This document shows positions 1 through 64,000 of a DNA stretch of 64,000 nt, piece after piece. This DNA comes from Rhodohalobacter sp. 614A. GTDB taxonomy: Bacteria > Bacteroidota > Rhodothermia > Balneolales > Balneolaceae. The stretch covers positions 1,398,273 to 1,462,272 of the forward strand of contig NZ_JAKEDS010000001.1 in assembly GCF_021462415.1 (NCBI RefSeq), written 5' to 3'. Made by a program: the position numbers and the translations under genes. Numbering within the stretch: position 1 is the stretch's first letter; every line of letters begins with the position of its first letter. Below the pieces are notes generated by a model. That model did no database searches. It saw nothing but the letters and a program-made list of their open reading frames with translations, and was not told the DNA's origin.

Positions 1-643
1 CCAAAACGACGTGGCCATTTAATTCAACGGTCAGGTATTCGTCTTCAACCGTAATCACAAAACTATTCCATTCGCCAATATTATGATCAGCATTCATAGT
101 GGGGGTCACGCCCGCACGAACTTCCTGCGATAGGGAGGAATCGGTTCGGTAGCCATACACTTCGCCGGAGCCAATGGGCCAGTTCCAGATATTAATTTGA
201 GCTTTTGATGTTCCCCGAACATAAATTCCTGAGTCGGAATCAGGTACAGCCATGCGGATTGTTTCGCCATTTTGGTCGAGTTTGTGAGATCCATCCGGCA
301 TAATAATCGGCACATTGGGATTAATGTAAGGTGTTTCTTTGATCCGCCAGTCAACTTTAAGCACAAAATCCTGGTACTCTTTTTCCGACCAAAGTGCTTT
401 ATCATCTTCAGCTTCACTCATGGCATCGTAATCTATCACCCCGTCAACAACCTTCCAGTGGCCACCGTCACCTTCAGGAACAATCCATCCGGACAGATCA
501 TCTCCATTGAAGAGAGAGGTCCATTCGTTTTGCGAAGGCTGAGTTTCAATGGAAGAAGTTGAAGTGAGAGCAAAAACGAAAATGAGAAGACCGGCAGTGA
601 AAAAAGATATAATAATGTTGGTTAGGTTAGGCAGAGATTTCAT
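1..643 (-). CDS. DUF1080 / 3-keto-disaccharide hydrolase-like secreted protein, 3' end outside window
   Basis: The frame is open from an ATG at 643 to the window edge, giving 214 N-terminal residues; the C-terminus lies outside the window. Residues 1-27 form a basic start and hydrophobic stretch typical of a signal peptide, so the product is probably exported. The mature part carries the DUF1080 hallmarks: NEWTSLFNGDDLSGW near residue 40, a later stretch with DSDSGIYVRG near 140 and QINIWNWPIGSGEVYGY. The fold is a concanavalin-type beta sandwich, and family members act on 3-keto-sugars or bind glycans. The assignment rests on motif recognition, and the exact substrate is not visible. It is divergent from the following protease gene. 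Confidence 0.85.
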   Translation of the reverse strand, partial: MKSLPNLTNIIISFFTAGLLIFVFALTSTSSIETQPSQNEWTSLFNGDDLSGWIVPEGDGGHWKVVDGVIDYDAMSEAEDDKALWSEKEYQDFVLKVDWRIKETPYINPNVPIIMPDGSHKLDQNGETIRMAVPDSDSGIYVRGTSKAQINIWNWPIGSGEVYGYRTDSSLSQEVRAGVTPTMNADHNIGEWNSFVITVEDEYLTVELNGHVVL

Positions 644-891
644 CAAGACGTGTTTAGGTTATTGGAATATTTAAAAAGTCCTTACTCTGAAAGTAACAGT
701 TAGAAATAAGAATTCAGACATTGAAAAACAATAAAATTTAAAGTGATAAATAACAGCACTTGAATGTGAAACTATCGATCCTGAAAGCACGTCCTTCAAA
801 AGGATGCTATGTCATTTTTAATGATTTAGTTACTTTATCGGATAAAGGGATTTACTGTTCGTTAACTGAAATATCAAAGAATACCAGTCTT

Positions 892-3800
892 ATGAAAAAA
901 AGTTTATTCACGTTTTTTGCATTTCTTCTGCTATCACCCGCTGCTTTTGGACAAATCAGCGCAAAATTAATGCAGTATATGGATGTCTCGGAGACCGACA
1001 TTGTTTTTGTTTATGGAGGAGATATTTGGTTGGCGCCGAAGGATGGGGGAACGGCGGTTCAGGTTACGAGATCTCAGGGTGAGGAGTCATGGCCAAAATT
1101 TTCACCCGATGGAAATGAAATTGCTTACACGGCGAGCTATAATGGAAATGAAGATATTTATGTAATTCCGGTTCAGGGAGGAGTTCCAAAAAGGGTAACT
1201 TACCACTCATTTTCGGATCGCATGATTGATTGGCATCCCGATGGCGAGCGGCTGTTGTTTGCATCCCGCCGGCACATGGGCCAGCGCAGTTCAAATAAGT
1301 TTTACCTGGTGGATAAAGAAGGCGGTTTTCCTGAAGAGCTTGAGATTCCATACGGAGAGTTGGCAAGTTTTTCTCCTGATGGAAACAAGCTGGCATATAT
1401 CACAAAAATAACTGAAAATTATCCGTTTAAGCGTTATAAAGGCGGCTTGGCATCGGAAATCATCATTTACGATTTTGAAGAACATCAAACCGAAAGAATC
1501 ACAGAAAATGAATTAAATGACGGAAAACCGGTTTGGGCTGGTGATACAGTTTATTTCCTGTCGGACAGGGGAGAGAATTTCCGGTTAAATATCTGGAGTT
1601 ATAATACTACCAATGGTGAATTCTCGCAGCTAACCAATTTTGAAGATTTTGATATTTCATTTCTGTCCGCCGGACCAGACGAATTGGTTTTTGAGGTTGG
1701 CGGAGATCTATACCTGATGGATTTACAGACTCATGAATATTCACCTGTTGAGATAAATGTGGTCAGCGATCTTTCTAACGAAATGGCAAGAGACGAAGAT
1801 GTGAGCGGGAACATCAATAATATGACGGCCGCGCCCGGTGGAAAGCGGATTGTATTTGAGGCAAGGGGCGAACTTTTTAACGTTCCCGCAAAAGAAGGCT
1901 TCACAAGAAATCTGACCAAGTCCAGTGGAGCATTTGACCGTGAACCGTCTTGGTCGCCCAATGGAAAATACATTGCCTACTGGAGTGATAAAGAAGGCGA
2001 GTATAACATCTATCTGCAAGATGTGGCAACTAACGAAGAACCCAAAAAGCTTACAGGCAGAGAGAACGGTTACGGTTATACTTTATATTGGTCACCCAAC
2101 AGCGAGAAGATTGCATTTATAGATGAAACCAACACCATCTACATAGTAGAAATTGAAAATGGAAACATTACAGAAGCCGGGAATACCTACTGGAATGTTG
2201 GCCACGGAGGGAGACATGGATATTCTATTTCATGGTCGCCGGATTCAAAATGGATTGCCTTTACTAAAGGTCTTGATAATGCCAATAACGTAATCCTGCT
2301 CTTTGATACTGAAGGAGAAGAGTTGCACCAGGCCACAAGCGGATTTTATTCCGATAACAATCCTGTTTTCAGCCCGGACGGCAAGTATCTCTACTACACA
2401 ACCAATCGTGAGTTTGATGCAGAATATTCTGATTTGGACGGTACATGGATCTACCCGAATACAACGCAAATTGCATCGATTAGCCTGATGCCGGATACGC
2501 CTTCACTCCTTCAGCCTGAAAATGATGAGTTAGATCTCAATGAAGAATCAGGGGAAGAATCGGACGAAAATGGTGAAGAGGAGTCATCAGAAGAAGGTGA
2601 GGAGGAAGAGGGCAAAACTGAAATTGAATTTGATGGTTTTGAAACGCGAATTACAATGCTTCCGCCACAAGCCGGCAATATCGGCAACCTGATGTCATTT
2701 GAAGGAAAAGTTGTATATATGCGATATCCGAATACCGGTTCCAATGGCGGACCTCCTTCATTGATGGCTTATGATATAGAAGAAAGAAAAGAAATCACCA
2801 TTATGGATGGCGTAAATGGAGCAGTACCTACAGCCGACGGCAAAGCCATTTTGGTTGCAAGTTTTGGTCAATATGGAGTCATTCAACCGCAGGAAGGGCA
2901 AAGTATCGAAGAGGCTATTCCAACGGATGGTTTGGTGATGAATCTTGTGCCGAAAGAGGAGTGGAGACAGATTTTTACGGATACTTGGCGCAGATATCGT
3001 GATTTCTTTTATGATGCCGAAATGCAGCAAGTAGATTGGGATGAAATGAAAGAGCGATACGGAGCGCTGATTGAAGATGCACGAACCCGATGGGATGTCA
3101 CCAACATTCAATCGAACATGCAGGCCGAACTGAGTGCAGGCCATACCTACACGTTTGGCGGTGATACGGAAAATGTAGAATATCGCGGAACAGGATTTTT
3201 GGGTATTGATTGGGAGCTTGATGACGATGTGTATCGCATCAAACGAATTGTGAAACCGGCGTTGTGGGATACGGAAGTTCGTTCGCCGTTTGATCGCCCG
3301 GGAGTGGATGTCTCCGAAGGGGATTATATTCATGCCGTAAATGGAGTACGGCTGAATCCTGATAAAGATCCGTACGCTGCATTTGAAGGATTGGATGACG
3401 AAACTGTATCCTTAACAGTAAGTAGCGATGGCGATCCCGAAGATGTGAGAGAAGTCATTGTGGAAACGTTAACTCCGGGAGAAGAATCTCAACTGCGCTA
3501 CCAGGAATGGGTGGAGAACAACCGGAAAATGGTGGATTCACTTTCCGACGGACAATTGGGATATATTTATATGTCGAACACTTCTTCCCAGGGACAGAGA
3601 GAATTGGTTCGGATGTTCTACGGACAGCTCGATAAAAAGGGATTTATTATTGATGAGCGCTTCAACGGTGGCGGCCAATTGGCAGACCGTTTCCTTGAAC
3701 TGCTGCAACGTCCCGTAGTTTATAACCTGCACTGGCGGCACGGGCGCGATCACACCAATCCCGTTCAAACAAATACAGGACCTATGGCCATGTTGATTAA

Positions 3801-4176
3801 TGGTTGGGCCGGTTCTGGCGGCGACGGTTTGCCGTGGGCCTTCCAGGAATTGGAAGCCGGACCGATTGTGGGCGAGCGTACACTTGGAATCTTGGTCGGA
3901 CCCGCTACCGGCCATCAACTGATTGATGGCGGCGGAATTACGGTACCCGGCGCGCGCTTGTATGATAATGATGGTCACTGGTTCTGGGAAGGTGAAGGGG
4001 TTCGTCCTGATATCGAAGTATGGGATGACCCAAATGCATTGATGGAGGGAAGAGATCCTCAAATGGAAAGGGCGGTCCGTGAAGTACTGAATATGGTGGA
4101 TGAAAATTCAAACAAAATGACACCGGCTCCACCTTATGAAGATCGCACGGCGAGAGGCTTAAACGGAGATTCCTGA
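892..4176 (+). CDS. Tricorn-like S41 family protease with PD40 propeller and PDZ domain
   Basis: A large exported peptidase of about 1094 residues. The frame is open upstream to 760, but ATG 892 gives a classic signal peptide (MKKSLFTFFAFLLLSPAAFGQ), so I choose it. Order of domains: N-terminal WD40-like PD40 beta-propeller repeats with repeated SPDG/SPNG motifs (residues about 25-530), a very acidic Glu/Ser-rich linker at about 545-580, a second propeller-like part, a PDZ domain at about 768-860 and the S41 peptidase core. The core contains GSGGD with the presumed nucleophile Ser975. This is the architecture of tricorn protease and its bacterial homologues, which degrade peptides released by upstream proteases. 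The signal peptide suggests a periplasmic or surface location, unlike cytosolic archaeal tricorn. Confidence 0.93.
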   Translation: MKKSLFTFFAFLLLSPAAFGQISAKLMQYMDVSETDIVFVYGGDIWLAPKDGGTAVQVTRSQGEESWPKFSPDGNEIAYTASYNGNEDIYVIPVQGGVPKRVTYHSFSDRMIDWHPDGERLLFASRRHMGQRSSNKFYLVDKEGGFPEELEIPYGELASFSPDGNKLAYITKITENYPFKRYKGGLASEIIIYDFEEHQTERITENELNDGKPVWAGDTVYFLSDRGENFRLNIWSYNTTNGEFSQLTNFEDFDISFLSAGPDELVFEVGGDLYLMDLQTHEYSPVEINVVSDLSNEMARDEDVSGNINNMTAAPGGKRIVFEARGELFNVPAKEGFTRNLTKSSGAFDREPSWSPNGKYIAYWSDKEGEYNIYLQDVATNEEPKKLTGRENGYGYTLYWSPNSEKIAFIDETNTIYIVEIENGNITEAGNTYWNVGHGGRHGYSISWSPDSKWIAFTKGLDNANNVILLFDTEGEELHQATSGFYSDNNPVFSPDGKYLYYTTNREFDAEYSDLDGTWIYPNTTQIASISLMPDTPSLLQPENDELDLNEESGEESDENGEEESSEEGEEEEGKTEIEFDGFETRITMLPPQAGNIGNLMSFEGKVVYMRYPNTGSNGGPPSLMAYDIEERKEITIMDGVNGAVPTADGKAILVASFGQYGVIQPQEGQSIEEAIPTDGLVMNLVPKEEWRQIFTDTWRRYRDFFYDAEMQQVDWDEMKERYGALIEDARTRWDVTNIQSNMQAELSAGHTYTFGGDTENVEYRGTGFLGIDWELDDDVYRIKRIVKPALWDTEVRSPFDRPGVDVSEGDYIHAVNGVRLNPDKDPYAAFEGLDDETVSLTVSSDGDPEDVREVIVETLTPGEESQLRYQEWVENNRKMVDSLSDGQLGYIYMSNTSSQGQRELVRMFYGQLDKKGFIIDERFNGGGQLADRFLELLQRPVVYNLHWRHGRDHTNPVQTNTGPMAMLINGWAGSGGDGLPWAFQELEAGPIVGERTLGILVGPATGHQLIDGGGITVPGARLYDNDGHWFWEGEGVRPDIEVWDDPNALMEGRDPQMERAVREVLNMVDENSNKMTPAPPYEDRTARGLNGDS

Positions 4177-4199
4177 AGACGGTCATTTAATTTTTTTAT

Positions 4200-4226
4200 C
4201 CCGGAGTTCCCATCAGGAATTCCGGG
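4200..4226 (+). terminator. Possible terminator after the tricorn-like protease gene
   Basis: An inverted repeat with arms CCCGGAGTTCC and GGAATTCCGGG around a 5-nt loop lies 24 bases after the protease stop codon. It is followed by CTTCATTT rather than a clean T run, so as an intrinsic terminator it is only moderate. Confidence 0.45.
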
Positions 4227-4326
4227 CTTCATTTATGGGAACCTGAGTACAAACTTTCTGTATCTATTATTACAAGCTCAACACGCCTTCATTTTTAGAA
4301 GAGAGTGATGTAATAAAACGAGGAGA

Positions 4327-4333
4327 AAGGAGG
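4327..4333 (+). promoter_or_regulatory. Strong Shine-Dalgarno for the small gene at 4339
   Basis: AAGGAGG sits 5 bases before ATG 4339 and is close to a full anti-Shine-Dalgarno match. Most genes in this window have weak or no such motif. It strongly supports the start and the reality of this short gene. Confidence 0.75.
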
Positions 4334-4338
4334 ATGCC

Positions 4339-4569
4339 ATGAATGAGAGTAACGTGGAACGAGTGTCATCGCTTCATGAACGTGTAAATATCCTTAAAAC
4401 AAAGGGATACAGAGGTTTTCGTATAACGAAGAACGTTAAAAAACCAGAGTTCTCCATAGAAGTATGTGCTTCCAACAAAACCGGAATGCGGTTGATTGCA
4501 GTAGGTGATACACTGGATGAAGCGTATGAAAACCTGGTTGAAAGGATTGATATTACTCTCGACGGTTAA
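4339..4569 (+). CDS. Small conserved-looking hypothetical protein (76 aa)
   Basis: I do not recognise this family. The 76-residue product is soluble, with no signal peptide or membrane segment, and its predicted order suggests a compact alpha/beta domain: a helix (RVSSLHERVNILKTKG), a strand pair (FRITKN, FSIEVCASNKTG), then a helix (TLDEAYENLVERI). It has a near-perfect ribosome binding site, which argues that it is expressed well. It stands alone between the protease and the tRNA genes, and about 145 bp separate it from the first tRNA. A function cannot be assigned. Confidence 0.7.
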   Translation: MNESNVERVSSLHERVNILKTKGYRGFRITKNVKKPEFSIEVCASNKTGMRLIAVGDTLDEAYENLVERIDITLDG

Positions 4570-4714
4570 GGGGTTTTTTTTGAGAGTAAACAGAAGTCTT
4601 TTTGAGGAAAGAAAATTTCGGGGATTGGTTCGGTTGTTTCCCAATCTGAAAACGCTTATTTTTCTAATCTTTGATTTTTCAGGGAGACCTGAAATTGTCA
4701 TATTGATTTTGTTT

Positions 4715-4791
4715 GCGCCCGTAGCTCAACCGGATAGAGCGTCTGACTTCGGATCAGAAGGTTGAGGGTTCGAATCCTTCCGGGCGTACCA
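4715..4791 (+). tRNA. tRNA-Arg (anticodon TCG)
   Basis: A full cloverleaf can be drawn: acceptor GCGCCCG paired with CGGGCGT, D arm GCTC/GAGC, anticodon stem TCTGA/TCAGA around loop CTTCGGA (anticodon TCG at positions 34-36), T arm GAGGG/CCTTC around TTCGAAT, discriminator A and an encoded CCA. The first pair is G1:U72, a wobble. It reads CGA and CGG arginine codons. Confidence 0.95.
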
Positions 4792-4885
4792 TTTGAATGC
4801 CGAATAGAGAACAAGGAATTAAGGATGTTGAACAAACCTTACTCATTCCTAAATCTTTGTTCAATATTCGATATTTATCTCTTTT

Positions 4886-4959
4886 GCACCCGTAGCTCAA
4901 CTGGATAGAGTACCTGACTACGAATCAGGCGGTTACAAGTTCGAATCTTGTCGGGTGTA
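4886..4959 (+). tRNA. tRNA-Arg (anticodon ACG)
   Basis: A cloverleaf is visible: acceptor GCACCCG paired with CGGGTGT, anticodon stem CCTGA/TCAGG around CTACGAA (anticodon ACG, A34 presumably edited to inosine by TadA), and T arm ACAAG/CTTGT around TTCGAAT. Like its neighbour it has a G1:U72 pair, but here the 3' CCA is not encoded (the sequence continues CAA). It lies about 95 bp downstream of the TCG tRNA and just upstream of a strong terminator, so the two are probably co-transcribed. Confidence 0.95.
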
Positions 4960-4966
4960 CAAAATA

Positions 4967-5007
4967 AAAGCCCCTGTGAAACAACGAATTCACAGGGGCT
5001 TTTTTTA
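4967..5007 (+). terminator. Intrinsic terminator of the tRNA-Arg unit
   Basis: A perfect 14-bp stem (AAAGCCCCTGTGAA paired with TTCACAGGGGCTTT, 8-nt loop) is followed directly by a T run. It starts 7 bases after the second tRNA and would end a tRNA-Arg pair transcript. Confidence 0.9.
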
Positions 5008-5208
5008 TATCCAATTATGGCATTCTATTTTAAATGTAATACTCTCGGAAAAGTGGTTGGGTATTACTTCCTGAAGTTGCATCCGGAGGGGGCGATTTGA
5101 TTTTTATCCCAAATAAAAGAGGAGTATAGACATCACTTATTTTTGCTTAAACGAGTCAAGACTAAAACATATAAGCCCGTAGAGTTCCATTCCTGGTCCA
5201 AAAAATAT

Positions 5209-5254
5209 AAGCCTTTGGCAGTCATTAACTTCTGATCCGCCAAAGGCTTTTTTT
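5209..5254 (+). terminator. Orphan intrinsic terminator in a gene-free region
   Basis: Arms AAGCCTTTGGC and GCCAAAGGCTT are separated by 19 nt and followed by a T run. No coding region lies between the preceding terminator and this one, so it may end a small non-coding RNA transcribed from within 5010-5200. Confidence 0.7.
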
Positions 5255-5297
5255 GTCATGAAAAAAACGTAGAAGAAAAAAATTCTTACAAAAATGA

Positions 5298-5324
5298 GGC
5301 ATCACACGTATCCGGTGTGATGCC
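5298..5324. repeat. Perfect 10-bp inverted repeat
   Basis: GGCATCACAC and GTGTGATGCC flank a 7-nt loop. There is no T run on either side, so it is not a standard terminator. It could be an RNA hairpin or a protein site. Confidence 0.5.
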
Positions 5325-5716
5325 CTGACTATTCATCAAGAGAGACGCTATTAAAGCGCGTTCATAATACAGGTAAACAGGGCAGACACCCCTAACTCAT
5401 TTTTAGATTTTTTTGTAATAAATCTCGAATGAAAATCAATTCCATCCTGATAGAATAATGGACGCCGATACTCCAGCTCCGTGTCTGCTTCAAGAGGTAT
5501 TGCTTGTTGAAAAATCCCTACATACGTATCCGTAAATCAGTAACGAAGAGCATAAATAGAAATGGTAAATTTCATGATATAGCCTGTTAAAAATGGATGT
5601 TTATTGCAATACGGAAGCATATTTTGATCTCATAATTATATGAGGAATTTAATATGCCTTATTCATTTTTAAACAATGTACTTTCGCCCGAAACAGTGGA
5701 TTGATTTTTAAGTTTC

Positions 5717-6868
5717 ATGAGTTTTTTGAAAAATTTAAATGTTTTAGTGATCGATCTTTGGATGCCAACCCCCGACCGGGACAGCGCTTCTTTAAGAATG
5801 ATCAACTTGCTGAAAATTTTGTCAGAGAAAACCGGCAAGCTAACCTTCGGTGCCGGTGACAATCCGGAATGGAGACAGAAACATGAACTGTGGCGGCCAT
5901 GCTCTTCTTTAAACCTCGATCTCCTTGATGGACACAAGACTATTGAAGCTCATTTGGAGCAATACAGCACACAATATGATGTGATCATTTTGAGCAGGCT
6001 TATAACAGCAAATCGCTATTTTGACAGGATTCGTGAAATGGCTCCGGATGCAGTAATCATTTTTGACACGATCGATTTACATTTTTTGCGTGGCTACCGG
6101 GCATCGAAAATAACCGGCAATATAAAACTTCTGCAAACCTCGCTTCTGGCGAAGCGAGATGAATTGTCGCTGGTTAAAAAAGCCGATTGTACATGGGTTG
6201 TGAGCACGGCAGAACGGAAAATCTTACATGAAGAATGCCCCGGGTGCAAGATTCATATCGTATCAAATATTCACGAAACATATCCTTCCAGCCGAAGATT
6301 TTCAGACCGTAGCGGAATTCTTTTTATTGGTGCATTTTCACATCAGCCCAATGGCGATGCTATGAATTATTTTCATAAAGATATTTATCCGTTGTTAAAA
6401 AAGAGGTTGCCGGAAGCCGGGATTACAATTATTGGTTCTGATCCCCCTGAATGGCTAAAATCTTCATCTGACGGACATTTGGTGGTTACAGATTATGTGC
6501 CCGATATAGCTCCCTATCTCCATAAAGCAAAGCTTACAATTGCTCCGCTCCGGTATGGCGCCGGTGTTAAAGGGAAGGTTTTGTTGAGTTTGGGATATGG
6601 AGTGCCCGCGGTGGGTTCATCTATTGCTGCGGAAGGAATTACAAACCATGAAGATGGCATGCTTGTCGCAGATAATCCCGAAGATTTTTGTGATGCAGTT
6701 GCAGAACTCTATGAAAATGAGAAGTTATGGAATAAGCTCTCTTACAGAGGAATGGAAATTGTTGATCGTGATTTTTCATTCTCGGCCGCCAGAAAATCAC
6801 TTGAGAATTCGTTCAACAGTTTGATTGCTAAAAAAAGCATCGGAGAAGAAACATCTGACCAAACCTGA
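5717..6868 (+). CDS. GT4-type glycosyltransferase
   Basis: 383-residue GT-B fold glycosyltransferase of the group 1 (GT4) kind. The N-terminal half has an MPTPDRDSAS motif near residue 18, where an acceptor loop is expected. The C-terminal donor-binding half contains GILFIGAFSHQPNGDAMNYF near residue 200 and APLRYGAGVKGKVLLSLGYG at about 275-295, the typical nucleotide-sugar site. No membrane segment is seen, so it would act at the cytoplasmic face on a lipid-linked or surface glycan. It is followed 17 bases later by a GT2 gene, suggesting a two-gene glycan unit. The sugar and acceptor are unknown. Confidence 0.88.
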   Translation: MSFLKNLNVLVIDLWMPTPDRDSASLRMINLLKILSEKTGKLTFGAGDNPEWRQKHELWRPCSSLNLDLLDGHKTIEAHLEQYSTQYDVIILSRLITANRYFDRIREMAPDAVIIFDTIDLHFLRGYRASKITGNIKLLQTSLLAKRDELSLVKKADCTWVVSTAERKILHEECPGCKIHIVSNIHETYPSSRRFSDRSGILFIGAFSHQPNGDAMNYFHKDIYPLLKKRLPEAGITIIGSDPPEWLKSSSDGHLVVTDYVPDIAPYLHKAKLTIAPLRYGAGVKGKVLLSLGYGVPAVGSSIAAEGITNHEDGMLVADNPEDFCDAVAELYENEKLWNKLSYRGMEIVDRDFSFSAARKSLENSFNSLIAKKSIGEETSDQT

Positions 6869-6885
6869 TATAATTAACAAAGTCT

Positions 6886-7632
6886 GTGAATTCACAAGCC
6901 CCGCTGGTAAGTATTATTATTCCTGTGTTTAATGGCGAAGATTTTGTTGCTGATGTTTTCCGAAATGTAGAACAACAGGACTACCCTTCAAAAGAAATTA
7001 TTTTTGTGGATGATGGTTCTGAAGATTCCTCAAAAGAAATCATCCAACAAATAGATGACGTGCAGTATGTATACCAACCGAATCGCGGACCGGCTTCAGC
7101 CAGGAATACGGGATTTCGTAAATCCCGGGGTAAATATATCGCTTTTTTGGATGTAGATGATTTATGGACAGAGAACCAGTTGGCGCACCAGGTGAACGTA
7201 CTGGAAGAGAATCCGCAATACGATATGGTGCAGGGGCGAATTCAAGATTTGAAACGGATTGGTGAGAATAAAAATGCCGGCATCTTTGAGAAAACGGGTT
7301 CTCCCTATTACTCTGTGAATTTGGGAAGCGCTGTTTTTCGTCGCACAGTATTTGAAACTGTAGGCTTATTCGACGAAAATCTACATTTTAATGAAGATAC
7401 AGATTGGTTTGTGCGGGCGTGGGATAAAAAGATTCAAAAAAAGAAAGTGGAAGAAGTTGTTCTGCATTATCGTAAGCATGCAAATAATTTAACCCATCAT
7501 AAAAATTCGCGCCACTCCGGCATGGCATGGCTGCTGAAAAAAAGACTGGATCTTCAGCGCCGTGAAAATCAATCTTCAGAAAACTCTGTATCATCCCGGT
7601 GGATGAGCATTAATGAGTATATTGGCTGGTAA
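6886..7632 (+). CDS. GT2 family glycosyltransferase
   Basis: 248-residue GT-A fold enzyme starting at GTG 6886. VSIIIPVFNGEDF at the N-terminus, VDDGSEDSS near residue 41 and the DxD-type FLDVDDLW at residues 88-94 are the classic GT2 nucleotide-sugar signature. FNEDTDWFVRAW in the C-terminal part matches the catalytic-base region (ED). No transmembrane helix is present. It follows the GT4 gene on the same strand, and the pair probably decorates a surface polysaccharide or glycoprotein. Confidence 0.9.
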   Translation: MNSQAPLVSIIIPVFNGEDFVADVFRNVEQQDYPSKEIIFVDDGSEDSSKEIIQQIDDVQYVYQPNRGPASARNTGFRKSRGKYIAFLDVDDLWTENQLAHQVNVLEENPQYDMVQGRIQDLKRIGENKNAGIFEKTGSPYYSVNLGSAVFRRTVFETVGLFDENLHFNEDTDWFVRAWDKKIQKKKVEEVVLHYRKHANNLTHHKNSRHSGMAWLLKKRLDLQRRENQSSENSVSSRWMSINEYIGW

Positions 7633-7647
7633 AATGACAGGAGAGGC

Positions 7648-8385
7648 TTATTTTCTTTTGTCCCTGATATAGACCACTTTTGAATGTCCGTCACCCACTT
7701 TTCTCTCTTCCATTTCAAAAAGATCAATGGCTTTAATCAGTTCGCCAAGTTTTTTATATCCGTAATTCCTGGGATCAAAACCGGGTGATTGTTTGGCGAT
7801 GAAGCTGCCCACCGGGGCAAGATGTGCCCATCCGCTTTCATCTGAGGATGCTTCGATTGCATTCCGAACCAGGTTGACAAGTTTGGTGTCTTGTTTGAGG
7901 TCGTTTGTTGCTCTTCGTTTTCGCTGATCTTTCTCTTCATCCTCTTCAACCAAAACTTCCGTGTAGATAAATTTATCACAGGCGGCTACAAAAGGATCCG
8001 GAGTTTTCTTTTCTCCAAATCCGTATACAACAAGTCCCGCTTCACGAATACGTGCGGCCAGCTTTGTAAAATCACTATCGCTTGAAACAAGACAAAATCC
8101 ATCAAACTTTCCGGTATACAAAAGATCCATTGCATCAATAATTAACGCGCTGTCGGTAGCATTTTTGCCTCTTGTATAACCAAACTGCTGGATAGGTTGA
8201 ATGGAATGTTCGAGCAGGATCTCCTTCCATCCGCGGAGTTGAGGTTGAGTCCAGTCCCCATAAATACGTTTTACGTTAGCGGTGCCATATTTTGCAATTT
8301 CAGCTAAAAGGTTTTCAGTGATGGAAGGCTGTGCATTGTCGGCATCTATCAGAATGGCAAGTTTTTGGGTTGAACCGGTGTCCAT
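7648..8385 (-). CDS. NYN-domain putative ribonuclease with C-terminal OST-HTH/LOTUS domain
   Basis: 245 residues. The N-terminal NYN (PIN-like) domain is clear: ILIDADNAQ (D14, D16), NATDSALIIDAMDLL (D78, D84) and VSSDSDF (D103, D105) supply the acidic metal-binding cluster expected of this nuclease superfamily. A charged linker near 145-165 leads to a domain at about 170-240 (GSFIAKQSPGFDPRNYGYKKLGELI), which fits the OST-HTH/LOTUS RNA-binding fold. Such LabA/Limkain-like proteins are widespread in bacteria and are presumed RNA-processing or decay enzymes; the substrate is unknown. It is convergent with the upstream GT2 gene. Confidence 0.88.
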   Translation of the reverse strand: MDTGSTQKLAILIDADNAQPSITENLLAEIAKYGTANVKRIYGDWTQPQLRGWKEILLEHSIQPIQQFGYTRGKNATDSALIIDAMDLLYTGKFDGFCLVSSDSDFTKLAARIREAGLVVYGFGEKKTPDPFVAACDKFIYTEVLVEEDEEKDQRKRRATNDLKQDTKLVNLVRNAIEASSDESGWAHLAPVGSFIAKQSPGFDPRNYGYKKLGELIKAIDLFEMEERKVGDGHSKVVYIRDKRK

Positions 8386-8541
8386 GGAATGTTTTCGACA
8401 AATTATCGTTTCAATGAGTGGTGCTAAGGACTTAAGATAAGGTTTTTTAAATGTTTAAAAGCCTAAAATCCCAAAAATTGTTGAATCTGGCTGAAAAAAA
8501 GGAGTCCTTTTAAATATAGATATAAGTGTTAACACAAATAG

Positions 8542-8718
8542 ATGACCATGCCGAAGTGTGAAATTTACCAGGATGTGAAAGGAGAATGGAGATGGAGACG
8601 AACCAATAAAAAGGGCGACATTCTCGCTTACGCCACTGAAGGTTTTGAGAAGCGTGAAGACTGTGAAAAAAACGGGAAAGAAGAAGGCCCGTGCACCAGC
8701 TATAAGCTGAAAGTCTAA
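8542..8718 (+). CDS. DUF1508/YegP-like small protein (58 aa)
   Basis: A short frame starting at ATG 8542 (or ATG 8548) encodes 58 residues. EIYQDVKGEWRWRR, followed by GDILAYATEGFEKREDCEKN, matches the repeat of YegP/DUF1508 proteins, in which a strand-strand-helix unit reads roughly E-I-Y-x-D-x-x-G-x-W-R-W-R. The usual family has one or two such units; this has one, with extra cysteines (CEIYQD, EDCEKN, GPCTSY). Its stop codon abuts base for base the stop of the convergent hydrolase gene. Family members have been linked to stress but have no firm function. Confidence 0.75.
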   Translation: MTMPKCEIYQDVKGEWRWRRTNKKGDILAYATEGFEKREDCEKNGKEEGPCTSYKLKV

Positions 8719-9519
8719 TCAATTATTCGCGGGCTCAAGATAGGCTTGGAGGATAGCAGAAAATTGCTTGGGTTTATCCAAAAAAGCATAATGGCTGGCT
8801 CCATTGATCACAACCAAAGCACTATCTTTAAATAATTTTTCCATTCGTTTTCCCTGATCCATAGGAGTTGCTGTATCATTTTCTCCCCAGATAAGAAGAA
8901 TTTCCTGTTGAACATTGGGTAACAGGTGATCGAGATATTCATTCACACAAGCAACGAACGTCTGCCTCATTACTCCTGATAATTTTTGGTAATCAGATGA
9001 GCCAAGACTTTTCCAAAGGGAGGTTTTCCGGAGTTTGTCCAGTCCTTTCTCCCTCAGGTTTTGGGGCAATAGATAGAAGGGTAGCTTCAGGGTTTTGGCG
9101 GTGTATTTTTTCAGGTAAAAAGAAGCACTTCGTTTCGGTTTGAGGCCGGCTGCTCCCGTAAAAACCACTTTGTCAATTCTTGGGCTGATTTCCGGCCGCG
9201 TGAGCAGCTTTAGTGCCACTCTTGCTCCGAATGAATGAACGATGAGATCGAACTGTGGCTCTTCAATTTTTTTGGATGCGAATTCCTCAACGATGTCTGC
9301 ATAATCATCTACCGTCCAGGTTAATTTCGGCTCGGGAGAACCGCCGAATCCGGGGAAATCAACCAAGTAACTTGTTCGGAGATTCTGAATCTGTTTTGCC
9401 ATCGGCATCATTACTTTCGAGTCACTTCCCCATCCGTGTAAAATCAATACCGGTTTTCCTGTTCCGATTTTGTACCAGGCTAGTGAGCCTTTTTCACATT
9501 CAAAGCTGTTTGATTCCAT
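8719..9519 (-). CDS. Alpha/beta-fold hydrolase
   Basis: 266 residues with a complete alpha/beta-hydrolase triad by position: nucleophile Ser96 in VHSFGA (the usual first Gly is His), acid Asp215 in WGENDTATP and His243 in GASHYAFLD. LILHGWGSD near residue 25 supplies the oxyanion-hole HGW motif. A helical cap lies between about 125 and 195. No signal peptide is present, so it is cytosolic. The overall form resembles BioH/MhpC-like esterases, but the substrate cannot be read from sequence. It is transcribed alone and converges on the DUF1508-like gene. Confidence 0.85.
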   Translation of the reverse strand: MESNSFECEKGSLAWYKIGTGKPVLILHGWGSDSKVMMPMAKQIQNLRTSYLVDFPGFGGSPEPKLTWTVDDYADIVEEFASKKIEEPQFDLIVHSFGARVALKLLTRPEISPRIDKVVFTGAAGLKPKRSASFYLKKYTAKTLKLPFYLLPQNLREKGLDKLRKTSLWKSLGSSDYQKLSGVMRQTFVACVNEYLDHLLPNVQQEILLIWGENDTATPMDQGKRMEKLFKDSALVVINGASHYAFLDKPKQFSAILQAYLEPANN

Positions 9520-9663
9520 TTATAAAAAAATTGTAAGGGATTCAGAAATTCTGGTTCATAAATATACAGAACCTGAGAAGGTTTTTGAGAATTGGTTTCA
9601 AGAGTTGTTGAATTTTGTTTTCGAACCGAAAAGAAAAACGTTGGTTCCAGAAAGAGAGGATTT

Positions 9664-10191
9664 ATGAGAAGAAAACTATTTTTCCTGATTGAAAAACTGG
9701 AGATAAAGAGAAGCGAGAGAATCGCCGTATCCGGTTTGCTGATTTTACTGGTAATGCTGAGCGGAGTACAAACATTTCTGAATCCGGAACCGAATTATGA
9801 TGAAGATGAGTATCGTAAACTAGAACAAATTTTCCGGGAGAAGAGTCAAGCCATTCAGTCTGAGAAAGATCTGATTATGGCGAGATACGAGCCCGATGAG
9901 GAAATCCCTGTAGCAGTTTCAGTAACGGGAGCTTCGGCCCTGGAGATTATGGAACCGGACACGACAGAAAAGGAATCTCCAGCCGAAGATTTCGGAGAGA
10001 TGATAAATATCAATACAGCTAGTAGCGAAAAATTGCAGGAATTGCCGGGGATTGGTCCGGCTTATGCGGGCAGAATAGTAACGTGGCGGGATGAAAATGG
10101 TTCTTTTACGTCTAAAGATCAGCTACTCGAGATAAAAGGAATTGGAGAAAAACGCCTGGCAAAAATAAAACCTTTAATCACACTTCAGTAA
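9664..10191 (+). CDS. ComEA-like membrane-anchored helix-hairpin-helix protein
   Basis: The start at ATG 9664 has an upstream AGAGAGGA; the frame is open further upstream but lacks support there. The 175-residue product has a membrane helix at about 17-37 (RIAVSGLLILLVMLSGVQTFL), an acidic, charged spacer and a C-terminal double helix-hairpin-helix: ININTASSEKLQELPGIGPA and LLEIKGIGEKRLAKIKP. This layout (anchor, spacer, HhH DNA-binding domain) is that of ComEA, the DNA receptor for transformation. No other competence genes are nearby, so the role in DNA uptake is an inference. Confidence 0.85.
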   Translation: MRRKLFFLIEKLEIKRSERIAVSGLLILLVMLSGVQTFLNPEPNYDEDEYRKLEQIFREKSQAIQSEKDLIMARYEPDEEIPVAVSVTGASALEIMEPDTTEKESPAEDFGEMININTASSEKLQELPGIGPAYAGRIVTWRDENGSFTSKDQLLEIKGIGEKRLAKIKPLITLQ

Positions 10192-10286
10192 TTCTCGAAA
10201 AAATTGCCAGAATCACTTAAATGCTGTTTTTATACCGACCCTGTTTCGTTATTTTTTAAACTCACAAAAGCAAGCAGGGTATCAAG

Positions 10287-11837
10287 ATGTCTAACAAAAT
10301 TTTATGGGCCGACGATGAAATTGACCAGTTAAAAGCTCATATCATCTTTCTTCAAAATAAAGGATTTGAAATTACTCCCGTTACAAATGGGGAAGATGCG
10401 GTTTCTTTAATCAAATCGCGGCCATTTGATATTGTTTTTCTGGATGAGCAGATGCCGGGAATGGACGGTCTGGCCACACTCGAACAGATTCAGCAAATTC
10501 AGCCTTCACTACCGGTGATCATGATCACAAAAAGTGAGGAAGAATCGATCATGGAAGATGCCATTGGAAATAAAATTTCCGACTACCTGATCAAACCGGT
10601 GAATCCCAACCAGATTTTGCTCACCATCAAACGGATTCTTGACAAGCGAAGAATTCAAAACGAAAAGGCTGCTCAAACCTATCTGAAGAGTTTTAATCAG
10701 CTTTCATCCAAGTTCAGTGAAGAGACCAGCTGGCAGGACTGGATTGATATCTACAAAAAACTCACACACTGGGAACTGAACCTGGAATCGAGTGATGAAG
10801 GTTTACAGCAAGTATTACAGGATCAGTTTCAGCAGGCAAACCAGGCATTCGGGAAGTTCATAAAACTCGAATACAAAGGATGGTTAAAATCGCAGGATAA
10901 TGATCATCCTGTTTTAAGTCCCGACCTTTTGGAGTGGAAGGTATTCCCTCAACTAAAATCTGGCAAAACGGTTGTTTTTTTTCTGATTGATTGCATGCGA
11001 TACGATCAATGGCTTTTGTTCCAGGGAATGCTGAATGACTATTTTACAATAAAAACGGATTTCTATTATTCCATTTTACCGACGGCAACTCCATTTTCAA
11101 GAAACGCCATTTTTTCTGGTTTGTATCCGTTGGAAATCCAGCGCCGTTATCCCGATTTGTGGGAGATGGGACAGGATGAAACGTCTCTGAACAGAAATGA
11201 AGAGGCTCTGTTAAAGAAATATTTGAACCGACACGGGCTTCCCGAACAGGTGAAATATGAGAAGATCATCAACCCGGAAGATGGAAATAAAATTGCCGAT
11301 AAAATTTCCAACTATACGCAAACCCAGCTCTCAGCAATCATTTATAATTTTGTGGATACACTGGTTCACAGCCGTTCTGATTCTGAGGTTCTGAAACAGC
11401 TTGCACCGGATGTCTCTGCTTTTCGGTCGCTCACGGAAACCTGGTTTCAGCATTCGTCACTTTTCCGGATGTTTAAAGAGCTGGCAAAAGAAGATGTGAC
11501 GGTGGTAGTTTCAACTGACCATGGCTCGGTTCGGTCTATGCGCGATACAAAAGTATTTGGTGATCGTGACGCGGCCACGAACTTGCGATACAAGTATGGA
11601 AGAAATCTTCGTGCGCAGGACAGCGCCGCTATTTTTATTGATAAACCCCACGCCTATCAGCTCCCGGTGGAGCCTCCGGCCAATTCATACATTATTGCCA
11701 AGGAAGATTATTTCTTTGTGTATCCTAATAATTACAACAAATTTCAGAATCGATACCGCGATACCTTCCAGCATGGCGGCGCCTCTATGGAAGAGATGAT
11801 TTTGCCGGTTGTGACCATGAAACCCCGCGGCAGGTAA
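10287..11837 (+). CDS. porX: PorX-type response regulator with PglZ domain
   Basis: 516 residues. The N-terminal receiver domain has the acidic pocket D9/D10, phospho-acceptor D53 ([11 protein letters not shown]), T81 and K103 (LIKPVNP). After a helical linker (about 125-200), the C-terminal half is a PglZ/alkaline-phosphatase-like domain with [14 protein letters not shown] near 227 and [12 protein letters not shown] near 408. This receiver-PglZ architecture and length are those of PorX, which works with PorY and sigma factor SigP to control type IX secretion in Porphyromonas and relatives; the PglZ part is reported to cleave oligonucleotides. It is followed 1 base later by tsaE. Confidence 0.95.
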
Positions 11838-11838
11838 T

Positions 11839-12252
11839 ATGAAGACGGTTCTGAGCAGCACTCCGGAAGAGACGATCCAAATTGCCAAAGAATATGCGAA
11901 AACTGTAAACCCCGGGGATGTGATCTGCCTGGAAGGGAATTTGGGCGCAGGAAAAACACAATTTGTCCGGGGATTTGTCCAGGGACTTGGTTTGGCCGGA
12001 GATGTTGTATCATCGCCAACTTTTACCATCATCAATGAATATGATGGGGAGTTACCGGTTTATCATTTCGATTGCTATCGGCTTGAACATGTTGAAGAAG
12101 CAGTAGAAATAGGATCGGAAGAATATTTGTATGGCGATGGCGTTTGCTTAATCGAGTGGCCGGATCGTATTTCCGAATTATTGCCACCTTCCTCAAAGCA
12201 TGTTACCTTTAGCATCATTGGAAAAACCGAACGCGAGATTATTTTTCATTAG
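11839..12252 (+). CDS. tsaE: tRNA threonylcarbamoyladenosine biosynthesis ATPase TsaE
   Basis: 137 residues, the usual size for TsaE. Walker A is at residues 33-40 (GNLGAGKT), followed by SSPTFTIINEY and HFDCYRL, which are family signatures, and IEWPDRI in the C-terminal part. TsaE is the ATPase that, with TsaB and TsaD, adds threonylcarbamoyl to A37 of ANN-decoding tRNAs; tsaD lies elsewhere in this window (42.4 kb). It is immediately downstream of porX, probably in the same transcript, an arrangement I recall as common in Bacteroidota. Confidence 0.95.
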   Translation: MKTVLSSTPEETIQIAKEYAKTVNPGDVICLEGNLGAGKTQFVRGFVQGLGLAGDVVSSPTFTIINEYDGELPVYHFDCYRLEHVEEAVEIGSEEYLYGDGVCLIEWPDRISELLPPSSKHVTFSIIGKTEREIIFH

Positions 12253-12263
12253 AATTTTTAAAA

Positions 12264-12548
12264 ATGGCAACACGAAACCGGCGACTCTCTTACCGATTGG
12301 ATCTGCTTCCCGTGATCTATCCGTATCACAGGAGAGCATCAAATATCGTGCAACTTGGAGATCTCGTTTATTATGGCCCCTCGCCCGAGTATTATGGAAT
12401 TGGTGAGGTTGTCAGCGCTGAAGGAAATTTTTGTGTGGTTGATTTTCGCGGAACAGGTTTGCTTGGAATTCAGAAAGATGTTTTTTCCACAAAGTACATT
12501 ATTCCTATCCATAAGCTGAATTTGGGTCATCTGCTCAAATCAACATAA
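12264..12548 (+). CDS. Hypothetical small basic protein after tsaE (94 aa)
   Basis: I do not recognise a family. The frame begins at ATG 12264, 11 bases after the tsaE stop, and has no better competing frame. The middle (VQLGDLVYYGPSPEYYGIGEVVSAEGNFCVVDFRG) alternates hydrophobic and polar residues like a small SH3/KOW- or Tudor-like beta barrel; a G-x-G-V-V-S-x-x-G-N core supports that reading. The N-terminal 25 residues are arginine-rich. It is convergent with the symporter gene and is probably the third gene of the porX-tsaE transcript. Confidence 0.6.
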   Translation: MATRNRRLSYRLDLLPVIYPYHRRASNIVQLGDLVYYGPSPEYYGIGEVVSAEGNFCVVDFRGTGLLGIQKDVFSTKYIIPIHKLNLGHLLKST

Positions 12549-12574
12549 AGAATCGGCTTTCAAAGATTCCATTT

Positions 12575-13975
12575 CTACTTACTCATTCTGAGCCTTCCAT
12601 AGATCCACAAAAGGATGGCTAAAAAGAGTCCGGGATAAAAAGGCTCAATCCTATAAAAAGCATACCCACCGCCGGGTTGAGGAAGGACTGTTCCAAGAAT
12701 TAACCATGTAAGAGAAACCAAAGTACAGCCAATGATAGATGCGTAAACGATTTTAGCTGGAAATTGAAACGGTTTGAGATAAATTCCCAAAACAGGAATT
12801 AATAGTCCGGGAATGAATACAGATCCGATGACGTACCACAGATCAATCACACTTGGATAGATAATGATGAGAATTATCCCGAGAATAGCTGAGACCAGGA
12901 TTCCAATTCGGGTTAGAAGGTTGGGCCGAACCGAAGGAAAGTATTTGAGAAGATAATCCCGCCCGAGGGTTTGTCCGGAAATAAACAGGTAACTGTCTAA
13001 CGTTGACATGATAGTTGCCAGCAGGGATAAAAAGAACAGCCCCTTTACACCAATAGGAAGAATTTCATCCGCCAGGATCGGGTAAGCTAAAACCGGTTGT
13101 TCGAGTCCGCCGCCTAAAATAGCATATGCATAAAGGCCGGCAAAACAAGTTAGAAAATCAAAAGCGATCCAGAATGCGATAGACCAGAAGATTCCTTTTT
13201 TTGCCGTTTCGGGAGATTCCGCCGCGGCCGCCCTTTGGTGAAAACTTGGGTCTACAAACGTCCAAAGTGCAATAAAAAACCATACGAGAATATATTGCAG
13301 GGAATGTCCGCCGGTGATGTCCATATGTCCATCCGGAAGAGATTCGATAAGTGTGCCAAATCCTCCGAATTGCGCCATTGCAAATATCAACAAGACAATA
13401 AATCCTGTAAACATGAGAACAACCTGCAAAATATCTGTTCGGATAACGGCGCCAAATCCCCCAATTGTGATATAAAAGACAGAAAAAAGAGCCACCAAAG
13501 ATGCGTACAAAAGAAACGGGGCATCGCCTCCAATAAGAAACTGGAAAAGCAATCCGAGCATCAAAATATATGGAGCCGGACTGACGAGAATAAAAATGGG
13601 CAGCGCACTGATTCGCCCGGCTCGTTCGCTGTATTGATTGGCAATAGCTTCGGGGATGGTCAGCGCTTTGTTCAGGCGAATTTTACCGGCGAGATACACG
13701 GCAAATATGGCCGAAAAAATGTAAAATGGTGCGCCGAGAATCAGCCATTGCGAAATGCCGAATTGATAACTCCATTCACCCACGCCCAAAATTCCCCCGT
13801 ACCAGGTGGATACCAATGTAGCTACAAAAGCCGGGAGCGTTACTTTGCGTCCGCTCAAAAGGAATTCTTCTTCCGAATCTTCAGATTCCCAGCCCTTTTT
13901 CCAGCTAATCCAGATCAGGAAAAAGAAATAGAGCGCTACAAGTAACCAGTCAAAGAATGCAAAATCTGAATTCAA
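12575..13975 (-). CDS. Sodium:solute symporter (SSS) family transporter
   Basis: 466 residues with about 12-13 hydrophobic helices, typical of the SSS/SLC5 family (LeuT fold). GWESEDSEEEFLLSGRKVTLPAFVATLVSTWYGG in the first loop and helix and the GFGAVIRTDILQ motif near residue 173 are family hallmarks. The gene lies 11 bases downstream of thiamine diphosphokinase on the same strand, so the natural reading is a two-gene operon in which the transporter brings in thiamine or a precursor. That substrate is inferred only from neighbourhood; SSS proteins also carry sugars, proline, pantothenate and sialic acid. Confidence 0.88.
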   Translation of the reverse strand: MNSDFAFFDWLLVALYFFFLIWISWKKGWESEDSEEEFLLSGRKVTLPAFVATLVSTWYGGILGVGEWSYQFGISQWLILGAPFYIFSAIFAVYLAGKIRLNKALTIPEAIANQYSERAGRISALPIFILVSPAPYILMLGLLFQFLIGGDAPFLLYASLVALFSVFYITIGGFGAVIRTDILQVVLMFTGFIVLLIFAMAQFGGFGTLIESLPDGHMDITGGHSLQYILVWFFIALWTFVDPSFHQRAAAAESPETAKKGIFWSIAFWIAFDFLTCFAGLYAYAILGGGLEQPVLAYPILADEILPIGVKGLFFLSLLATIMSTLDSYLFISGQTLGRDYLLKYFPSVRPNLLTRIGILVSAILGIILIIIYPSVIDLWYVIGSVFIPGLLIPVLGIYLKPFQFPAKIVYASIIGCTLVSLTWLILGTVLPQPGGGYAFYRIEPFYPGLFLAILLWIYGRLRMSK

Positions 13976-13986
13976 AAGAAGGGTAT

Positions 13987-14601
13987 TTAATGGTTAATCA
14001 GGAGAAGAAGGTCTCCTTTTTTGAATTCAATTTCGACCGTTTTTTCGATGGATTCATTGGAACTTCCGTCACGAACTCCATTTTCAAGGTCTTCATTTTT
14101 AAGAGGATACTTCAGACCTTTGGTTGTAATACCCTCCACTTTGCCGGAAAGTGGAAAAAGAGAGAGAATGGTTCCCGGTTCAAAAGATTCTTTGAAAGGA
14201 GAGTGAATCATTTTCATCACGGCATAGTCGTCCATTAGCAAAATCGAATTAAAACTTGCATCAAATTGAAGCAATACGGAGAGATTTTTCAGGGTGTGAT
14301 CCAGCCGTTTTCCCGTAGCACCGAATACTACAGCTTCAGTTGCTGAACGGTTCAATGCGTGGGCGAGTGCTTTTTCAAAGTCGTTGGTTTCCTGATCTTT
14401 ATCATGAATAACTTCAGCCGTTTCAGTACCTGTAACTTTATAACTGTCCAGGTCTCCGATGATCACATCCGGCTGTAAGCCGAGTTTTTGCGCATGATAC
14501 GCACCGCCATCGGCTGCGATGAATAGATCGGAACCCGAGATTTCCCGCTCAATGATTCTTTTTTGGGGAATGTCACCGTCACAAAGAATAACTGCTTTCA
14601 T
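13987..14601 (-). CDS. thiN: Thiamine diphosphokinase
   Basis: 204 residues. Transfers pyrophosphate from ATP to thiamine to make thiamine diphosphate. Catalytic-domain motifs: IAADGGAYHA (D31), PDVIIGDLDS (D50, D52), QETNDFEKAL (D74) and GATGKRLDHTLKNL (D101), all typical of the TPK alpha/beta domain, followed by the C-terminal beta-sandwich thiamine-binding domain (about 125-204, ending KGDLLLLINH). It is the first gene of a pair with a sodium symporter. I looked upstream on the minus strand for a TPP riboswitch (CTGAGA and the ACCTGA-type core) and did not see one. Confidence 0.92.
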   Translation of the reverse strand: MKAVILCDGDIPQKRIIEREISGSDLFIAADGGAYHAQKLGLQPDVIIGDLDSYKVTGTETAEVIHDKDQETNDFEKALAHALNRSATEAVVFGATGKRLDHTLKNLSVLLQFDASFNSILLMDDYAVMKMIHSPFKESFEPGTILSLFPLSGKVEGITTKGLKYPLKNEDLENGVRDGSSNESIEKTVEIEFKKGDLLLLINH

Positions 14602-14965
14602 GCAAATGATTATAGATGAATCAACGTTAAGAATCCATTATAGCCCTTGTGGACAATTGGAAGCTGTTTGAGGGTGGTTGATAAAACCAGTCAAAAAATC
14701 TTGCTATCTAAAGAAAGAAACTTCATTTTTGTACGTTCGAGAAAATTCGATTTTAAAAAGTGAAATTTAAAGTGAATGCATCATTAGTTCGCCATTAAAT
14801 ATACGGTCATTGTGAGCTTGAAAAGCAATCATTCATATGGAAATTTCTATGATCGCTACGTTCTCACATTGGCTGGACGACTGTTCAGTATTCATCAAAA
14901 AAGTTGGTTCTGAGATGATTTTAATCTCAACCAAAATAACGATAAAGAATTAAGTTCGAGAACAT
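14602..14965. other. Intergenic region between divergent thiN and nrnA-like genes
   Basis: About 360 bp carrying the promoters of two divergent units. I see no open frame of note, no riboswitch core and no clear long palindrome. It is AT-rich, especially in the 100 bp before the DHH gene. Confidence 0.5.
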
Positions 14966-15958
14966 ATGTTTTCTGAGTTTATCGAAAAAATTAAGAATTA
15001 TAATCACATCGGTGTACTGTCTCATGTGCGCCCGGACGGTGATTGTCTGGGATCGCAGGTGGCGATCAGCAAATGGCTGCAAAAAAACGGGTACACGGTT
15101 TCGGCTTTTAATGACGATGAAATTCCACTGAACCTGCAATGGCTGACTCAAGCCGTTGAGATCGAAAAACCTACGGACGCCAAGCTCGATGAATGCGATC
15201 TTTTCATTATGGTGGATGGAAATGCCATTCACCGTTTCGGGCAGTTTTCTGAATGGGTTGAAGGAAAATCGGTTCCCATGTGGATGATTGATCACCACCC
15301 CAATCCCGCTGATGAGTTTGATATTACAATTTCAGTGGACGATGCCTCTTCAACCTGCGAATTAATTTACGGGCTTTATGAAGAGTCCGATCCTAATCAG
15401 ATTGATTCCGTGGTGGCGAAGGCGTTGTATACCGGAATCATTACAGATACAGGTTCGCTTCAGTTTGAAAGTGTAACTCCGCGAACGGTTGCCATTGTAT
15501 CTGATTTGCTTGCGCGGGGGAATTTCCGGCCGAATGAGGTGATTGAAGTCATCTATTCCAACAAAACACTTCCTCAAATGCGGCTTCTCAGTTTGGCCCT
15601 GGAAACCATTCAGCTTTTTGAGGATAATCAAATTGCGGTGATGAGCGTTACAAAAGAGATGTTGGAGGAAACGGGAACGACCAATGCAGATTGTGAAGGT
15701 TTTGTCAGTTACCCGCTCAGCATTGCAAAAATTAAAGCAGCCGTACTGGTGAAAGACTTTTATGACGAGGGCATCCGCATCAGTCTTCGTTCCCGCAGTG
15801 CCGTTGATGTAAATGTGTGGGCCCGGCAATTAGGCGGCGGCGGACACAAAAAAGCTGCTGGTGCCTGGCACGAAGGTCCCCGCGAAAAAGCAATCGAAAA
15901 AATTATTGAAATTGGCGCTAAACAACTCAAAGATATTGAAGCACCTTCTGTTTTATAG
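14966..15958 (+). CDS. nrnA: DHH/DHHA1 phosphoesterase (NrnA-like nanoRNase / pAp phosphatase)
   Basis: 330 residues. The DHH domain shows H20-VRPDGDC (D24, D26), MVDG (D84) and the diagnostic DHH at 109-111, the manganese ligands. The DHHA1 domain closes with GGGGHKKAAGA near residue 292, the glycine-rich substrate-binding loop. This is the arrangement and length of NrnA, which degrades 2-5 nt RNAs and dephosphorylates 3'-phosphoadenosine 5'-phosphate. The symbol is by similarity to the Bacillus enzyme. The next gene, a protease, overlaps its 3' end. Confidence 0.9.
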   Translation: MFSEFIEKIKNYNHIGVLSHVRPDGDCLGSQVAISKWLQKNGYTVSAFNDDEIPLNLQWLTQAVEIEKPTDAKLDECDLFIMVDGNAIHRFGQFSEWVEGKSVPMWMIDHHPNPADEFDITISVDDASSTCELIYGLYEESDPNQIDSVVAKALYTGIITDTGSLQFESVTPRTVAIVSDLLARGNFRPNEVIEVIYSNKTLPQMRLLSLALETIQLFEDNQIAVMSVTKEMLEETGTTNADCEGFVSYPLSIAKIKAAVLVKDFYDEGIRISLRSRSAVDVNVWARQLGGGGHKKAAGAWHEGPREKAIEKIIEIGAKQLKDIEAPSVL

Positions 15959-17144
15959 TACGATCATTGCAGGTTTTGCAGTTCTGTTGAGTTGTTCAAA
16001 TCCTGATGCCGAATCGGGCATTTCCCTGAATCCTGATGAGGAACCGTTTTCGGCCGCGTATATTGAGGAAGATTCCTCTGAAGAGACGCGGCCAGATTCG
16101 GAACGTGTGTTTGAGTCTCCCACTGAAACGATTTCTGCAAACCGGGCAAATGCTATTACAAATGCCGTTGAGAAAGCAAGTCCTGCCATCGTCAGTATTG
16201 TGGTTACGTCTCCCGCCAGAACATATGCACAGGATGAATTTTTCCGTTTCTTTTTTGGCGAACCTCCGCGCGAAAATACCAGTATGGGATCTGGTTTTGT
16301 GATTAGTGAAGACGGACTGGTAGTTACAAATCAGCATGTTGTGGGCAGGAATCCCAGTGAAATTACTATTTCCACTCCGGATGGTGAATCGTATCAGGCC
16401 GAGCTGATTGGCAGTGATGAACTCACGGATATCGCCCTTTTACGAATCGATTCGAATCACGTTTTCCCTTTTGTAGAACTGAGCAATTCCGATGAAATTA
16501 TGGTGGGTGAATGGAGCATTGCAATGGGTAATCCGTTCGGGTTATTTGATGATGGAAATCCCACTGTAACGGTTGGCGTAGTGAGCGCGGTAAACCGTGA
16601 TTTTCGTCCAGACCCAAATAATCCCCGCACTTACATCGATATGATTCAAACCGATGCAGCCATCAATCGTGGAAATTCCGGTGGTCCGCTGTTAAATAGT
16701 AATGGCGAAGTAATTGGCATTAACACGTTCATTTACACAGGCGGAACCAGTGCTGGGTTTGTAGGTCTGGGATTTGCCATTCCAAGCAATCGGGTTGAAA
16801 AGATTATTTCACAGCTATTAACGAGTGGCAGCGTAGTTTTGGATTACAATCCCGGAATGGAGTTTACATCCATGACGGAGCAATTAGTGTACAGGTATCG
16901 GCTGCCATATGTAAGCGGACTTCTGGTTACCAGTGTAAATAAAGATGGACCGGCATACGAGTGCGGAATTATGCCGGGTGATATTATTGTTCGAATCGGG
17001 CAGGAGCGTGTTGCCAGCCGAATGCACGCCATGGCTCTTTTACGAGAATACGAAGAAGGTGAAAAAATGCATATTGAACTGATTCGCGAAGGGAATCTTT
17101 ACAAAACGGAGATGTCTCTTCGCCAAAAAGCCTCAGAAGAATAG
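15936..17144 (+). CDS. HtrA/DegP-like S1C serine protease, lipoprotein
   Basis: I choose TTG 15936 because it gives a lipoprotein signal, MKHLLFYSTIIAGFAVLLSC, with a lipobox (LLSC); an ATG at 15861 in the same frame would put 25 basic residues in front of it and lie deep inside nrnA. The 402-residue product has a trypsin-like domain with triad His134 (NQHVV), Asp165 (DIALL) and Ser248 (GNSGGPL), and one C-terminal PDZ domain (about 320-395). HtrA-type enzymes degrade or refold misfolded envelope proteins; here the enzyme would be membrane-anchored and periplasmic. It overlaps the nrnA stop by 23 bases. Confidence 0.9.
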   Translation: MKHLLFYSTIIAGFAVLLSCSNPDAESGISLNPDEEPFSAAYIEEDSSEETRPDSERVFESPTETISANRANAITNAVEKASPAIVSIVVTSPARTYAQDEFFRFFFGEPPRENTSMGSGFVISEDGLVVTNQHVVGRNPSEITISTPDGESYQAELIGSDELTDIALLRIDSNHVFPFVELSNSDEIMVGEWSIAMGNPFGLFDDGNPTVTVGVVSAVNRDFRPDPNNPRTYIDMIQTDAAINRGNSGGPLLNSNGEVIGINTFIYTGGTSAGFVGLGFAIPSNRVEKIISQLLTSGSVVLDYNPGMEFTSMTEQLVYRYRLPYVSGLLVTSVNKDGPAYECGIMPGDIIVRIGQERVASRMHAMALLREYEEGEKMHIELIREGNLYKTEMSLRQKASEE

Positions 17145-17174
17145 AATTTTGATTTAGATAATCATCAAAATGAA

Positions 17175-17215
17175 AAAGCCGCAAAATGTATTCATTCAAC
17201 ATTCTGCGGCTTCTC
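17175..17215 (+). terminator. Terminator hairpin after the HtrA-like gene
   Basis: AAAGCCGCA and TGCGGCTTCT form a stem, extended by AATGT/ACATT with one mismatch, 33 bases after the protease stop. A-rich sequence before and TTCT after make it a plausible bidirectional intrinsic terminator. Confidence 0.65.
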
Positions 17216-17336
17216 ATAACTCTTGATTTCTTATATGCCCTTCTTTAAAAGTGGAAGGTTTATCTTTCTTCTTGATCAATAGTCTACTTGTATGAACCGG
17301 ATTTTTGAAAACCCTTACAGAAAAAAATTATTTTTT

Positions 17337-17374
17337 TTGAAATAACCTTTCTTCATTGGGTGGTTATATTTTTG
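17337..17374 (+). promoter_or_regulatory. Candidate Bacteroidota-type promoter of the pseudouridine synthase gene
   Basis: The TATTTTTG at 17367-17374 fits the TAnnTTTG -7 element known for Bacteroidota sigma factors; a second match starts at 17376. A TTG at 17337 or 17356 could serve as the -33 element, though neither spacing (27 or about 8 to the first box, 17 to the second) is ideal. If the second box is used, the transcript would begin almost at ATG 17389 and be nearly leaderless. Confidence 0.35.
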
Positions 17375-17388
17375 TTATTTTTGACGAT

Positions 17389-18408
17389 ATGCTCATAGAA
17401 AAAGAACATCCTCAAAAAACGGAGTATTTGCTGGAAGTTCCTGAGGGGCAGCACTCAGACATCCGGCTTGATAAATACATCACTTCTTTTGTTCAGAATG
17501 CCAGCCGGAACAAGGTGCAAAAAGCCATCAAAGATGGGTATGTTTTGGTGAATGGAGAGCAGCAGAAGTCGTCATACATTATGCAGCCGGGAGATAAAAT
17601 TGAGATTTCTCTTCCCAAACCTCCTCCCCAGGAGGCGAAACCCGAAGCTATGGATTTGAACATTGTTTATGAGGATGAATACCTGCTTTTGGTAAATAAA
17701 ACGGCAGATATGGTAGTGCATCCCGCCTATGGCAACTGGACGGGAACGCTGGTAAACGGATTGCTTCATTACACTCAACAGAATCTCTCGAAAGCGGATG
17801 AAGAGACTTTGCGCCCCGGAATTGTTCACCGCCTGGACAAAGATACCAGCGGACTGCTTGTGGTTGCAAAAACCGATGAGACGCATCAAAAACTATCCAG
17901 GCAGTTTGCCAAGAAAAAACCCGAACGGAAATACTGGGCTATTGTTTGGGGAAATCCACCTGATGAAGGAACGATTGAAGGAAACATCGGGCGCTCTCCA
18001 AGAGACCGAAAAATTATGACGGTTTTGGAGGAAGGAGGGAAGTCAGCCGTTACCCATTTCAAAAAAATTGAGAGTTTTGATCATCTTGCGCTGCTTGAAA
18101 TTCACCTGGAAACGGGACGTACTCACCAAATAAGAGTTCATATGCAGCACGCAGGTTACTATGTTTTTGGGGATAAAACCTACGGCGGAGATTCCGTGCG
18201 ATACGGCCCCAATACCGGCAGCAGAAAAAAAATGTTTGAAAACCTTTTCAATACCCTGGAGCGCCAGGCGCTTCATGCAAAAACTCTTGGATTTATCCAC
18301 CCTGGAACGGATGAATTTGTTGAATTTAACTCGCCGCTACCGGCCGATTTCCAGGAAGTGCTGGATAAACTGCGCGAAAATTGTAAACCTACATCAAATT
18401 ATGTCTGA
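17389..18408 (+). CDS. RluD-like 23S rRNA pseudouridine synthase (RluA family)
   Basis: ATG 17389 is preferred over an upstream in-frame GTG/ATG at 17356, which would overlap promoter-like sequence. The 339-residue enzyme has an N-terminal S4 RNA-binding domain (about 20-75: IRLDKYITSF, VLVNGEQQKSSYIMQPGDKI) and the RluA catalytic domain with GIVHRLDKDTSGLL, in which Asp150 is the catalytic aspartate, and GRTHQIRVHMQHAGY near 240. S4 plus this core resembles RluD/RluC, which modify helix 69 or other 23S rRNA sites. The 3' end overlaps gldC by 8 bases. Confidence 0.92.
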   Translation: MLIEKEHPQKTEYLLEVPEGQHSDIRLDKYITSFVQNASRNKVQKAIKDGYVLVNGEQQKSSYIMQPGDKIEISLPKPPPQEAKPEAMDLNIVYEDEYLLLVNKTADMVVHPAYGNWTGTLVNGLLHYTQQNLSKADEETLRPGIVHRLDKDTSGLLVVAKTDETHQKLSRQFAKKKPERKYWAIVWGNPPDEGTIEGNIGRSPRDRKIMTVLEEGGKSAVTHFKKIESFDHLALLEIHLETGRTHQIRVHMQHAGYYVFGDKTYGGDSVRYGPNTGSRKKMFENLFNTLERQALHAKTLGFIHPGTDEFVEFNSPLPADFQEVLDKLRENCKPTSNYV

Positions 18409-18736
18409 AAAATCGAAAAAGATAAATATCGAAGTTCTTCTGGATGAAAATAATGTACCGGAAGAGATCAAATGGTCAGCCACAGATCTGCAGGGATTTG
18501 ATGAAGCCATCTGCCGTGCCATGCTTCTTTCACTCTGGGATCATCGCAATAAAGACACTCTTCGTCTTGATTTGTGGACGAAAGATATGACTGTGGATGA
18601 GATGAAAATATTTTTCCATCAAACGCTGGTCACGATGGCAGATACACTCGAAAATTCTACGAACGATCCACGAATCAGCGGCGATATGCGGGATTTTTGC
18701 GACTATTTTGCCGAGAAAATGGAAATAGCTGAGTAA
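18401..18736 (+). CDS. gldC: Gliding-motility-associated protein GldC
   Basis: 111 residues, starting at ATG 18401 inside the end of the preceding gene. LLDENNVPEEIKWSATD, KAMLLSLWDH-like LLSLWDHRN, LRLDLWTKDMTVDEMKIFFHQTLVTMADT and MRDFCDYFAEKM match the GldC family closely. GldC was found by mutants of Flavobacterium johnsoniae with gliding defects, but it is cytosolic and widespread in non-gliding relatives, so its direct role is unclear. With porX in the same window it supports a Bacteroidota-type background. It is co-transcribed with the pseudouridine synthase. Confidence 0.9.
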   Translation: MSEKSKKINIEVLLDENNVPEEIKWSATDLQGFDEAICRAMLLSLWDHRNKDTLRLDLWTKDMTVDEMKIFFHQTLVTMADTLENSTNDPRISGDMRDFCDYFAEKMEIAE

Positions 18737-18849
18737 AAGCTCATTAAAGAGTATCGGCTACCCGACAAGAAATTACATAAGAATTGTTCTTATATTAAAC
18801 CTGTTTTTGAGAAAGCAGTGAACCTTAAACCTTGAAACCTGAGACCGGA

Positions 18850-19812
18850 ATGCAGTATCTCGATTTTGAACAGCCTATTGCAGAATTGGAGAAGAAAATT
18901 GATGAACTGAATGAACTCTCTGTAGGCGATGAAATTTTGACACCAGAAATCAACCGGCTACGCAAAAAAGCGGATCAGCTGCGAAAATCTATTTTCAGCA
19001 ATTTAACCCGCTGGCAAAGAGTTCAGCTGGCCCGCCATCCCGAACGCCCCTATACGCTGGATTATATTGATCTGATAACGGAGGATTTTATTGAGCTCCA
19101 CGGAGATCGGTTTCATTCAGATGACAAAGCGATGGTAGGCGGATTGGCCACTATTGACGGCCAATCGGTTATGATTATGGGCCATCAAAAAGGAAAAGAT
19201 ACCAAATCACGTCAATACCGGAATTTTGGGATGGCCAATCCGGAAGGATATCGTAAGGCCTACCGGTTGATGAAAATGGCCGAGAAATTCGGAATTCCAG
19301 TTATCACACTGTTGGATACTCCCGGAGCCTATCCCGGGTTAGAAGCCGAAGAGCGGGGACAGGCAGAGGCCATCGCCCGAAATCTTAAAATGATGGCGGT
19401 TCTGGAAGTGCCGATTATTACCATTGTGATTGGCGAAGGTGCGAGTGGTGGTGCAATCGGTATCGGGATGGGAAATGAACTATACATGATGGAAAATACC
19501 TGGTACTCGGTCATTTCTCCCGAAAATTGTTCTACCATTCTCTGGCGAACGTGGGAATACAAAGAGCAGGCAGCATCAGCCCTCAAACTCACGGCCAAAG
19601 ATCTTTTGGATATGAAAATTATTGACGGCGTGATTGAGGAACCTTTGGGTGGAGCTCACAGAGACTATAAGAAATCGGCTGAAGCTGTGAAGGAACAGAT
19701 TCTCAAGAGTCTCAAAAAACTCAAAAAAATGAAAGCTGATAAACTCATCGAACAGCGAATTGAAAAATATGCAGCGATGGGTGTTTGGCTTGAAGGCAAG
19801 CAAAAAGCCTGA
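18850..19812 (+). CDS. accA: Acetyl-CoA carboxylase carboxyltransferase subunit alpha
   Basis: Starting at ATG 18850 gives 320 residues beginning [14 protein letters not shown], which aligns with the AccA N-terminus (xxYLDFExPI); a TTG at 18832 would add six residues and cannot be excluded. The crotonase-fold carboxyltransferase core shows [52 protein letters not shown] and [14 protein letters not shown]. With AccD it moves the carboxyl group from biotin to acetyl-CoA to form malonyl-CoA, the first step of fatty acid synthesis. The next genes include a thioesterase and cdsA, so the region is lipid-related. Confidence 0.95.
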
Positions 19813-19820
19813 ATTTCATC

Positions 19821-20255
19821 ATGATCCGGTTTCCAGAGAAAGAGCCGATAATTCGGTATAAGCACGAACTAAGAAGCCGGTATGGCGAAACTGACCAGAT
19901 GGGATATGTTTATTACGGGCGATATCTGGAATATTTTGAAGTGTCGCGAACCGAAATGATTCGCTCACTCGGTGTTTCCTATTCCAAATTGGAAGAAGAC
20001 GGATTCATGCTGCCGGTTGTCTATTCTCAAATAGCATATAAATCCCCGGTTTTTTATGATGAGATGATGGCCATTGAAGTAACTGTCTTCGAAAAACCTA
20101 CAGTCCGGCTCGATACATTCTACAGAGTTTTTACCAATCGCCTGGATAAACCGCATGTTTTAGGCCAGGTGACTCTCTGTTTTACGGATGCCGATACCCG
20201 AAAACCCTGCCGCGCCCCGCAGTATTTTAATGACCTGATGGATCGGAAGACATGA
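19821..20255 (+). CDS. YbgC/4HBT-family acyl-CoA thioesterase
   Basis: 144 residues in a single hotdog domain. RYGETDQMGYVYYGRYLEYFEVSRTEM contains the 4HBT active site, with Asp25 in the TDQMG position, and the later strands fit the fold. Enzymes of this group hydrolyse short- or medium-chain acyl-CoA or 4-hydroxybenzoyl-CoA. It begins 8 bases after accA, fitting a fatty acid metabolism unit. The exact acyl substrate is unknown. Confidence 0.88.
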   Translation: MIRFPEKEPIIRYKHELRSRYGETDQMGYVYYGRYLEYFEVSRTEMIRSLGVSYSKLEEDGFMLPVVYSQIAYKSPVFYDEMMAIEVTVFEKPTVRLDTFYRVFTNRLDKPHVLGQVTLCFTDADTRKPCRAPQYFNDLMDRKT

Positions 20256-20261
20256 GATGCT

Positions 20262-20708
20262 ATGACGAACAAAAGAAGCTATTGGCTGCTTTTTGCAGGT
20301 CTTACCGCTATTGTAATCTTATCTTTGGGAGGCGGTTTGTGGGGAGCCGAACAAAGCATTGGTCACTGGACAGGGTTGTTGTTTGAAAGAGTTTGTCACC
20401 AGAATCCACAGCGTTCTTTCCAGTTTAATGGAGTGCCGATGGCGGTAAACAGCCGGTGTTTTGGAATATTTACCGGCTTATGGAGCGGCTGGTTCTTCGT
20501 GCCGTTAATCATCAAAAAGTGGCGGAAAATTTATTGGATTAGTTGGTTTCTTTTTCTTGCAGTGATGCTTCAAATCATCGATTATATGGGAAACCATATA
20601 TTGTGGGAAAATACAAATGCCACCCGCGTTGTATCGGGGTTTATTCTTGGAATAGCGGTGGCGATTTTTTTATCGGATTTATTCAGAACCAAAAATAAAA
20701 AGGCGTAA
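20262..20708 (+). CDS. DUF2085 family membrane protein
   Basis: 148 residues with about four membrane helices (near 8-24, 65-85, 92-110 and 120-140). The signature RVCHQNPQRSFQFNGVPMAVNSRCFGIFTG, with CHQ-x-RSF followed by a conserved R-C-x-G, identifies DUF2085. The invariant Cys and His could bind a metal or cofactor, but the family's role is unknown. It sits in a tight gene run between the thioesterase and a DUF4199 protein. Confidence 0.85.
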   Translation: MTNKRSYWLLFAGLTAIVILSLGGGLWGAEQSIGHWTGLLFERVCHQNPQRSFQFNGVPMAVNSRCFGIFTGLWSGWFFVPLIIKKWRKIYWISWFLFLAVMLQIIDYMGNHILWENTNATRVVSGFILGIAVAIFLSDLFRTKNKKA

Positions 20709-20710
20709 TC

Positions 20711-21289
20711 ATGAACGAGGACGAAAATAATCAACCATTATCATTTAGTGACTATTTGCCATCTGTAGGAATTGTCGGGGCCATTTTTAGTCTGGTCAGT
20801 TTTGTAATCGGGCTATTTTTTGGATATCAACAGATTAATGCCGAACCAACCGGTTCATTCTTTTCTCCGATGATGCTGAGCGGAACGGTTGTATGCCTGG
20901 TATCTGCTTTTGCCGGTATGATTGCCGTCTGGCATTTCACCAAAGAGGTAACCCCATATTTAACGTTAGGCCAGGGTGCGCTCATCGGATTTTTAACAGG
21001 GGCTGTTATCGTAATTGTGAGTGTTTTCCTGAATGAACTTTGGATCATGGTTTTTGACCCTGAATACACAACCAAAATAATGGATGCCACCATAGCGAAT
21101 ATTGAAGCCATGGAAATGCCCGAAGAGAGCAAACAGCAAATGATAGACGCAATGGCTGATTCGATGGGTACAAGCCAGTCTTTCTGGCGGCAAATATTCT
21201 GGGGCGTTCCCGTTACGGGACTGATGAATTTAATTACCGCCCTCATTGGTGTAAAAATATTTGGCGAGAAGAAAGAAGAGACATTTTAA
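20711..21289 (+). CDS. DUF4199 family membrane protein
   Basis: 192 residues with four predicted membrane helices in two pairs, separated by a charged, helical segment (about 118-150: YTTKIMDATIANIEAMEMPEESKQQMIDAM). That arrangement, with the soluble helical segment between helices 3 and 4, is the form of Bacteroidota DUF4199 proteins, which have no known function. It starts 2 bases after the DUF2085 stop and ends 9 bases before the CPBP protease gene, so the three membrane proteins are almost certainly co-expressed. Confidence 0.8.
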   Translation: MNEDENNQPLSFSDYLPSVGIVGAIFSLVSFVIGLFFGYQQINAEPTGSFFSPMMLSGTVVCLVSAFAGMIAVWHFTKEVTPYLTLGQGALIGFLTGAVIVIVSVFLNELWIMVFDPEYTTKIMDATIANIEAMEMPEESKQQMIDAMADSMGTSQSFWRQIFWGVPVTGLMNLITALIGVKIFGEKKEETF

Positions 21290-21298
21290 TCAGCAGTA

Positions 21299-22225
21299 AT
21301 GAATCAACCATCTGAAGATTTTACATTTACTCCCACGGTCATCCATTCATGGGCAGAACGAAATGGTTTTGCTCACTGGGTTATTGCTCTTATCTGGCTC
21401 GTTGTGGTTCTGATTCTATTCCAGATTGTGGCGGGAATTGTTTTCATCGGTTTGGTGATGGTAACCGGTGGCAATATTGATCCTGCTAATGCGATGGGGT
21501 CTCTGACGCAGCATATCGATCTGCTTTTTATCGGCAATTCAGTCGGGCAGATTCTGTTCTTGGGGTTGGCTACATTTGTCATTGTCCGGCTACATACCGG
21601 TGGGGAAAGCAAAAGAGCATTTTTACGAATTCAATGGAATAACCAGGTTGTACAATACCTGTTGCTGGGAGCGTTGCTAATCATTGTTATACAACCGCTT
21701 ATAATCTATTTGGGATATCTGAATTCATTACTCCCCATTCCGGATGCCTTTAGCGATTTACAGGTTTCTCAGTACGAAATGATTGAGGATTTTCTGAATA
21801 CGGATGGAATTGTCTGGTTCGGTCTTCTCAACATCGCCTTGATTCCGGCCATTTGCGAAGAGATCCTTTTTCGCGGATATGTTTTTCGCGCCTTCGAAAA
21901 AAGTTGGGGTGCCATTGTTGCGGTTTGCGTATCCGGTTTAATCTTCGGTTTGTTTCATATTCAGCTGGGAAATGTATTTCCATTAGCCACTTTGGGAATC
22001 ATTCTTGCACTGATGACCTGGCTCAGTGGAACGATTTGGCCCGCAATTATTGCTCATTTTATAAACAACGGTGCGGCCGTTTTGGTTGGATCACAATTTC
22101 CCGAATTGCTTTTTGAGGAGGTGACCTACGAAACGCTGCCCCCGTTCTGGGTGCTGGGATTAAGCATCTTTTTTACAGTATTAATCATTTACTGGATGTT
22201 TCAAAAGTCAGTACAATTAAAATAA
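21299..22225 (+). CDS. CPBP family intramembrane glutamic endopeptidase
   Basis: 308 residues with seven to eight membrane helices. Motif 1 is ICEEILFRGYVFRAF, with the paired glutamates E187 and E188 and the following arginine; motif 2 is SGLIFGLFHIQ with its histidine; motif 3 is IIAHFINNGAAV. These are the three conserved blocks of the CPBP (CAAX protease/bacteriocin-processing, Rce1-like) family. Bacterial members are implicated in processing or resistance to small peptides, but a substrate is not evident here. It belongs to the run of membrane protein genes 20262-22225. Confidence 0.9.
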   Translation: MNQPSEDFTFTPTVIHSWAERNGFAHWVIALIWLVVVLILFQIVAGIVFIGLVMVTGGNIDPANAMGSLTQHIDLLFIGNSVGQILFLGLATFVIVRLHTGGESKRAFLRIQWNNQVVQYLLLGALLIIVIQPLIIYLGYLNSLLPIPDAFSDLQVSQYEMIEDFLNTDGIVWFGLLNIALIPAICEEILFRGYVFRAFEKSWGAIVAVCVSGLIFGLFHIQLGNVFPLATLGIILALMTWLSGTIWPAIIAHFINNGAAVLVGSQFPELLFEEVTYETLPPFWVLGLSIFFTVLIIYWMFQKSVQLK

Positions 22226-22237
22226 ATATTCAGGTTC

Positions 22238-22525
22238 ATGTTACGAGGTTCAGAACCTAACAAAATTAATAACTGGGTGTGCGTACTTGAGAGGGGTACG
22301 GAGTACGAGGTGGAGCTTGCGAAGAATTATCTCTCTAATCTGAAGATACCATCAAATATTCTGTCAAAAAGAGACTCTTCCTACAGTTTGAATTTTGGCG
22401 AGATGTCGATGGTTTACCTGTATGTGCCCAAAGAATTCGAAGCCAAGGCAAGGAAAGCACTTGCAGAGCTCGATAGTCAAGAGGATGAATTTGATTTCGA
22501 TCCAAATGAGGACGAAGAAGATTGA
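22238..22525 (+). CDS. DUF2007-like small protein upstream of cdsA (95 aa)
   Basis: 95 residues. The core WVCVLERGTEYEVELAKNYLSNLKIPSNILSKRDSSY, followed by VYLYVPKEFEAKARKALAEL, has the beta-alpha-beta-beta-alpha pattern of the DUF2007 putative signal-transducing domain (related to PII-like ferredoxin folds). The tail is acidic (EDEFDFDPNEDEED). The stop overlaps the cdsA start by 4 bases (TTGA), so the two are translationally coupled, which suggests a link to phospholipid synthesis. I offer no function beyond that. Confidence 0.75.
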   Translation: MLRGSEPNKINNWVCVLERGTEYEVELAKNYLSNLKIPSNILSKRDSSYSLNFGEMSMVYLYVPKEFEAKARKALAELDSQEDEFDFDPNEDEED

Positions 22526-23322
22526 GTGAATTAACAAAAAGAGTATTATTTGCTGTACCGGGTGCTGCCGTCATGTTAATCATTACATGGATTGGTGGCC
22601 TCGCCTTTGAAATTCTTTTCGGACTCATCACCATTCTTACTATTTGGGAGATCCATCGCATTTTAAGGCACACACACGACAGAGATCTGTTTCCACTATC
22701 TTTTCTGGTTGCAATACTTGTATGGTTTTTCTCGGATTTTCCAATGTGGGCGGTGTACATGGTTTCCGGAATTGGGATTTTGGTTTCACTCTTGGCATTT
22801 GTCTATGGTCGCCATGAGTTTCCGAGGCGGTGGTTCGCCACACTTTTCAGTGGAATTTATGCTCCGACCGGTTTTTTGATGATTGTTTTTATTCGAGATT
22901 TAATGCCGGGCTCAGGCGGATTCTGGCTCGTCCTCACTCTATTTTTAATGATTTGGGGAAACGACGTTTTCGCATATTTTGGCGGCAAAAGGTTTGGTAA
23001 ACGTAAATTGGCTCCAAGTATAAGTCCCAATAAAACAGTGGAAGGATTCTGGTTTGGCTTTTTAGGTGCCGCTGTAGGTTTTTTGATTGTCTATTTTATA
23101 GCCGATCCCTTTCCGCTTTCAATCCAGGCCATTTTGCCGACGGTTATTTTTATCGGAACCTTGGGGCCGATTGGAGATATTGCCGCCAGCCGGTTAAAAC
23201 GATTGGCCAATGTCAAAGATTCCTCCACTTTGCTGCCCGGACACGGTGGTTTTTTTGACCGTTTCGACTCCATGATTCTTTCAGCTCCCTTCATCTATTT
23301 TCTCTATTATCTGATTCTCTAA
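22522..23322 (+). CDS. cdsA: Phosphatidate cytidylyltransferase
   Basis: 266 residues, starting at TTG 22522 within the TTGA overlap with the preceding gene. It is a polytopic membrane enzyme (about eight helices) converting phosphatidic acid and CTP to CDP-diacylglycerol. Signature regions are WGNDVFAYFGGKRFGKRKLAPSISPNKTVEGF and the C-terminal CDP-diglyceride motif SRLKRLANVKDSSTLLPGHGGFFDRFDSM, with its conserved Asp residues. Length and topology are usual. It lies in the lipid-related run that starts with accA. Confidence 0.95.
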   Translation: MSELTKRVLFAVPGAAVMLIITWIGGLAFEILFGLITILTIWEIHRILRHTHDRDLFPLSFLVAILVWFFSDFPMWAVYMVSGIGILVSLLAFVYGRHEFPRRWFATLFSGIYAPTGFLMIVFIRDLMPGSGGFWLVLTLFLMIWGNDVFAYFGGKRFGKRKLAPSISPNKTVEGFWFGFLGAAVGFLIVYFIADPFPLSIQAILPTVIFIGTLGPIGDIAASRLKRLANVKDSSTLLPGHGGFFDRFDSMILSAPFIYFLYYLIL

Positions 23323-23369
23323 TTTCTTGTTTCCCGGATTGATTTTTCGGGCAAATATGTTTCTATCAC

Positions 23370-24275
23370 ATGGACACAAAAAAGATCATAATATCAGGCG
23401 GAACCGGCTTTGTAGGCACTTATTTGAGTGCCGAGCTTTTAAAACAAGGCCATTTTCTCTCCATCATTACCCGCTCACCTGAAAAATACTCCGATGAACA
23501 ATCAAAAAATCTGCGATACATTGACTGGGGCGATGATTTATCTGAGGCCATGGAAGAGGCAGATGTTGTTTACAATCTTGCCGGAGAAAGCCTGTTTGGT
23601 AAACGATGGACCGACAGCGTAAAGAAATCAATCTATAACAGCAGGATAGAATCCACGAGGCAACTTGTAGATGCGATGGGGCAAGCTTCTTCAAAACCGG
23701 AATTGTTTGTATCCATTTCTGCCGTAGGAATTTATGGCGACCAGGGAGATACAGTTTTGGATGAATCTACCGAACCGGCAAATGATTTTCTGGCACGAAT
23801 CTGTATCCAATGGGAAGAAGAAGCACAAAAAGCATCAAGCCTTGGCATCAGGGTTGTAACCCCCCGGATTGGAATTGTTTTTGAAAAGGATGGAGGGTTT
23901 TTACAGATGATGAAGCTGCCATTCTTGTTTTTTGTGGGTGGCCCTCTGGGTGATGGAAAACAATATCTCCCCTGGATTCATATGAACGATGCTTGCCGCG
24001 GGTTGATCTATCCAATGGAAAATGAAGAGTTGTCCGGCCCCTATAACCTTTGTGCACCAGAGCCTGTAACAATCAATCATCTGTCTGATGCAATGGGCAA
24101 TGTGTTGAACCGCCCATCTTTTTTTCGGGTGCCTGAATTTGTGATGAAAACAGTTCTGGGGGAAGCGGCAGATCCTGCATTATCCAGCCTGAATGTTCAG
24201 CCAAAAGTACTTCAAATTTCAGGGTTTGAGTTTCAGTTTGAAGATGTGGAAGAAGCCCTTGCTGATATTTTTTGA
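23370..24275 (+). CDS. TIGR01777-family NAD-dependent epimerase/dehydratase-like protein
   Basis: 301 residues, SDR-extended fold. The N-terminal Rossmann motif is ISGGTGFVGTYL; VYNLAGESLFGKRW is the segment diagnostic of the TIGR01777 (YfcH/SulA-like) group; the C-terminal part holds PWIHMNDACRGL and YNLCAPEPVT. No membrane segment or signal is present. These proteins are conserved in bacteria, often near cell-division or lipid genes, but their substrate is unknown. It ends only 12 bases before the stop of the convergent lipoprotein gene. Confidence 0.88.
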   Translation: MDTKKIIISGGTGFVGTYLSAELLKQGHFLSIITRSPEKYSDEQSKNLRYIDWGDDLSEAMEEADVVYNLAGESLFGKRWTDSVKKSIYNSRIESTRQLVDAMGQASSKPELFVSISAVGIYGDQGDTVLDESTEPANDFLARICIQWEEEAQKASSLGIRVVTPRIGIVFEKDGGFLQMMKLPFLFFVGGPLGDGKQYLPWIHMNDACRGLIYPMENEELSGPYNLCAPEPVTINHLSDAMGNVLNRPSFFRVPEFVMKTVLGEAADPALSSLNVQPKVLQISGFEFQFEDVEEALADIF

Positions 24276-24287
24276 GTATTGCTACAT

Positions 24288-26966
24288 TTAATCAACCGAT
24301 TCGGTACTCTCTCTTACGGTGTAATGAATGGTCCAGCACTGAAGGCCTTCTCGTGTTTGCGCAATAATTTCCTGCTTACCATTCCCAAGAAAATCACTGA
24401 TTACAGGATAGGTCATTCCCGATGTCGGGAGTTCATTGTGGCGCTGACCGCTCAAAATATCCCAGGCATACAAGCGCCCGAAATCAGCCAGTGCGACGAT
24501 ATCATCCCGTTGATCTCCGTTGATATCCAAAACGGAGGGAGGATAGTTGGCAGATGACGGCTGCCCCATCGACTCCGTAAAGTGAAGCTGACCGGAATCA
24601 TTATACAAGAAAACGGATCCGTTTGCTGTTTGGAGAAGAATGAGCATGCGCCGTTCAAAACTTTCGTCTTCTGTAGTCATCAAAACTTCATGATGAGAAG
24701 GTGTTGTATTCAGGCTGCTGTTGGAGACCTGTAATGATTGAATGGCAAGGAAATCTGCCGATACAATGTTTGAAAGTGAATCGGCAAACAATGGAGTCGT
24801 TCCTACGCTGTAAAGATTTCCATCCAGCCCGGAACCAAGAATATGATTCTCATAATTGTGAGGAGCTCCCTGCATCTGTGCGGTAAGAAAAACGGGATAG
24901 TTTGTACGGAGTTCTCCGTTTATCTCCCAGGCATGTAACGTGTTTTCAGAGAATGCAAACAACGATTGTTGATTGTCAATTTCAGCAATCAATGGTTTGG
25001 ATTCCACAACAGAATTTGTGGCTTGCGGCCAGCCAGATATGGCCCGTCCTCTGGCATTCAATATGTGCATATTCCGGTCGGCAGTTGCGACAATGATTTC
25101 CGCCACACCATTTCCTGTAATGTCGGTAATCGTTAACGGTGTTGTGATATTTTCATCAAGAAGAATGGGGAAATTTGGAAGAATTGCGCCGTTTTGATTC
25201 CATGCATATACTTTATTTCCGGCTGCCTGCATAATGATGTTTTGATTGTTGCCATACCAATCATACACAACCGGCGGACCCATTGGCACGTCCTCTCCGG
25301 TTGATGCCTGGAGAATAACGGTGCCATCGGTTGCAAGAGCATACACATATCCATTTTCTGTTGAGAAAATCACCTCATTTCTTGCACTGCCGGTTAAATC
25401 AGCTAATACGGGGGTGCCGCTAATTTCAGCTCCACCAAGCGGGAACACCCATTGTTCGGTATAGGGTTCTTGTTCTGCTTCTTGCTGGAATGAAGTAAAC
25501 CGAACATCAATCACATCAGATCCCTGTTCAAGGCGGGTTGTAATTACAAACTCATTAAGGTTGCTCAGGAGGTTGCCGGCATAGTTTTGGGGAGCAAGCC
25601 ACGGCTGGATGTAGGTTCCAAAATCGGTAGTATTTATGTAGTGAATAGAACTTAGTGGCTGGGGTAAGGCATCTCGTATGGAAGAATATCCGTTATCATA
25701 ATACATAACCCGCCGCCGTGCCGCGTCACCGCCAACACTTTCTGCCAGTCCTTTTCTTTGTGAAATGGCTAACACATTCTCATACACCGTGACATAAAAA
25801 TCTTCGATTGGGAAGACGTCTGAACCCATCAACTTGCCCAACAGTTTGCTGTTTACAGAGTATGTGTTCTCATCTCGAACCAATAGCTCTTCGCCGGCAA
25901 GCGTATTGAGCGAAGACTGTATGCCAGAGGTATTATTGACCGTTCGAAGGAAAAGATATTCGCTTGAACTGGCCGGGCCGGAATTGGCGAATGAAACGAA
26001 TGCAACTTCGGTCCCCAAACCTTGATGAATGGTATGCCATACATTTTGATGAGACTGTATGTATTGGTCGATTTCCAGGTCGAACTCTGTATCTTCAGAA
26101 GTTGAAAGAACTTGCTGATTTGTTCGAAATATGCTAAACCCGGCAGCATTGGTCGGGATAAACCGATCCAGCGAAAATGCCGAGGCGGGCTGTGTAAGAT
26201 ATTTGACAAAAGAAGATGTACTGTCCTGAAGCTGCATCGTGCCTTGAAGTTGCCATTCCCATTCACCAGTATTTTCGCCTTGGTTTAACACGATCGGCGA
26301 AGCACCTTTGAATATCCCATCTAAAAAGGGGCGGTACATGACCTGCGTAAATTGCTGCGACCAACTGTCCATGCTTTCTGTATTCATGATGATGGCGCCC
26401 GCATTCAATTGTTCGTCAGACAAATTCATCTTTTCTTCTGAGCCAATCAGGCTTCGGATACAACTTTCTATTGAAATGCTGGATTCAGAATAAAGGGTCC
26501 AGTTTCCCAAGGTTGCCATAAATACAGTGCGATCACCAATAAAGAGCTTTTCAATGGTAAATCCCTTGAACTCATATTGATTCTGCTCATATTCTCTTTG
26601 ATAAGATCCGGTTAATATCCCCGGCAAACCATCAACAGATTGGGTGATCCAAACAGGTTCCCAATTGCTGGAACTGCTGGGATGGAGCAGAAGTGCGTTC
26701 ACCATTATTGGATTTGAACTATGACTTTGGATGGTTGTGACCAATTGCATGACAGATGGAGTTATATCATCCATCAGTGGCATTATGGGATTGGAAAGAA
26801 CTTGTGCTACAGAACTGTTGGCCTCAGGAATGATTACAAAAAAGGTGGACTGAGGAACAAAATCAGACCAATGATCAGCAGATCGGTTTGTACAGGCGGA
26901 GAAGAAGACTGTAAAAAGAAGAGCAAAACTTAAAAAAGCTGATGTCAGATTTTTTTTAAAAGCCAC
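24288..26966 (-). CDS. Large propeller-type lipoprotein with DUF3352-like N-terminal half
   Basis: 892 residues. The start MAFKKNLTSAFLSFALLFTVFFSAC is a lipoprotein signal with lipobox FSAC. The N-terminal half (about 30-480) is rich in Gln/Ser and reads like DUF3352 proteins of Bacteroidota (STFFVIIPEANSSV at its start, followed by repeated strands). The second half (from about 490) is a beta-propeller with repeated 'L.D.TG...NEVIFSTENGYVYAL' units: VLADLTGSARNEVIF, TDITGNGVAEIIVA, LDINGDQRDDIVAL and SDFLGNGKQEIIAQ (FG-GAP/PQQ-like). It should sit on the outer membrane or in the periplasm. It is divergent from the BatA-like gene; function unknown. Confidence 0.8.
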   Translation of the reverse strand: MAFKKNLTSAFLSFALLFTVFFSACTNRSADHWSDFVPQSTFFVIIPEANSSVAQVLSNPIMPLMDDITPSVMQLVTTIQSHSSNPIMVNALLLHPSSSSNWEPVWITQSVDGLPGILTGSYQREYEQNQYEFKGFTIEKLFIGDRTVFMATLGNWTLYSESSISIESCIRSLIGSEEKMNLSDEQLNAGAIIMNTESMDSWSQQFTQVMYRPFLDGIFKGASPIVLNQGENTGEWEWQLQGTMQLQDSTSSFVKYLTQPASAFSLDRFIPTNAAGFSIFRTNQQVLSTSEDTEFDLEIDQYIQSHQNVWHTIHQGLGTEVAFVSFANSGPASSSEYLFLRTVNNTSGIQSSLNTLAGEELLVRDENTYSVNSKLLGKLMGSDVFPIEDFYVTVYENVLAISQRKGLAESVGGDAARRRVMYYDNGYSSIRDALPQPLSSIHYINTTDFGTYIQPWLAPQNYAGNLLSNLNEFVITTRLEQGSDVIDVRFTSFQQEAEQEPYTEQWVFPLGGAEISGTPVLADLTGSARNEVIFSTENGYVYALATDGTVILQASTGEDVPMGPPVVYDWYGNNQNIIMQAAGNKVYAWNQNGAILPNFPILLDENITTPLTITDITGNGVAEIIVATADRNMHILNARGRAISGWPQATNSVVESKPLIAEIDNQQSLFAFSENTLHAWEINGELRTNYPVFLTAQMQGAPHNYENHILGSGLDGNLYSVGTTPLFADSLSNIVSADFLAIQSLQVSNSSLNTTPSHHEVLMTTEDESFERRMLILLQTANGSVFLYNDSGQLHFTESMGQPSSANYPPSVLDINGDQRDDIVALADFGRLYAWDILSGQRHNELPTSGMTYPVISDFLGNGKQEIIAQTREGLQCWTIHYTVRESTESVD

Positions 26967-27077
26967 CGTAGATCAAATAATATGTTTGTTAGGGATGGGT
27001 TATTACCATAGCTTAATTGTGCTAAGCCGGATTTGTTCCAAATTTCAGTTGTTCAAGGTAAAAACTTTTTTCACTAA

Positions 27078-29186
27078 ATGAGCTTTCTAAACCCATTTTT
27101 TCTTTTTGCCCTGTTAACGGTAGCTGTTCCGCTGTTAATCTACCTGCTAAATATTCGGAAGCCCCAAAAAATCAGGTTTTCTACGCTTACTTTTTTTGAT
27201 TCCCTGAAATCTACATCCCTCAAGAGAATTCGAATCAAACGCTGGCTGCTCCTGTTGATTCGAAGCCTGGCCATTCTTGCACTTGTCTTAGCTGCATCGC
27301 GGCCGTTTTTACCGCCGGAATATGGCTGGGCCAGTAACAATCAACCCAAAGCGATTGGGATAGTCATTGACAACAGCCCAACGATGAATCGTGTGGATCG
27401 GAATGGCCCCTTCATAGAACAGGCAAAAGAAGCCGTGCGAAATATTTTGGCCATTGCTGGAAACGACGATCGAATTTTGATAGATATTACAAACGGGTCC
27501 TCACTCAATGTTCCGTTGATTTCAAAACGGGCAGCTCTGAACAGATTGGAAGATATTACTACAGTAAATGCGGGAAACTATCTTCAGGATAGGTTGCTTA
27601 CGGTAAATGAACGAGTTCAGGAAGCGGATGAACCGAACAAGATTCTCTATTTAATTACCGATGGACAGGAATCGCAATTCAGCACATTGGAGAGTGAAGA
27701 TGCCATTTTTGAGAATATCAATGTGCAGGTTTTGAAGGTAGGAGAAAGTGATGCCCTGAATATCGGTTACGAAAGTGTAGATATCGAATACGGCGGGATC
27801 TCACAAACGGGAAATCTACAATTGCGTGCAACACTCAAGAATGAGGGGAGTCAACCTGCGGCCAACCAATTCATAAATTTATACCAGGATGGCGAGCTTA
27901 TCACACAGCAGACTTTTGATTTGGAGGCCGGTTCAAACACCGAGTTTCTGTTTGATATTCCTGTTTCTGATCGCGACTCGGTTCGTGTTGAGCTTTTGCT
28001 TGAAGGAGATGAACTCTCGTTTGATAACCGCTATTTTGCGGCTATTGAGTTGCCCGAAGAGAAGAATATTCTCGTTTTCAATCAACAACCGGAAACAGAA
28101 GATTTTCAATCCTACCTGGTTCCCATGCTTGAGATTGCTTCAGATGAATCCGGGCGGATGAATATCCAGTTTGCGAATGTGAATAATTTCCAGCTTTCTG
28201 AATTGAGCCAGTATGATGCGGTTGTTCTGGATGGCATCAGGCGAATTCCGGATTACTTGTCAGAGGCATTGATCGATCATGTTCAGGCGGGAGCAGGCTT
28301 GCTGTTTATGCCCGCAGCGAATGGAGATATAAACAGCTACAATCGCCTTCTGAATTTTAGTAACTCCGGCAGATATTCGAATGTAATAGGAAGTTATGGT
28401 TCATTCGAACCAGTTGACAGAATGGCCGAGCCCACTGAGGGTCATCCTATCATGGATCAGATGTTTGAAAAACCTGAGGATGAAGAGATTCGGTTAAATG
28501 TGCCCGAGATTTTTTTCTATTACGAAATACAGACAGGAAATCAATCTTCCGGCATATCAATTTTACAAACCCGAACAGGAAATCCGTTGCTGGTAGAAAA
28601 CAGGGTTGGAAGCGGGAAGATTGTTTATTCGGCAGTTGGCAGTGATCCCGGGTGGTCAAATTTTCCTGTAAAACCATTTTTTGCTCCCTTATTCTACCGA
28701 ACAGTCGATTATCTTGTGCAGGGAAAAGAGGCAACGCTGCAGGTTCATGAATTAGGAGCGCCCTTTCGGGCTACGTTGACTACCAATACAGAATCTGTTC
28801 AGCTCGAAAAGAACGGAGAAACCATCTTACCGGAGATTCAGCAGACCTTCCAGGGAACACAGATAAGCTACCTGGCAGAAGAATGGCAACCCGGTTGGCT
28901 GAGGTTGCAGACCGATGCGGAAACAAAATTATATTCTGTGAATCAAAACGCAATTGAATCCAACTTGAGTTCGTTGACAGAAGACATGATATCAGAAAAA
29001 ATGGGCACGCTATTTAATAGTGTATCTGTTGTGAGGGCCGGATCGGACAATTCGGGATTAGAAAATGAACTCGAATTAGCATCTTTTGGCCGGGAAATTT
29101 GGTATTGGTTTGTTTTAATCGCAATCATTTTATTACTATTGGAGTTGTTAGTATCCCGGTATTATAAAGCGGAAACAATAGAATGA
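27078..29186 (+). CDS. BatA-domain protein with von Willebrand factor A domain
   Basis: 702 residues. The N-terminal BatA domain (TIGR02226-like) is clear: MSFLNPFFLFALLTVAVPLLIYLLNIRKPQKIRFSTLTFF with a membrane helix, then a basic stretch and a second helix at about 56-74. A von Willebrand type A domain follows (about 90-225), with VIDNSPTMNR in the DxSxS position (here D-N-S) and LITDGQES. The rest is beta-rich and periplasmic, and a C-terminal helix (about 673-695) re-anchors it. Such proteins (Bat-like) are linked to aerotolerance or stress by name only. The stop overlaps the next gene. Confidence 0.88.
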   Translation: MSFLNPFFLFALLTVAVPLLIYLLNIRKPQKIRFSTLTFFDSLKSTSLKRIRIKRWLLLLIRSLAILALVLAASRPFLPPEYGWASNNQPKAIGIVIDNSPTMNRVDRNGPFIEQAKEAVRNILAIAGNDDRILIDITNGSSLNVPLISKRAALNRLEDITTVNAGNYLQDRLLTVNERVQEADEPNKILYLITDGQESQFSTLESEDAIFENINVQVLKVGESDALNIGYESVDIEYGGISQTGNLQLRATLKNEGSQPAANQFINLYQDGELITQQTFDLEAGSNTEFLFDIPVSDRDSVRVELLLEGDELSFDNRYFAAIELPEEKNILVFNQQPETEDFQSYLVPMLEIASDESGRMNIQFANVNNFQLSELSQYDAVVLDGIRRIPDYLSEALIDHVQAGAGLLFMPAANGDINSYNRLLNFSNSGRYSNVIGSYGSFEPVDRMAEPTEGHPIMDQMFEKPEDEEIRLNVPEIFFYYEIQTGNQSSGISILQTRTGNPLLVENRVGSGKIVYSAVGSDPGWSNFPVKPFFAPLFYRTVDYLVQGKEATLQVHELGAPFRATLTTNTESVQLEKNGETILPEIQQTFQGTQISYLAEEWQPGWLRLQTDAETKLYSVNQNAIESNLSSLTEDMISEKMGTLFNSVSVVRAGSDNSGLENELELASFGREIWYWFVLIAIILLLLELLVSRYYKAETIE

Positions 29187-29770
29187 ATATTTCCACGGAT
29201 ATATATAGCCTGTTTGTGTTGCTTCTGGCAATGTTTACGTTAGGTGCCACATTCCTTGCCGCTTATACGGCAGCGAATGCCATACGTCTCCGAAATATCA
29301 GGATGAGCTGGAAATCCGGAAAGCTGAAAGGTTATCCGCTTTTTTCAACCCTGTTTTTGGGATTCACCGCTTTTGTAGCTTATGCTGTGTACTACTACGA
29401 AATTAACCAGTTTTACACGTTGCTTGGCTGTTATAGCTGGATGGGAGTTTGTTGGTTTTTATCAAGTTACTTTACCAACAAATCTTACATAACAGATCAT
29501 GGAATTGTTAAAAATATTAATGATCCATCTCAAACTATTGCTTGGCATCAAATTAGTGATTACGTTGAAAAACCGGCTTCAAAAGGCTCCGAGTATGTAT
29601 TCATTTACCATGAACCATCAGAGAGAGTAACCCGTACAACACTCATTCGCCTTGAACTCTTTGTACCCGACAGGAATATCCATAAGTTTAATAAGATTAT
29701 CGATCTGAAGATTGGCAAAACCATGACGCCTGTTGCCGACTCCTCTTTCGATTTCAAGGCTTTTGAATAA
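29183..29770 (+). CDS. Uncharacterised membrane protein coupled to the BatA-like gene (195 aa)
   Basis: I do not recognise a named family. Three membrane helices are seen (about 10-32, 49-68, 77-95), followed by a soluble C-terminal domain of about 95 residues (YITDHGIVKNINDPSQTIAWHQISDYVEKPASKGSEYVFIYH...) with a PH-like beta pattern similar to bacterial PH (bPH2/YdbT-like) domains. The start codon overlaps the BatA-like stop by 4 bases (ATGA), so the two proteins are made in step and may form a complex. The gene ends 32 bases before hflX. Confidence 0.75.
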   Translation: MNISTDIYSLFVLLLAMFTLGATFLAAYTAANAIRLRNIRMSWKSGKLKGYPLFSTLFLGFTAFVAYAVYYYEINQFYTLLGCYSWMGVCWFLSSYFTNKSYITDHGIVKNINDPSQTIAWHQISDYVEKPASKGSEYVFIYHEPSERVTRTTLIRLELFVPDRNIHKFNKIIDLKIGKTMTPVADSSFDFKAFE

Positions 29771-29802
29771 ACGAATTATTAACAAAAGGACATTTATAGA
29801 GC

Positions 29803-31074
29803 TTGTTAGAAGAGATTAGAAAACCCTCATTAGAGAAAGAAAGGGCTGTACTTGTGGGACTTTTCGGTCCCGACACCCCAAGATGGCTGGCTCAGGAATA
29901 TCTGGACGAACTGATGTTGCTGGCGGATACAGCCGGTGCGGATACTGCCGATAAAATTTTGCAGAACCGCCCCCATCCGGATCCTACTACTTATGTTGGG
30001 CAGGGGAAAGTGAACCAACTAAAACAGGTTTGTGCTGAAAAGAATGCAGATTTGTTGATTTTTGATGATGACCTGACAGCTACCCAGATTCGCAATATTG
30101 AGAAAGTGGCCAAGGTAAAAGTTTTAGACCGAAGCGGATTGATTCTCGATATTTTTGCATCCCGAGCCAAAACGGCCGCTGCAAAAACCCAGGTTGAACT
30201 GGCACAGTTGCAGTATTTGCTTCCCAGGCTGACTCGGTTTTGGACTCACTTATCCCGGCAAAAAGGGGGGATCGGAACAAAAGGTCCCGGTGAGACACAG
30301 ATTGAGACAGACCGGCGCTTGATAGGAACCCGAATTACAACGCTGAAAGAGAAACTTGAAAAATTAGATCGTCAGCGGACAACCCAGCGAAAAGGCCGCG
30401 AAAAAAATACGCGTGTATCTTTGGTTGGATATACCAACGCCGGGAAATCAACCCTGATGAATGCACTGACGGAAACGAATGTACTCGCTGAAGACAGATT
30501 GTTTGCAACGCTTGATTCGACTGTCCGTCGCCTAGAGCTGGATAATCACAAGGTGCTGTTGTCGGATACGGTTGGGTTTATCCGGAAACTTCCTCATGAT
30601 TTGATTGAGAGTTTCAAATCTACACTTGATGAAGTTCGTGAAGCCGATGTTTTGCTTCATGTGGTGGACGCCTCAAGCAAACTGATCGAAGATTATATCG
30701 ATGTTGTAAATGATACCCTTGAGGATATGGGAATCCAGCATTCCAATAAATTGCTGGTTTTCAATAAGATTGACTTGTTGGAACCGGAAGATTTGATGGC
30801 ACTTAAGAAAGAGTATCCTACGGCAGTATTTGTTTCAGCTTTCAGGGGAATTGGCCTCGGGAAACTGGAAAAACGCCTCGAAGAAGTAATTGAAGAAGAT
30901 TACGTTGATTTTTCTTACAATGTTCCTTTGTCCCACTACAAGGCGGTGGCTTATTTGCACGAAGTTGCCGTGGTAGATAAAGAACAATATGAAGGCAATC
31001 ACGTATCAATAAAAGGAAGTACATCCAAAGCAGAGCGTGACCGTTTTGAATCCATGCTTGCAGACATAAAATAA
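29803..31074 (+). CDS. hflX: GTPase HflX
   Basis: 423 residues from TTG 29803. The N-terminal HflX domain contains [55 protein letters not shown] and [18 protein letters not shown], all family hallmarks. The G domain has G1 GYTNAGKST at about 208-216, G3 DTVG, and G4 NKID. A C-terminal domain follows. HflX binds the ribosome and rescues or splits stalled or heat-damaged 70S particles. It is in line with the upstream and downstream genes; the CBS-domain gene begins 11 bases on. Confidence 0.95.
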
Positions 31075-31085
31075 GTTAGGAAACC

Positions 31086-31754
31086 GTGTTAGCTAGAGAT
31101 TTATTAAATACAGACTTTACACCTCTGGAGCCATCCAGTAAAATATCGGCTGCACTGGCTAAGATGGACGCGTGGCATACGTCATGTTTACCGGTTGTAG
31201 AGCCCACTACAAAACGAAATGTTGGGCATATTTTGTTTGATGACATTGCCGACCAGGCAGACGAACAGGCTCCAGTTTCTTCTATTGAGTTTCGAAAACC
31301 AATTTATACGTTTGAAGATCAGCATATTTTTGAAGTGGCCCGGCAGATGCTACAACATGAAGTCCGGCTACTTCCCGTTGTTGATTCAACCGAAACGTAT
31401 CTTGGAATTATCGAAAAGAAAAAGGTTCTTGAGGCATTTTCTACGATGCTGAATATTGCGACGGCAGGCTCAACGATTACAGTTCAACTTCAGAAAGCTG
31501 ATTTTACCCTTTCAGAACTGGTTCATTTAATTGAAACAGAAGGCGCAAAAATTCTCGGTTTAACCGTAGAGCAGCAATCGGACAGCGAATCAATGTTACG
31601 TGTTTCGCTTAAAATAAGCCATGAGGATACCTCAGCCGTTACTTCTTCCCTTCAACGGCACGGCTATACCACAACCACCGAAAACCGGAACGATATTATG
31701 CAAGTCGATCTTAGTTCGAGGGCAGACGAGCTATTACGGTACTTGGATGTCTAG
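31086..31754 (+). CDS. AcuB-like CBS-pair and ACT-like domain protein
   Basis: 222 residues from GTG 31086. Two CBS motifs occupy about 1-115 (LEPSSKISAALAKMDAWHTSCLPVVE and QHIFEVARQMLQHEVRLLPVVDSTETYLGIIEKKKVL), where adenine nucleotides usually bind. The C-terminal 100 residues (STITVQLQKADFTLSELVHLIETEGAKILGLTVEQQ and following) have an ACT-like ferredoxin pattern. The CBS-CBS-ACT order is that of AcuB-type proteins. It most likely senses ATP/AMP or a metabolite and regulates something unknown; the neighbour hflX gives no direct clue. Confidence 0.8.
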   Translation: MLARDLLNTDFTPLEPSSKISAALAKMDAWHTSCLPVVEPTTKRNVGHILFDDIADQADEQAPVSSIEFRKPIYTFEDQHIFEVARQMLQHEVRLLPVVDSTETYLGIIEKKKVLEAFSTMLNIATAGSTITVQLQKADFTLSELVHLIETEGAKILGLTVEQQSDSESMLRVSLKISHEDTSAVTSSLQRHGYTTTTENRNDIMQVDLSSRADELLRYLDV

Positions 31755-31850
31755 ATCAATTTTGCTCATTTTATTAAATGTGGGAACAAATTAGGTTGAG
31801 TGCTATATTTCAGAATACAATCATTAAACTGTGAGTTATTAGTTGTTTCC

Positions 31851-34844
31851 ATGAATAAACGCCTGATTTTTACCGGCTTACTTGCCATACTGCTACTCAA
31901 TGTTAGTACTGTTTTAGCCCAGGATCACCAGGAATCCCACAAAGAAAACCTTCAGATGGGGCTAACCCTTTTTGAGAAAGGGCTTTATTCTGAAGCTATT
32001 CCTTATTTTGATTATGTAGAAGAACATGGTGAAGATTGGTTAACACGGGAAACGGCCGCTTTTTACAAAGCAAGAGCATTAACCCAGGTTGATTCGACCG
32101 GAACCAATCAGCATGTGGATAGATTTGTACAGGCTTATCCGGGTAGTAACCGCTCTGCTGTTTTGTTAAGAGATGTAGGTGAAGAATATTTAACGGCCGG
32201 AAATTACGAAGCTGCCATCGAAAGGATGGATGAGGCGCTGCATTTTCCTCAATCCTATAACAACAGGGCAGAACTCTACTACACCTTGGGGGAAACTTCA
32301 GCTGATGCTGGAAATTTTGATCAGGCCAGGCGCTATTTTTTAGATTTGGCCGATACACATGGACGAAGTGAATGGTCGCCAAGAGCCCTCTATGCGCGCG
32401 GTCGGCTCTTTCTTGAAGAGGAGAGATACGCAGATGCTTCCGAAGCTTTTGAATTGCTGAGAGACCGCCATCCGCAAAATTCGATGACGCGCAGGATCGG
32501 AACGGCTTTGGGAGAGTCTTACTATCAACAAAGAAAATTTGAAGAGGCGATTGCTGCTTTTGAAGAAGCTCTTCCATATCTGGATGACGAAAATCGCGCA
32601 AAAGCAATTTATCTTACAGCAGAAAGCCATAATGCCCTGAACCAGTATGAAAGGGCAACCGCTTATTACAGAGAATATTTGAATTTGATTGATGATCCTG
32701 AACAGGCCAGGATTGCTCACTACGGACTGGGATGGGTATTTCACAAGCAGGATATTTACCACTGGGCAGCCCGTTCTTTTGCAGAAGCTTCATCCGGTGA
32801 TGACGAAATTGCGATGAAAGGCCAGTATTACGAAGCCGTAAATCAGAAGCTTTCCAGTCGATACCAGGAAGCGCTCGATTCATTTCGGGAGTTTGGAGAT
32901 CGGTTCGGGGAGGAAGATCATCCAATTGTAGAACATGCAAAGTATGAATGGGCAATCACGGCTTTCGAAGCGGGTTTATATAACGAGGCAATCGAAATTC
33001 TTTTACCGCTTGCACGTGAGTATGAAACGTTAAATGAGCCCGGAAAAATCCTGACATTTTTGGGTGAAGTATTCTATGCCAATAATGAGTACACACGGGC
33101 ATTGGAGACGTTTCAAATTGCCAGCGAAATTTCTGATTTAGATGATGCCCTAAAACAACAAGCCAGGTTCCAGCGGGCTTGGGTGTTGTATTATAATCAG
33201 GCGTATGAACAGGCACAGCCGGATTTTGCGCAAGTTCACAGCGAAGCCCCTCAAAGTGATTTGGGAAGCGAAGCCTTGTTTTGGAGTGCCGATGCTAATT
33301 TCCAGATGGGTGAATATGGCCAGGCCGCAACTCAGTTCAATTCATTTATCCGGCAATACCCTGAGCACGAACTGGTAGGTGCAGCAAAATACAGCCTGGG
33401 TTGGAGCTATTTTCAAATGGGTGATTTTGCTAATGCCACGGCTCCGCTTATCGATTTTCTGAATAATTATGAGCCGCCTCCAATTGTACTCTATCCGTAC
33501 GAAACCGATACAAGATTACGAATCGGGGATTCTTATTTTGCTCAGGGGCAATATCAGGAAGCTCTTGAATATTATCGGGCAACGATTGGAGCCGAGCCCG
33601 GCGGCGATTATGCAATGTACCAGGTTGCCAACAGTTATTATAGAATGAGCCGGAATTTTGAGGCCGTAACGGAATTCCGCCGATTGTTGAGAATATATCC
33701 GTTCAGCAGTTTGAGAGAACAGACAGCTTACAATATCGCTTACATTTATTTGAATACGGGTAATTACGATCAGGCCATTGAGGAGTTCCGCGCTGTAATA
33801 TCAAAATATCCGAATACGGAATGGGCGGCGCGTTCGCAATACAATATTGGAGATTCTTACTACAATGCGGGTCAGTATGAGGAAGCCATTGCTGCATATC
33901 GCCAGGTTTTAGAAGAGTATCCCAGAAGTGATTATATCATCGAAGCTATTGACGGTATTGAGTATGCACAGCTTTCTGCCGGAGGCGAAGATACCAGTAC
34001 AGATGTTTTGGAGGATTTTCTTGGCGATAATCCAACGTCGACAACGGCCGACAGGCTTCGGTTCCGTCAGGCTGAAAATGTATTTCAATCAGGTGATTAC
34101 GAAGCCGCGGTTCGGGAATTCCGACAGTACCTGCGGGTGACGAATAATCAGGAAATGATGCCGGATGCGTATTATAATCTTGCAAATGCTTATACGCGAT
34201 TGGATAGCCTTTCACAAGCCGCAGATGTACTTCAAAGCCTGACAAATGATTTTCCGAATTCTGAGCGTGCGGCTCCGGCACTTGCCGAACTTGGGCGCAT
34301 CCAATATGAAATGGGTAATTACGATCAATCCCTTCAAAGATACCAGGAACTCGCCGAGAAAGATGACAGATATCAGCAGGAAGCATATCTCGGAATTGGG
34401 AATGCCAATCTTGCTCTTGGCAATATCAATGAAGCGCGCCAGAATTTTGAACGGGTGTTGTCTGCCAACTCCGAGAATGCCGCTGCCAGGGTAGGACTTG
34501 GGAAGGTATTACTCAGGGATGGAAGAACAGACGAAGCACGGCGGTTTTTTGAGTTGGTTGCTGAAAATAATACAACCGAGGTTGGAGCAGAAGCTCAATA
34601 TCTGATCGGGGAATCGTATGTTACTGATAACAACAGGGAAGCCGCGTTGGAAGCTTTTTCGAGAGTCAGTACACTTTTTGAGGCCTTTTCTCAGTGGGTG
34701 GCGGAAGCACAATACAGAACCGCAGAAATTTATATCCGCGAGGGCAGAAGAGGCGAAGCCAGAAATGTACTCAATTCAATTCTTGAAAATTATCCTGATA
34801 CGCCCGGAGCACAAAAAGCAAGACGTTTACTGCAAAATAACTAG
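31851..34844 (+). CDS. Large exported TPR-repeat protein
   Basis: The start at ATG 31851 gives a clean signal peptide (MNKRLIFTGLLAILLLNVSTVLAQ). The 997-residue product is almost entirely tetratricopeptide-like helix pairs (more than 20), with recurring GLYSEAIPYFDYVEE, GNYDQAIEEFRAVISKYP and YNIGDSYYNAGQYEEAIAAYRQVLEEYP. It has the rhythm of BamD/YbgF-type periplasmic TPR scaffolds but is much longer. No enzymatic domain is visible. It would be periplasmic or attached to the outer membrane and act as a protein-binding scaffold. aroA starts 2 bases after its stop. Confidence 0.88.
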   Translation: MNKRLIFTGLLAILLLNVSTVLAQDHQESHKENLQMGLTLFEKGLYSEAIPYFDYVEEHGEDWLTRETAAFYKARALTQVDSTGTNQHVDRFVQAYPGSNRSAVLLRDVGEEYLTAGNYEAAIERMDEALHFPQSYNNRAELYYTLGETSADAGNFDQARRYFLDLADTHGRSEWSPRALYARGRLFLEEERYADASEAFELLRDRHPQNSMTRRIGTALGESYYQQRKFEEAIAAFEEALPYLDDENRAKAIYLTAESHNALNQYERATAYYREYLNLIDDPEQARIAHYGLGWVFHKQDIYHWAARSFAEASSGDDEIAMKGQYYEAVNQKLSSRYQEALDSFREFGDRFGEEDHPIVEHAKYEWAITAFEAGLYNEAIEILLPLAREYETLNEPGKILTFLGEVFYANNEYTRALETFQIASEISDLDDALKQQARFQRAWVLYYNQAYEQAQPDFAQVHSEAPQSDLGSEALFWSADANFQMGEYGQAATQFNSFIRQYPEHELVGAAKYSLGWSYFQMGDFANATAPLIDFLNNYEPPPIVLYPYETDTRLRIGDSYFAQGQYQEALEYYRATIGAEPGGDYAMYQVANSYYRMSRNFEAVTEFRRLLRIYPFSSLREQTAYNIAYIYLNTGNYDQAIEEFRAVISKYPNTEWAARSQYNIGDSYYNAGQYEEAIAAYRQVLEEYPRSDYIIEAIDGIEYAQLSAGGEDTSTDVLEDFLGDNPTSTTADRLRFRQAENVFQSGDYEAAVREFRQYLRVTNNQEMMPDAYYNLANAYTRLDSLSQAADVLQSLTNDFPNSERAAPALAELGRIQYEMGNYDQSLQRYQELAEKDDRYQQEAYLGIGNANLALGNINEARQNFERVLSANSENAAARVGLGKVLLRDGRTDEARRFFELVAENNTTEVGAEAQYLIGESYVTDNNREAALEAFSRVSTLFEAFSQWVAEAQYRTAEIYIREGRRGEARNVLNSILENYPDTPGAQKARRLLQNN

Positions 34845-34846
34845 GA

Positions 34847-36142
34847 ATGAATAAAGCTGTTAATCCGGTTGCTAAACTATCCGGAGAAATTCTACCACCA
34901 CCTGACAAATCCATTTCTCACCGTTCGGCCATGTTTGCTGCTATCTCTTCGGAGGATAGTATCATACAAAATTATTCGCCGGCCGCTGATCCGCAAAGCA
35001 CTCTCGAATGCCTGAAGCAGTTGGGGGTTGAAGTTCAAAAAGAGAACTCGACTGTAAAAATTTCAGGTGTGGGAAGAGACGGATTCCAAAATCCGGATGA
35101 ACCACTTGATTGTGGAAACTCGGGAACAACCATGCGATTATTAAGCGGAATTGTAGCAGGAGCCGGTGTCGAGTGTTCAATGATTGGGGATGAGTCGCTG
35201 TCCTCCCGAACAATGAAGCGCGTAATCGCTCCCCTTCAAAAAATGGGATGTAAAATTGACGGGAGAGATGGCGTGTACGCTCCGCTTAACATTCATTCGC
35301 ACCAAGGTGTAAAAGCAATACGGTTTCCATTGCCGATTGCCAGTGCCCAGCTAAAATCGTGTGTACTTCTTGCGGGACTTTTTGGCGAGGAACCAACCGC
35401 AGTGATCGAAAATGTTTTGAGCCGGGATCATACCGAGCGTCTTCTTGAACTGGATTCTGAACCCTACGGATCAGGAAAAATCATTCGAAGCAGTCGCGAT
35501 CATGTTATTCCTTCACAGAATTACAGTGTACCGGGAGACTTCTCTGCTGCGGCTTTTTGGCTTGTAGCCGGGGCCATTCATGAAAATGCAGAGATTCATT
35601 TGAAGGGAACCGGGGTAAATCCAAGCCGTGATGCTGTTTACTATATTTTGGAAGAGATGGGGGCGAGCTTCAAAAAAACCAACAACAAGCTGGAAGGCAG
35701 AGAGCCGGTTTCAGATTTGTATGTTGAATCATCCGAACTTAAACCGTTACATCTGGACCCCGCGCTCATTCCCAATTGCATTGACGAACTTCCCATCCTG
35801 ATGGTAGCCATGTGTTTTGCAGAAGGAAAATCTGTCATTACCGGCGCCGAGGAGCTTCGCCACAAAGAAACGGACAGGCTCGCAGCAATGGCAGAAATTC
35901 TGAATTTGGCCGGAGCGGATATTGAGCTGAAAAAAGACGGAATTGTCATTGAGGGAAAAAGAGATTTTAAACCGAAAGCTGCCACGTATCCTACCTATCA
36001 CGACCACCGGATGGCTATGGCCGCAGCCGTATTGGCTACCAAAGGTACAGACAGCTCGACAATCACTCATGCCGATTGTACTGCCATCTCTTATCCAAAT
36101 TTCTGGAATCACCTGCAGACTTTGAGCGATTCTGTAATCTAA
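34847..36142 (+). CDS. aroA: 3-phosphoshikimate 1-carboxyvinyltransferase (EPSP synthase)
   Basis: 431 residues, usual length. Joins phosphoenolpyruvate to shikimate 3-phosphate in the shikimate pathway. LPPPDKSISHRSAMFAA carries the conserved Lys/Ser/Arg of the PEP and shikimate sites; LDCGNSGTTMRLLSGI is the second signature; IASAQLKSCVLLAGLFG and ELRHKETDRLAAMAEIL (the RxKExDR motif) follow in order. It starts 2 bases after the TPR protein gene. Confidence 0.95.
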   Translation: MNKAVNPVAKLSGEILPPPDKSISHRSAMFAAISSEDSIIQNYSPAADPQSTLECLKQLGVEVQKENSTVKISGVGRDGFQNPDEPLDCGNSGTTMRLLSGIVAGAGVECSMIGDESLSSRTMKRVIAPLQKMGCKIDGRDGVYAPLNIHSHQGVKAIRFPLPIASAQLKSCVLLAGLFGEEPTAVIENVLSRDHTERLLELDSEPYGSGKIIRSSRDHVIPSQNYSVPGDFSAAAFWLVAGAIHENAEIHLKGTGVNPSRDAVYYILEEMGASFKKTNNKLEGREPVSDLYVESSELKPLHLDPALIPNCIDELPILMVAMCFAEGKSVITGAEELRHKETDRLAAMAEILNLAGADIELKKDGIVIEGKRDFKPKAATYPTYHDHRMAMAAAVLATKGTDSSTITHADCTAISYPNFWNHLQTLSDSVI

Positions 36143-36254
36143 ACTGGCATGAGGTCACATTTCTGACTTTTTCTATGTCAATACGTCAGTGAAGCCTTAA
36201 CGCAAGGTTAATTGGCATTGAGGTTGCTACTTACATGGTAAAAATGGTAAAACT

Positions 36255-36683
36255 ATGAGCAATCTGAACATCGACTTAGAAAAACAACTTTCACGACTTG
36301 GCAAAGATATCCAGGGAATTGTTGAACGATTTGTTCCTTTGAATGTAGAAGCCGGTGACTTTAAGCCTGCTTGCGATATTGTAGAAAGCGAGGACGTCTA
36401 TTCGCTTTTGATGGATTTGCCGGGTATGCAAAAGAAAGATATCAACATCTCTATGAAAGACAGGGTTCTCACAGTCAGTGGCGAGCGGGAACTTTTTCTG
36501 GAAGATAGTGAAGTGTTGAAACGTTCAGAACGAACCCAGGGATCTTTTTCTCGCTCATTTGCACTCCCCGAAAATGCAGATGTTTCGTCTGTAAGCGCCA
36601 CATTTAAAGAGGGTGTGCTCCAGGTAAAAATTTCCAAGACAGGAGTGGAAGGTGACGATTCACAATCCATTCCCATCAACTAA
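36255..36683 (+). CDS. Hsp20/alpha-crystallin family small heat-shock protein
   Basis: 142 residues. A short N-terminal arm is followed by an alpha-crystallin domain (about 38-130: PACDIVESEDVYSLLMDLPGMQKKDINISMKDRVLTVSGERE ... FALPENADVSSVSATFKEGVLQVKISK), ending with an I-P-I type tail (QSIPIN) that normally docks between subunits. It binds unfolding proteins under stress. dnaK begins 43 bases later, so the two heat-shock genes probably share induction. I saw no CIRCE inverted repeat upstream; another heat-shock control is likely. Confidence 0.92.
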   Translation: MSNLNIDLEKQLSRLGKDIQGIVERFVPLNVEAGDFKPACDIVESEDVYSLLMDLPGMQKKDINISMKDRVLTVSGERELFLEDSEVLKRSERTQGSFSRSFALPENADVSSVSATFKEGVLQVKISKTGVEGDDSQSIPIN

Positions 36684-36726
36684 GTAAGAATTTAAAACGA
36701 ATAAAAATTAAGATAGGTAGATTATT

Positions 36727-38664
36727 ATGGGTAAGATTATTGGAATTGACTTAGGTACTACAAACTCATGCGTTGCCGTAATGGAAGGTGGCGAACCTGT
36801 AGTTATCCAAAATTCTGAAGGTGGCCGGACAACCCCGTCAGTCGTTGCTTTTTCAAAAGATGGCGAACGATTGGTTGGTGCCCCCGCCAAACGGCAAGCG
36901 ATTACAAATCCCGATAAAACCGTTTCTTCCATTAAGAGATTTATGGGACGGATGTACAACGAGGTAAAAGATGAAATCGGCCAGGTTTCTTATAACGTTG
37001 TAAAATCCGATGACGATGGTACGGCACGGGTAAAAATTGACGACAGAAATTATGCTCCCCAAGAAATTTCTGCGATGGTACTGCAAAAAATGAAGCAGAC
37101 CGCAGAAGAATATCTTGGAGAGAAAGTAACGGAAGCCGTTATTACGGTTCCTGCATACTTTAATGATGCCCAGCGGAAAGCAACCCAGGAAGCCGGCAAA
37201 ATTGCAGGTCTCGAAGTAAAACGAATTATTAATGAGCCGACTGCCGCTTCTCTTGCATACGGACTCGACAAAAAAGATCAGGATCAAACCATCATTGTCT
37301 ATGACTTGGGTGGAGGTACATTTGATGTTTCTGTTCTTGATCTTGGTGATGGCGTATTTGAAGTGAAATCCTCCTCCGGTGATACTCACCTCGGTGGTGA
37401 CGACTTCGACCAAAGAATTATTAATTTCCTGGCCGATGAGTTCAAGAAAGATGAAGGCATTGATCTGAGAAAAGATCCGATGGCCATGCAGCGATTGAAA
37501 GATGCAGCCGAGAAAGCCAAGATTGAGCTTTCAAGTTCACAAAAAACCAACGTAAACCTGCCGTTTATTACGGCTACGGATTCTGGACCGAAACACTTGA
37601 ATATCGACCTCACCCGATCCAAGTTTGAGCAGTTGGTGGATGATCTTGTGAAGAAAACCATCACTCCGTGTGAAAAAGCGATTAAAGACGCCGGAATTTC
37701 CAAGAATGAGATTGACCAAGTAATCCTTGTGGGTGGTTCTACCCGAATTCCGAAAATCCAGGAAGTTGTTAAAGAATTCTTCGGAAAAGATCCGAGTAAA
37801 GGTGTGAACCCGGATGAGGTTGTGGCCGTCGGTGCTGCAATCCAGGGTGGTGTGATGAGCGGAGACGTTGAAGACGTTGTACTGCTGGACGTTACGCCGT
37901 TGACTCTCGGTATCGAAACGTTGGGAGGCGTAATGACCAAACTTATTGAAGGTAACACGACGATCCCAACGAGCAAGAAGGAAACTTTCTCAACCGCCGC
38001 CGATAGCCAGACGAGTGTGGAAATTCATGTTCTTCAGGGTGAACGGGCCAAAGCCCAGGATAACCGAACTCTTGGCCGGTTCCATCTGGATGGAATTCCA
38101 CCGGCACCCCGTGGCGTACCACAAATTGAAGTAACCTTCGATATTGACGCAAACGGTGTTCTGAATGTAAGCGCCAAAGACAAGGGTACCGGAAAAGAAC
38201 AAAGCATTCGAATTGAATCTTCATCTGGCTTAAGTGATGATGAAATCGAAAAAATGCGTGATGCTGCCAAAGAGCATGCTGAAGAAGACAAGAAAATCAA
38301 AGAGAAAGTGGAAGCACTTAACAAAGCAGATTCTCTGATTTTCTCCACAAGAAAGCAGCTTAAAGAGCACGAAGATAAAATTTCTGAAGGCAGCAAGCAG
38401 AAGATCGAAGATGCATTGAACAAGCTTGAAGAAGCTCACAAGCAGGAAAATATGGATGAGATCGAACCTGCTATCGAAGAACTGAACCAGGTATGGGCAG
38501 CTGCATCTCAAGAAATCTATCAGGCTGCTGAAGCCCAGCAAGGCGCAGAAGGCGGACCATCTCAAAATGGTGCCGGCGAAAGCGAAGCATCTGCTGACGA
38601 AGGCGATGATGCTGTAGATGCTGATTTCGAAGTTGTGGATGAAGACGAAGACGAGAAAAAATAA
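36727..38664 (+). CDS. dnaK: Molecular chaperone DnaK (Hsp70)
   Basis: 645 residues, full length. The N-terminal ATPase begins [22 protein letters not shown], with [12 protein letters not shown] and [23 protein letters not shown]. The substrate-binding domain (from about 390: [29 protein letters not shown]) and lid follow, and the C-terminus is acidic (ending [11 protein letters not shown]). Folds nascent and damaged proteins with DnaJ and GrpE; these partners are not in the window. It lies after the hsp20 gene and before a strong terminator. Confidence 0.98.
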
Positions 38665-38687
38665 ATATTGAATTCGTTGAATAATTC

Positions 38688-38720
38688 GAAGCCCTCCGTT
38701 TTTTAAACGGAGGGCTTTTG
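38688..38720 (+). terminator. Intrinsic terminator of dnaK
   Basis: Arms AAGCCCTCCGTTT and AAACGGAGGGCTT form a stable stem 24 bases after the dnaK stop, followed by TTTTG and further T-rich sequence. Confidence 0.9.
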
Positions 38721-38783
38721 TATTTTAAAGCTCCGCAGAAAAAATTGTATCTTTATGTTTTTTAAGTTTATCGTTCGCACATC

Positions 38784-40361
38784 GTGAGCTTTACCATCCA
38801 AAAAACGGATTACTTAATTGTCGGTAGCGGAGTTGCCGGCCTGAATGCAGCACTTGAAGCAGCTAAATACGGAGAGGTGCTTCTTGTTACCAAAACCTCG
38901 TTGGATGAAAGCAGCAGTTACTGGGCTCAAGGTGGTGTTGCAGCGGTTCTGGAGGGATCCGATTCCTACGAAAATCATATAAAAGATACACTTGAGGCAG
39001 GCAGAGGTTACTGCAATCCGAAAGCGGTTGAAATTCTGGTAAAAGAAGGATCCGATCGAATCAAGGAATTAATAGATGACGGAATGCCTTTCGAGAGGAA
39101 GAATGGACGTCTGAATCTTGGCATGGAAGGTGGTCATTCGAATCGAAGAATTTTGCATGCCAACGGCGCGGCTACCGGTAAAGCACTGGTTGATTTTCTG
39201 ATTTCGCGAATCAGGGAAACGGATCGGATTACCATTGCCGAAAATGTTTTTGTTTATGACCTGATCAGTGAAAATAGCCGATGTTTTGGCGCTCAGGCCT
39301 ACCTCTATAAAGAGAACAAAACAGTTCAAATTCAAAGCAAGGCAACGATACTGGCCACCGGCGGTTACTCTGGATTGTACACACGAACGACGAATCCTCA
39401 CACATCCACCGGCGACGGTCTGTGGCTGGCTTTAAATCACGGAGCGATACTTAAAGATTTAGAGTTTATCCAATTTCATCCTACCGTTTATACCGATTCT
39501 AAGGGCGATGGATTCCTGCTAAGTGAAGCACTTCGGGGAGAAGGGGCAAGGTTGTTCAATCTTAAATGTGACCGTTTTATGGAGAAATATACCGACATGG
39601 AATTATCACCCAGGGATGTGGTTTCCAGGGAAATTTTTAAACAGATTTCCAATCAGGAAGAGAATTTCGTCTACCTTGATTTCAGACATCTGAATACCGA
39701 CAAGATCAAGAAGCGTTTTCCCGGTTTAATGCGCCGTATTGAAGAGCAGGGAATTGATATCAGTAAACAGGGAATTCCGGTTGCGCCGGCAGCTCATTAT
39801 TGCATTGGTGGTATTGAAACCGATCTGGATGGACAGACTAATATTGAAGGACTTTATGCATGCGGCGAAGTTGCCGTAACGGGTGTCCACGGAGCAAACC
39901 GCCTCGCCAGCAATTCGCTTTTGGAATGTCTGGTTTTTAGTAAACGGGCGGTTGAGCACGCCATTAAATTGCCGGCCCGTTCCCATATGATTGGAATGAC
40001 GCTTAAACCGTTTACATTGTCGCACGATCTGGAAGAGCCATTTATGGTGCAGAAAAAAACAGTGACTTCTTTACTGAACCGGTTTGCCGGAATTGAGCGG
40101 GATGACGCAGGCCTGCACCAGGCGCTGAATCAAATTGATAGCGAACTGAAATCTCCTCTTTATAACCAAGGGAATGAATATTTCTTTTTACGGATGAAAG
40201 AGATGGTGAATATCGCGGAACTTATTATTGTAGGAGCACTTCATCGGAAAGAAAGTCGTGGTGTACATTTCAGAATAGATTTCCCCGGACCGGATGATTC
40301 CCAAAAAGAACCCATGCGATTTTATAAAAACCGTTTCAATAAGATTCAGGCTGTATCATGA
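38784..40361 (+). CDS. nadB: L-aspartate oxidase
   Basis: 525 residues from GTG 38784. FAD-dependent; oxidises aspartate to iminoaspartate, the first step of de novo NAD synthesis. The dinucleotide motif is YLIVGSGVAGLNAALEAA; HANGAATGKALVDFL, TRTTNPHTSTGDGLWLALNHGA, EFIQFHPTVYTDSKGDGFLLSEALRGEGA and HYCIGGIETDLDGQTNIEGLYACGEVAVTGVHGANRLASNSLLE are typical of the flavoprotein family. Its end overlaps nadC by 4 bases (ATGA). The first of three contiguous nad genes. Confidence 0.95.
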   Translation: MSFTIQKTDYLIVGSGVAGLNAALEAAKYGEVLLVTKTSLDESSSYWAQGGVAAVLEGSDSYENHIKDTLEAGRGYCNPKAVEILVKEGSDRIKELIDDGMPFERKNGRLNLGMEGGHSNRRILHANGAATGKALVDFLISRIRETDRITIAENVFVYDLISENSRCFGAQAYLYKENKTVQIQSKATILATGGYSGLYTRTTNPHTSTGDGLWLALNHGAILKDLEFIQFHPTVYTDSKGDGFLLSEALRGEGARLFNLKCDRFMEKYTDMELSPRDVVSREIFKQISNQEENFVYLDFRHLNTDKIKKRFPGLMRRIEEQGIDISKQGIPVAPAAHYCIGGIETDLDGQTNIEGLYACGEVAVTGVHGANRLASNSLLECLVFSKRAVEHAIKLPARSHMIGMTLKPFTLSHDLEEPFMVQKKTVTSLLNRFAGIERDDAGLHQALNQIDSELKSPLYNQGNEYFFLRMKEMVNIAELIIVGALHRKESRGVHFRIDFPGPDDSQKEPMRFYKNRFNKIQAVS

Positions 40362-41212
40362 TTTTTCCTGAGGTTTCAAATCAAAAATGGCTGGATGATC
40401 TTATTGATGTAGCTCTGGCTGAAGATATCGGCGGCGGTGATGTGACAACTGAAGCAGTAATTGATGATCAAAAAAAAACCAAAGCAGTTTGGGTTGCCAA
40501 ACAAGCCGGAATTATTGCCGGGTTACAAATTGCACAACGGGTTTTTGAGAAACTGGATGAAAATATTGAGTGGCATCCTTTTTTTAATGGTGGCGATGAA
40601 GTGAGAACCGGAGAGACGGTTGTTGAATTTTCAGGAAACTGTCGTGCTGTATTGATTGCCGAGCGGACAGCACTTAATTTTGCACAGCGGATGTCAGGCA
40701 TTGCCACAAAAACAAATGAAATTGTTCGCGAACTGAAAGGATTTCCCGCCAAGATTTTAGACACCCGAAAAACTGTGCCGGGACTCAGAAAGCTCGATAA
40801 AATTGCTGTTAAAGCCGGAGGTGGCGTTAATCACCGAATGGGACTTTACGATTTGGCTATGATCAAAGATAATCATATCCAGGCAGCTGGAAGTATTTCC
40901 AAAGCTGTAGAGCGTGTCCGGGCCAAAAATCCGGACATAAGAATTGAAGTAGAAACCACGAATCTCGAAGAAGTGGATGAAGCATTGAAATCCGGCGCTG
41001 ATATAATTATGCTCGATAATATGAGCGTTGAAATGATGACAAAAGCAGTTGAACGAATCGGAACGCGGGCTGAAACAGAAGCTTCCGGGAATATCACCTC
41101 CAAAACCATTCGTGAAGTGGCCGGAACCGGAGTCAATTTTATTTCGGTTGGGGCGTTAACTCATTCGGTTCAGGCTTTTGACATCAGCCAGCGAATCAAA
41201 GAAATTTTTTAA
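40358..41212 (+). CDS. nadC: Quinolinate phosphoribosyltransferase (nicotinate-nucleotide pyrophosphorylase)
   Basis: 284 residues. Converts quinolinate and PRPP to nicotinate mononucleotide. Motifs: LAEDIGGGDVTTEAV, AERTALNFAQRMSGIAT, LDTRKTVPGLRKLDKIAVKAGGGVNHRMGLYDLAMIKDNH (substrate and PRPP binding), EVETTNLEEVDEAL and ADIIMLDNMS. Overlaps nadB and is followed 14 bases later by nadA, so the three steps are made together. Confidence 0.96.
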   Translation: MIFPEVSNQKWLDDLIDVALAEDIGGGDVTTEAVIDDQKKTKAVWVAKQAGIIAGLQIAQRVFEKLDENIEWHPFFNGGDEVRTGETVVEFSGNCRAVLIAERTALNFAQRMSGIATKTNEIVRELKGFPAKILDTRKTVPGLRKLDKIAVKAGGGVNHRMGLYDLAMIKDNHIQAAGSISKAVERVRAKNPDIRIEVETTNLEEVDEALKSGADIIMLDNMSVEMMTKAVERIGTRAETEASGNITSKTIREVAGTGVNFISVGALTHSVQAFDISQRIKEIF

Positions 41213-41226
41213 TCATATTCAGACCC

Positions 41227-42177
41227 ATGGAAACAGTAGTAAATGAAGATTTAGCAACAGAAGTTCTTGAGTTGAAACGGCAAAAAAATGCGGTGATTTT
41301 GGCTCACAATTATCAAATCCCTGAAATTCAGGATATTGCGGATTATGTGGGAGATTCACTCGGTTTATCTCGTCAGGCGGCCAAAGCGGATGAAGACATA
41401 ATCGTTTTTTGCGGCGTACATTTTATGGCCGAAACAGCATCGATCATTTCACCCCATAAAACCGTTTTGATTCCCGATCTGGATGCCGGCTGTTCGTTGG
41501 CAGACAGCATCACCGCCGGGCAACTCAAAGAGTGGAAAGCTCAGCACCCGGGAGCAGTCGTGGTTTCTTATGTGAACACCACTGCGGCAGTTAAAGCCGA
41601 AAGCGATTATTGCTGTACATCATCCAATGCGGTGGGGATTGTTGAATCAATTCCAGAAGACAAAGAAATTTTGTTTTTACCGGACAAGTTTTTGGGAGCT
41701 TACGTGGAAATGATGACCGGCCGTGATTTGAACATTTGGCAGGGTGCATGCCACGTTCATGAAAAAATCGGAGAACTGAACCTGGCTGAAAAACAGAAAG
41801 AACATCCGGATGCCGAGTTCCTGATTCATCCCGAGTGCGGTTGCTCAACATCATGCATGATGAAATCAGCTATGTACTTTGACTGCAAAGACGGCCATGT
41901 ACACTCAACAAGTGGAATGCTGCAGCGGGCAAAAGAATCGGATGCGGAGGAATTTGTAGTTGCAACAGAAACGGGCATTCTTCACCGGATGCGGAAAGAT
42001 AGCCCCGAGAAAAAATTCTATGCCGCCAGCGAAGATTCCGTGTGCGATTATATGAAAATGATTACGCTCGAAAACCTCCGGGATGCCCTTAAATTCAATC
42101 AGTATGAAGTGAAAGTGCCGTTCGAATTGGCTGAGAGAGCCAAAGTGCCAATCGACCGAATGCTTCAAATAGGTTAG
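41227..42177 (+). CDS. nadA: Quinolinate synthase
   Basis: 316 residues. Condenses iminoaspartate with dihydroxyacetone phosphate to quinolinate using a [4Fe-4S] cluster. VILAHNYQIPEIQDIADYVGDSLGLSRQAAK is the N-terminal signature; VFCGVHFMAETASII holds the first region; three cluster cysteines are expected among DAGCSLADS, WQGACHVHE and HPECGCSTSCMM. Completes the nadB-nadC-nadA operon. Confidence 0.96.
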   Translation: METVVNEDLATEVLELKRQKNAVILAHNYQIPEIQDIADYVGDSLGLSRQAAKADEDIIVFCGVHFMAETASIISPHKTVLIPDLDAGCSLADSITAGQLKEWKAQHPGAVVVSYVNTTAAVKAESDYCCTSSNAVGIVESIPEDKEILFLPDKFLGAYVEMMTGRDLNIWQGACHVHEKIGELNLAEKQKEHPDAEFLIHPECGCSTSCMMKSAMYFDCKDGHVHSTSGMLQRAKESDAEEFVVATETGILHRMRKDSPEKKFYAASEDSVCDYMKMITLENLRDALKFNQYEVKVPFELAERAKVPIDRMLQIG

Positions 42178-42207
42178 TAATACGAGATTGATATTGGATG
42201 ATTTTAC

Positions 42208-42235
42208 TCGTTCCGCAGTTCCTGCTTCGGAACGA
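42208..42235. repeat. Hairpin downstream of nadA
   Basis: Perfect 8-bp arms TCGTTCCG and CGGAACGA around 12 nt, itself able to form GCAG/CTGC. It begins 31 bases after the nadA stop. No T run follows directly, but a second short hairpin and TTTT lie about 25 bases on. It could be a weak terminator or a dispersed palindrome. Confidence 0.45.
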
Positions 42236-42353
42236 CAAATTGAAGTTTCGCTTCTTTTAAAATGTTAATCACTGATCGAAAGCAGAGCGTCAGAGAATGC
42301 GGTCCGGAAAGAAGATATTCGGATCAAGAAAAATAGTAGGATAAAGACAGAAT

Positions 42354-43346
42354 ATGACTGTTTTAGGCATCGAATCTTCATGTGATGAAACGGCTGCGGC
42401 CGTTTGGTCGGATGGCTCCATTCTATCGAATATAATTGCCTCTCAGGCCATCCATGAACAATTCGGTGGAGTGGTTCCGGAGCTTGCTTCGCGCGCGCAT
42501 CATAAAACCATTTGGAAGACGGTTAACCAGGCCTTGGAAGAAGCGCAGGTTTCTTTGGATGAAATTGATGCCATCGCGGTAGCACAAGGTCCCGGTTTGA
42601 TGGGGTCTTTATTGGTTGGCCTGAGTTTTGCCAAGGGATTATCCATCTCTCAGGAGAAACCGATTATAGGCGTCAATCATATCGATGCGCACATGTATGC
42701 CAACTTTATTGAACACGAAGAAGTATATCCCTTTCTTGCACTCATTGTATCGGGTGGACACACGAGATTGGTACATGTTGATAAACTATTCTCTCACAAT
42801 GTCTTGGGGAAAACCCGGGATGATGCCGCCGGTGAGGCTTTTGACAAGATAGGTAAACTGTTGAACCTGGATTATCCGGCTGGCCCGGTTATCGATAAAC
42901 TCTCAAAAAAAGGAGATCCCGGTTTTCACGATTTTCCGCGATCTATGATTAACAAAGGTCTCGATTTTAGTTTCTCAGGATTGAAAACGAGCGTGCTCTA
43001 CTACACACAAGAGAAAGGGGATGCGTTTGTTCAGGAACACTTGAATGACATCTGTGCAAGTGTTTCGGGTGCCATTACGGATGTGCTCCAGGTAAAGCTG
43101 AAAAGAGGGGTAAAAAAAACCGGGGTAAAAAATATAATGTTGGCAGGCGGTGTATCAGCTAATTCAATGTTAAGAGATAAAGTGGGAATGATGGCGCAAA
43201 AAATGGGACTAAACCTCATGATTCCTTCCAGTCAATATTGCACCGATAATGCCGCAATGATTGCCGTCACAGGTGCGTTAAAAGCAAGAGAAGGGCATTA
43301 CGACGATTTGCATATCAAGCCATTTGCAAGGTTACAGGAGAGTTAA
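42354..43346 (+). CDS. tsaD: tRNA threonylcarbamoyltransferase TsaD
   Basis: 330 residues. ASKHA-fold enzyme that transfers the threonylcarbamoyl group from TC-AMP to A37 of ANN-reading tRNAs, together with TsaB and TsaE; tsaE is at 11.8 kb here. VLGIESSCDETAAAV at the N-terminus, VPELASRAHHKTIW, AQGPGLMGSLLVGLSFAKGL, the metal ligands H109 and H113 in NHIDAHMYA, and GGVSANSMLRD are all conserved. It starts about 180 bases after nadA. Confidence 0.97.
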   Translation: MTVLGIESSCDETAAAVWSDGSILSNIIASQAIHEQFGGVVPELASRAHHKTIWKTVNQALEEAQVSLDEIDAIAVAQGPGLMGSLLVGLSFAKGLSISQEKPIIGVNHIDAHMYANFIEHEEVYPFLALIVSGGHTRLVHVDKLFSHNVLGKTRDDAAGEAFDKIGKLLNLDYPAGPVIDKLSKKGDPGFHDFPRSMINKGLDFSFSGLKTSVLYYTQEKGDAFVQEHLNDICASVSGAITDVLQVKLKRGVKKTGVKNIMLAGGVSANSMLRDKVGMMAQKMGLNLMIPSSQYCTDNAAMIAVTGALKAREGHYDDLHIKPFARLQES

Positions 43347-43397
43347 ATCGGAAAATGGATCAGAGCGAGGGAGTGCAACGGCTGCTGCAATCTTCTA

Positions 43398-43444
43398 ACG
43401 AGCGTCTGGAGATTACTTAACTCTGTTCGAAATGACAGAATCAC
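43398..43444. repeat. Possible degenerate copy of a dispersed intergenic repeat
   Basis: The segment ending TCGAAATGACAGAATCAC resembles the 'TCGnAATGACA' ends common to interspersed elements of this phylum, and its GTTCGAAATGACA shares the TCGAAATG core seen in the repeats at 59.7 and 60.3 kb. It is a weak similarity judged by eye. Confidence 0.35.
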
Positions 43445-43616
43445 ATCCAAAAACAAAAGACAAAACTTGAAAAAAGGATTTGAAAAAACGCGTATACTAC
43501 TTATTTAACGGTTTTTGCAAAATATTCGAATTTTAGACTTCCTTTTTATCATATTTTAAAAATGAGAACTTCGTTTATAAAAAAGGAGTTTAATAATAAA
43601 TGAGGTAGATTTTTGA

Positions 43617-45869
43617 GTGCCTATGGCAAATGTGGATACAGACATTCGCAATCAGGTTGACCATTACGAGCTCGACAAGAAACAAATGAGCGGGTTGCGG
43701 GGATTGTTGCGTCTCTGTCACACCCATTTGGATGAGACGGACGATGATTTGATTACCCGGGCATTCAAGCTTTGCTGCAAATCACACGAGAATGTAAAAA
43801 GAGCATCCGGGGAGCCCTACTACGAACATCCGCTTGAGGTTGCTAAAATCATGGCGGAGGAATTTAATATTGATGATATCTCCGTTGCAGCTTCTCTTTT
43901 GCATGATACGGTTGAAGATACCAGCGTTACGCTGGATGAAATAGAAGAACTTTTCGGCACAACGGTTAAGCATATTATTGACGGTCTCACAAAGATTACC
44001 GGCGTTTTTGAAAACCGGGATACCAAGCAGGCAGAAACCTTTATGAAGCTGCTCCTGTCGATGGCCGAAGATATTCGTGTGGTTCTGATCAAGTTTGCGG
44101 ATCGCCTGCACAATATGCGTACCATCCAGCATTTGCCAAAGCAGAAGCAGCTCAACAAGGCCACAGAGACGATTGAATTGTATGCACCGCTCGCGCATCG
44201 GTTTGGGCTTTTTAAGATCAAAAATGAGTTTGAGGATCTATGTTTTAAAGTCATTGATCCGAATTCATACAAATATCTGGTAAGAAAGCTCAGGGAGAAG
44301 CGTGAAGCAAGAGAGGCATTTATTGAAGAATTCATGCAGCCGATCAAAGGCGAGCTGGATAAACAGAAATTTAAATTCGAAATAAAGGGGCGACCAAAGC
44401 ACATCTACTCGATCTACCGAAAAATGCAGACGCAGCAAAAGCCATTTGAGGAGATCTATGACTTGTTCGCCATCCGTATAATCCTTGAAGATCCACACAC
44501 AAAAGAAGACTGCTGGAGAGTCTATTCCATCATCACCGATTGGTATACGCCCATTCCCAAACGGTTTCGTGATTTTATTTCCGTCCCCAAAGCCAATGGT
44601 TATCAATCGCTTCACACAACGGTAATTACAAAACAGGGACGTAAAGTAGAAGTTCAGATCCGAACCCGGAAGATGGATTATATTGCTGAACAGGGACTTG
44701 CCGCACACTGGAAGTATAAAGAAGGAAGCAGCGGGGGAAGTAATGAACTCGACAAATTCGTGAATTGGGTGCGAGATGTTCTCGAGACACCACGGCCTGA
44801 CGCCGCTACGGAATTTGTAAAAGATTTCCAGCTGAATTTGTACCAGGATGAAATCTATGTGTTTACTCCACAGGGGGAACTGAAGACCCTGCCGAATGGT
44901 GCTTCCTGTATTGACTTTGCATTCGAAATTCACAGTGAGATTGGTGAACGTGCGGTTTCTGCAAAAGTGAATGGAAAAATGGCTCCGCTACGCCAGAAGT
45001 TGAAAATTGGTGACCAAGTTGAAATCATAACCGGAAACAGAATCAATCTGAATGCTGATTGGATGGAGGATGTGGTAACACACAAAGCCAAGGCTCGTAT
45101 CCGCCAGTTTATCAAACAAAAAGAGAGGAAAGTTGCCAACGAGGGAAGGGAAGCCTGGGAAAAGCGGGCTTCTCGCGGAAAAGTTGAAATTTCTGACCAG
45201 GAGCTCACAAAAGTTGCCAAGCGCTTTAAGTTCAGCGATGCCCAGGACATGTTTTATGAAATAGGTTCCGGCGCGTTTGAGGTAAATGAATTGTTCAAGA
45301 TCGTCAAGCAGCTTAAAAGCAAAGGCAGGTTGGATGACGAGTCGGAGGATCAGCAAAAGAAACTCTCGGATGAAGATATTTCAGAAGAGTATTTTACTAC
45401 AGCCCGCTCTGTGGGCGATGGTAAAGCACTTTTGGTTGAAGGTGAACTGAGCAACGTTAAATATTCATATGCGAACTGCTGCAATCCCATTCCGGGAGAT
45501 AACGTGATTGGTTTCATCAGCCGGAATGGTGATGTAAAAATTCACAGGTCTAATTGTAAAAATGCCCATCACCTGATACGTACCGACAGTGAACGAATTG
45601 TGGATGTTTCCTGGGCAAGAAATATTGACGAACAATTTTTGGGCGCTATAAAAGTTGTAGGAGAGGACAGGGTTGGATTGGTCAATGATTTAACTGAGGT
45701 ACTCTCAAAGTCCATGCAAACAAATATGAAGAGTATCAATGTGAGCAGTGAGGGCGGTATGTTTGAAGGAATCATTACAGCTCATGTTAATGACCTGAAA
45801 CACCTCGAAAAAATTATCAGGAAACTTGAAAAAGTTGAGGGAATTAAAACCGTTCTCCGGTATGAGTAA
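43617..45869 (+). CDS. rsh: Bifunctional (p)ppGpp synthetase/hydrolase (RelA/SpoT homologue)
   Basis: 750 residues from GTG 43617 (ATG 43623 is an alternative). The HD hydrolase domain is intact (YEHPLEVAKIMAEE; SLLHDTVEDT with H96/D97), so it should degrade (p)ppGpp. The synthetase domain (about 230-345) includes KGRPKHIYSIYRKMQ and DLFAIRIILE and FRDFISVPKANGYQSLHTTVI. TGS (about 400-460, YVFTPQGELKTLPNGASCIDFAFEIHSEIG) and a C-terminal ACT domain (about 670-750) complete the long RSH form. Controls the stringent response. A strong AAGGAG lies about 28 bases before the start. Confidence 0.95.
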   Translation: MPMANVDTDIRNQVDHYELDKKQMSGLRGLLRLCHTHLDETDDDLITRAFKLCCKSHENVKRASGEPYYEHPLEVAKIMAEEFNIDDISVAASLLHDTVEDTSVTLDEIEELFGTTVKHIIDGLTKITGVFENRDTKQAETFMKLLLSMAEDIRVVLIKFADRLHNMRTIQHLPKQKQLNKATETIELYAPLAHRFGLFKIKNEFEDLCFKVIDPNSYKYLVRKLREKREAREAFIEEFMQPIKGELDKQKFKFEIKGRPKHIYSIYRKMQTQQKPFEEIYDLFAIRIILEDPHTKEDCWRVYSIITDWYTPIPKRFRDFISVPKANGYQSLHTTVITKQGRKVEVQIRTRKMDYIAEQGLAAHWKYKEGSSGGSNELDKFVNWVRDVLETPRPDAATEFVKDFQLNLYQDEIYVFTPQGELKTLPNGASCIDFAFEIHSEIGERAVSAKVNGKMAPLRQKLKIGDQVEIITGNRINLNADWMEDVVTHKAKARIRQFIKQKERKVANEGREAWEKRASRGKVEISDQELTKVAKRFKFSDAQDMFYEIGSGAFEVNELFKIVKQLKSKGRLDDESEDQQKKLSDEDISEEYFTTARSVGDGKALLVEGELSNVKYSYANCCNPIPGDNVIGFISRNGDVKIHRSNCKNAHHLIRTDSERIVDVSWARNIDEQFLGAIKVVGEDRVGLVNDLTEVLSKSMQTNMKSINVSSEGGMFEGIITAHVNDLKHLEKIIRKLEKVEGIKTVLRYE

Positions 45870-45954
45870 AATTTGCTATGTATCATAGGTGCAAACACTT
45901 ATATCGCCACTACAGCAAGAAATTTCTATGGACTTACTTTAAATATTTTTATTT

Positions 45955-45980
45955 TTAACGAACGTTAAAGTGTTCGTTAA
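45955..45980. promoter_or_regulatory. Inverted repeat (possible operator) upstream of the HU/IHF gene
   Basis: Perfect 9-bp arms TTAACGAAC and GTTCGTTAA with an 8-nt spacer, 33 bases upstream of ATG 46013. No T run follows, and its position at the end of an AT-rich block fits a regulator binding site overlapping the promoter better than a terminator of the preceding gene. Confidence 0.55.
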
Positions 45981-46012
45981 TAATCAGATAGAGCGAAAAA
46001 AATAATAATAGG

Positions 46013-46336
46013 ATGGTTACTTATACAAAACGCGATATAGTACGTACAGTCGCCGATAAAATGGATGTACCCCTGAATCAAGCAGAACCATGGGTTGACA
46101 ATGTAATTGATTCTTTGAGAGACAAGATGATGGCAGCAGACCCTACTTGCAGAATTGAACTCAGAAATTTTGGTGTGTTCGAGGTGAAAGAGACGAAAGC
46201 GAAACCAAAAGCACGAAATCCAAAAACCAATGAAGTGATTTACGTTCCGGCCCACCGGAAAACGCATTTCAAACCGAGCAAGAAACTTAAGAAGTTCCTT
46301 AAAAAACCTCTCAGCGAGGTAAAAGAGGAAGATTGA
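46013..46336 (+). CDS. HU/IHF-family DNA-binding protein
   Basis: 107 residues, a little longer than HU (90). YTKRDIVRTVADKMDVPLNQAEPWVDNVIDSLRDKM is the helical dimerisation part; RIELRNFGVFEVKETKAKPKARNPKTNEVIYVPAHRKTHFKPSKKLKKFL contains the beta-arm motif GxFxxxxxxxRxxRNPxTxE and the proline region. The tail (KKPLSEVKEED) is lysine-rich then acidic. It bends DNA and organises the nucleoid. The ruvX start follows the stop with no gap. Confidence 0.92.
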   Translation: MVTYTKRDIVRTVADKMDVPLNQAEPWVDNVIDSLRDKMMAADPTCRIELRNFGVFEVKETKAKPKARNPKTNEVIYVPAHRKTHFKPSKKLKKFLKKPLSEVKEED

Positions 46337-46768
46337 TTGACGGACTTCGGTAGAGTTTTGGGTGTTGATGTTGGAAGTAAACGAGTGGGTTTGGCCAGAA
46401 CCGATCTGCTCAGAACCAATGCTAACCCTTTCGGCACCTTTGCACCGGATGAATCCATTATAGAAATTGAGCGGCAGGTGAAATCAGAAGGCCCGATCAA
46501 GGCTATTGTGGTTGGCTGGCCGCTTACTCCCCAGGGAGATCCGACAGATGCTACGGAATTGGTGGAAAACTATATTAACACCTTGAAAAACAAATTCCGT
46601 GATGTTAAAATCTATACGATGGATGAGCGTTACAGCTCCCGCCAGGCACAGAAGCTTATGGTCGATGCCGGTGTACCAAAAATGAAGCGCCGCCAAAAGG
46701 GCAGGGTTGATCAGGCGGCAGCTGCATTAATTTTACAACAGTTTTTAGAAGCATACCCCGAGATTTAA
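46337..46768 (+). CDS. ruvX: Holliday junction resolvase / 16S rRNA-processing YqgF family
   Basis: 143 residues from TTG 46337, which directly follows the HU/IHF stop codon. The RNase H-like fold is shown by VLGVDVGSKRVGLARTD with D11, VVGWPL and YTMDERYSSRQA, and GRVDQAAAALILQQFL near the end with the last acidic residue. YqgF was proposed as a Holliday junction resolvase and shown in E. coli to process 16S rRNA 5' ends. Followed 2 bases later by def. Confidence 0.93.
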   Translation: MTDFGRVLGVDVGSKRVGLARTDLLRTNANPFGTFAPDESIIEIERQVKSEGPIKAIVVGWPLTPQGDPTDATELVENYINTLKNKFRDVKIYTMDERYSSRQAQKLMVDAGVPKMKRRQKGRVDQAAAALILQQFLEAYPEI

Positions 46769-46770
46769 AA

Positions 46771-47331
46771 ATGTCAGTTTTACCGATAGTTACATATAAC
46801 GACCCGATTCTTAAGAAAAAGACAAAGCCGGTTTCTGAAAATTCAGAAGAACTTCAGGCATTGATTGACGACATGTTTGAAACCATGTACCATGCAAGCG
46901 GAGTTGGACTTGCTGCTCCGCAGATTGGCGAACCCCTTCAACTATTTGTGATGGACGCCGATGCAATTACCGAAGATATTGAGGATGAAGAAGATGTCGG
47001 TGCCATCGTATTTATTAACCCGGAAATCATCGAAAAGGATGAGGAAACTGTGAAAATGGAAGAAGGATGTTTAAGCATTCCTGAAGTTCGTGATGAAGTT
47101 TCCCGGCCGAAATCGATTACAGTTTCTTACAAAGACCGGGATTTTAATGAGCAAACGCTGAAAGCATCTGGATGGCTGGCGAGGGTGATTCAACATGAGT
47201 ACGATCACTTGCAGGGAGTTCTTTTTCTCGATTATTTGAGTGCGTTCAAGCGGAGGCTTCATAAATCTACCCTGCGGAAGATTGAAAAGGGCAAGCTTGA
47301 AACAGAGTATCCTCTGGTTCCCAAATTATAG
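46771..47331 (+). CDS. def: Peptide deformylase
   Basis: 186 residues. Removes the formyl group from N-terminal fMet. All three motifs are intact: GVGLAAPQIG (44-53), EEGCLSIPE with metal ligand C100, and QHEYDH with ligands H142 and H146 and catalytic E143. An insertion rich in acidic residues (about 68-77) lies between motif 1 and 2, common in Bacteroidota. fmt follows 8 bases later, so formylation and deformylation genes are paired. Confidence 0.97.
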   Translation: MSVLPIVTYNDPILKKKTKPVSENSEELQALIDDMFETMYHASGVGLAAPQIGEPLQLFVMDADAITEDIEDEEDVGAIVFINPEIIEKDEETVKMEEGCLSIPEVRDEVSRPKSITVSYKDRDFNEQTLKASGWLARVIQHEYDHLQGVLFLDYLSAFKRRLHKSTLRKIEKGKLETEYPLVPKL

Positions 47332-47339
47332 AATAGGTC

Positions 47340-48263
47340 ATGCACTCGTTAAAGATTATTTTTATGGGATCGCCCGATTTTGCGATACCCAGCCTGGAAA
47401 AAATCCATGCCTCCAATCATACCATTCAGGCAGTTGTAAGCAATCCCGATAAACGGCGTGGACGAGGCGGAACACCAGAGCCGACCGCAGTAAAAAAACG
47501 CGCTCTTCAAATGGGATTGAAAACCATTGATGTGCAAGATGTGAAGTCAGATGAATTTCACAAAAGCATCCGCGACCTGAATCCTGATCTTCTTGTTGTG
47601 GTTGCTTTCAGAATTTTGCCGGTTTCCGTTTTAAAGATTCCTTCGATCGGGTCTGTAAACCTTCACGCTTCCCTTTTGCCGAAATACCGTGGAGCGGCAC
47701 CCATTCATTGGTCCATCATCAAAGGAGAAAAGGAGACGGGATGTACCGTCTTTTTCTTGAATGAGAATGTAGATACGGGAGAAATTATCGCACAAAACCG
47801 TACAAAAATCGGGGAAAATGAAACGACCGGTGATTTGTATAACCGTCTGAAGGAGACAGGTGCAGATTTATTGTTGGAGGCTATCAATCAAATTGCAGGG
47901 GATTCGGTACAAACAACCAAACAAGATCACCAGCTGGCAACCCCGGCTCCCAAACTTTTCAAGGAAAATACACGAATTGATTTCACCCGGCCGGCAAAAG
48001 ATGTTCACAATTTTATTCGCGGATTGAGTCCGTTTCCAACCGCCTGGTGTTTGTACGATGGAAGAAAAATGAATATTTATCGATCCCGATTAGCGGAAAA
48101 ACTAAACCTGAAACCGGGTGAGCTACATTTTGAGGATGAAAAACTTTTTGTGGGATGCGGGGACAACCCGATTGAACTTATCTCCGTACAAGTGCCGGGT
48201 AAACGAAAAATGAGCGGAAAGGATTTTGCAAACGGTTATGATTTGGATGTTTATCTTCAATAA
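47340..48263 (+). CDS. fmt: Methionyl-tRNA formyltransferase
   Basis: 307 residues. Transfers formyl from 10-formyl-THF to Met-tRNAfMet. IIFMGSPDFAIPSLEKI at the N-terminus, VNLHASLLPKYRGAAPIHWSIIKGEKETGCTVFFLNENVDTG (containing the N-H-D type catalytic core: HASLLPKYRGAAP and the later Asp) and the C-terminal OB-like tRNA-binding domain (from about 205: IDFTRPAKDVHNFIRGLSPFPTAW) are all present. The gene follows def. Confidence 0.96.
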   Translation: MHSLKIIFMGSPDFAIPSLEKIHASNHTIQAVVSNPDKRRGRGGTPEPTAVKKRALQMGLKTIDVQDVKSDEFHKSIRDLNPDLLVVVAFRILPVSVLKIPSIGSVNLHASLLPKYRGAAPIHWSIIKGEKETGCTVFFLNENVDTGEIIAQNRTKIGENETTGDLYNRLKETGADLLLEAINQIAGDSVQTTKQDHQLATPAPKLFKENTRIDFTRPAKDVHNFIRGLSPFPTAWCLYDGRKMNIYRSRLAEKLNLKPGELHFEDEKLFVGCGDNPIELISVQVPGKRKMSGKDFANGYDLDVYLQ

Positions 48264-48389
48264 CGAAATAAGACGATTATAAAACTGAAATTTAATACAG
48301 GAAAGTTGACTAAGAGCAGTTTTTTTGAGATATACACAACAAGAATTTTTCCAAGAACAAGAAATTTTAAGATTTAAAACAATTTAAAA

Positions 48390-49082
48390 ATGGAGCTTTC
48401 ATCTTTTTTACAGGCTGCCCGGGAAGGTGACCTAAAACGTGTTTCAGAGCTGCATCAGGAAGGAGCGGATATAAATGAAACAGCTAAAAACGGCTCCTCT
48501 GCACTGATTTATGCAGCAGAAGGAGGGCATATGGATATTGTTAAATATCTGATTGACCATGGAGCTGACCCCACGATTCAAACGAAAATGGGGGGGACGG
48601 CTTTAAACCGTGCTGCCGAAACCGGAAATCTTGAGTTGATGAGATATCTGCTCGATAATGGTACTCCCATCGGCGAACTCGCACTTATTGTAGCTGCCCG
48701 GGAGGGAAATATTGAGGCCGTTCAGCTGTTGGTGAAAAACGGGGCAAACGTCAATGCTCAGCAACGCTGGGGACAAACCGCGCTGATGCTCGCCGCAAGA
48801 GAAGGACATTCATCGGTCGTTAAATATCTCCTCGATTCGGGAGCAAATGTACGGCTGAGAGATAAAAATGGTGATTCAGCGCTCAACATTGCCCTTGATA
48901 ATGACAATCCCGACATCGTGATGCAACTGCGACGGGCAGGTGCAAAAGCTCAGATCAAAAAGAGCAGTCCCGTACAAGGAGCTGATGAAGATGAGGAGGA
49001 TGACGATGATTCCTCAGATGTGGATGAACTGATTTCTGATGATGATATTCCGGATGATGTAGATCTGGAAGATGATATTTAG
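48390..49082 (+). CDS. Ankyrin-repeat protein
   Basis: 230 residues with about five ankyrin repeats (GDLKRVSELHQEGADINETAKNGSSALIYAAEGGHMDIVKYLIDHGADP, and similar near 65, 97, 130). No signal peptide or membrane segment. The C-terminus is highly acidic (about 195-230, mostly Asp/Glu/Ser), a tail that could mimic nucleic acid or bind basic partners. Ankyrin scaffolds bind protein, but the partner is not visible. It stands alone between fmt and gap. Confidence 0.88.
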   Translation: MELSSFLQAAREGDLKRVSELHQEGADINETAKNGSSALIYAAEGGHMDIVKYLIDHGADPTIQTKMGGTALNRAAETGNLELMRYLLDNGTPIGELALIVAAREGNIEAVQLLVKNGANVNAQQRWGQTALMLAAREGHSSVVKYLLDSGANVRLRDKNGDSALNIALDNDNPDIVMQLRRAGAKAQIKKSSPVQGADEDEEDDDDSSDVDELISDDDIPDDVDLEDDI

Positions 49083-49220
49083 AGCACATCTTCGTTCGGC
49101 CGGTTTTTGGATGTGGTGATCCTCTTTTTTGAGATTGCCACATTCACTCATTTTATTCATTAAAATCGTGCTGATCAGGTTTTTTAAAACTCATTTATAA
49201 GTTTAAGTTTTAACTGTAAT

Positions 49221-49234
49221 TAGAAGCGCTTTCA
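49221..49234. promoter_or_regulatory. cre-like palindrome upstream of gap
   Basis: TAGAAGCGCTTTCA matches the catabolite-responsive element consensus TGAAAGCGCTTTCA at 12 of 14 bases. LacI/GalR-family proteins recognise such sites. It is 103 bases upstream of gap, a glycolytic gene. CcpA itself is a Firmicutes protein, so the regulator would be another LacI-type factor, if any. Confidence 0.35.
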
Positions 49235-49330
49235 TTTCTTGTAAAAATGGAAAGAGAGCAGAGAATAAGTTATTTTATATTGATTCAACTAATACAGTCA
49301 AATCAAATAATTTGAATTGAAAAGGAGTAA

Positions 49331-50341
<1,011 letters not shown>

Positions 50342-50363
50342 ACTTTACCGTTCGTAATTATTG

Positions 50364-50398
50364 AACCCGTTCTGGAGCAATTCAGAACGGGTTTTTTT
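50364..50398 (+). terminator. Intrinsic terminator of gap
   Basis: A perfect 11-bp stem (AACCCGTTCTG/CAGAACGGGTT) with an 8-nt loop and a T run, 22 bases after the gap stop. Confidence 0.92.
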
Positions 50399-50479
50399 AT
50401 GGCTGATTAACTCAGTGATGCAAAGCTGATTATTGAAAACACAAAACAACTTGAACGGTTTCTGTGCGAATTACAAAAA

Positions 50480-50580
50480 CTGCTCCGGTAGGAGCAGCAT
50501 ATTTGTAAAAAGATAGTTTGTGCTTCATAAGACCCGCACCAGAGGTGCGGTATGTTTCTTTATGTGGAGATAGTAATTTG
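50480..50580. repeat. Two tandem palindromic repeat units (REP-like)
   Basis: Unit 1: arms CTGCTCC/GGAGCAG around GGTA (50480-50497), then CATATTTGTAAAAA. Unit 2: arms CCGCACC/GGTGCGG around AGA (50534-50550), then TATGTTTCTTTA. Both tails run on to GATAGT-(AA)-TTTG. The stem bases differ but pair, while the tail is kept, which suggests structure is under constraint. Such hairpin-plus-tail units are recurrent in Bacteroidota intergenic DNA and may be REP elements moved by RAYT transposases. No transposase is seen in this window. Confidence 0.6.
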
Positions 50581-50744
50581 ATATCCGTCTATTCCAGATT
50601 TTAAATATAAATGGTAGCATACTGCTCTTTGGGACAAACAGTAGGTGAGAAAAGATTCTTTCTTTTTAAAAATATCCCGCCTCTACCAAAGCGGGAAAAA
50701 GGTTATAAGGGTTTGAAATTAAACATTCTAATCGCACAAAAAGA

Positions 50745-51293
50745 TCATTCACACTCACAATCAACGCAACCTTTTGCAGCACATTTTCCGCAGGTTTGTT
50801 CAAGTTGATCGTGCAGTTGCTGGCGAGCCCGATGTCTGCGAACTTTTAAATTATTACGTGTGATACCCAATTCTTTGGCTACTTCGTGTGGATCTCCCTC
50901 ACCAAGTTCCATTTGCTTAATGAGTTGAGAATATTCAGGCTTTAATTTCGGCAGGATTTCCCGGTAGCATTTGCAAACCATTTTTTCATCCTCTGACGAT
51001 TCATAAAAAGATGAGGCGTCCCGGACAAACTTCTCATAATGTTTTGACTGAGTTTTTGTTCTCCTGTAATGATCAATAATCTTATTACGGACAATCTGAT
51101 AGAACCAGGATAAGATTTTTTTTTCATCTTCGAGATCCGGCAATGCATTCAACGCTTTTAAAATACTGTCCTGTAAAATATCTTCAGCCAACTCCCTGTC
51201 GGATACTTTGGACAAGATAAAATTCAGAAGTCGCTCCCGATGGGGAAGCAATTCTTCAGCTAGTAATTCTTTCTTTTTATACTCGTTCATCAT
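50745..51293 (-). CDS. Cysteine-rich ECF sigma factor (CorE-like)
   Basis: 182 residues, a sigma-70 family ECF factor. Sigma2 region at about 15-80 (LLNFILSKVSDRELAEDILQDSILKALNAL ... KILSWFYQIVRNKIIDHYRR) and sigma4 at about 112-162 (YSQLIKQMELGEGDPHEVAKELGITRNNLKVRRHRARQQL, helix-turn-helix). Two cysteine motifs are unusual: C107-K-C109 in the linker and a C-terminal tail C168-x2-C171-x4-C176-x2-C179-x-C181. That pair (linker CxC plus C-terminal Cys-rich domain) is known from CorE-type ECF sigmas, which bind copper or other metals directly and need no anti-sigma. No anti-sigma gene is adjacent. It is divergent from the copper ATPase gene. Confidence 0.9.
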   Translation of the reverse strand: MMNEYKKKELLAEELLPHRERLLNFILSKVSDRELAEDILQDSILKALNALPDLEDEKKILSWFYQIVRNKIIDHYRRTKTQSKHYEKFVRDASSFYESSEDEKMVCKCYREILPKLKPEYSQLIKQMELGEGDPHEVAKELGITRNNLKVRRHRARQQLHDQLEQTCGKCAAKGCVDCECE

Positions 51294-51359
51294 TAAATAA
51301 ATCTTACTAAAAGAAACTGATTAATTACGAAATTGTTATAAAGAAAAACAGTTGAAATG

Positions 51360-51378
51360 GTGAATGATAATCATCCTA
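51360..51378. promoter_or_regulatory. Fur-box-like palindrome between sigma factor and copA
   Basis: Contains AATGATAATCAT (51363-51374), identical to the central 12 bases of the classical Fur box. It includes the near-palindrome ATGATAATCAT. It lies about 70 bases from the sigma-factor start and just upstream of the copA promoter. A Fur-family regulator (Fur, Zur, Mur) is the natural candidate, but no such gene is in the window. Confidence 0.4.
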
Positions 51379-51385
51379 AAAAAAC

Positions 51386-51414
51386 TGTAACCGATCCAAT
51401 TTTTTGCGTCTGTA
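51386..51414 (+). promoter_or_regulatory. ECF-type promoter of copA
   Basis: TGTAACC (51386-51392) and CGTCTGTA (51407-51414) match the ECF pattern of an AAC-containing -35 and a CGTC -10, with 15 bases between TGTAAC and CGTC. It is on the plus strand, 63 bases upstream of copA. The obvious sigma factor is encoded next door. The spacing is within, or one short of, the usual 16. Confidence 0.6.
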
Positions 51415-51477
51415 TGGGTGAATGATGAAACAGAATTCATCTGAATTTTTTAAAAATATTGTATTTAAGGTAGAGAT

Positions 51478-54033
51478 ATGAAAAACTCAATTGAAACAGA
51501 CGAACATACAAAACAAATACCTGCATCTGAAGCAGATCCAAAGACGGCTCCAAAAGGCACTGACTCTATTCTGTTCGATGTAGAAGGAATGCATTGCGCC
51601 TCCTGTGTGAATAATGTTGAAAAAGCGATCAAAAAAGTACAGGGTGTGGAAGATGTTACCGTAAATCTGGCTACGGAAAAAGCAACGGTTTCTTATCGGA
51701 CAGGAGAAACAGATACCACTAAAATTGTAGATGCCGTTGAACAGGCGGGATATCAAACCAGGGTTGAAACCTTACAATTTAGTGTGAAAGGAATGCACTG
51801 CGCTTCCTGTGTTGGAAATGTGGAAGGAGCCATTCTTCGAACTCCCGGAGTAAAAGATGTTTCGGTAAATCTTGCGACTGAAAAAGCGACGGTCCGAGTG
51901 ATACCGGGAACGATAAATCCCTCGAAGCTTGTAGAAATCGTTCAGGATGCGGGATACCAGGCCGAACTTATCAATGAGGTGGACAGAGCCAGCCAGACGG
52001 ATCGGCAAAAAAAAGAACGTGAGCAGGAACTGAACAGCATCAAACAATCGCTGATGATTGCCGCTACGTTCAGCATCCCAATCTTTCTGATTGAAATGGC
52101 ATCGCATTTTATAACGCCGTTTCATAGCTGGCTGAGTGCTTCGGTGGGTATGCAAAATCTTTATTACCTGTTTTTTGTACTGGCATCAGTTGTTCAGTTC
52201 GGACCCGGTTTGAGATTCTACAAACAAGGCTGGCCATCGTTAAGAAGAGGCACGCCGGATATGAACTCGCTTGTAATGTTGGGAACTACAGCCGCGTATG
52301 GATATTCGGTTGTTGCTACATTTTTTCCACAGGTGTTGCCCAGCGGAACCGTGAATGTCTATTTCGAAGCTTCGGCGGTCATTGTCACTCTTATTTTATC
52401 AGGTAGATATATGGAAGCCATCGCGAAAGGGCGAACAAGCGAATCCATAAAGCGGTTGCTGAGCCTCCAGGCAAAGAATGCGAGAATCATCAGAAATGGA
52501 AAGGAAATGGAAGTTCCCGTAGAACAGGTTCAAATCGGGGATACCATTCTTGTCCGGCCCGGCGAGAAGATTCCGGTTGATGGAGAAGTGGTGGACGGAG
52601 ATTCTTATGTGGATGAATCCATGATTTCCGGAGAACCCATCCCGGTTCACAAAACCAAAGGCGATGAGATGGTCGGAGGCACGATCAACAAAAACGGAAG
52701 CATTCGTTTTAAAGCGACAAAAATTGGCGCTGATACCGTTTTGGCCCAGATCATAAAAATGGTGGAAGAAGCCCAGGGCTCAAAACTGCCAATCCAGTCT
52801 CTGGTGAATAAAGTGACGAGCTATTTTGTGCCCGCTGTAATTACGTTGGCATTGTTAACATTCGGAATTTGGTTCATCTGGGGACCAGATCCCGCGCTCA
52901 CATTTGCACTTGTAAATGCTGTAGCTGTTTTGATTATTGCCTGTCCGTGCGCGATGGGTTTGGCCACGCCGACTTCCATTATGGTTGGAACGGGGAAAGC
53001 GGCCGAAATGGGCGTATTGTTCCGTCAGGGTGATGCATTGCAAGCTCTCCGAAATACCGATGTGATTGTGTTGGATAAAACCGGAACGCTTACAAAAGGC
53101 GAACCTGAATTGACTGATTTTGAAGTCGTTGAAGGTTATGAATCAAATAAGATTTTGCAGCTTGTTGCATCTGCAGAAAATCGCTCAGAACATCCCATTG
53201 CCGAGGCGATTGTAAAAGCCGCCAGGGATAAAAAAGTTGAACTGGCGGAGGCGGATGATTTTAATGCAAAACCGGGTTTTGGAATTGAAACAACAGTTAA
53301 TGGAACCAGGGTTTTTGTTGGAGCTGACCGTTTTATGACTCAGTTAAAGCTTGATATCAGCCACTTTGACGAAGTGCGGGATCATCTGACCAAAGAAGGA
53401 AAAACTCCCATTTATGTCGCGATGGATGACAAATTAGTAGCAGTAATGGCAGTGGCCGATCCCATCAAAGAATCCACCCCAGCCGCGATTAAAGAACTGC
53501 ATCAGCTTGATTTGAAAGTAGCGATGATTACGGGTGATAATGAACAAACTGCCCGGGCAATCGCCAATGAGCTTGGAATTGATGAAGTTGTGGCCGAAGT
53601 ATTGCCTGAGGATAAGGCCAATGCCGTTAAGCAACTTCAGTCCAACGGAAGAAAAGTGACATTTGTAGGCGACGGAATCAATGATGCTCCGGCCCTCGCT
53701 CAGGCGGATGTGGGAATTGCAATCGGAACGGGAACCGATGTGGCTATAGAAAGTGCCGAAGTGGTATTGATGTCCGGCGATCTCAGAAACGTTCCCAATG
53801 CGATTGCGCTTTCTAATTCTACGATACGCAATATCAAAGAAAACCTGTTTTGGGCGTTTGTTTATAATATAATATTGATTCCGCTGGCAGCCGGCGCTCT
53901 TTACCCGGCGTTCGGAATTCTGTTATCCCCGATCTTTGCGGCCGGAGCGATGGCAGTATCAAGCGTATTCGTACTTGGAAATGCATTGAGGTTAAAGCGG
54001 TTTCGTCCGCCGATGAAGGTTGTGAATGGTTAG
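51478..54033 (+). CDS. copA: Copper-translocating P-type ATPase (P1B-1)
   Basis: 851 residues. Two N-terminal heavy-metal-associated domains, each with GMHCASC (near residues 36 and 102), bind Cu(I). Then come the membrane helices, the actuator loop SGEPIPV, the transport site CPC at 489-491 in helix 6, the phosphorylation motif DKTGTLTKG with D533, SEHPIAEAI, and [16 protein letters not shown]. The late helices carry YN and MAVSS, as in P1B-1 pumps. It exports cytoplasmic Cu(I). It is divergent from the cysteine-rich ECF sigma gene, with an ECF promoter upstream. N-terminal residues before the first domain are a short polar leader. Confidence 0.97.
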
Positions 54034-54152
54034 ATTAAGTTCTATTGGGTAAAGACTTTCTTTCGAGATCAATCTTTACAGAAGCAAGCGGTGAGTTTTT
54101 GAAAAAATTCCACAAGCGAGGTTTTAGGACGTTCCAATTTTTGATAAGCTTC

Positions 54153-54181
54153 TACAGATAGAATAATCAACTCTATCTGTA
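54153..54181. terminator. Hairpin between copA and the minus-strand gene
   Basis: Perfect 10-bp arms TACAGATAGA and TCTATCTGTA with a 9-nt loop, directly after the stop of the minus-strand coiled-coil gene and about 120 bases after copA. On neither strand is there a long T run, so its terminator role is probable rather than certain. Confidence 0.5.
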
Positions 54182-54187
54182 TAAAAA

Positions 54188-54733
54188 TTATTCTTCTTCT
54201 GGTTTTTTATTCAAGTTTACAGTCCTTTTTAATTCTAGTTCTTTTAACTCTAATTCGATTTCTAGAATTCTGTCTTGTTTCTTTTGATGTAAAAAGAACC
54301 ATCCAAAATATCCTATAGCCGTCCAAACTATTCCAGCAATCAGAAATAGGATGGAGTATTTGTGATATTTTGATGTGCGTTCAATAGAATATGAAATAAG
54401 ATTATTTTTTAATGCAATATCATTCATTTTTGAGTTGATACTGTGTGAGAGTTGAAAGATTGAATCAGTTTTAGATCTGAGATTTTGTAGTTCATTAGCG
54501 GTAATTTGATCTCGTTCAAGTAGTTTTTTTGAAAGAGAATCAATTTCGTCAATTTGAAATTCCCACATTCGATTATCAAACATTAGTTGAGAAGTTTGTC
54601 CCTCTAATTTGATTAAATTCTCATTATCTATTTCTATTCTTTGAATGAGATAATAAAAGGTTGAAAAAATTATTAATAATCCTGCCAAATATTGAAATTT
54701 ATAAAAATTATCAGTGGGGATATTATTAAGCAC
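54188..54733 (-). CDS. Uncharacterised membrane coiled-coil protein (181 aa)
   Basis: I do not recognise a family. Two membrane helices (about 13-30 and 126-148) enclose a roughly 90-residue soluble helical segment with heptad-like Leu/Ile spacing (IEIDNENLIKLEGQTSQLMFDNRMWEFQIDEIDSLSKKLLERDQ...), and a second charged helix (RILEIELELKELELKRTVNLNKKPEEE) ends the protein. The gene is markedly AT-rich compared with copA and the glycosidase on either side, which suggests recent arrival. It may be an orphan accessory gene. Confidence 0.7.
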   Translation of the reverse strand: MLNNIPTDNFYKFQYLAGLLIIFSTFYYLIQRIEIDNENLIKLEGQTSQLMFDNRMWEFQIDEIDSLSKKLLERDQITANELQNLRSKTDSIFQLSHSINSKMNDIALKNNLISYSIERTSKYHKYSILFLIAGIVWTAIGYFGWFFLHQKKQDRILEIELELKELELKRTVNLNKKPEEE

Positions 54734-54809
54734 TGGTTCTCTTTTTTAATTTACTATGTCTTCGCAATAAGTATTCTTACAATAAAATTTAAATAGTTAA
54801 TCAGAAGTT

Positions 54810-57809
54810 TTATTGACTCGGTTGAAGCCACTTCACAGACACCAACGTAACCGGCCCCGCCATCCCCGATGGTTTTGGTGACCACCCCGAAGCATCAAAA
54901 ATCCCCTGTTCATTCCTGTTTTCTTCCATTCGCGAGGGAAAATTAACATTATAGAATTTCTTCCATGGCAAATTTTCTCGCTCCATCCATGCAATACGAT
55001 TGGCCATCAGATTACTGATTTCAATGATCAGCTCATTTTCATCATTCAGCCAATCGGGAGAGAGATAGAGGTTGTATTCAGGCCCGAAAAGTGTCCCTCG
55101 TCTTTCTCCATTGATGTAAACGGTGGCACTTTCATACACGTCACCCACGTCCAAAAGCCAGCCATCTTGATTTTCAGAAGGCCGGTTAAAGGTGATGCTG
55201 TAATGCGCTGTCCCGGAGAAATGACCGAAATGTTCACCATCGAGTTCTGTCCATAAAACAGGTTGATCCAAGGATTGTTCTGATGGAAGTTCAGGTCCAC
55301 CTTCGATGAAACTTAGTGTCCAACTCCCAGAAATAGGTTGAGGTTCCCTGGCGGATTCCACATAAGGATAGGTTGGAGAGTTGTTTCCGGAGTCCAATGT
55401 TTGGACAATTACAGACTCACCTTTGTCGAGTTGAAGATAAATCTCCGAACCATTGTCTGTCTCATTCCGAAGAGCTGCATATCCGGTTTTTTCATGAAGC
55501 GGATCAAAAATGTAAGCTGAATTTGTATTCTTAGATAAAGGTATCCATCCGTCTATTTTTTGATCGCTCCAATTGGTGATAAAATAAATATGCCCGGTAT
55601 CATTGCTTCGCCGGACAAACTGCAACTCCTCATCTACCATGGGCTCACGCGGTATATCTGCGTATTGCAAAAGATCTTTCAAACCATCACCACATATCAA
55701 GCGCCCTTCGCCAATCGCAGCTTCATCAATATTATTTTGGTTCGTGGAATTGAACTCAAGTCGTTTAATAAGATCGGTGTATTCTTTCTGTCGGGAGTCC
55801 AACTCATATATTCCCGGCACACTCTTGGGGAGTTCGCCGTATGCAATGATTGTTGCTCCATTATCAGCCAACTCTATCAATTTGTTGAATGTTTCAAGCG
55901 GAATAAACTGACTTTCAGGAATTACGATTGTTTGATACTCTATATCACCTGATTCAATTTTGCCATTCGAAAGTGAGATATCTTGCAACTGTGCATCAGA
56001 AATAAAATCGAACGTGTAGCCTTTCTCAATTAATTCCTCAGCCCCGGTTTTCAGAAAAGAACCATTCAAGCTTTCGCCCATTCCCCCGTCGAAATGACGT
56101 AATAATCCGGGACCAGGTTCAGCCCACTGATCATGGATTGGGTAGTAGAAAAGAATATCGTTATCGGGTTTGCCGGATTGCAGGAATGATTGTACCCGCG
56201 CAACATAGCTATTAAAATCTGCAAATTGATTCCAGAACGGATTGCGTTCATTGAAATGAACCGCCGCATAAAAAAGCCAGCCCGGCCATTCATCTTCTTC
56301 CGGAGAGTAAGCCGTACCATGATAGAAAATGTGGTTGATGCCACTGATGAAGAACCGGTCCACTGCACGCTTTACATCAGAAAGCGAGGATGAAAAATGT
56401 TCACCTAACCAGGTTGCAGCCTCGGCCGAAATCAACTTTTTGCCAGATACATTTCCTGCAGAGGAAGCCATCTTCGCCCGGATAATATCCGTTCCTTCTG
56501 TTTCGGGAATGTCGGAGGCAGCGTACAGATCCAGGATGTTTGCGGGAGATCCGTGAGCCTGGTTTCGGATGAGTGCATTATTCTCTTCAGCCCAGGAATT
56601 CCAGGGTTGTGTGAATTCTTCCAGCAGGAGGTCGGAAATAGTTTCGCGATAATCGGTTAGGACTCGAATTCCCGTCGCTGTATCACGTTGCTCCAGAAGA
56701 GCGTGCAGATGCGTTCGAAGGTCATAACCTCGTTTCTCTTCAAATTCATCAAAGAAGTTAAGAGTCCAGTTAGCTTCACCTTCGGCATCATCCACTTCAT
56801 AAGAATCATTGAAGAAGGATCGAAGTGACTCGATATTTCGATCAGCAAAAGCGGAATCAAAAGCAGTGATGTAGCGGCCAAATGCTTCTTCAGAAAAGTG
56901 ATCGATCACTAAACCTTCTCCGCCTGGCCCTGCCCGTTCAACCATTTTGCCGTGCCAGCCTTCAAACAGAGCGTAAAGTGTCCAGTTTCCCGGCGGGACT
57001 TCCCATTCCAGATGTCCGTTTTCATCAACTTGGCCGGTAAGATTGAGAACATCACCTGAATCGGAGTAGGCCATTAGAGTTTGCAGGGCCAGGGGTTTCT
57101 CAAATCGTATTTGTTCAATTGCCAGTTCCTGAAGATTTTCATTATCCCGGAGTGGCTCGTGGATATCGGAGATCTCAACCGGATCGGTTAAAGGATTTTG
57201 CCGGGGCTGATTCATCGTACCCTGTGGTTCTTCACCTTCCGCTTTTAAGAATCCGTACAGCTCATAAATCGTACTTCCGATGGTTCTCAAATAGGTTTCC
57301 TGGGTGAAGGAAATAGTTTGGCTGAATGGCTGCCCGCCACTCACCTGATAGGTTTTGTAATACATCCGTTTGGAAGCTTCATTTTCACCAATCCAGGGTC
57401 CACCAAACGGCCAGCCGGTACCGGTTGCCATGTCGATTCCCAAATTTAGCCGGTCCCCTTCAGACAATGTATGTTCCAGAACATCCATCCACTCCGGGGA
57501 TAAAAAATCGATGAATTGATCCTCATATCCTCCAACTCCATAGATTGGTGTGATTTCAACGCCACCCAGGTTGGCTTCGCTGAGTAACTCCATTTGGCGG
57601 GTCAGGTCAGTCGCGTTCACCGCACTTCCCATCCACCACCAACGGGTCCACGGTTTATTCTCTTGTGTGATTTCCGGCCATTCAGGTTCGTTTTGGAAGC
57701 ATCCGGAAACAAACAATCCCACAATAAGAACCAAACAAAGATTACTCCAAAAATAAATTTTCCAATGTTTGGTTATCGTTCGAAAGTTGTTCGCAATGAT
57801 CGGTTTCAT
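54810..57809 (-). CDS. GH106-like glycoside hydrolase (alpha-L-rhamnosidase family), lipoprotein
   Basis: 999 residues. The N-terminus is basic, then LCLVLIVGLFVSGC, a lipoprotein signal, so it is exported. The catalytic part starts with KPWTRWWWMGSAVNATDLTRQMELLSEANLGGVEITPIYG, the hallmark of GH106 alpha-L-rhamnosidases, and includes DMATGTGWPFGGPW and FINGINHIFYHGTAYSP-like FISGINHIFYHGTAYSPEEDEWPG. The C-terminal 160 residues form a jelly-roll, galactose-binding-like domain (WLLDVGDVYESATVYINGERRG). No SusC/SusD pair or other glycosidase is nearby, so it is an orphan. The specificity cannot be set from sequence. Confidence 0.85.
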   Translation of the reverse strand: MKPIIANNFRTITKHWKIYFWSNLCLVLIVGLFVSGCFQNEPEWPEITQENKPWTRWWWMGSAVNATDLTRQMELLSEANLGGVEITPIYGVGGYEDQFIDFLSPEWMDVLEHTLSEGDRLNLGIDMATGTGWPFGGPWIGENEASKRMYYKTYQVSGGQPFSQTISFTQETYLRTIGSTIYELYGFLKAEGEEPQGTMNQPRQNPLTDPVEISDIHEPLRDNENLQELAIEQIRFEKPLALQTLMAYSDSGDVLNLTGQVDENGHLEWEVPPGNWTLYALFEGWHGKMVERAGPGGEGLVIDHFSEEAFGRYITAFDSAFADRNIESLRSFFNDSYEVDDAEGEANWTLNFFDEFEEKRGYDLRTHLHALLEQRDTATGIRVLTDYRETISDLLLEEFTQPWNSWAEENNALIRNQAHGSPANILDLYAASDIPETEGTDIIRAKMASSAGNVSGKKLISAEAATWLGEHFSSSLSDVKRAVDRFFISGINHIFYHGTAYSPEEDEWPGWLFYAAVHFNERNPFWNQFADFNSYVARVQSFLQSGKPDNDILFYYPIHDQWAEPGPGLLRHFDGGMGESLNGSFLKTGAEELIEKGYTFDFISDAQLQDISLSNGKIESGDIEYQTIVIPESQFIPLETFNKLIELADNGATIIAYGELPKSVPGIYELDSRQKEYTDLIKRLEFNSTNQNNIDEAAIGEGRLICGDGLKDLLQYADIPREPMVDEELQFVRRSNDTGHIYFITNWSDQKIDGWIPLSKNTNSAYIFDPLHEKTGYAALRNETDNGSEIYLQLDKGESVIVQTLDSGNNSPTYPYVESAREPQPISGSWTLSFIEGGPELPSEQSLDQPVLWTELDGEHFGHFSGTAHYSITFNRPSENQDGWLLDVGDVYESATVYINGERRGTLFGPEYNLYLSPDWLNDENELIIEISNLMANRIAWMERENLPWKKFYNVNFPSRMEENRNEQGIFDASGWSPKPSGMAGPVTLVSVKWLQPSQ

Positions 57810-57941
57810 GTGGGAATATATATGATGAGAGGCAGGTTTTAAAAAAATTACCTTTTAAGGCATCTCTTGACCTTCTGATTACATCAGATCTAATCTTTGA
57901 TTTGAGAGAAGGAAAATGAAACCAAAGTAACTCTCTTCAGG

Positions 57942-58571
57942 TTATAGTTTTTTACAAGTAATTTGCCAGAATTTTTGAGAAGCTTTGTGTTCAATATTTT
58001 TTGCCGGTTCATTGATTTCTTTCGCTTCTATCAAGTCGTACTTTCCGAATTCGTTGTTCACGGATTCAGCATTATAATAGAATAACCGGACTCCATGAGG
58101 TGTTTCAAATCTGTCTTTACTTAATTCGGTTCCCTCGCCAAAAGTGGCTGTGTTTTTGGAGATGGCTACAAATACCATCAGTCCACCGGGATTGAGTTGG
58201 TTGTAGCAATCCTGAAGCAGTTTTGCCCGCTCTTTTTTATCTAACAAATGGATTAAAGCATAACAAAAAATGCCATCATACTTTTTTTTATCGAACGGCA
58301 TATCACTCACCGACCCATGATATATTTTCACAGTATCATCAAAGTGTTTTTTGGCTAAATTAATGGCCGTTTCTGAAATTTCGATTCCGGTCACTTTAAG
58401 GCCATCATCCGTAAAGACTTTTGCATTTCTGCCGTATCCAAATCCCGGAATCAGTATTTCTTTTAATCCATGTTTTTGAAATAAATCCACCGTCTCTATG
58501 GCTGAATCAGCAGGCGTAAATCCCCACATTTCCTGTTTCTCCTGAAAGCTTGATTCCCAGAATTCAGTCAT
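57942..58571 (-). CDS. Class I SAM-dependent methyltransferase
   Basis: 209 residues with a Rossmann methyltransferase core. Motif I is ILIPGFGYGRNAKVF near residue 39, followed by GIEISETAINLAKKHF (motif II acidic residue) and DKKKYDGIFCYALIHLL (motif IV). It resembles small, general methyltransferases of the UbiE/TehB kind. The acceptor is unknown. It shares strand and orientation with its neighbours but is 47 bases from the next gene. Confidence 0.88.
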   Translation of the reverse strand: MTEFWESSFQEKQEMWGFTPADSAIETVDLFQKHGLKEILIPGFGYGRNAKVFTDDGLKVTGIEISETAINLAKKHFDDTVKIYHGSVSDMPFDKKKYDGIFCYALIHLLDKKERAKLLQDCYNQLNPGGLMVFVAISKNTATFGEGTELSKDRFETPHGVRLFYYNAESVNNEFGKYDLIEAKEINEPAKNIEHKASQKFWQITCKKL

Positions 58572-58618
58572 ATGAATTGTCTTGTAATTTTTTGAACGTG
58601 ATCTTTTCCGGTATGATT

Positions 58619-59407
58619 TTAATTGATTTTTTCTGCTTCATCAACCGTTGTTCCGTTTTCTATAATCATCATTTTGATTACAGTACCATTCCTGTCTTCT
58701 GTGAATTTGAATTGGATATTTCTTTCCATAATAAAAAAAGTATCGTCAGATTCCGGGTAAAGGAGTGCCTGAAATCCACCCGATTGCAAAAATAATCGTC
58801 CGCTTTTTTGCGTGACGGTTGATACCCCAGTCTGAGACGACTGATAACTGCCTGTAAATCGCGATAATGTTTCTTCTGAAAGAGGTATCTCTGTTTTTTC
58901 CTGAGTAAAGGGGATTGGGCCATGATCGTAACTAAAAACCCGTGACATTTTCCACGTGTTGTTATGAAACCGCCAAAGGTGAAAGAATTTTCCTTTTCCT
59001 TCCGGGCGTTCGTTTGTTCCTGATTCTTTCACGAAAAAGTTATGATCACCAGATATGACAGCACCATAATTATCTATTGGGAATACTGAGATACTTTCTT
59101 CAACAGCCTCTCTTCTCAACCTCCACTCGTCATTGCTGCAAATTCCATCCTGTATACTTTTAATGAAACTATCCAATGACATTGAGACCCCATTTTTGTC
59201 ATGATAGAACTCGAGATCGTCAGTGAAGAACGTACGCAATTGATCAATGTCGCAGCTATTGTAGGCTTCCCAGAATAGCCTGTCATGGGTCAAAATAATT
59301 TCTTTTAGATTTTGCGAATCAACAGGTGCAGAATTTGATTGGGCTTTTAAAACTGTTGGAATCAATATGAATAAACACAGCGTGATAAAAATGGATAATG
59401 GTTTCAT
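58619..59407 (-). CDS. Exported DUF4440 (NTF2-like) protein with C-terminal DUF3471-like domain
   Basis: 262 residues with signal peptide MKPLSIFITLCLFILIPTVLKAQ. Residues 30-155 follow the SnoaL/NTF2-like cone (ILTHDRLFWEAYNSCDIDQLRTFFTDDLEFYHDKNGVSMSLDSFIKSI ... GKFFHLWRFHNNTWKMSRVFSYDHG). The C-terminal part (about 175-255: LSRFTGSYQSSQTGVSTVTQKSGRLFLQSGGFQALLYPESDDTFF) is DUF3471-like, as found at the end of some beta-lactamase-like proteins. The function is unknown; it would be periplasmic. Confidence 0.8.
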   Translation of the reverse strand: MKPLSIFITLCLFILIPTVLKAQSNSAPVDSQNLKEIILTHDRLFWEAYNSCDIDQLRTFFTDDLEFYHDKNGVSMSLDSFIKSIQDGICSNDEWRLRREAVEESISVFPIDNYGAVISGDHNFFVKESGTNERPEGKGKFFHLWRFHNNTWKMSRVFSYDHGPIPFTQEKTEIPLSEETLSRFTGSYQSSQTGVSTVTQKSGRLFLQSGGFQALLYPESDDTFFIMERNIQFKFTEDRNGTVIKMMIIENGTTVDEAEKIN

Positions 59408-59652
59408 ATTTTTTTGGTGAGGGCACTATCAGGATACCGCCAATTCTTTTTATGTTATTGTTGAAGTAGCTGAGATATCAGGATTTTTGGAAATGATAAC
59501 AGCCATATAAAAAGGACGAAAAAACTACTCTTGAGTTGCAACAGTTCTATGTGATGAGATCTGTTATTTTGCCAGAAGAAGGGATGTCTCGTTAGCCGTT
59601 GCCCGCAGCATGTTTACGATTTACGGGTAGAGAAATTTTATCGTAAGATAAC
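59408..59652. other. Intergenic DNA before repeat copy A
   Basis: No gene seen. It holds the 5' flank of the minus-strand DUF4440 gene and a 7-bp inverted repeat (TTACGAT/ATCGTAA at about 59618-59647), directly followed by the dispersed repeat. Confidence 0.4.
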
Positions 59653-59760
59653 TCGTCACATTGAGCACAGTCCTGTGTTTTCATGATGAAGTCGAAATGA
59701 GATCTCGACTCCAATCATCACTGTCGTTCCTCATTGCGCTCGACCTGACGTATCTTTCTA
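59653..59760. repeat. Intergenic repeat copy A
   Basis: About 108 bp nearly identical, roughly 80% by eye, to a second copy at 60269-60376. It contains GTCACATTGAGC, then a TCGAAATG...TCGACT inverted core, and ends GACCTGACGTATCTTTCT. It lies 10 bases from the stop codon of the minus-strand DUF4260 gene, as copy B lies beside the stop of the next gene. Confidence 0.8.
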
Positions 59761-59770
59761 CCCATTTATC

Positions 59771-60124
59771 TTACTCAGATTTAATCAACCCCAAATGAGT
59801 ATGCTGAAAGCCATTCATATACTTCAGTCCATACCCTAAAATTCTATCCAGGCTGGAGTGTCCAAATAAAATAATTCCTGCCAGCTCAAGCCAAACATTT
59901 CCTACATACCATCCCAAACATAAAATAAGCAGAGCCGCAGCTTTGTGGTGAAACAGGTTGTAGGTAAACGCACCGATTTTATTTCCGGTAAGGTATCCGA
60001 GCATTCCAATATCGGGTGCGAGAAGCAACAGGAGATACCACCACCATGCGAAGTCAGTCATGTTAAAGAGGACAATTGAAAAGCCGAACATTGCGGCTTC
60101 TTCGATTTTGATCAGGTTTTTCAT
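59771..60124 (-). CDS. DUF4260 family membrane protein
   Basis: 117 residues with three to four hydrophobic segments (about 8-24, 28-45, 60-90). LLAPDIGMLGYLTGNKIGAFTYNLFHHKAAALL and AGIILFGHSSLDRILGYGLKYMNGFQHTHLG are the family's signature blocks, with conserved Asp/His residues in the membrane region. Family function is unknown. The gene is flanked on both sides by the duplicated intergenic repeat, so it may have moved together with these elements. Confidence 0.85.
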   Translation of the reverse strand: MKNLIKIEEAAMFGFSIVLFNMTDFAWWWYLLLLLAPDIGMLGYLTGNKIGAFTYNLFHHKAAALLILCLGWYVGNVWLELAGIILFGHSSLDRILGYGLKYMNGFQHTHLGLIKSE

Positions 60125-60158
60125 GGAATATAAATGTTAGTTCAAAAACAGATTCATA

Positions 60159-60260
60159 TCGTCAGATTGAGCACAGTGTAGCAGAGCCAAGAACTCGTTT
60201 TACGCTTTAGCGGCTTCTTAACTTCACTTTCGTTGTGTTCGAAGTGACGTGACTTGATAT
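60159..60260. repeat. Diverged partial third copy of the intergenic repeat
   Basis: Begins with TCGTCAGATTGAGCACAGT, matching the start of copy A with one mismatch in 19 bases, then diverges, but ends with GTTCGAAGTGACGTGAC of the same style. It is adjacent to copy B in the promoter region of the DUF4260 gene. Confidence 0.55.
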
Positions 60261-60268
60261 CGAAGAAA

Positions 60269-60376
60269 CTGTCACATTGAGCGCAGTCCTGGGTTTTCAG
60301 AACGAAGTCGAAATGTTGTTTCGACTTCTATCGTCACTGCCGTTCTTCATTGCGCGACCTGGCGTAACTTTCTTCC
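60269..60376. repeat. Intergenic repeat copy B
   Basis: The counterpart of copy A at 59653-59760, with GAAGTCG...CGACTTC forming a clear 7-bp hairpin, and the same GTCACATTGAGC start and GACCTGGCGTAACTTTCT end. It abuts the stop of the PD40 lipoprotein gene. No transposase lies nearby. Confidence 0.8.
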
Positions 60377-60379
60377 AAT

Positions 60380-61318
60380 TTAATCTTTTACATCATTCCT
60401 CATATTTTCAACAACCTCCATACTTACCCAATAAATATCAGAAAAACGCGCATTGACTCCGGAAGAATCCCGCCTTGAAAAGAAAAGATACTTTTCATCC
60501 GGCGAAATATAAGGTCCGCTTTCCCAGTGTACGGTATTAATTTCACTGCCAAGATTGTACGCATCCGTCCAGGTATCATCTTCATTTTTGAAGGCCACAT
60601 AGAGATCCGTTTTACCCAATCCTCCTTTACGTGCGGAACCAAAAACGAGATAATCTTCATTGGGTGAAATAACGGGATCACCGGCATCATCATGGTTAAA
60701 TAGCCCATCGACTTCAATCTTTGAGAAATGCTCTCCATCAATGGAGGGAGATTTGAAAATTCTGCCATTCATTTCTAAAGATGGATCTTCGGGATTGTCA
60801 ATAATCGTTTGCGCAAAATAGAGCGTGTTGTTTTTTGAGACCGATATAAACCAATCCCGGCTGTCTGTGCTGATGGAATCCATTTTAACTGGCTCAGACC
60901 AGTCTCCGTCACTGGCTCGTGTGGAGCGGAAATAGTCCGGCGGATAATCGGCAACAAAGTATAAATTCTTGTTATCCGGGGAAATCATGGGTTCACCAAT
61001 AAACCAAAAATTTTCATATTCAAAATTGTGGACAAACCGGGGTGTATCCACAACAGCCTCATTATTTCCGCTGCTTTTGATCCGTAAAATTCGCTCATAT
61101 CTCCACATTTCGGAGTCCGTTTGGGTAATGAGATGCTCCCTTCCATCGGGACTCATCGTTATATTTTGCTGCAACCTTCCTTCAACATTTATGATACCCT
61201 GAGCATATTTTTGAGGAGTTAGACCGGGGTAATTACGATCAAGATAATGCACTTTATCAACACAGGAAATGCACATGAGTGTCAGGAGAATAATCAGAAC
61301 ATAGCTAATATTTTTCAT
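60380..61318 (-). CDS. PD40 (WD40-like) beta-propeller lipoprotein
   Basis: ATG 61318 is preferred over an in-frame ATG at 61375 because it gives a lipoprotein signal, MKNISYVLIILLTLMCISC, with lipobox CISC. The 312-residue product is a TolB/PD40-type propeller with recurring SPDxxxLYF units: MSPDGREHLITQ, ISPDNKNLYFVADYPP, ISPNEDYLVFGSARKGGLGKTDLYVAF and ISPDEKYLFFSRRD. The GxGKTDLY type segment resembles the OmpA-associated PD40 proteins of Bacteroidota. It should sit in the periplasm or on the outer membrane. Function unknown. Confidence 0.82.
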   Translation of the reverse strand: MKNISYVLIILLTLMCISCVDKVHYLDRNYPGLTPQKYAQGIINVEGRLQQNITMSPDGREHLITQTDSEMWRYERILRIKSSGNNEAVVDTPRFVHNFEYENFWFIGEPMISPDNKNLYFVADYPPDYFRSTRASDGDWSEPVKMDSISTDSRDWFISVSKNNTLYFAQTIIDNPEDPSLEMNGRIFKSPSIDGEHFSKIEVDGLFNHDDAGDPVISPNEDYLVFGSARKGGLGKTDLYVAFKNEDDTWTDAYNLGSEINTVHWESGPYISPDEKYLFFSRRDSSGVNARFSDIYWVSMEVVENMRNDVKD

Positions 61319-61663
61319 GCGATAAGTTTTAAGGGGTTTTATAAGAGACTTACAGTCCGGCTGAGCGAATAGCAATGGAAGGAAGCCCAGGTCTCTTGTT
61401 ATTTCCTGACGAGTACCCGACTAAATTCCACAGTGCTCCATGCACCTGCCTGTATTAAATAAAACATCAGAAGACAGGTTCGAAGTGAAGGATTGTATCA
61501 TCCTTCATTCTGCCATTAAATTGGAACGTTTCTCAGTGTTCTTTGCAGTTTCACCTTTTTTAGTGACAAGAACGCTACGAAAATGGTCTTAATCATCAAT
61601 TGCCTGGAATACCAACTGCCGGAATTTCCAGCCGGTTTTTGCAGGCAATGTAAAAATCACAAA
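61319..61663. other. Intergenic region without a gene
   Basis: About 345 bp with no convincing frame. It contains hairpins at 61487-61506 (arms GAAGGAT/ATCCTTC) and 61600-61648 (arms TTGCCTG/CAGGCAA with an inner CCGG/CCGG pairing); the latter lies 15 bases past the minus-strand glycosyltransferase stop and may be its terminator. No T run follows on that strand. Confidence 0.45.
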
Positions 61664-62389
61664 TTAATTAATTTTCAGCATTCCATATTTTAATATACAC
61701 CACAAAGCCCGGAAACCGTCTTTGGTATTAATTTTTTTCCCTTCATCATACGTTCTGCCATAGTACGATATACCTACTTCGTAGATTTTAATTTTGGGGA
61801 TCCGTGCAACCTTTGCAGTAACCTCTGGCTCAAAACCAAATCTCTTTTCTTTAAGATGAATCCCTTTGATAATATCACTTCTGAATAATTTGTATCCTGT
61901 TTCCATATCGGTAAGATTTAGATCAGAAAACATATTCGACAGAAATGTGAGGAATTTATTGCCAATGCTATGCCAGAAGAAAAGAGTTCGGTGTGGATTT
62001 CTTCCCATGAATCTAGAGCCATAGACAACATCTGCATTATCATAAAAAACGGGTTTAAGCATATCGTTGTACTCATTTGGGTCGTATTCCAGGTCGGCAT
62101 CTTGAATTATTAAATAGTCACCGGATGCCTGTTTAATTCCCCTGTGCAGTGCAGTCCCTTTGCCCATGTTTTTATCCTGGTTCAATAATTTTATCTCCAG
62201 TTGGGGATTCTCCCGAATGATTTTTTTTACGACATCTTCCGTTCTGTCTTCAGAGCAATCATTAATAATGATAATTTCTTTTTCAAGTTCATGGATGAGC
62301 TGAACCTCAATAAGAGTATGTAGTAATTTCGCAATTGTATTTTCCTCATTGTAAGCAGGAATTACGATACTTAATTTTGATATATACAT
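61664..62389 (-). CDS. GT2 family glycosyltransferase, DPM1-like
   Basis: 241 residues. [23 protein letters not shown] begins the GT-A fold, [14 protein letters not shown] is the first acidic motif, [16 protein letters not shown] holds the DxD at about 96-98, and [51 protein letters not shown] resembles the dolichyl-phosphate mannosyltransferase/GtrB group. It probably transfers a sugar to polyprenyl phosphate. No C-terminal membrane helices are seen. The partner flippase is not in the window. Confidence 0.88.
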
Positions 62390-62465
62390 ATTTTAAAATT
62401 AACGGAACACATTAAGCGAGTTGATGAACGGCCATTATTTGAAGTTGCCATGGATAGAAGAATTA

Positions 62466-63629
62466 TCATTGCAGGAATTCTTTTTGCTTTAGCCGCCGAT
62501 ACCAAACTGTCATCTTAAAGAGAAGCGCAATTAAGCTCCACACCAGCGCTGATACAACAGGACCTTTTTTCCTGTAGAGCATGCGAGACATTGTTGTACG
62601 GATCTTTAATTGCTTTAATACCGGATGCTTCAAAATTCTTTTTTTATAAGTGAAAAAGCTGAAATCATCCTTCTTAAATGCCTCGTTAATCTCAGCCGCC
62701 GCAGCTTCACCATAAGCTATAGCAAAGGAGATACCTTCACCAAGAAGGGGGTCAACACCAGCTGCATCGCCGGCTAAAAGAATGCGCGGTCTGGAAAATG
62801 ATGCATGGCGGTTAAAACATTGAATGGGATATCCCTTTAATTCGAAATCATCCAGATTTCGTCCGCGGCTGTTTAATACTTTTCTGAATGTCTTTTTAAG
62901 AGATACAGGTTTCTGATTCTGCCATGTACGGCTGTCAAAAATTCCCCTGTTCATAAATGGTTTGTCTTTAATCATACTTGGGAAATCCCAATAATAGCCC
63001 TGTATGCCGGAGTCGATATGGCTGAAGTCGAACAGCGCTGTCCGATCACGAAATTCAGGCTGTTCGTCGGCATTTTCCGGTGTCAGAATTTCAAGTAATC
63101 GGGCCCTTTTTTTGTGAGTTTCCCATTGTAAGCTTTGTCGCACAAAACTGCGTGAGCCATCCGCTGCCACAACTGTTTTTGCATGAAAGGTTGTCTGTTC
63201 AGTCATAATCTCCACATAATCAGAGTGGGCATAGATTTTTTTCACAGCCTCATTCTGCCGGACAGTCACCCCCTTTTTCTCTGCCTGAAGGACCAGCCAG
63301 TGATCAAATTCATCGCGCCGCACAATTCTGAACGCGGGGTCATCACGGAGGGAAAAAGAGCGATTATGATAGATCATTCGTATTTCGCGTATCGAAACAT
63401 GAGGAGGATCAAAAGGTAGCCCTAAACTCGCAAGAAGATCGGCCCCCAAACTTGTGATGCCGCCACCACAAAGCTTTTCCCTGGGATGGGTTTCCTTTTC
63501 TAAAACCACAATTTTCTCAGCCCATTCTGGATTTATTTTAACCAGATGTAATGCAGTGGAAATACCTGCCGGACCGGAACCAACAATTAAGATGTCAACC
63601 TGTTTCGCTTGATCTTTTTTAAGGTCCAC
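62466..63629 (-). CDS. FAD-dependent oxidoreductase, geranylgeranyl-reductase family
   Basis: 387 residues. The dinucleotide motif is VDILIVGSGPAGISTALHL, and GDAAGVDPLLGEGISFAIAYGEAAAAEI (about 275-300) is the second FAD motif of the UbiH/geranylgeranyl reductase group. KETHPREKLCGGGI (about 43-56) has the C-G-G-G element typical of geranylgeranyl reductases. It would reduce double bonds of isoprenoids or hydroxylate an aromatic substrate. The C-terminus is hydrophobic (LVWSLIALLFKMTVWYRR) and may sit on the membrane. Lies 11 bases after the partial membrane protein. Confidence 0.88.
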   Translation of the reverse strand: MDLKKDQAKQVDILIVGSGPAGISTALHLVKINPEWAEKIVVLEKETHPREKLCGGGITSLGADLLASLGLPFDPPHVSIREIRMIYHNRSFSLRDDPAFRIVRRDEFDHWLVLQAEKKGVTVRQNEAVKKIYAHSDYVEIMTEQTTFHAKTVVAADGSRSFVRQSLQWETHKKRARLLEILTPENADEQPEFRDRTALFDFSHIDSGIQGYYWDFPSMIKDKPFMNRGIFDSRTWQNQKPVSLKKTFRKVLNSRGRNLDDFELKGYPIQCFNRHASFSRPRILLAGDAAGVDPLLGEGISFAIAYGEAAAAEINEAFKKDDFSFFTYKKRILKHPVLKQLKIRTTMSRMLYRKKGPVVSALVWSLIALLFKMTVWYRRLKQKEFLQ

Positions 63630-63640
63630 TCTACTCCATA

Positions 63641-64000
63641 TTAATTCCCGGAGACAAGGGGCTCCGCCGATTGTATGTTGTCCGTGAAAATTGTTTTGCC
63701 TCTCCTTGCCTGGTACAGCAAAATGATATAAATGATATCAATTACGGCAATTAAACCGCCCAAAGCGCCCACCAAAAATATATTTCGGTTGAAGTAAAAT
63801 TGAATGGTAACCACCAGTGTGCCAATCCATTTGCAAACGGCGATAATCAAACTTTGTCCCTCTGCCCCCCGCCGTTGGTAAAACATGTTAATAAACAGGA
63901 TAGACATCATCAGGTTTTGGATGAATGCTGCATACAGAGGGCCCAGAACAATCCCGAATTGTACAATAAACGCCCATTGAATAGGGAAACTGATTCCAAA
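63641..64000 (-). CDS. Membrane protein, 5' end outside window
   Basis: The frame is open from the window edge (64000) to a stop at 63641 and reads as at least 119 residues with three to four hydrophobic helices (for example AFIVQFGIVLGPLYAAFIQN, ILFINMF, GTLVVTIQFYF and GALGGLIAVIDIIYIILLY). The N-terminus is missing, so the true start is not visible. I do not recognise a family. It is probably co-transcribed with the downstream reductase, whose start is 11 bases after its stop. Confidence 0.7.
   Translation of the reverse strand, partial: FGISFPIQWAFIVQFGIVLGPLYAAFIQNLMMSILFINMFYQRRGAEGQSLIIAVCKWIGTLVVTIQFYFNRNIFLVGALGGLIAVIDIIYIILLYQARRGKTIFTDNIQSAEPLVSGN

Follow-up and report, generated by a model that had tools for sequence, protein, structure and literature searches.

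Within the window, by which we mean the whole 64,000-nucleotide stretch of Rhodohalobacter sp. 614A DNA analyzed here, the gene for a CorE-like ECF sigma factor of 182 aa lies on the minus strand (50745..51293) and diverges from copA on the plus strand (51478..54033). The sigma gene was delineated by its open reading frame, Pfam matches, alignment and position in a tree. Its product exceeds the Pfam cut-offs for both Sigma70_r2 and Sigma70_r4_2 and carries cysteines at positions 107, 109, 168, 171, 176, 179 and 181. The first two form a C107-K-C109 linker motif between sigma2 and sigma4 (codons at 50967..50975, minus strand), and the other five, located by translation and alignment, make up a Cys-rich tail of the form C168-x2-C171-x4-C176-x2-C179-x-C181 (codons at 50751..50792, minus strand). 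The divergent gene encodes a predicted P1B-type copper-exporting ATPase of 851 aa with two HMA domains and a CPC motif, scoring 635.7 bits against the TIGR01511 copper ATPase model (cut-off 397), and is the predicted target of the sigma factor. Open reading frame, domains, residue positions and gene orientation all agree with the first-pass annotation, which had described a minus-strand ECF sigma with a linker CxC and a five-Cys tail, divergent from a copper ATPase gene.

The same annotation had reported no adjacent anti-sigma gene, and we likewise recognized none among the four neighbors scanned, namely an ankyrin protein, GAPDH, a 181-aa protein and a GH106 rhamnosidase. Because the 181-aa neighbor (54188-54733) has no Pfam match, some room is left for an unrecognized anti-sigma. 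Most ECFs are held by anti-sigmas, according to the accessible text of PMC8999054, and the window sigma could accordingly be an ordinary member of this kind, restrained by an unlinked or unrecognized partner and using its cysteines only to bind structural zinc. We consider this highly improbable, given that six of the cysteines (C107, C109, C168, C171, C179 and C181) are invariant, together with 11 other residues, in 17 aligned sigmas from many hosts, and that the accessible text of the 2011 CorE study links no anti-sigma to any of its 21 CRD sigmas (PMC3107203). The seventh cysteine, C176, is kept in 15 of the 17.

We next compared the protein with known metal-responsive sigma factors. CorE of Myxococcus xanthus, formerly ECF44 and, in the 2021 scheme, placed in ECF238 or left unclassified, shares with the window sigma its ECF domains, the linker CxC and the lack of a recognized linked anti-sigma. 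Its tail cysteines are given in the text available to us as C181, C184, C189, C192 and C194, spaced CX2CX4CX2CXC, with 181, 184, 192 and 194 invariant and C189 the one mattering most for Cu activation (PMC3107203). Taking this spacing as described, in place of a letter-by-letter alignment, the tail of the window sigma is identical, containing all four invariant cysteines and, as C176, the equivalent of C189. The likeness extends to copper genes as actual or predicted targets, probably including copA for CorE itself, and to promoters in which the AAC of the −35 is followed 16-18 bases later by a conserved G. Unlike CorE, the window sigma lacks the sixth tail cysteine (C206 of CorE), ending at Glu182, has one predicted target where CorE has several, is divergent from copA, and belongs to another host group, probably the Balneolales within Rhodothermia. 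The second M. xanthus factor, CorE2, has the same architecture, but its tail reads Cys-Cys-X3-Cys-X2-Cys-X-Cys and it responds to Cd/Zn in the available portion of PMC9023288; the extra cysteine directly after the second tail cysteine, the CorE2 specificity position, is Ala172 in the window sigma in our 17-sequence alignment, and we rejected assignment to the CorE2 subtype or metal choice on this ground. OrbS of Burkholderia cenocepacia likewise has its own Cys-cluster metal sensor, a feature predicted for the window sigma, but is an iron starvation sigma inhibited by Fe(II) with the cluster CX2CX3CX5C, as far as the accessible part of PMC9023288 describes it. In the consulted section of a 2021 review, experimental work on the group is confined to CorE and CorE2 (PMC8103513).

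Structural comparison gave generic matches: 11 sequences of solved structures were matched, all generic ECF sigmas (best E 9.9e-6), and the metal site was not resolved in a single-run AlphaFold model, which had a pTM of 0.45 and a tail pLDDT of about 50 or less. Amongst curated models, the nearest was SigZ (TIGR02959), the best NCBIfam match at 116.3 bits. That ranking is what would favor a SigZ family member with an unrelated function, a reading we find scarcely credible: the score lies below the cut-off of 168.65, leading us to reject membership, the four CorE-like relatives scanned match at an equally sub-threshold level, and the SigZ-like rows fall outside the Cys-tailed clade described below. 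These SigZ-like sequences (L043-L050, L009 and L054), several of them from the window's family, carry other Cys tails (e.g., CC...C...C.C) without the linker CxC, and are possibly a second Cys-tailed group outside the CorE-like clade.

To establish how far the CorE-like architecture extends, we searched for relatives at several distances. A search of 57 near genomes, of which 27 belong to the same genus, yielded no close relative of the sigma; the best match (E 6e-20, in G029) had no linker CxC. In a sample of 394 genomes of the phylum, a relative of at least 148 bits occurred in five genomes besides the window's, all five sigmas having both the tail and the linker CxC; in three of them, from one genus, His or Tyr stands at the position of C176. 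One scan of genome contigs retained 80 loci, of which 20 were first inspected along with two plasmid loci. The tail was present in 20 of these 22 sigmas; the linker CxC accompanied it in all 20 and was absent from the two untailed proteins. Labels among the 20 included Candidatus Manganitrophus, Chlorobiota, Armatimonadetes, Caldilineaceae, Rhodothermales, Bacteroidetes, Lujinxingiaceae, Acidobacteriaceae, Planctomycetota and Dankookia, most of these being MAG labels, and Chloroflexi-labeled MAG records are also among the carriers of the family. The loci labeled Chlorobiota (L062) and Armatimonadetes (L063) are so alike that one of the two labels may be wrong. In L080, the tail has one extra residue within its Cys spacing.

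In a tree of 40 proteins, comprising a selection of 18 Cys-tailed sigmas and 22 others hand-picked from the search matches, the 18 formed one side of a branch supported at 99/95 and present in 100% of bootstrap trees. Within this group, the window sigma and L065, from a Rhodothermales MAG, form a pair (96/81). The clade includes plasmid-borne sigmas from R. litoralis and P. zucineum, two species on the 2011 list of CorE relatives as far as its accessible text shows (PMC3107203); the link to that list is by species, M. xanthus CorE itself being outside the tree. The first-pass annotation had placed the module outside its known hosts. This holds when compared with the four phyla on the 2011 list (PMC3107203), but the family is wide, with several other phylum labels among MAGs. 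Our literature search, conducted mostly without subscription papers, found no paper on a CorE-like sigma of Balneolales or Rhodothermia. CorE homologs are reported in all marine species examined, at 5 to 8 per Pseudomonadota genome, in the accessible text of PMC10141476, and these high numbers per genome suggest that the CorE model used there is probably loose.

We then considered which genes accompany the relatives' sigmas. A full-length P-type ATPase frame was found in 11 of 24 CorE-like loci, and L061 has one by annotation; none was found in the remaining 12, for several of which the examined DNA was short. Copper-type ATPases thus appear, from these sequences, in about half of the relatives' loci. 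Ten neighbor proteins were scanned with NCBIfam, and the six full-length ATPases among them all exceeded the TIGR01511 cut-off; the first Manganitrophus ATPase (367 aa) fell below it. This copper ATPase gene, on the plasmid (L061, 5557-7555), seems to be divided among several frames and looks like a broken gene from its sequence. Other surroundings include a YHS protein as the next gene in L066 and, in L065, a cation antiporter and a TonB receptor. Rhodothermaceae-type members have no C189 equivalent, yet adjoin a copper ATPase, so the metal cannot be predicted from this cysteine on its own. A response to Cd and Zn is described for CorE2, a member of the same family, in the consulted portions of PMC8999054 and PMC9023288, and the window sigma might be the same self-sensing type but tuned to zinc, cadmium, silver or thiol oxidation, in which case copA would be a secondary target. 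This is unlikely, in our view, as the Cys spacing is of the CorE type without the CorE2 specificity cysteine, and the window ATPase and the six full-length ATPases of relatives are all of copper type.

We turned to the promoter through which the sigma may act. The first-pass annotation had pointed to TGTAACC and CGTCTGTA upstream of copA, and both were located on the plus strand, starting at 51386 and 51407, respectively, giving TGTAAC-N15-CGTC. We take this as the predicted sigma promoter of copA (TGTAAC, 15-base spacer, CGTC; 51386..51410, plus strand), a motif that recurs in CorE-like loci. Within the window alone, the site does not exceed chance, as 20 of 100 shuffled versions of the window contained at least one match to TGTAAC-N14-18-CGTC; judged by sequence, its weight comes from the relatives' loci. 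Two short sequence features lie close by. AATGATAATCATC, a near-palindrome just upstream of the predicted −35 (51363-51375), resembles part of a Fur box. An exact 10-base direct repeat, GGTGAATGAT, flanks the predicted promoter at 51359-51368 and 51417-51426, at about chance level for its length by our estimate.

Across the 4.69-Mb window genome, the strict pattern TGTAACC-N14/15-CGTC gave a single site, upstream of copA, making copA probably the sole target of the exact motif and bearing out the earlier impression that it is the only visible one. As also anticipated, the sigma gene's own upstream region lacks the motif, matches on its strand reaching at most 7 of the 11 motif positions, compared with 11 of 11 for copA. 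Looser patterns stayed below their controls: one-mismatch matches numbered 61 versus 82 for the reversed pattern with N14 and 40 versus 52 with N15, TGTAAC-N15/16-CGTC gave 5 matches versus 11, and TGTAAC-N14-18-CGTCTG gave 2 versus 3. The motif by itself therefore carries no genome-wide signal, and with one strict site we rejected a wider regulon in this genome. Besides copA, the genome contains seven other frames matching P-type or copper ATPases to varying degrees; upstream of the five of these that were checked, the motif was missing, with a best score of 6 to 8 of 11 within 300 bases. On contig 6 of G000 (~46-74 kb; L240 and L241), three P-type ATPases are clustered without the sigma motif upstream of any of the three, along with, judged by eye, a 1034-aa RND-pump-like protein and a PII-like protein.

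We next asked how the motif is distributed amongst the relatives. The pattern itself was the first-pass proposal, and the spacer range was fixed after the first matches in relatives. TGTAAC-N15/16-CGTC occurred at 25 sites in 17 of 24 CorE-like loci (644 kb, both strands counted) and at none in 62 ECF loci that served as controls and came from the same scan (1780 kb). The controls consisted of the remaining loci plus the two untailed inspected ones, and the tail is absent from all 62 of their sigmas. The reversed motif occurred once in the CorE-like loci versus five times in the controls. When the letters of the hexamer were arranged in 180 different orders, the native order gave 25 sites and the next best 5, with a mean of 0.9; for CGTC, the native order again gave 25 and the next best 5. 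Spacing was nearly fixed, with 24 sites at 16 bases, one at 15, one at 13/14 and none at 17/18, so that the window's spacer of 15 compares with 16 in 24 of the 25 sites of relatives. Some of the 24 loci are near relatives (L062/L063; L066, L067 and L070-L072), and we therefore count about ten independent lineages. The seven loci without the motif (L058, L074, L075, L077 and L148-L150) gave only scattered matches to looser patterns.

The sites lie before the ATPase in L064, L069, L073, L080 and L061, ahead of a sigma gene itself followed by copA in L062 and L063, and just after the sigma gene in L066-L068 and L070-L072. In L065, the site (at 3328) stands before the TonB receptor and a CGTT variant precedes the sigma; other sites fall elsewhere, in L068 at 4653, L076 at 7296, L057 at 3807 and L080 at 15202. 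Amongst the 24 sites with a 16-base spacer, TGTAAC is followed by C in 17 and then by G in 15, and CGTC by T in 16; the window site has the same C, G and T. In the available text of PMC3107203, the criteria used to select M. xanthus CorE promoters were AAC and a G lying 16-18 bases further along, features that the relatives' motif fits in sequence. Around copA in 29 relatives' loci, we found two matches (L160 and L181), both within the copA-matched stretch and none upstream. Several copper ATPases (L157, L159, L160 and L162-L166) are preceded by a ~190-aa protein with an HMA-like start, MVCPRC or MVCDRC, which is perhaps the usual regulator of relatives' copper ATPases. Judged from sequence, then, the promoter motif is confined to CorE-like loci among those compared, and a promoter common to distant relatives is a new and useful predicted element, the strongest new result of this analysis.

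The history of the locus was examined in species of the same genus. Two of them, G005 and G015, keep the GAPDH-copA order without the sigma or the motif, their copA orthologs being 77 and 75% identical to that of the window and lying 89 and 100 bases after GAPDH. DNA similarity to both ends just past a terminator-like hairpin after GAPDH (50363..50394, plus strand), near the end of the common stretch, and returns near copA codon 30. We found no case of a lost Cys motif in a retained gene pair, an outcome that the first-pass annotation had set against its own reading; what varies instead is the presence of the sigma beside copA. The genes rpoB, gyrA and copA each group G005 with G015, leaving the window outside, while GAPDH places the window nearer G015. 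(Two equal-score gyrA matches lie close together on G005 contig 4, at 452162 and 456489, as a tandem copy or assembly artefact.) With three genes uniting G005 and G015, we rejected a simple recent insertion of the sigma; one gain and one loss are equally parsimonious under this grouping. Amongst the loci compared, the nearest copA outside the genus (59%) comes from the Lujinxingiaceae MAG L069, where it adjoins a CorE-like sigma gene, and this neighborhood leans toward joint arrival of sigma and copA with later loss. The sigma tree conflicts with this, since the nearest relative is L065, not L069.

Taken together, we consider it likely that the window sigma is a CorE-like, self-sensing ECF sigma that switches on copA with copper and without an anti-sigma. 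The Cys spacing, the linker CxC in all 20 tailed sigmas, the clade, the copper ATPases in about half of the loci and the motif all support the first-pass suggestion of a CorE-like module. Counting against it are the window's 15-base spacer, the loci that lack the motif or a full-length ATPase frame, the copper ATPase beside Rhodothermaceae-type members without a C189 equivalent, the sigma-less copA of G005 and G015, and the weakly modeled tail in the AlphaFold structure. Domains, Cys pattern, clade and the motif's restriction to such loci among those compared can be read directly from the sequences, whereas metal binding, copper as the metal, activation instead of inhibition and freedom from an anti-sigma are argued by analogy with Myxococcus CorE. 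Under this model, cytoplasmic copper would bind the Cys-rich tail, with the linker CxC probably taking part, and the copper-bound sigma would become the form that works with RNA polymerase at TGTAACCG-N13-CGTC upstream of copA, so that the CopA pump would be made when copper rises. No anti-sigma would be required for control, and with the sigma gene itself devoid of the motif, copA would probably be the only target of the exact sequence.

The system is a CorE-like copper switch of known type, ordinary in kind and well supported. Its module is compact, with five of the six CorE tail cysteines, a single clear promoter and a single clear target, and the same-genus species with a copA locus but no sigma add to its usefulness; how metal on the tail activates the sigma is therefore a question that this minimal system makes testable. 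The promoter motif common to distant relatives offers a route to predict the regulons of the family. More tentatively, CorE-like sigmas and TGTAACCG-N14-CGTC might constitute a portable one-sigma, one-promoter copper switch spread across about eight phylum labels (mostly MAGs), its parts nearly unchanged and fitted to or dropped from copA among close species. If so, regulator exchange could be watched at a single locus.
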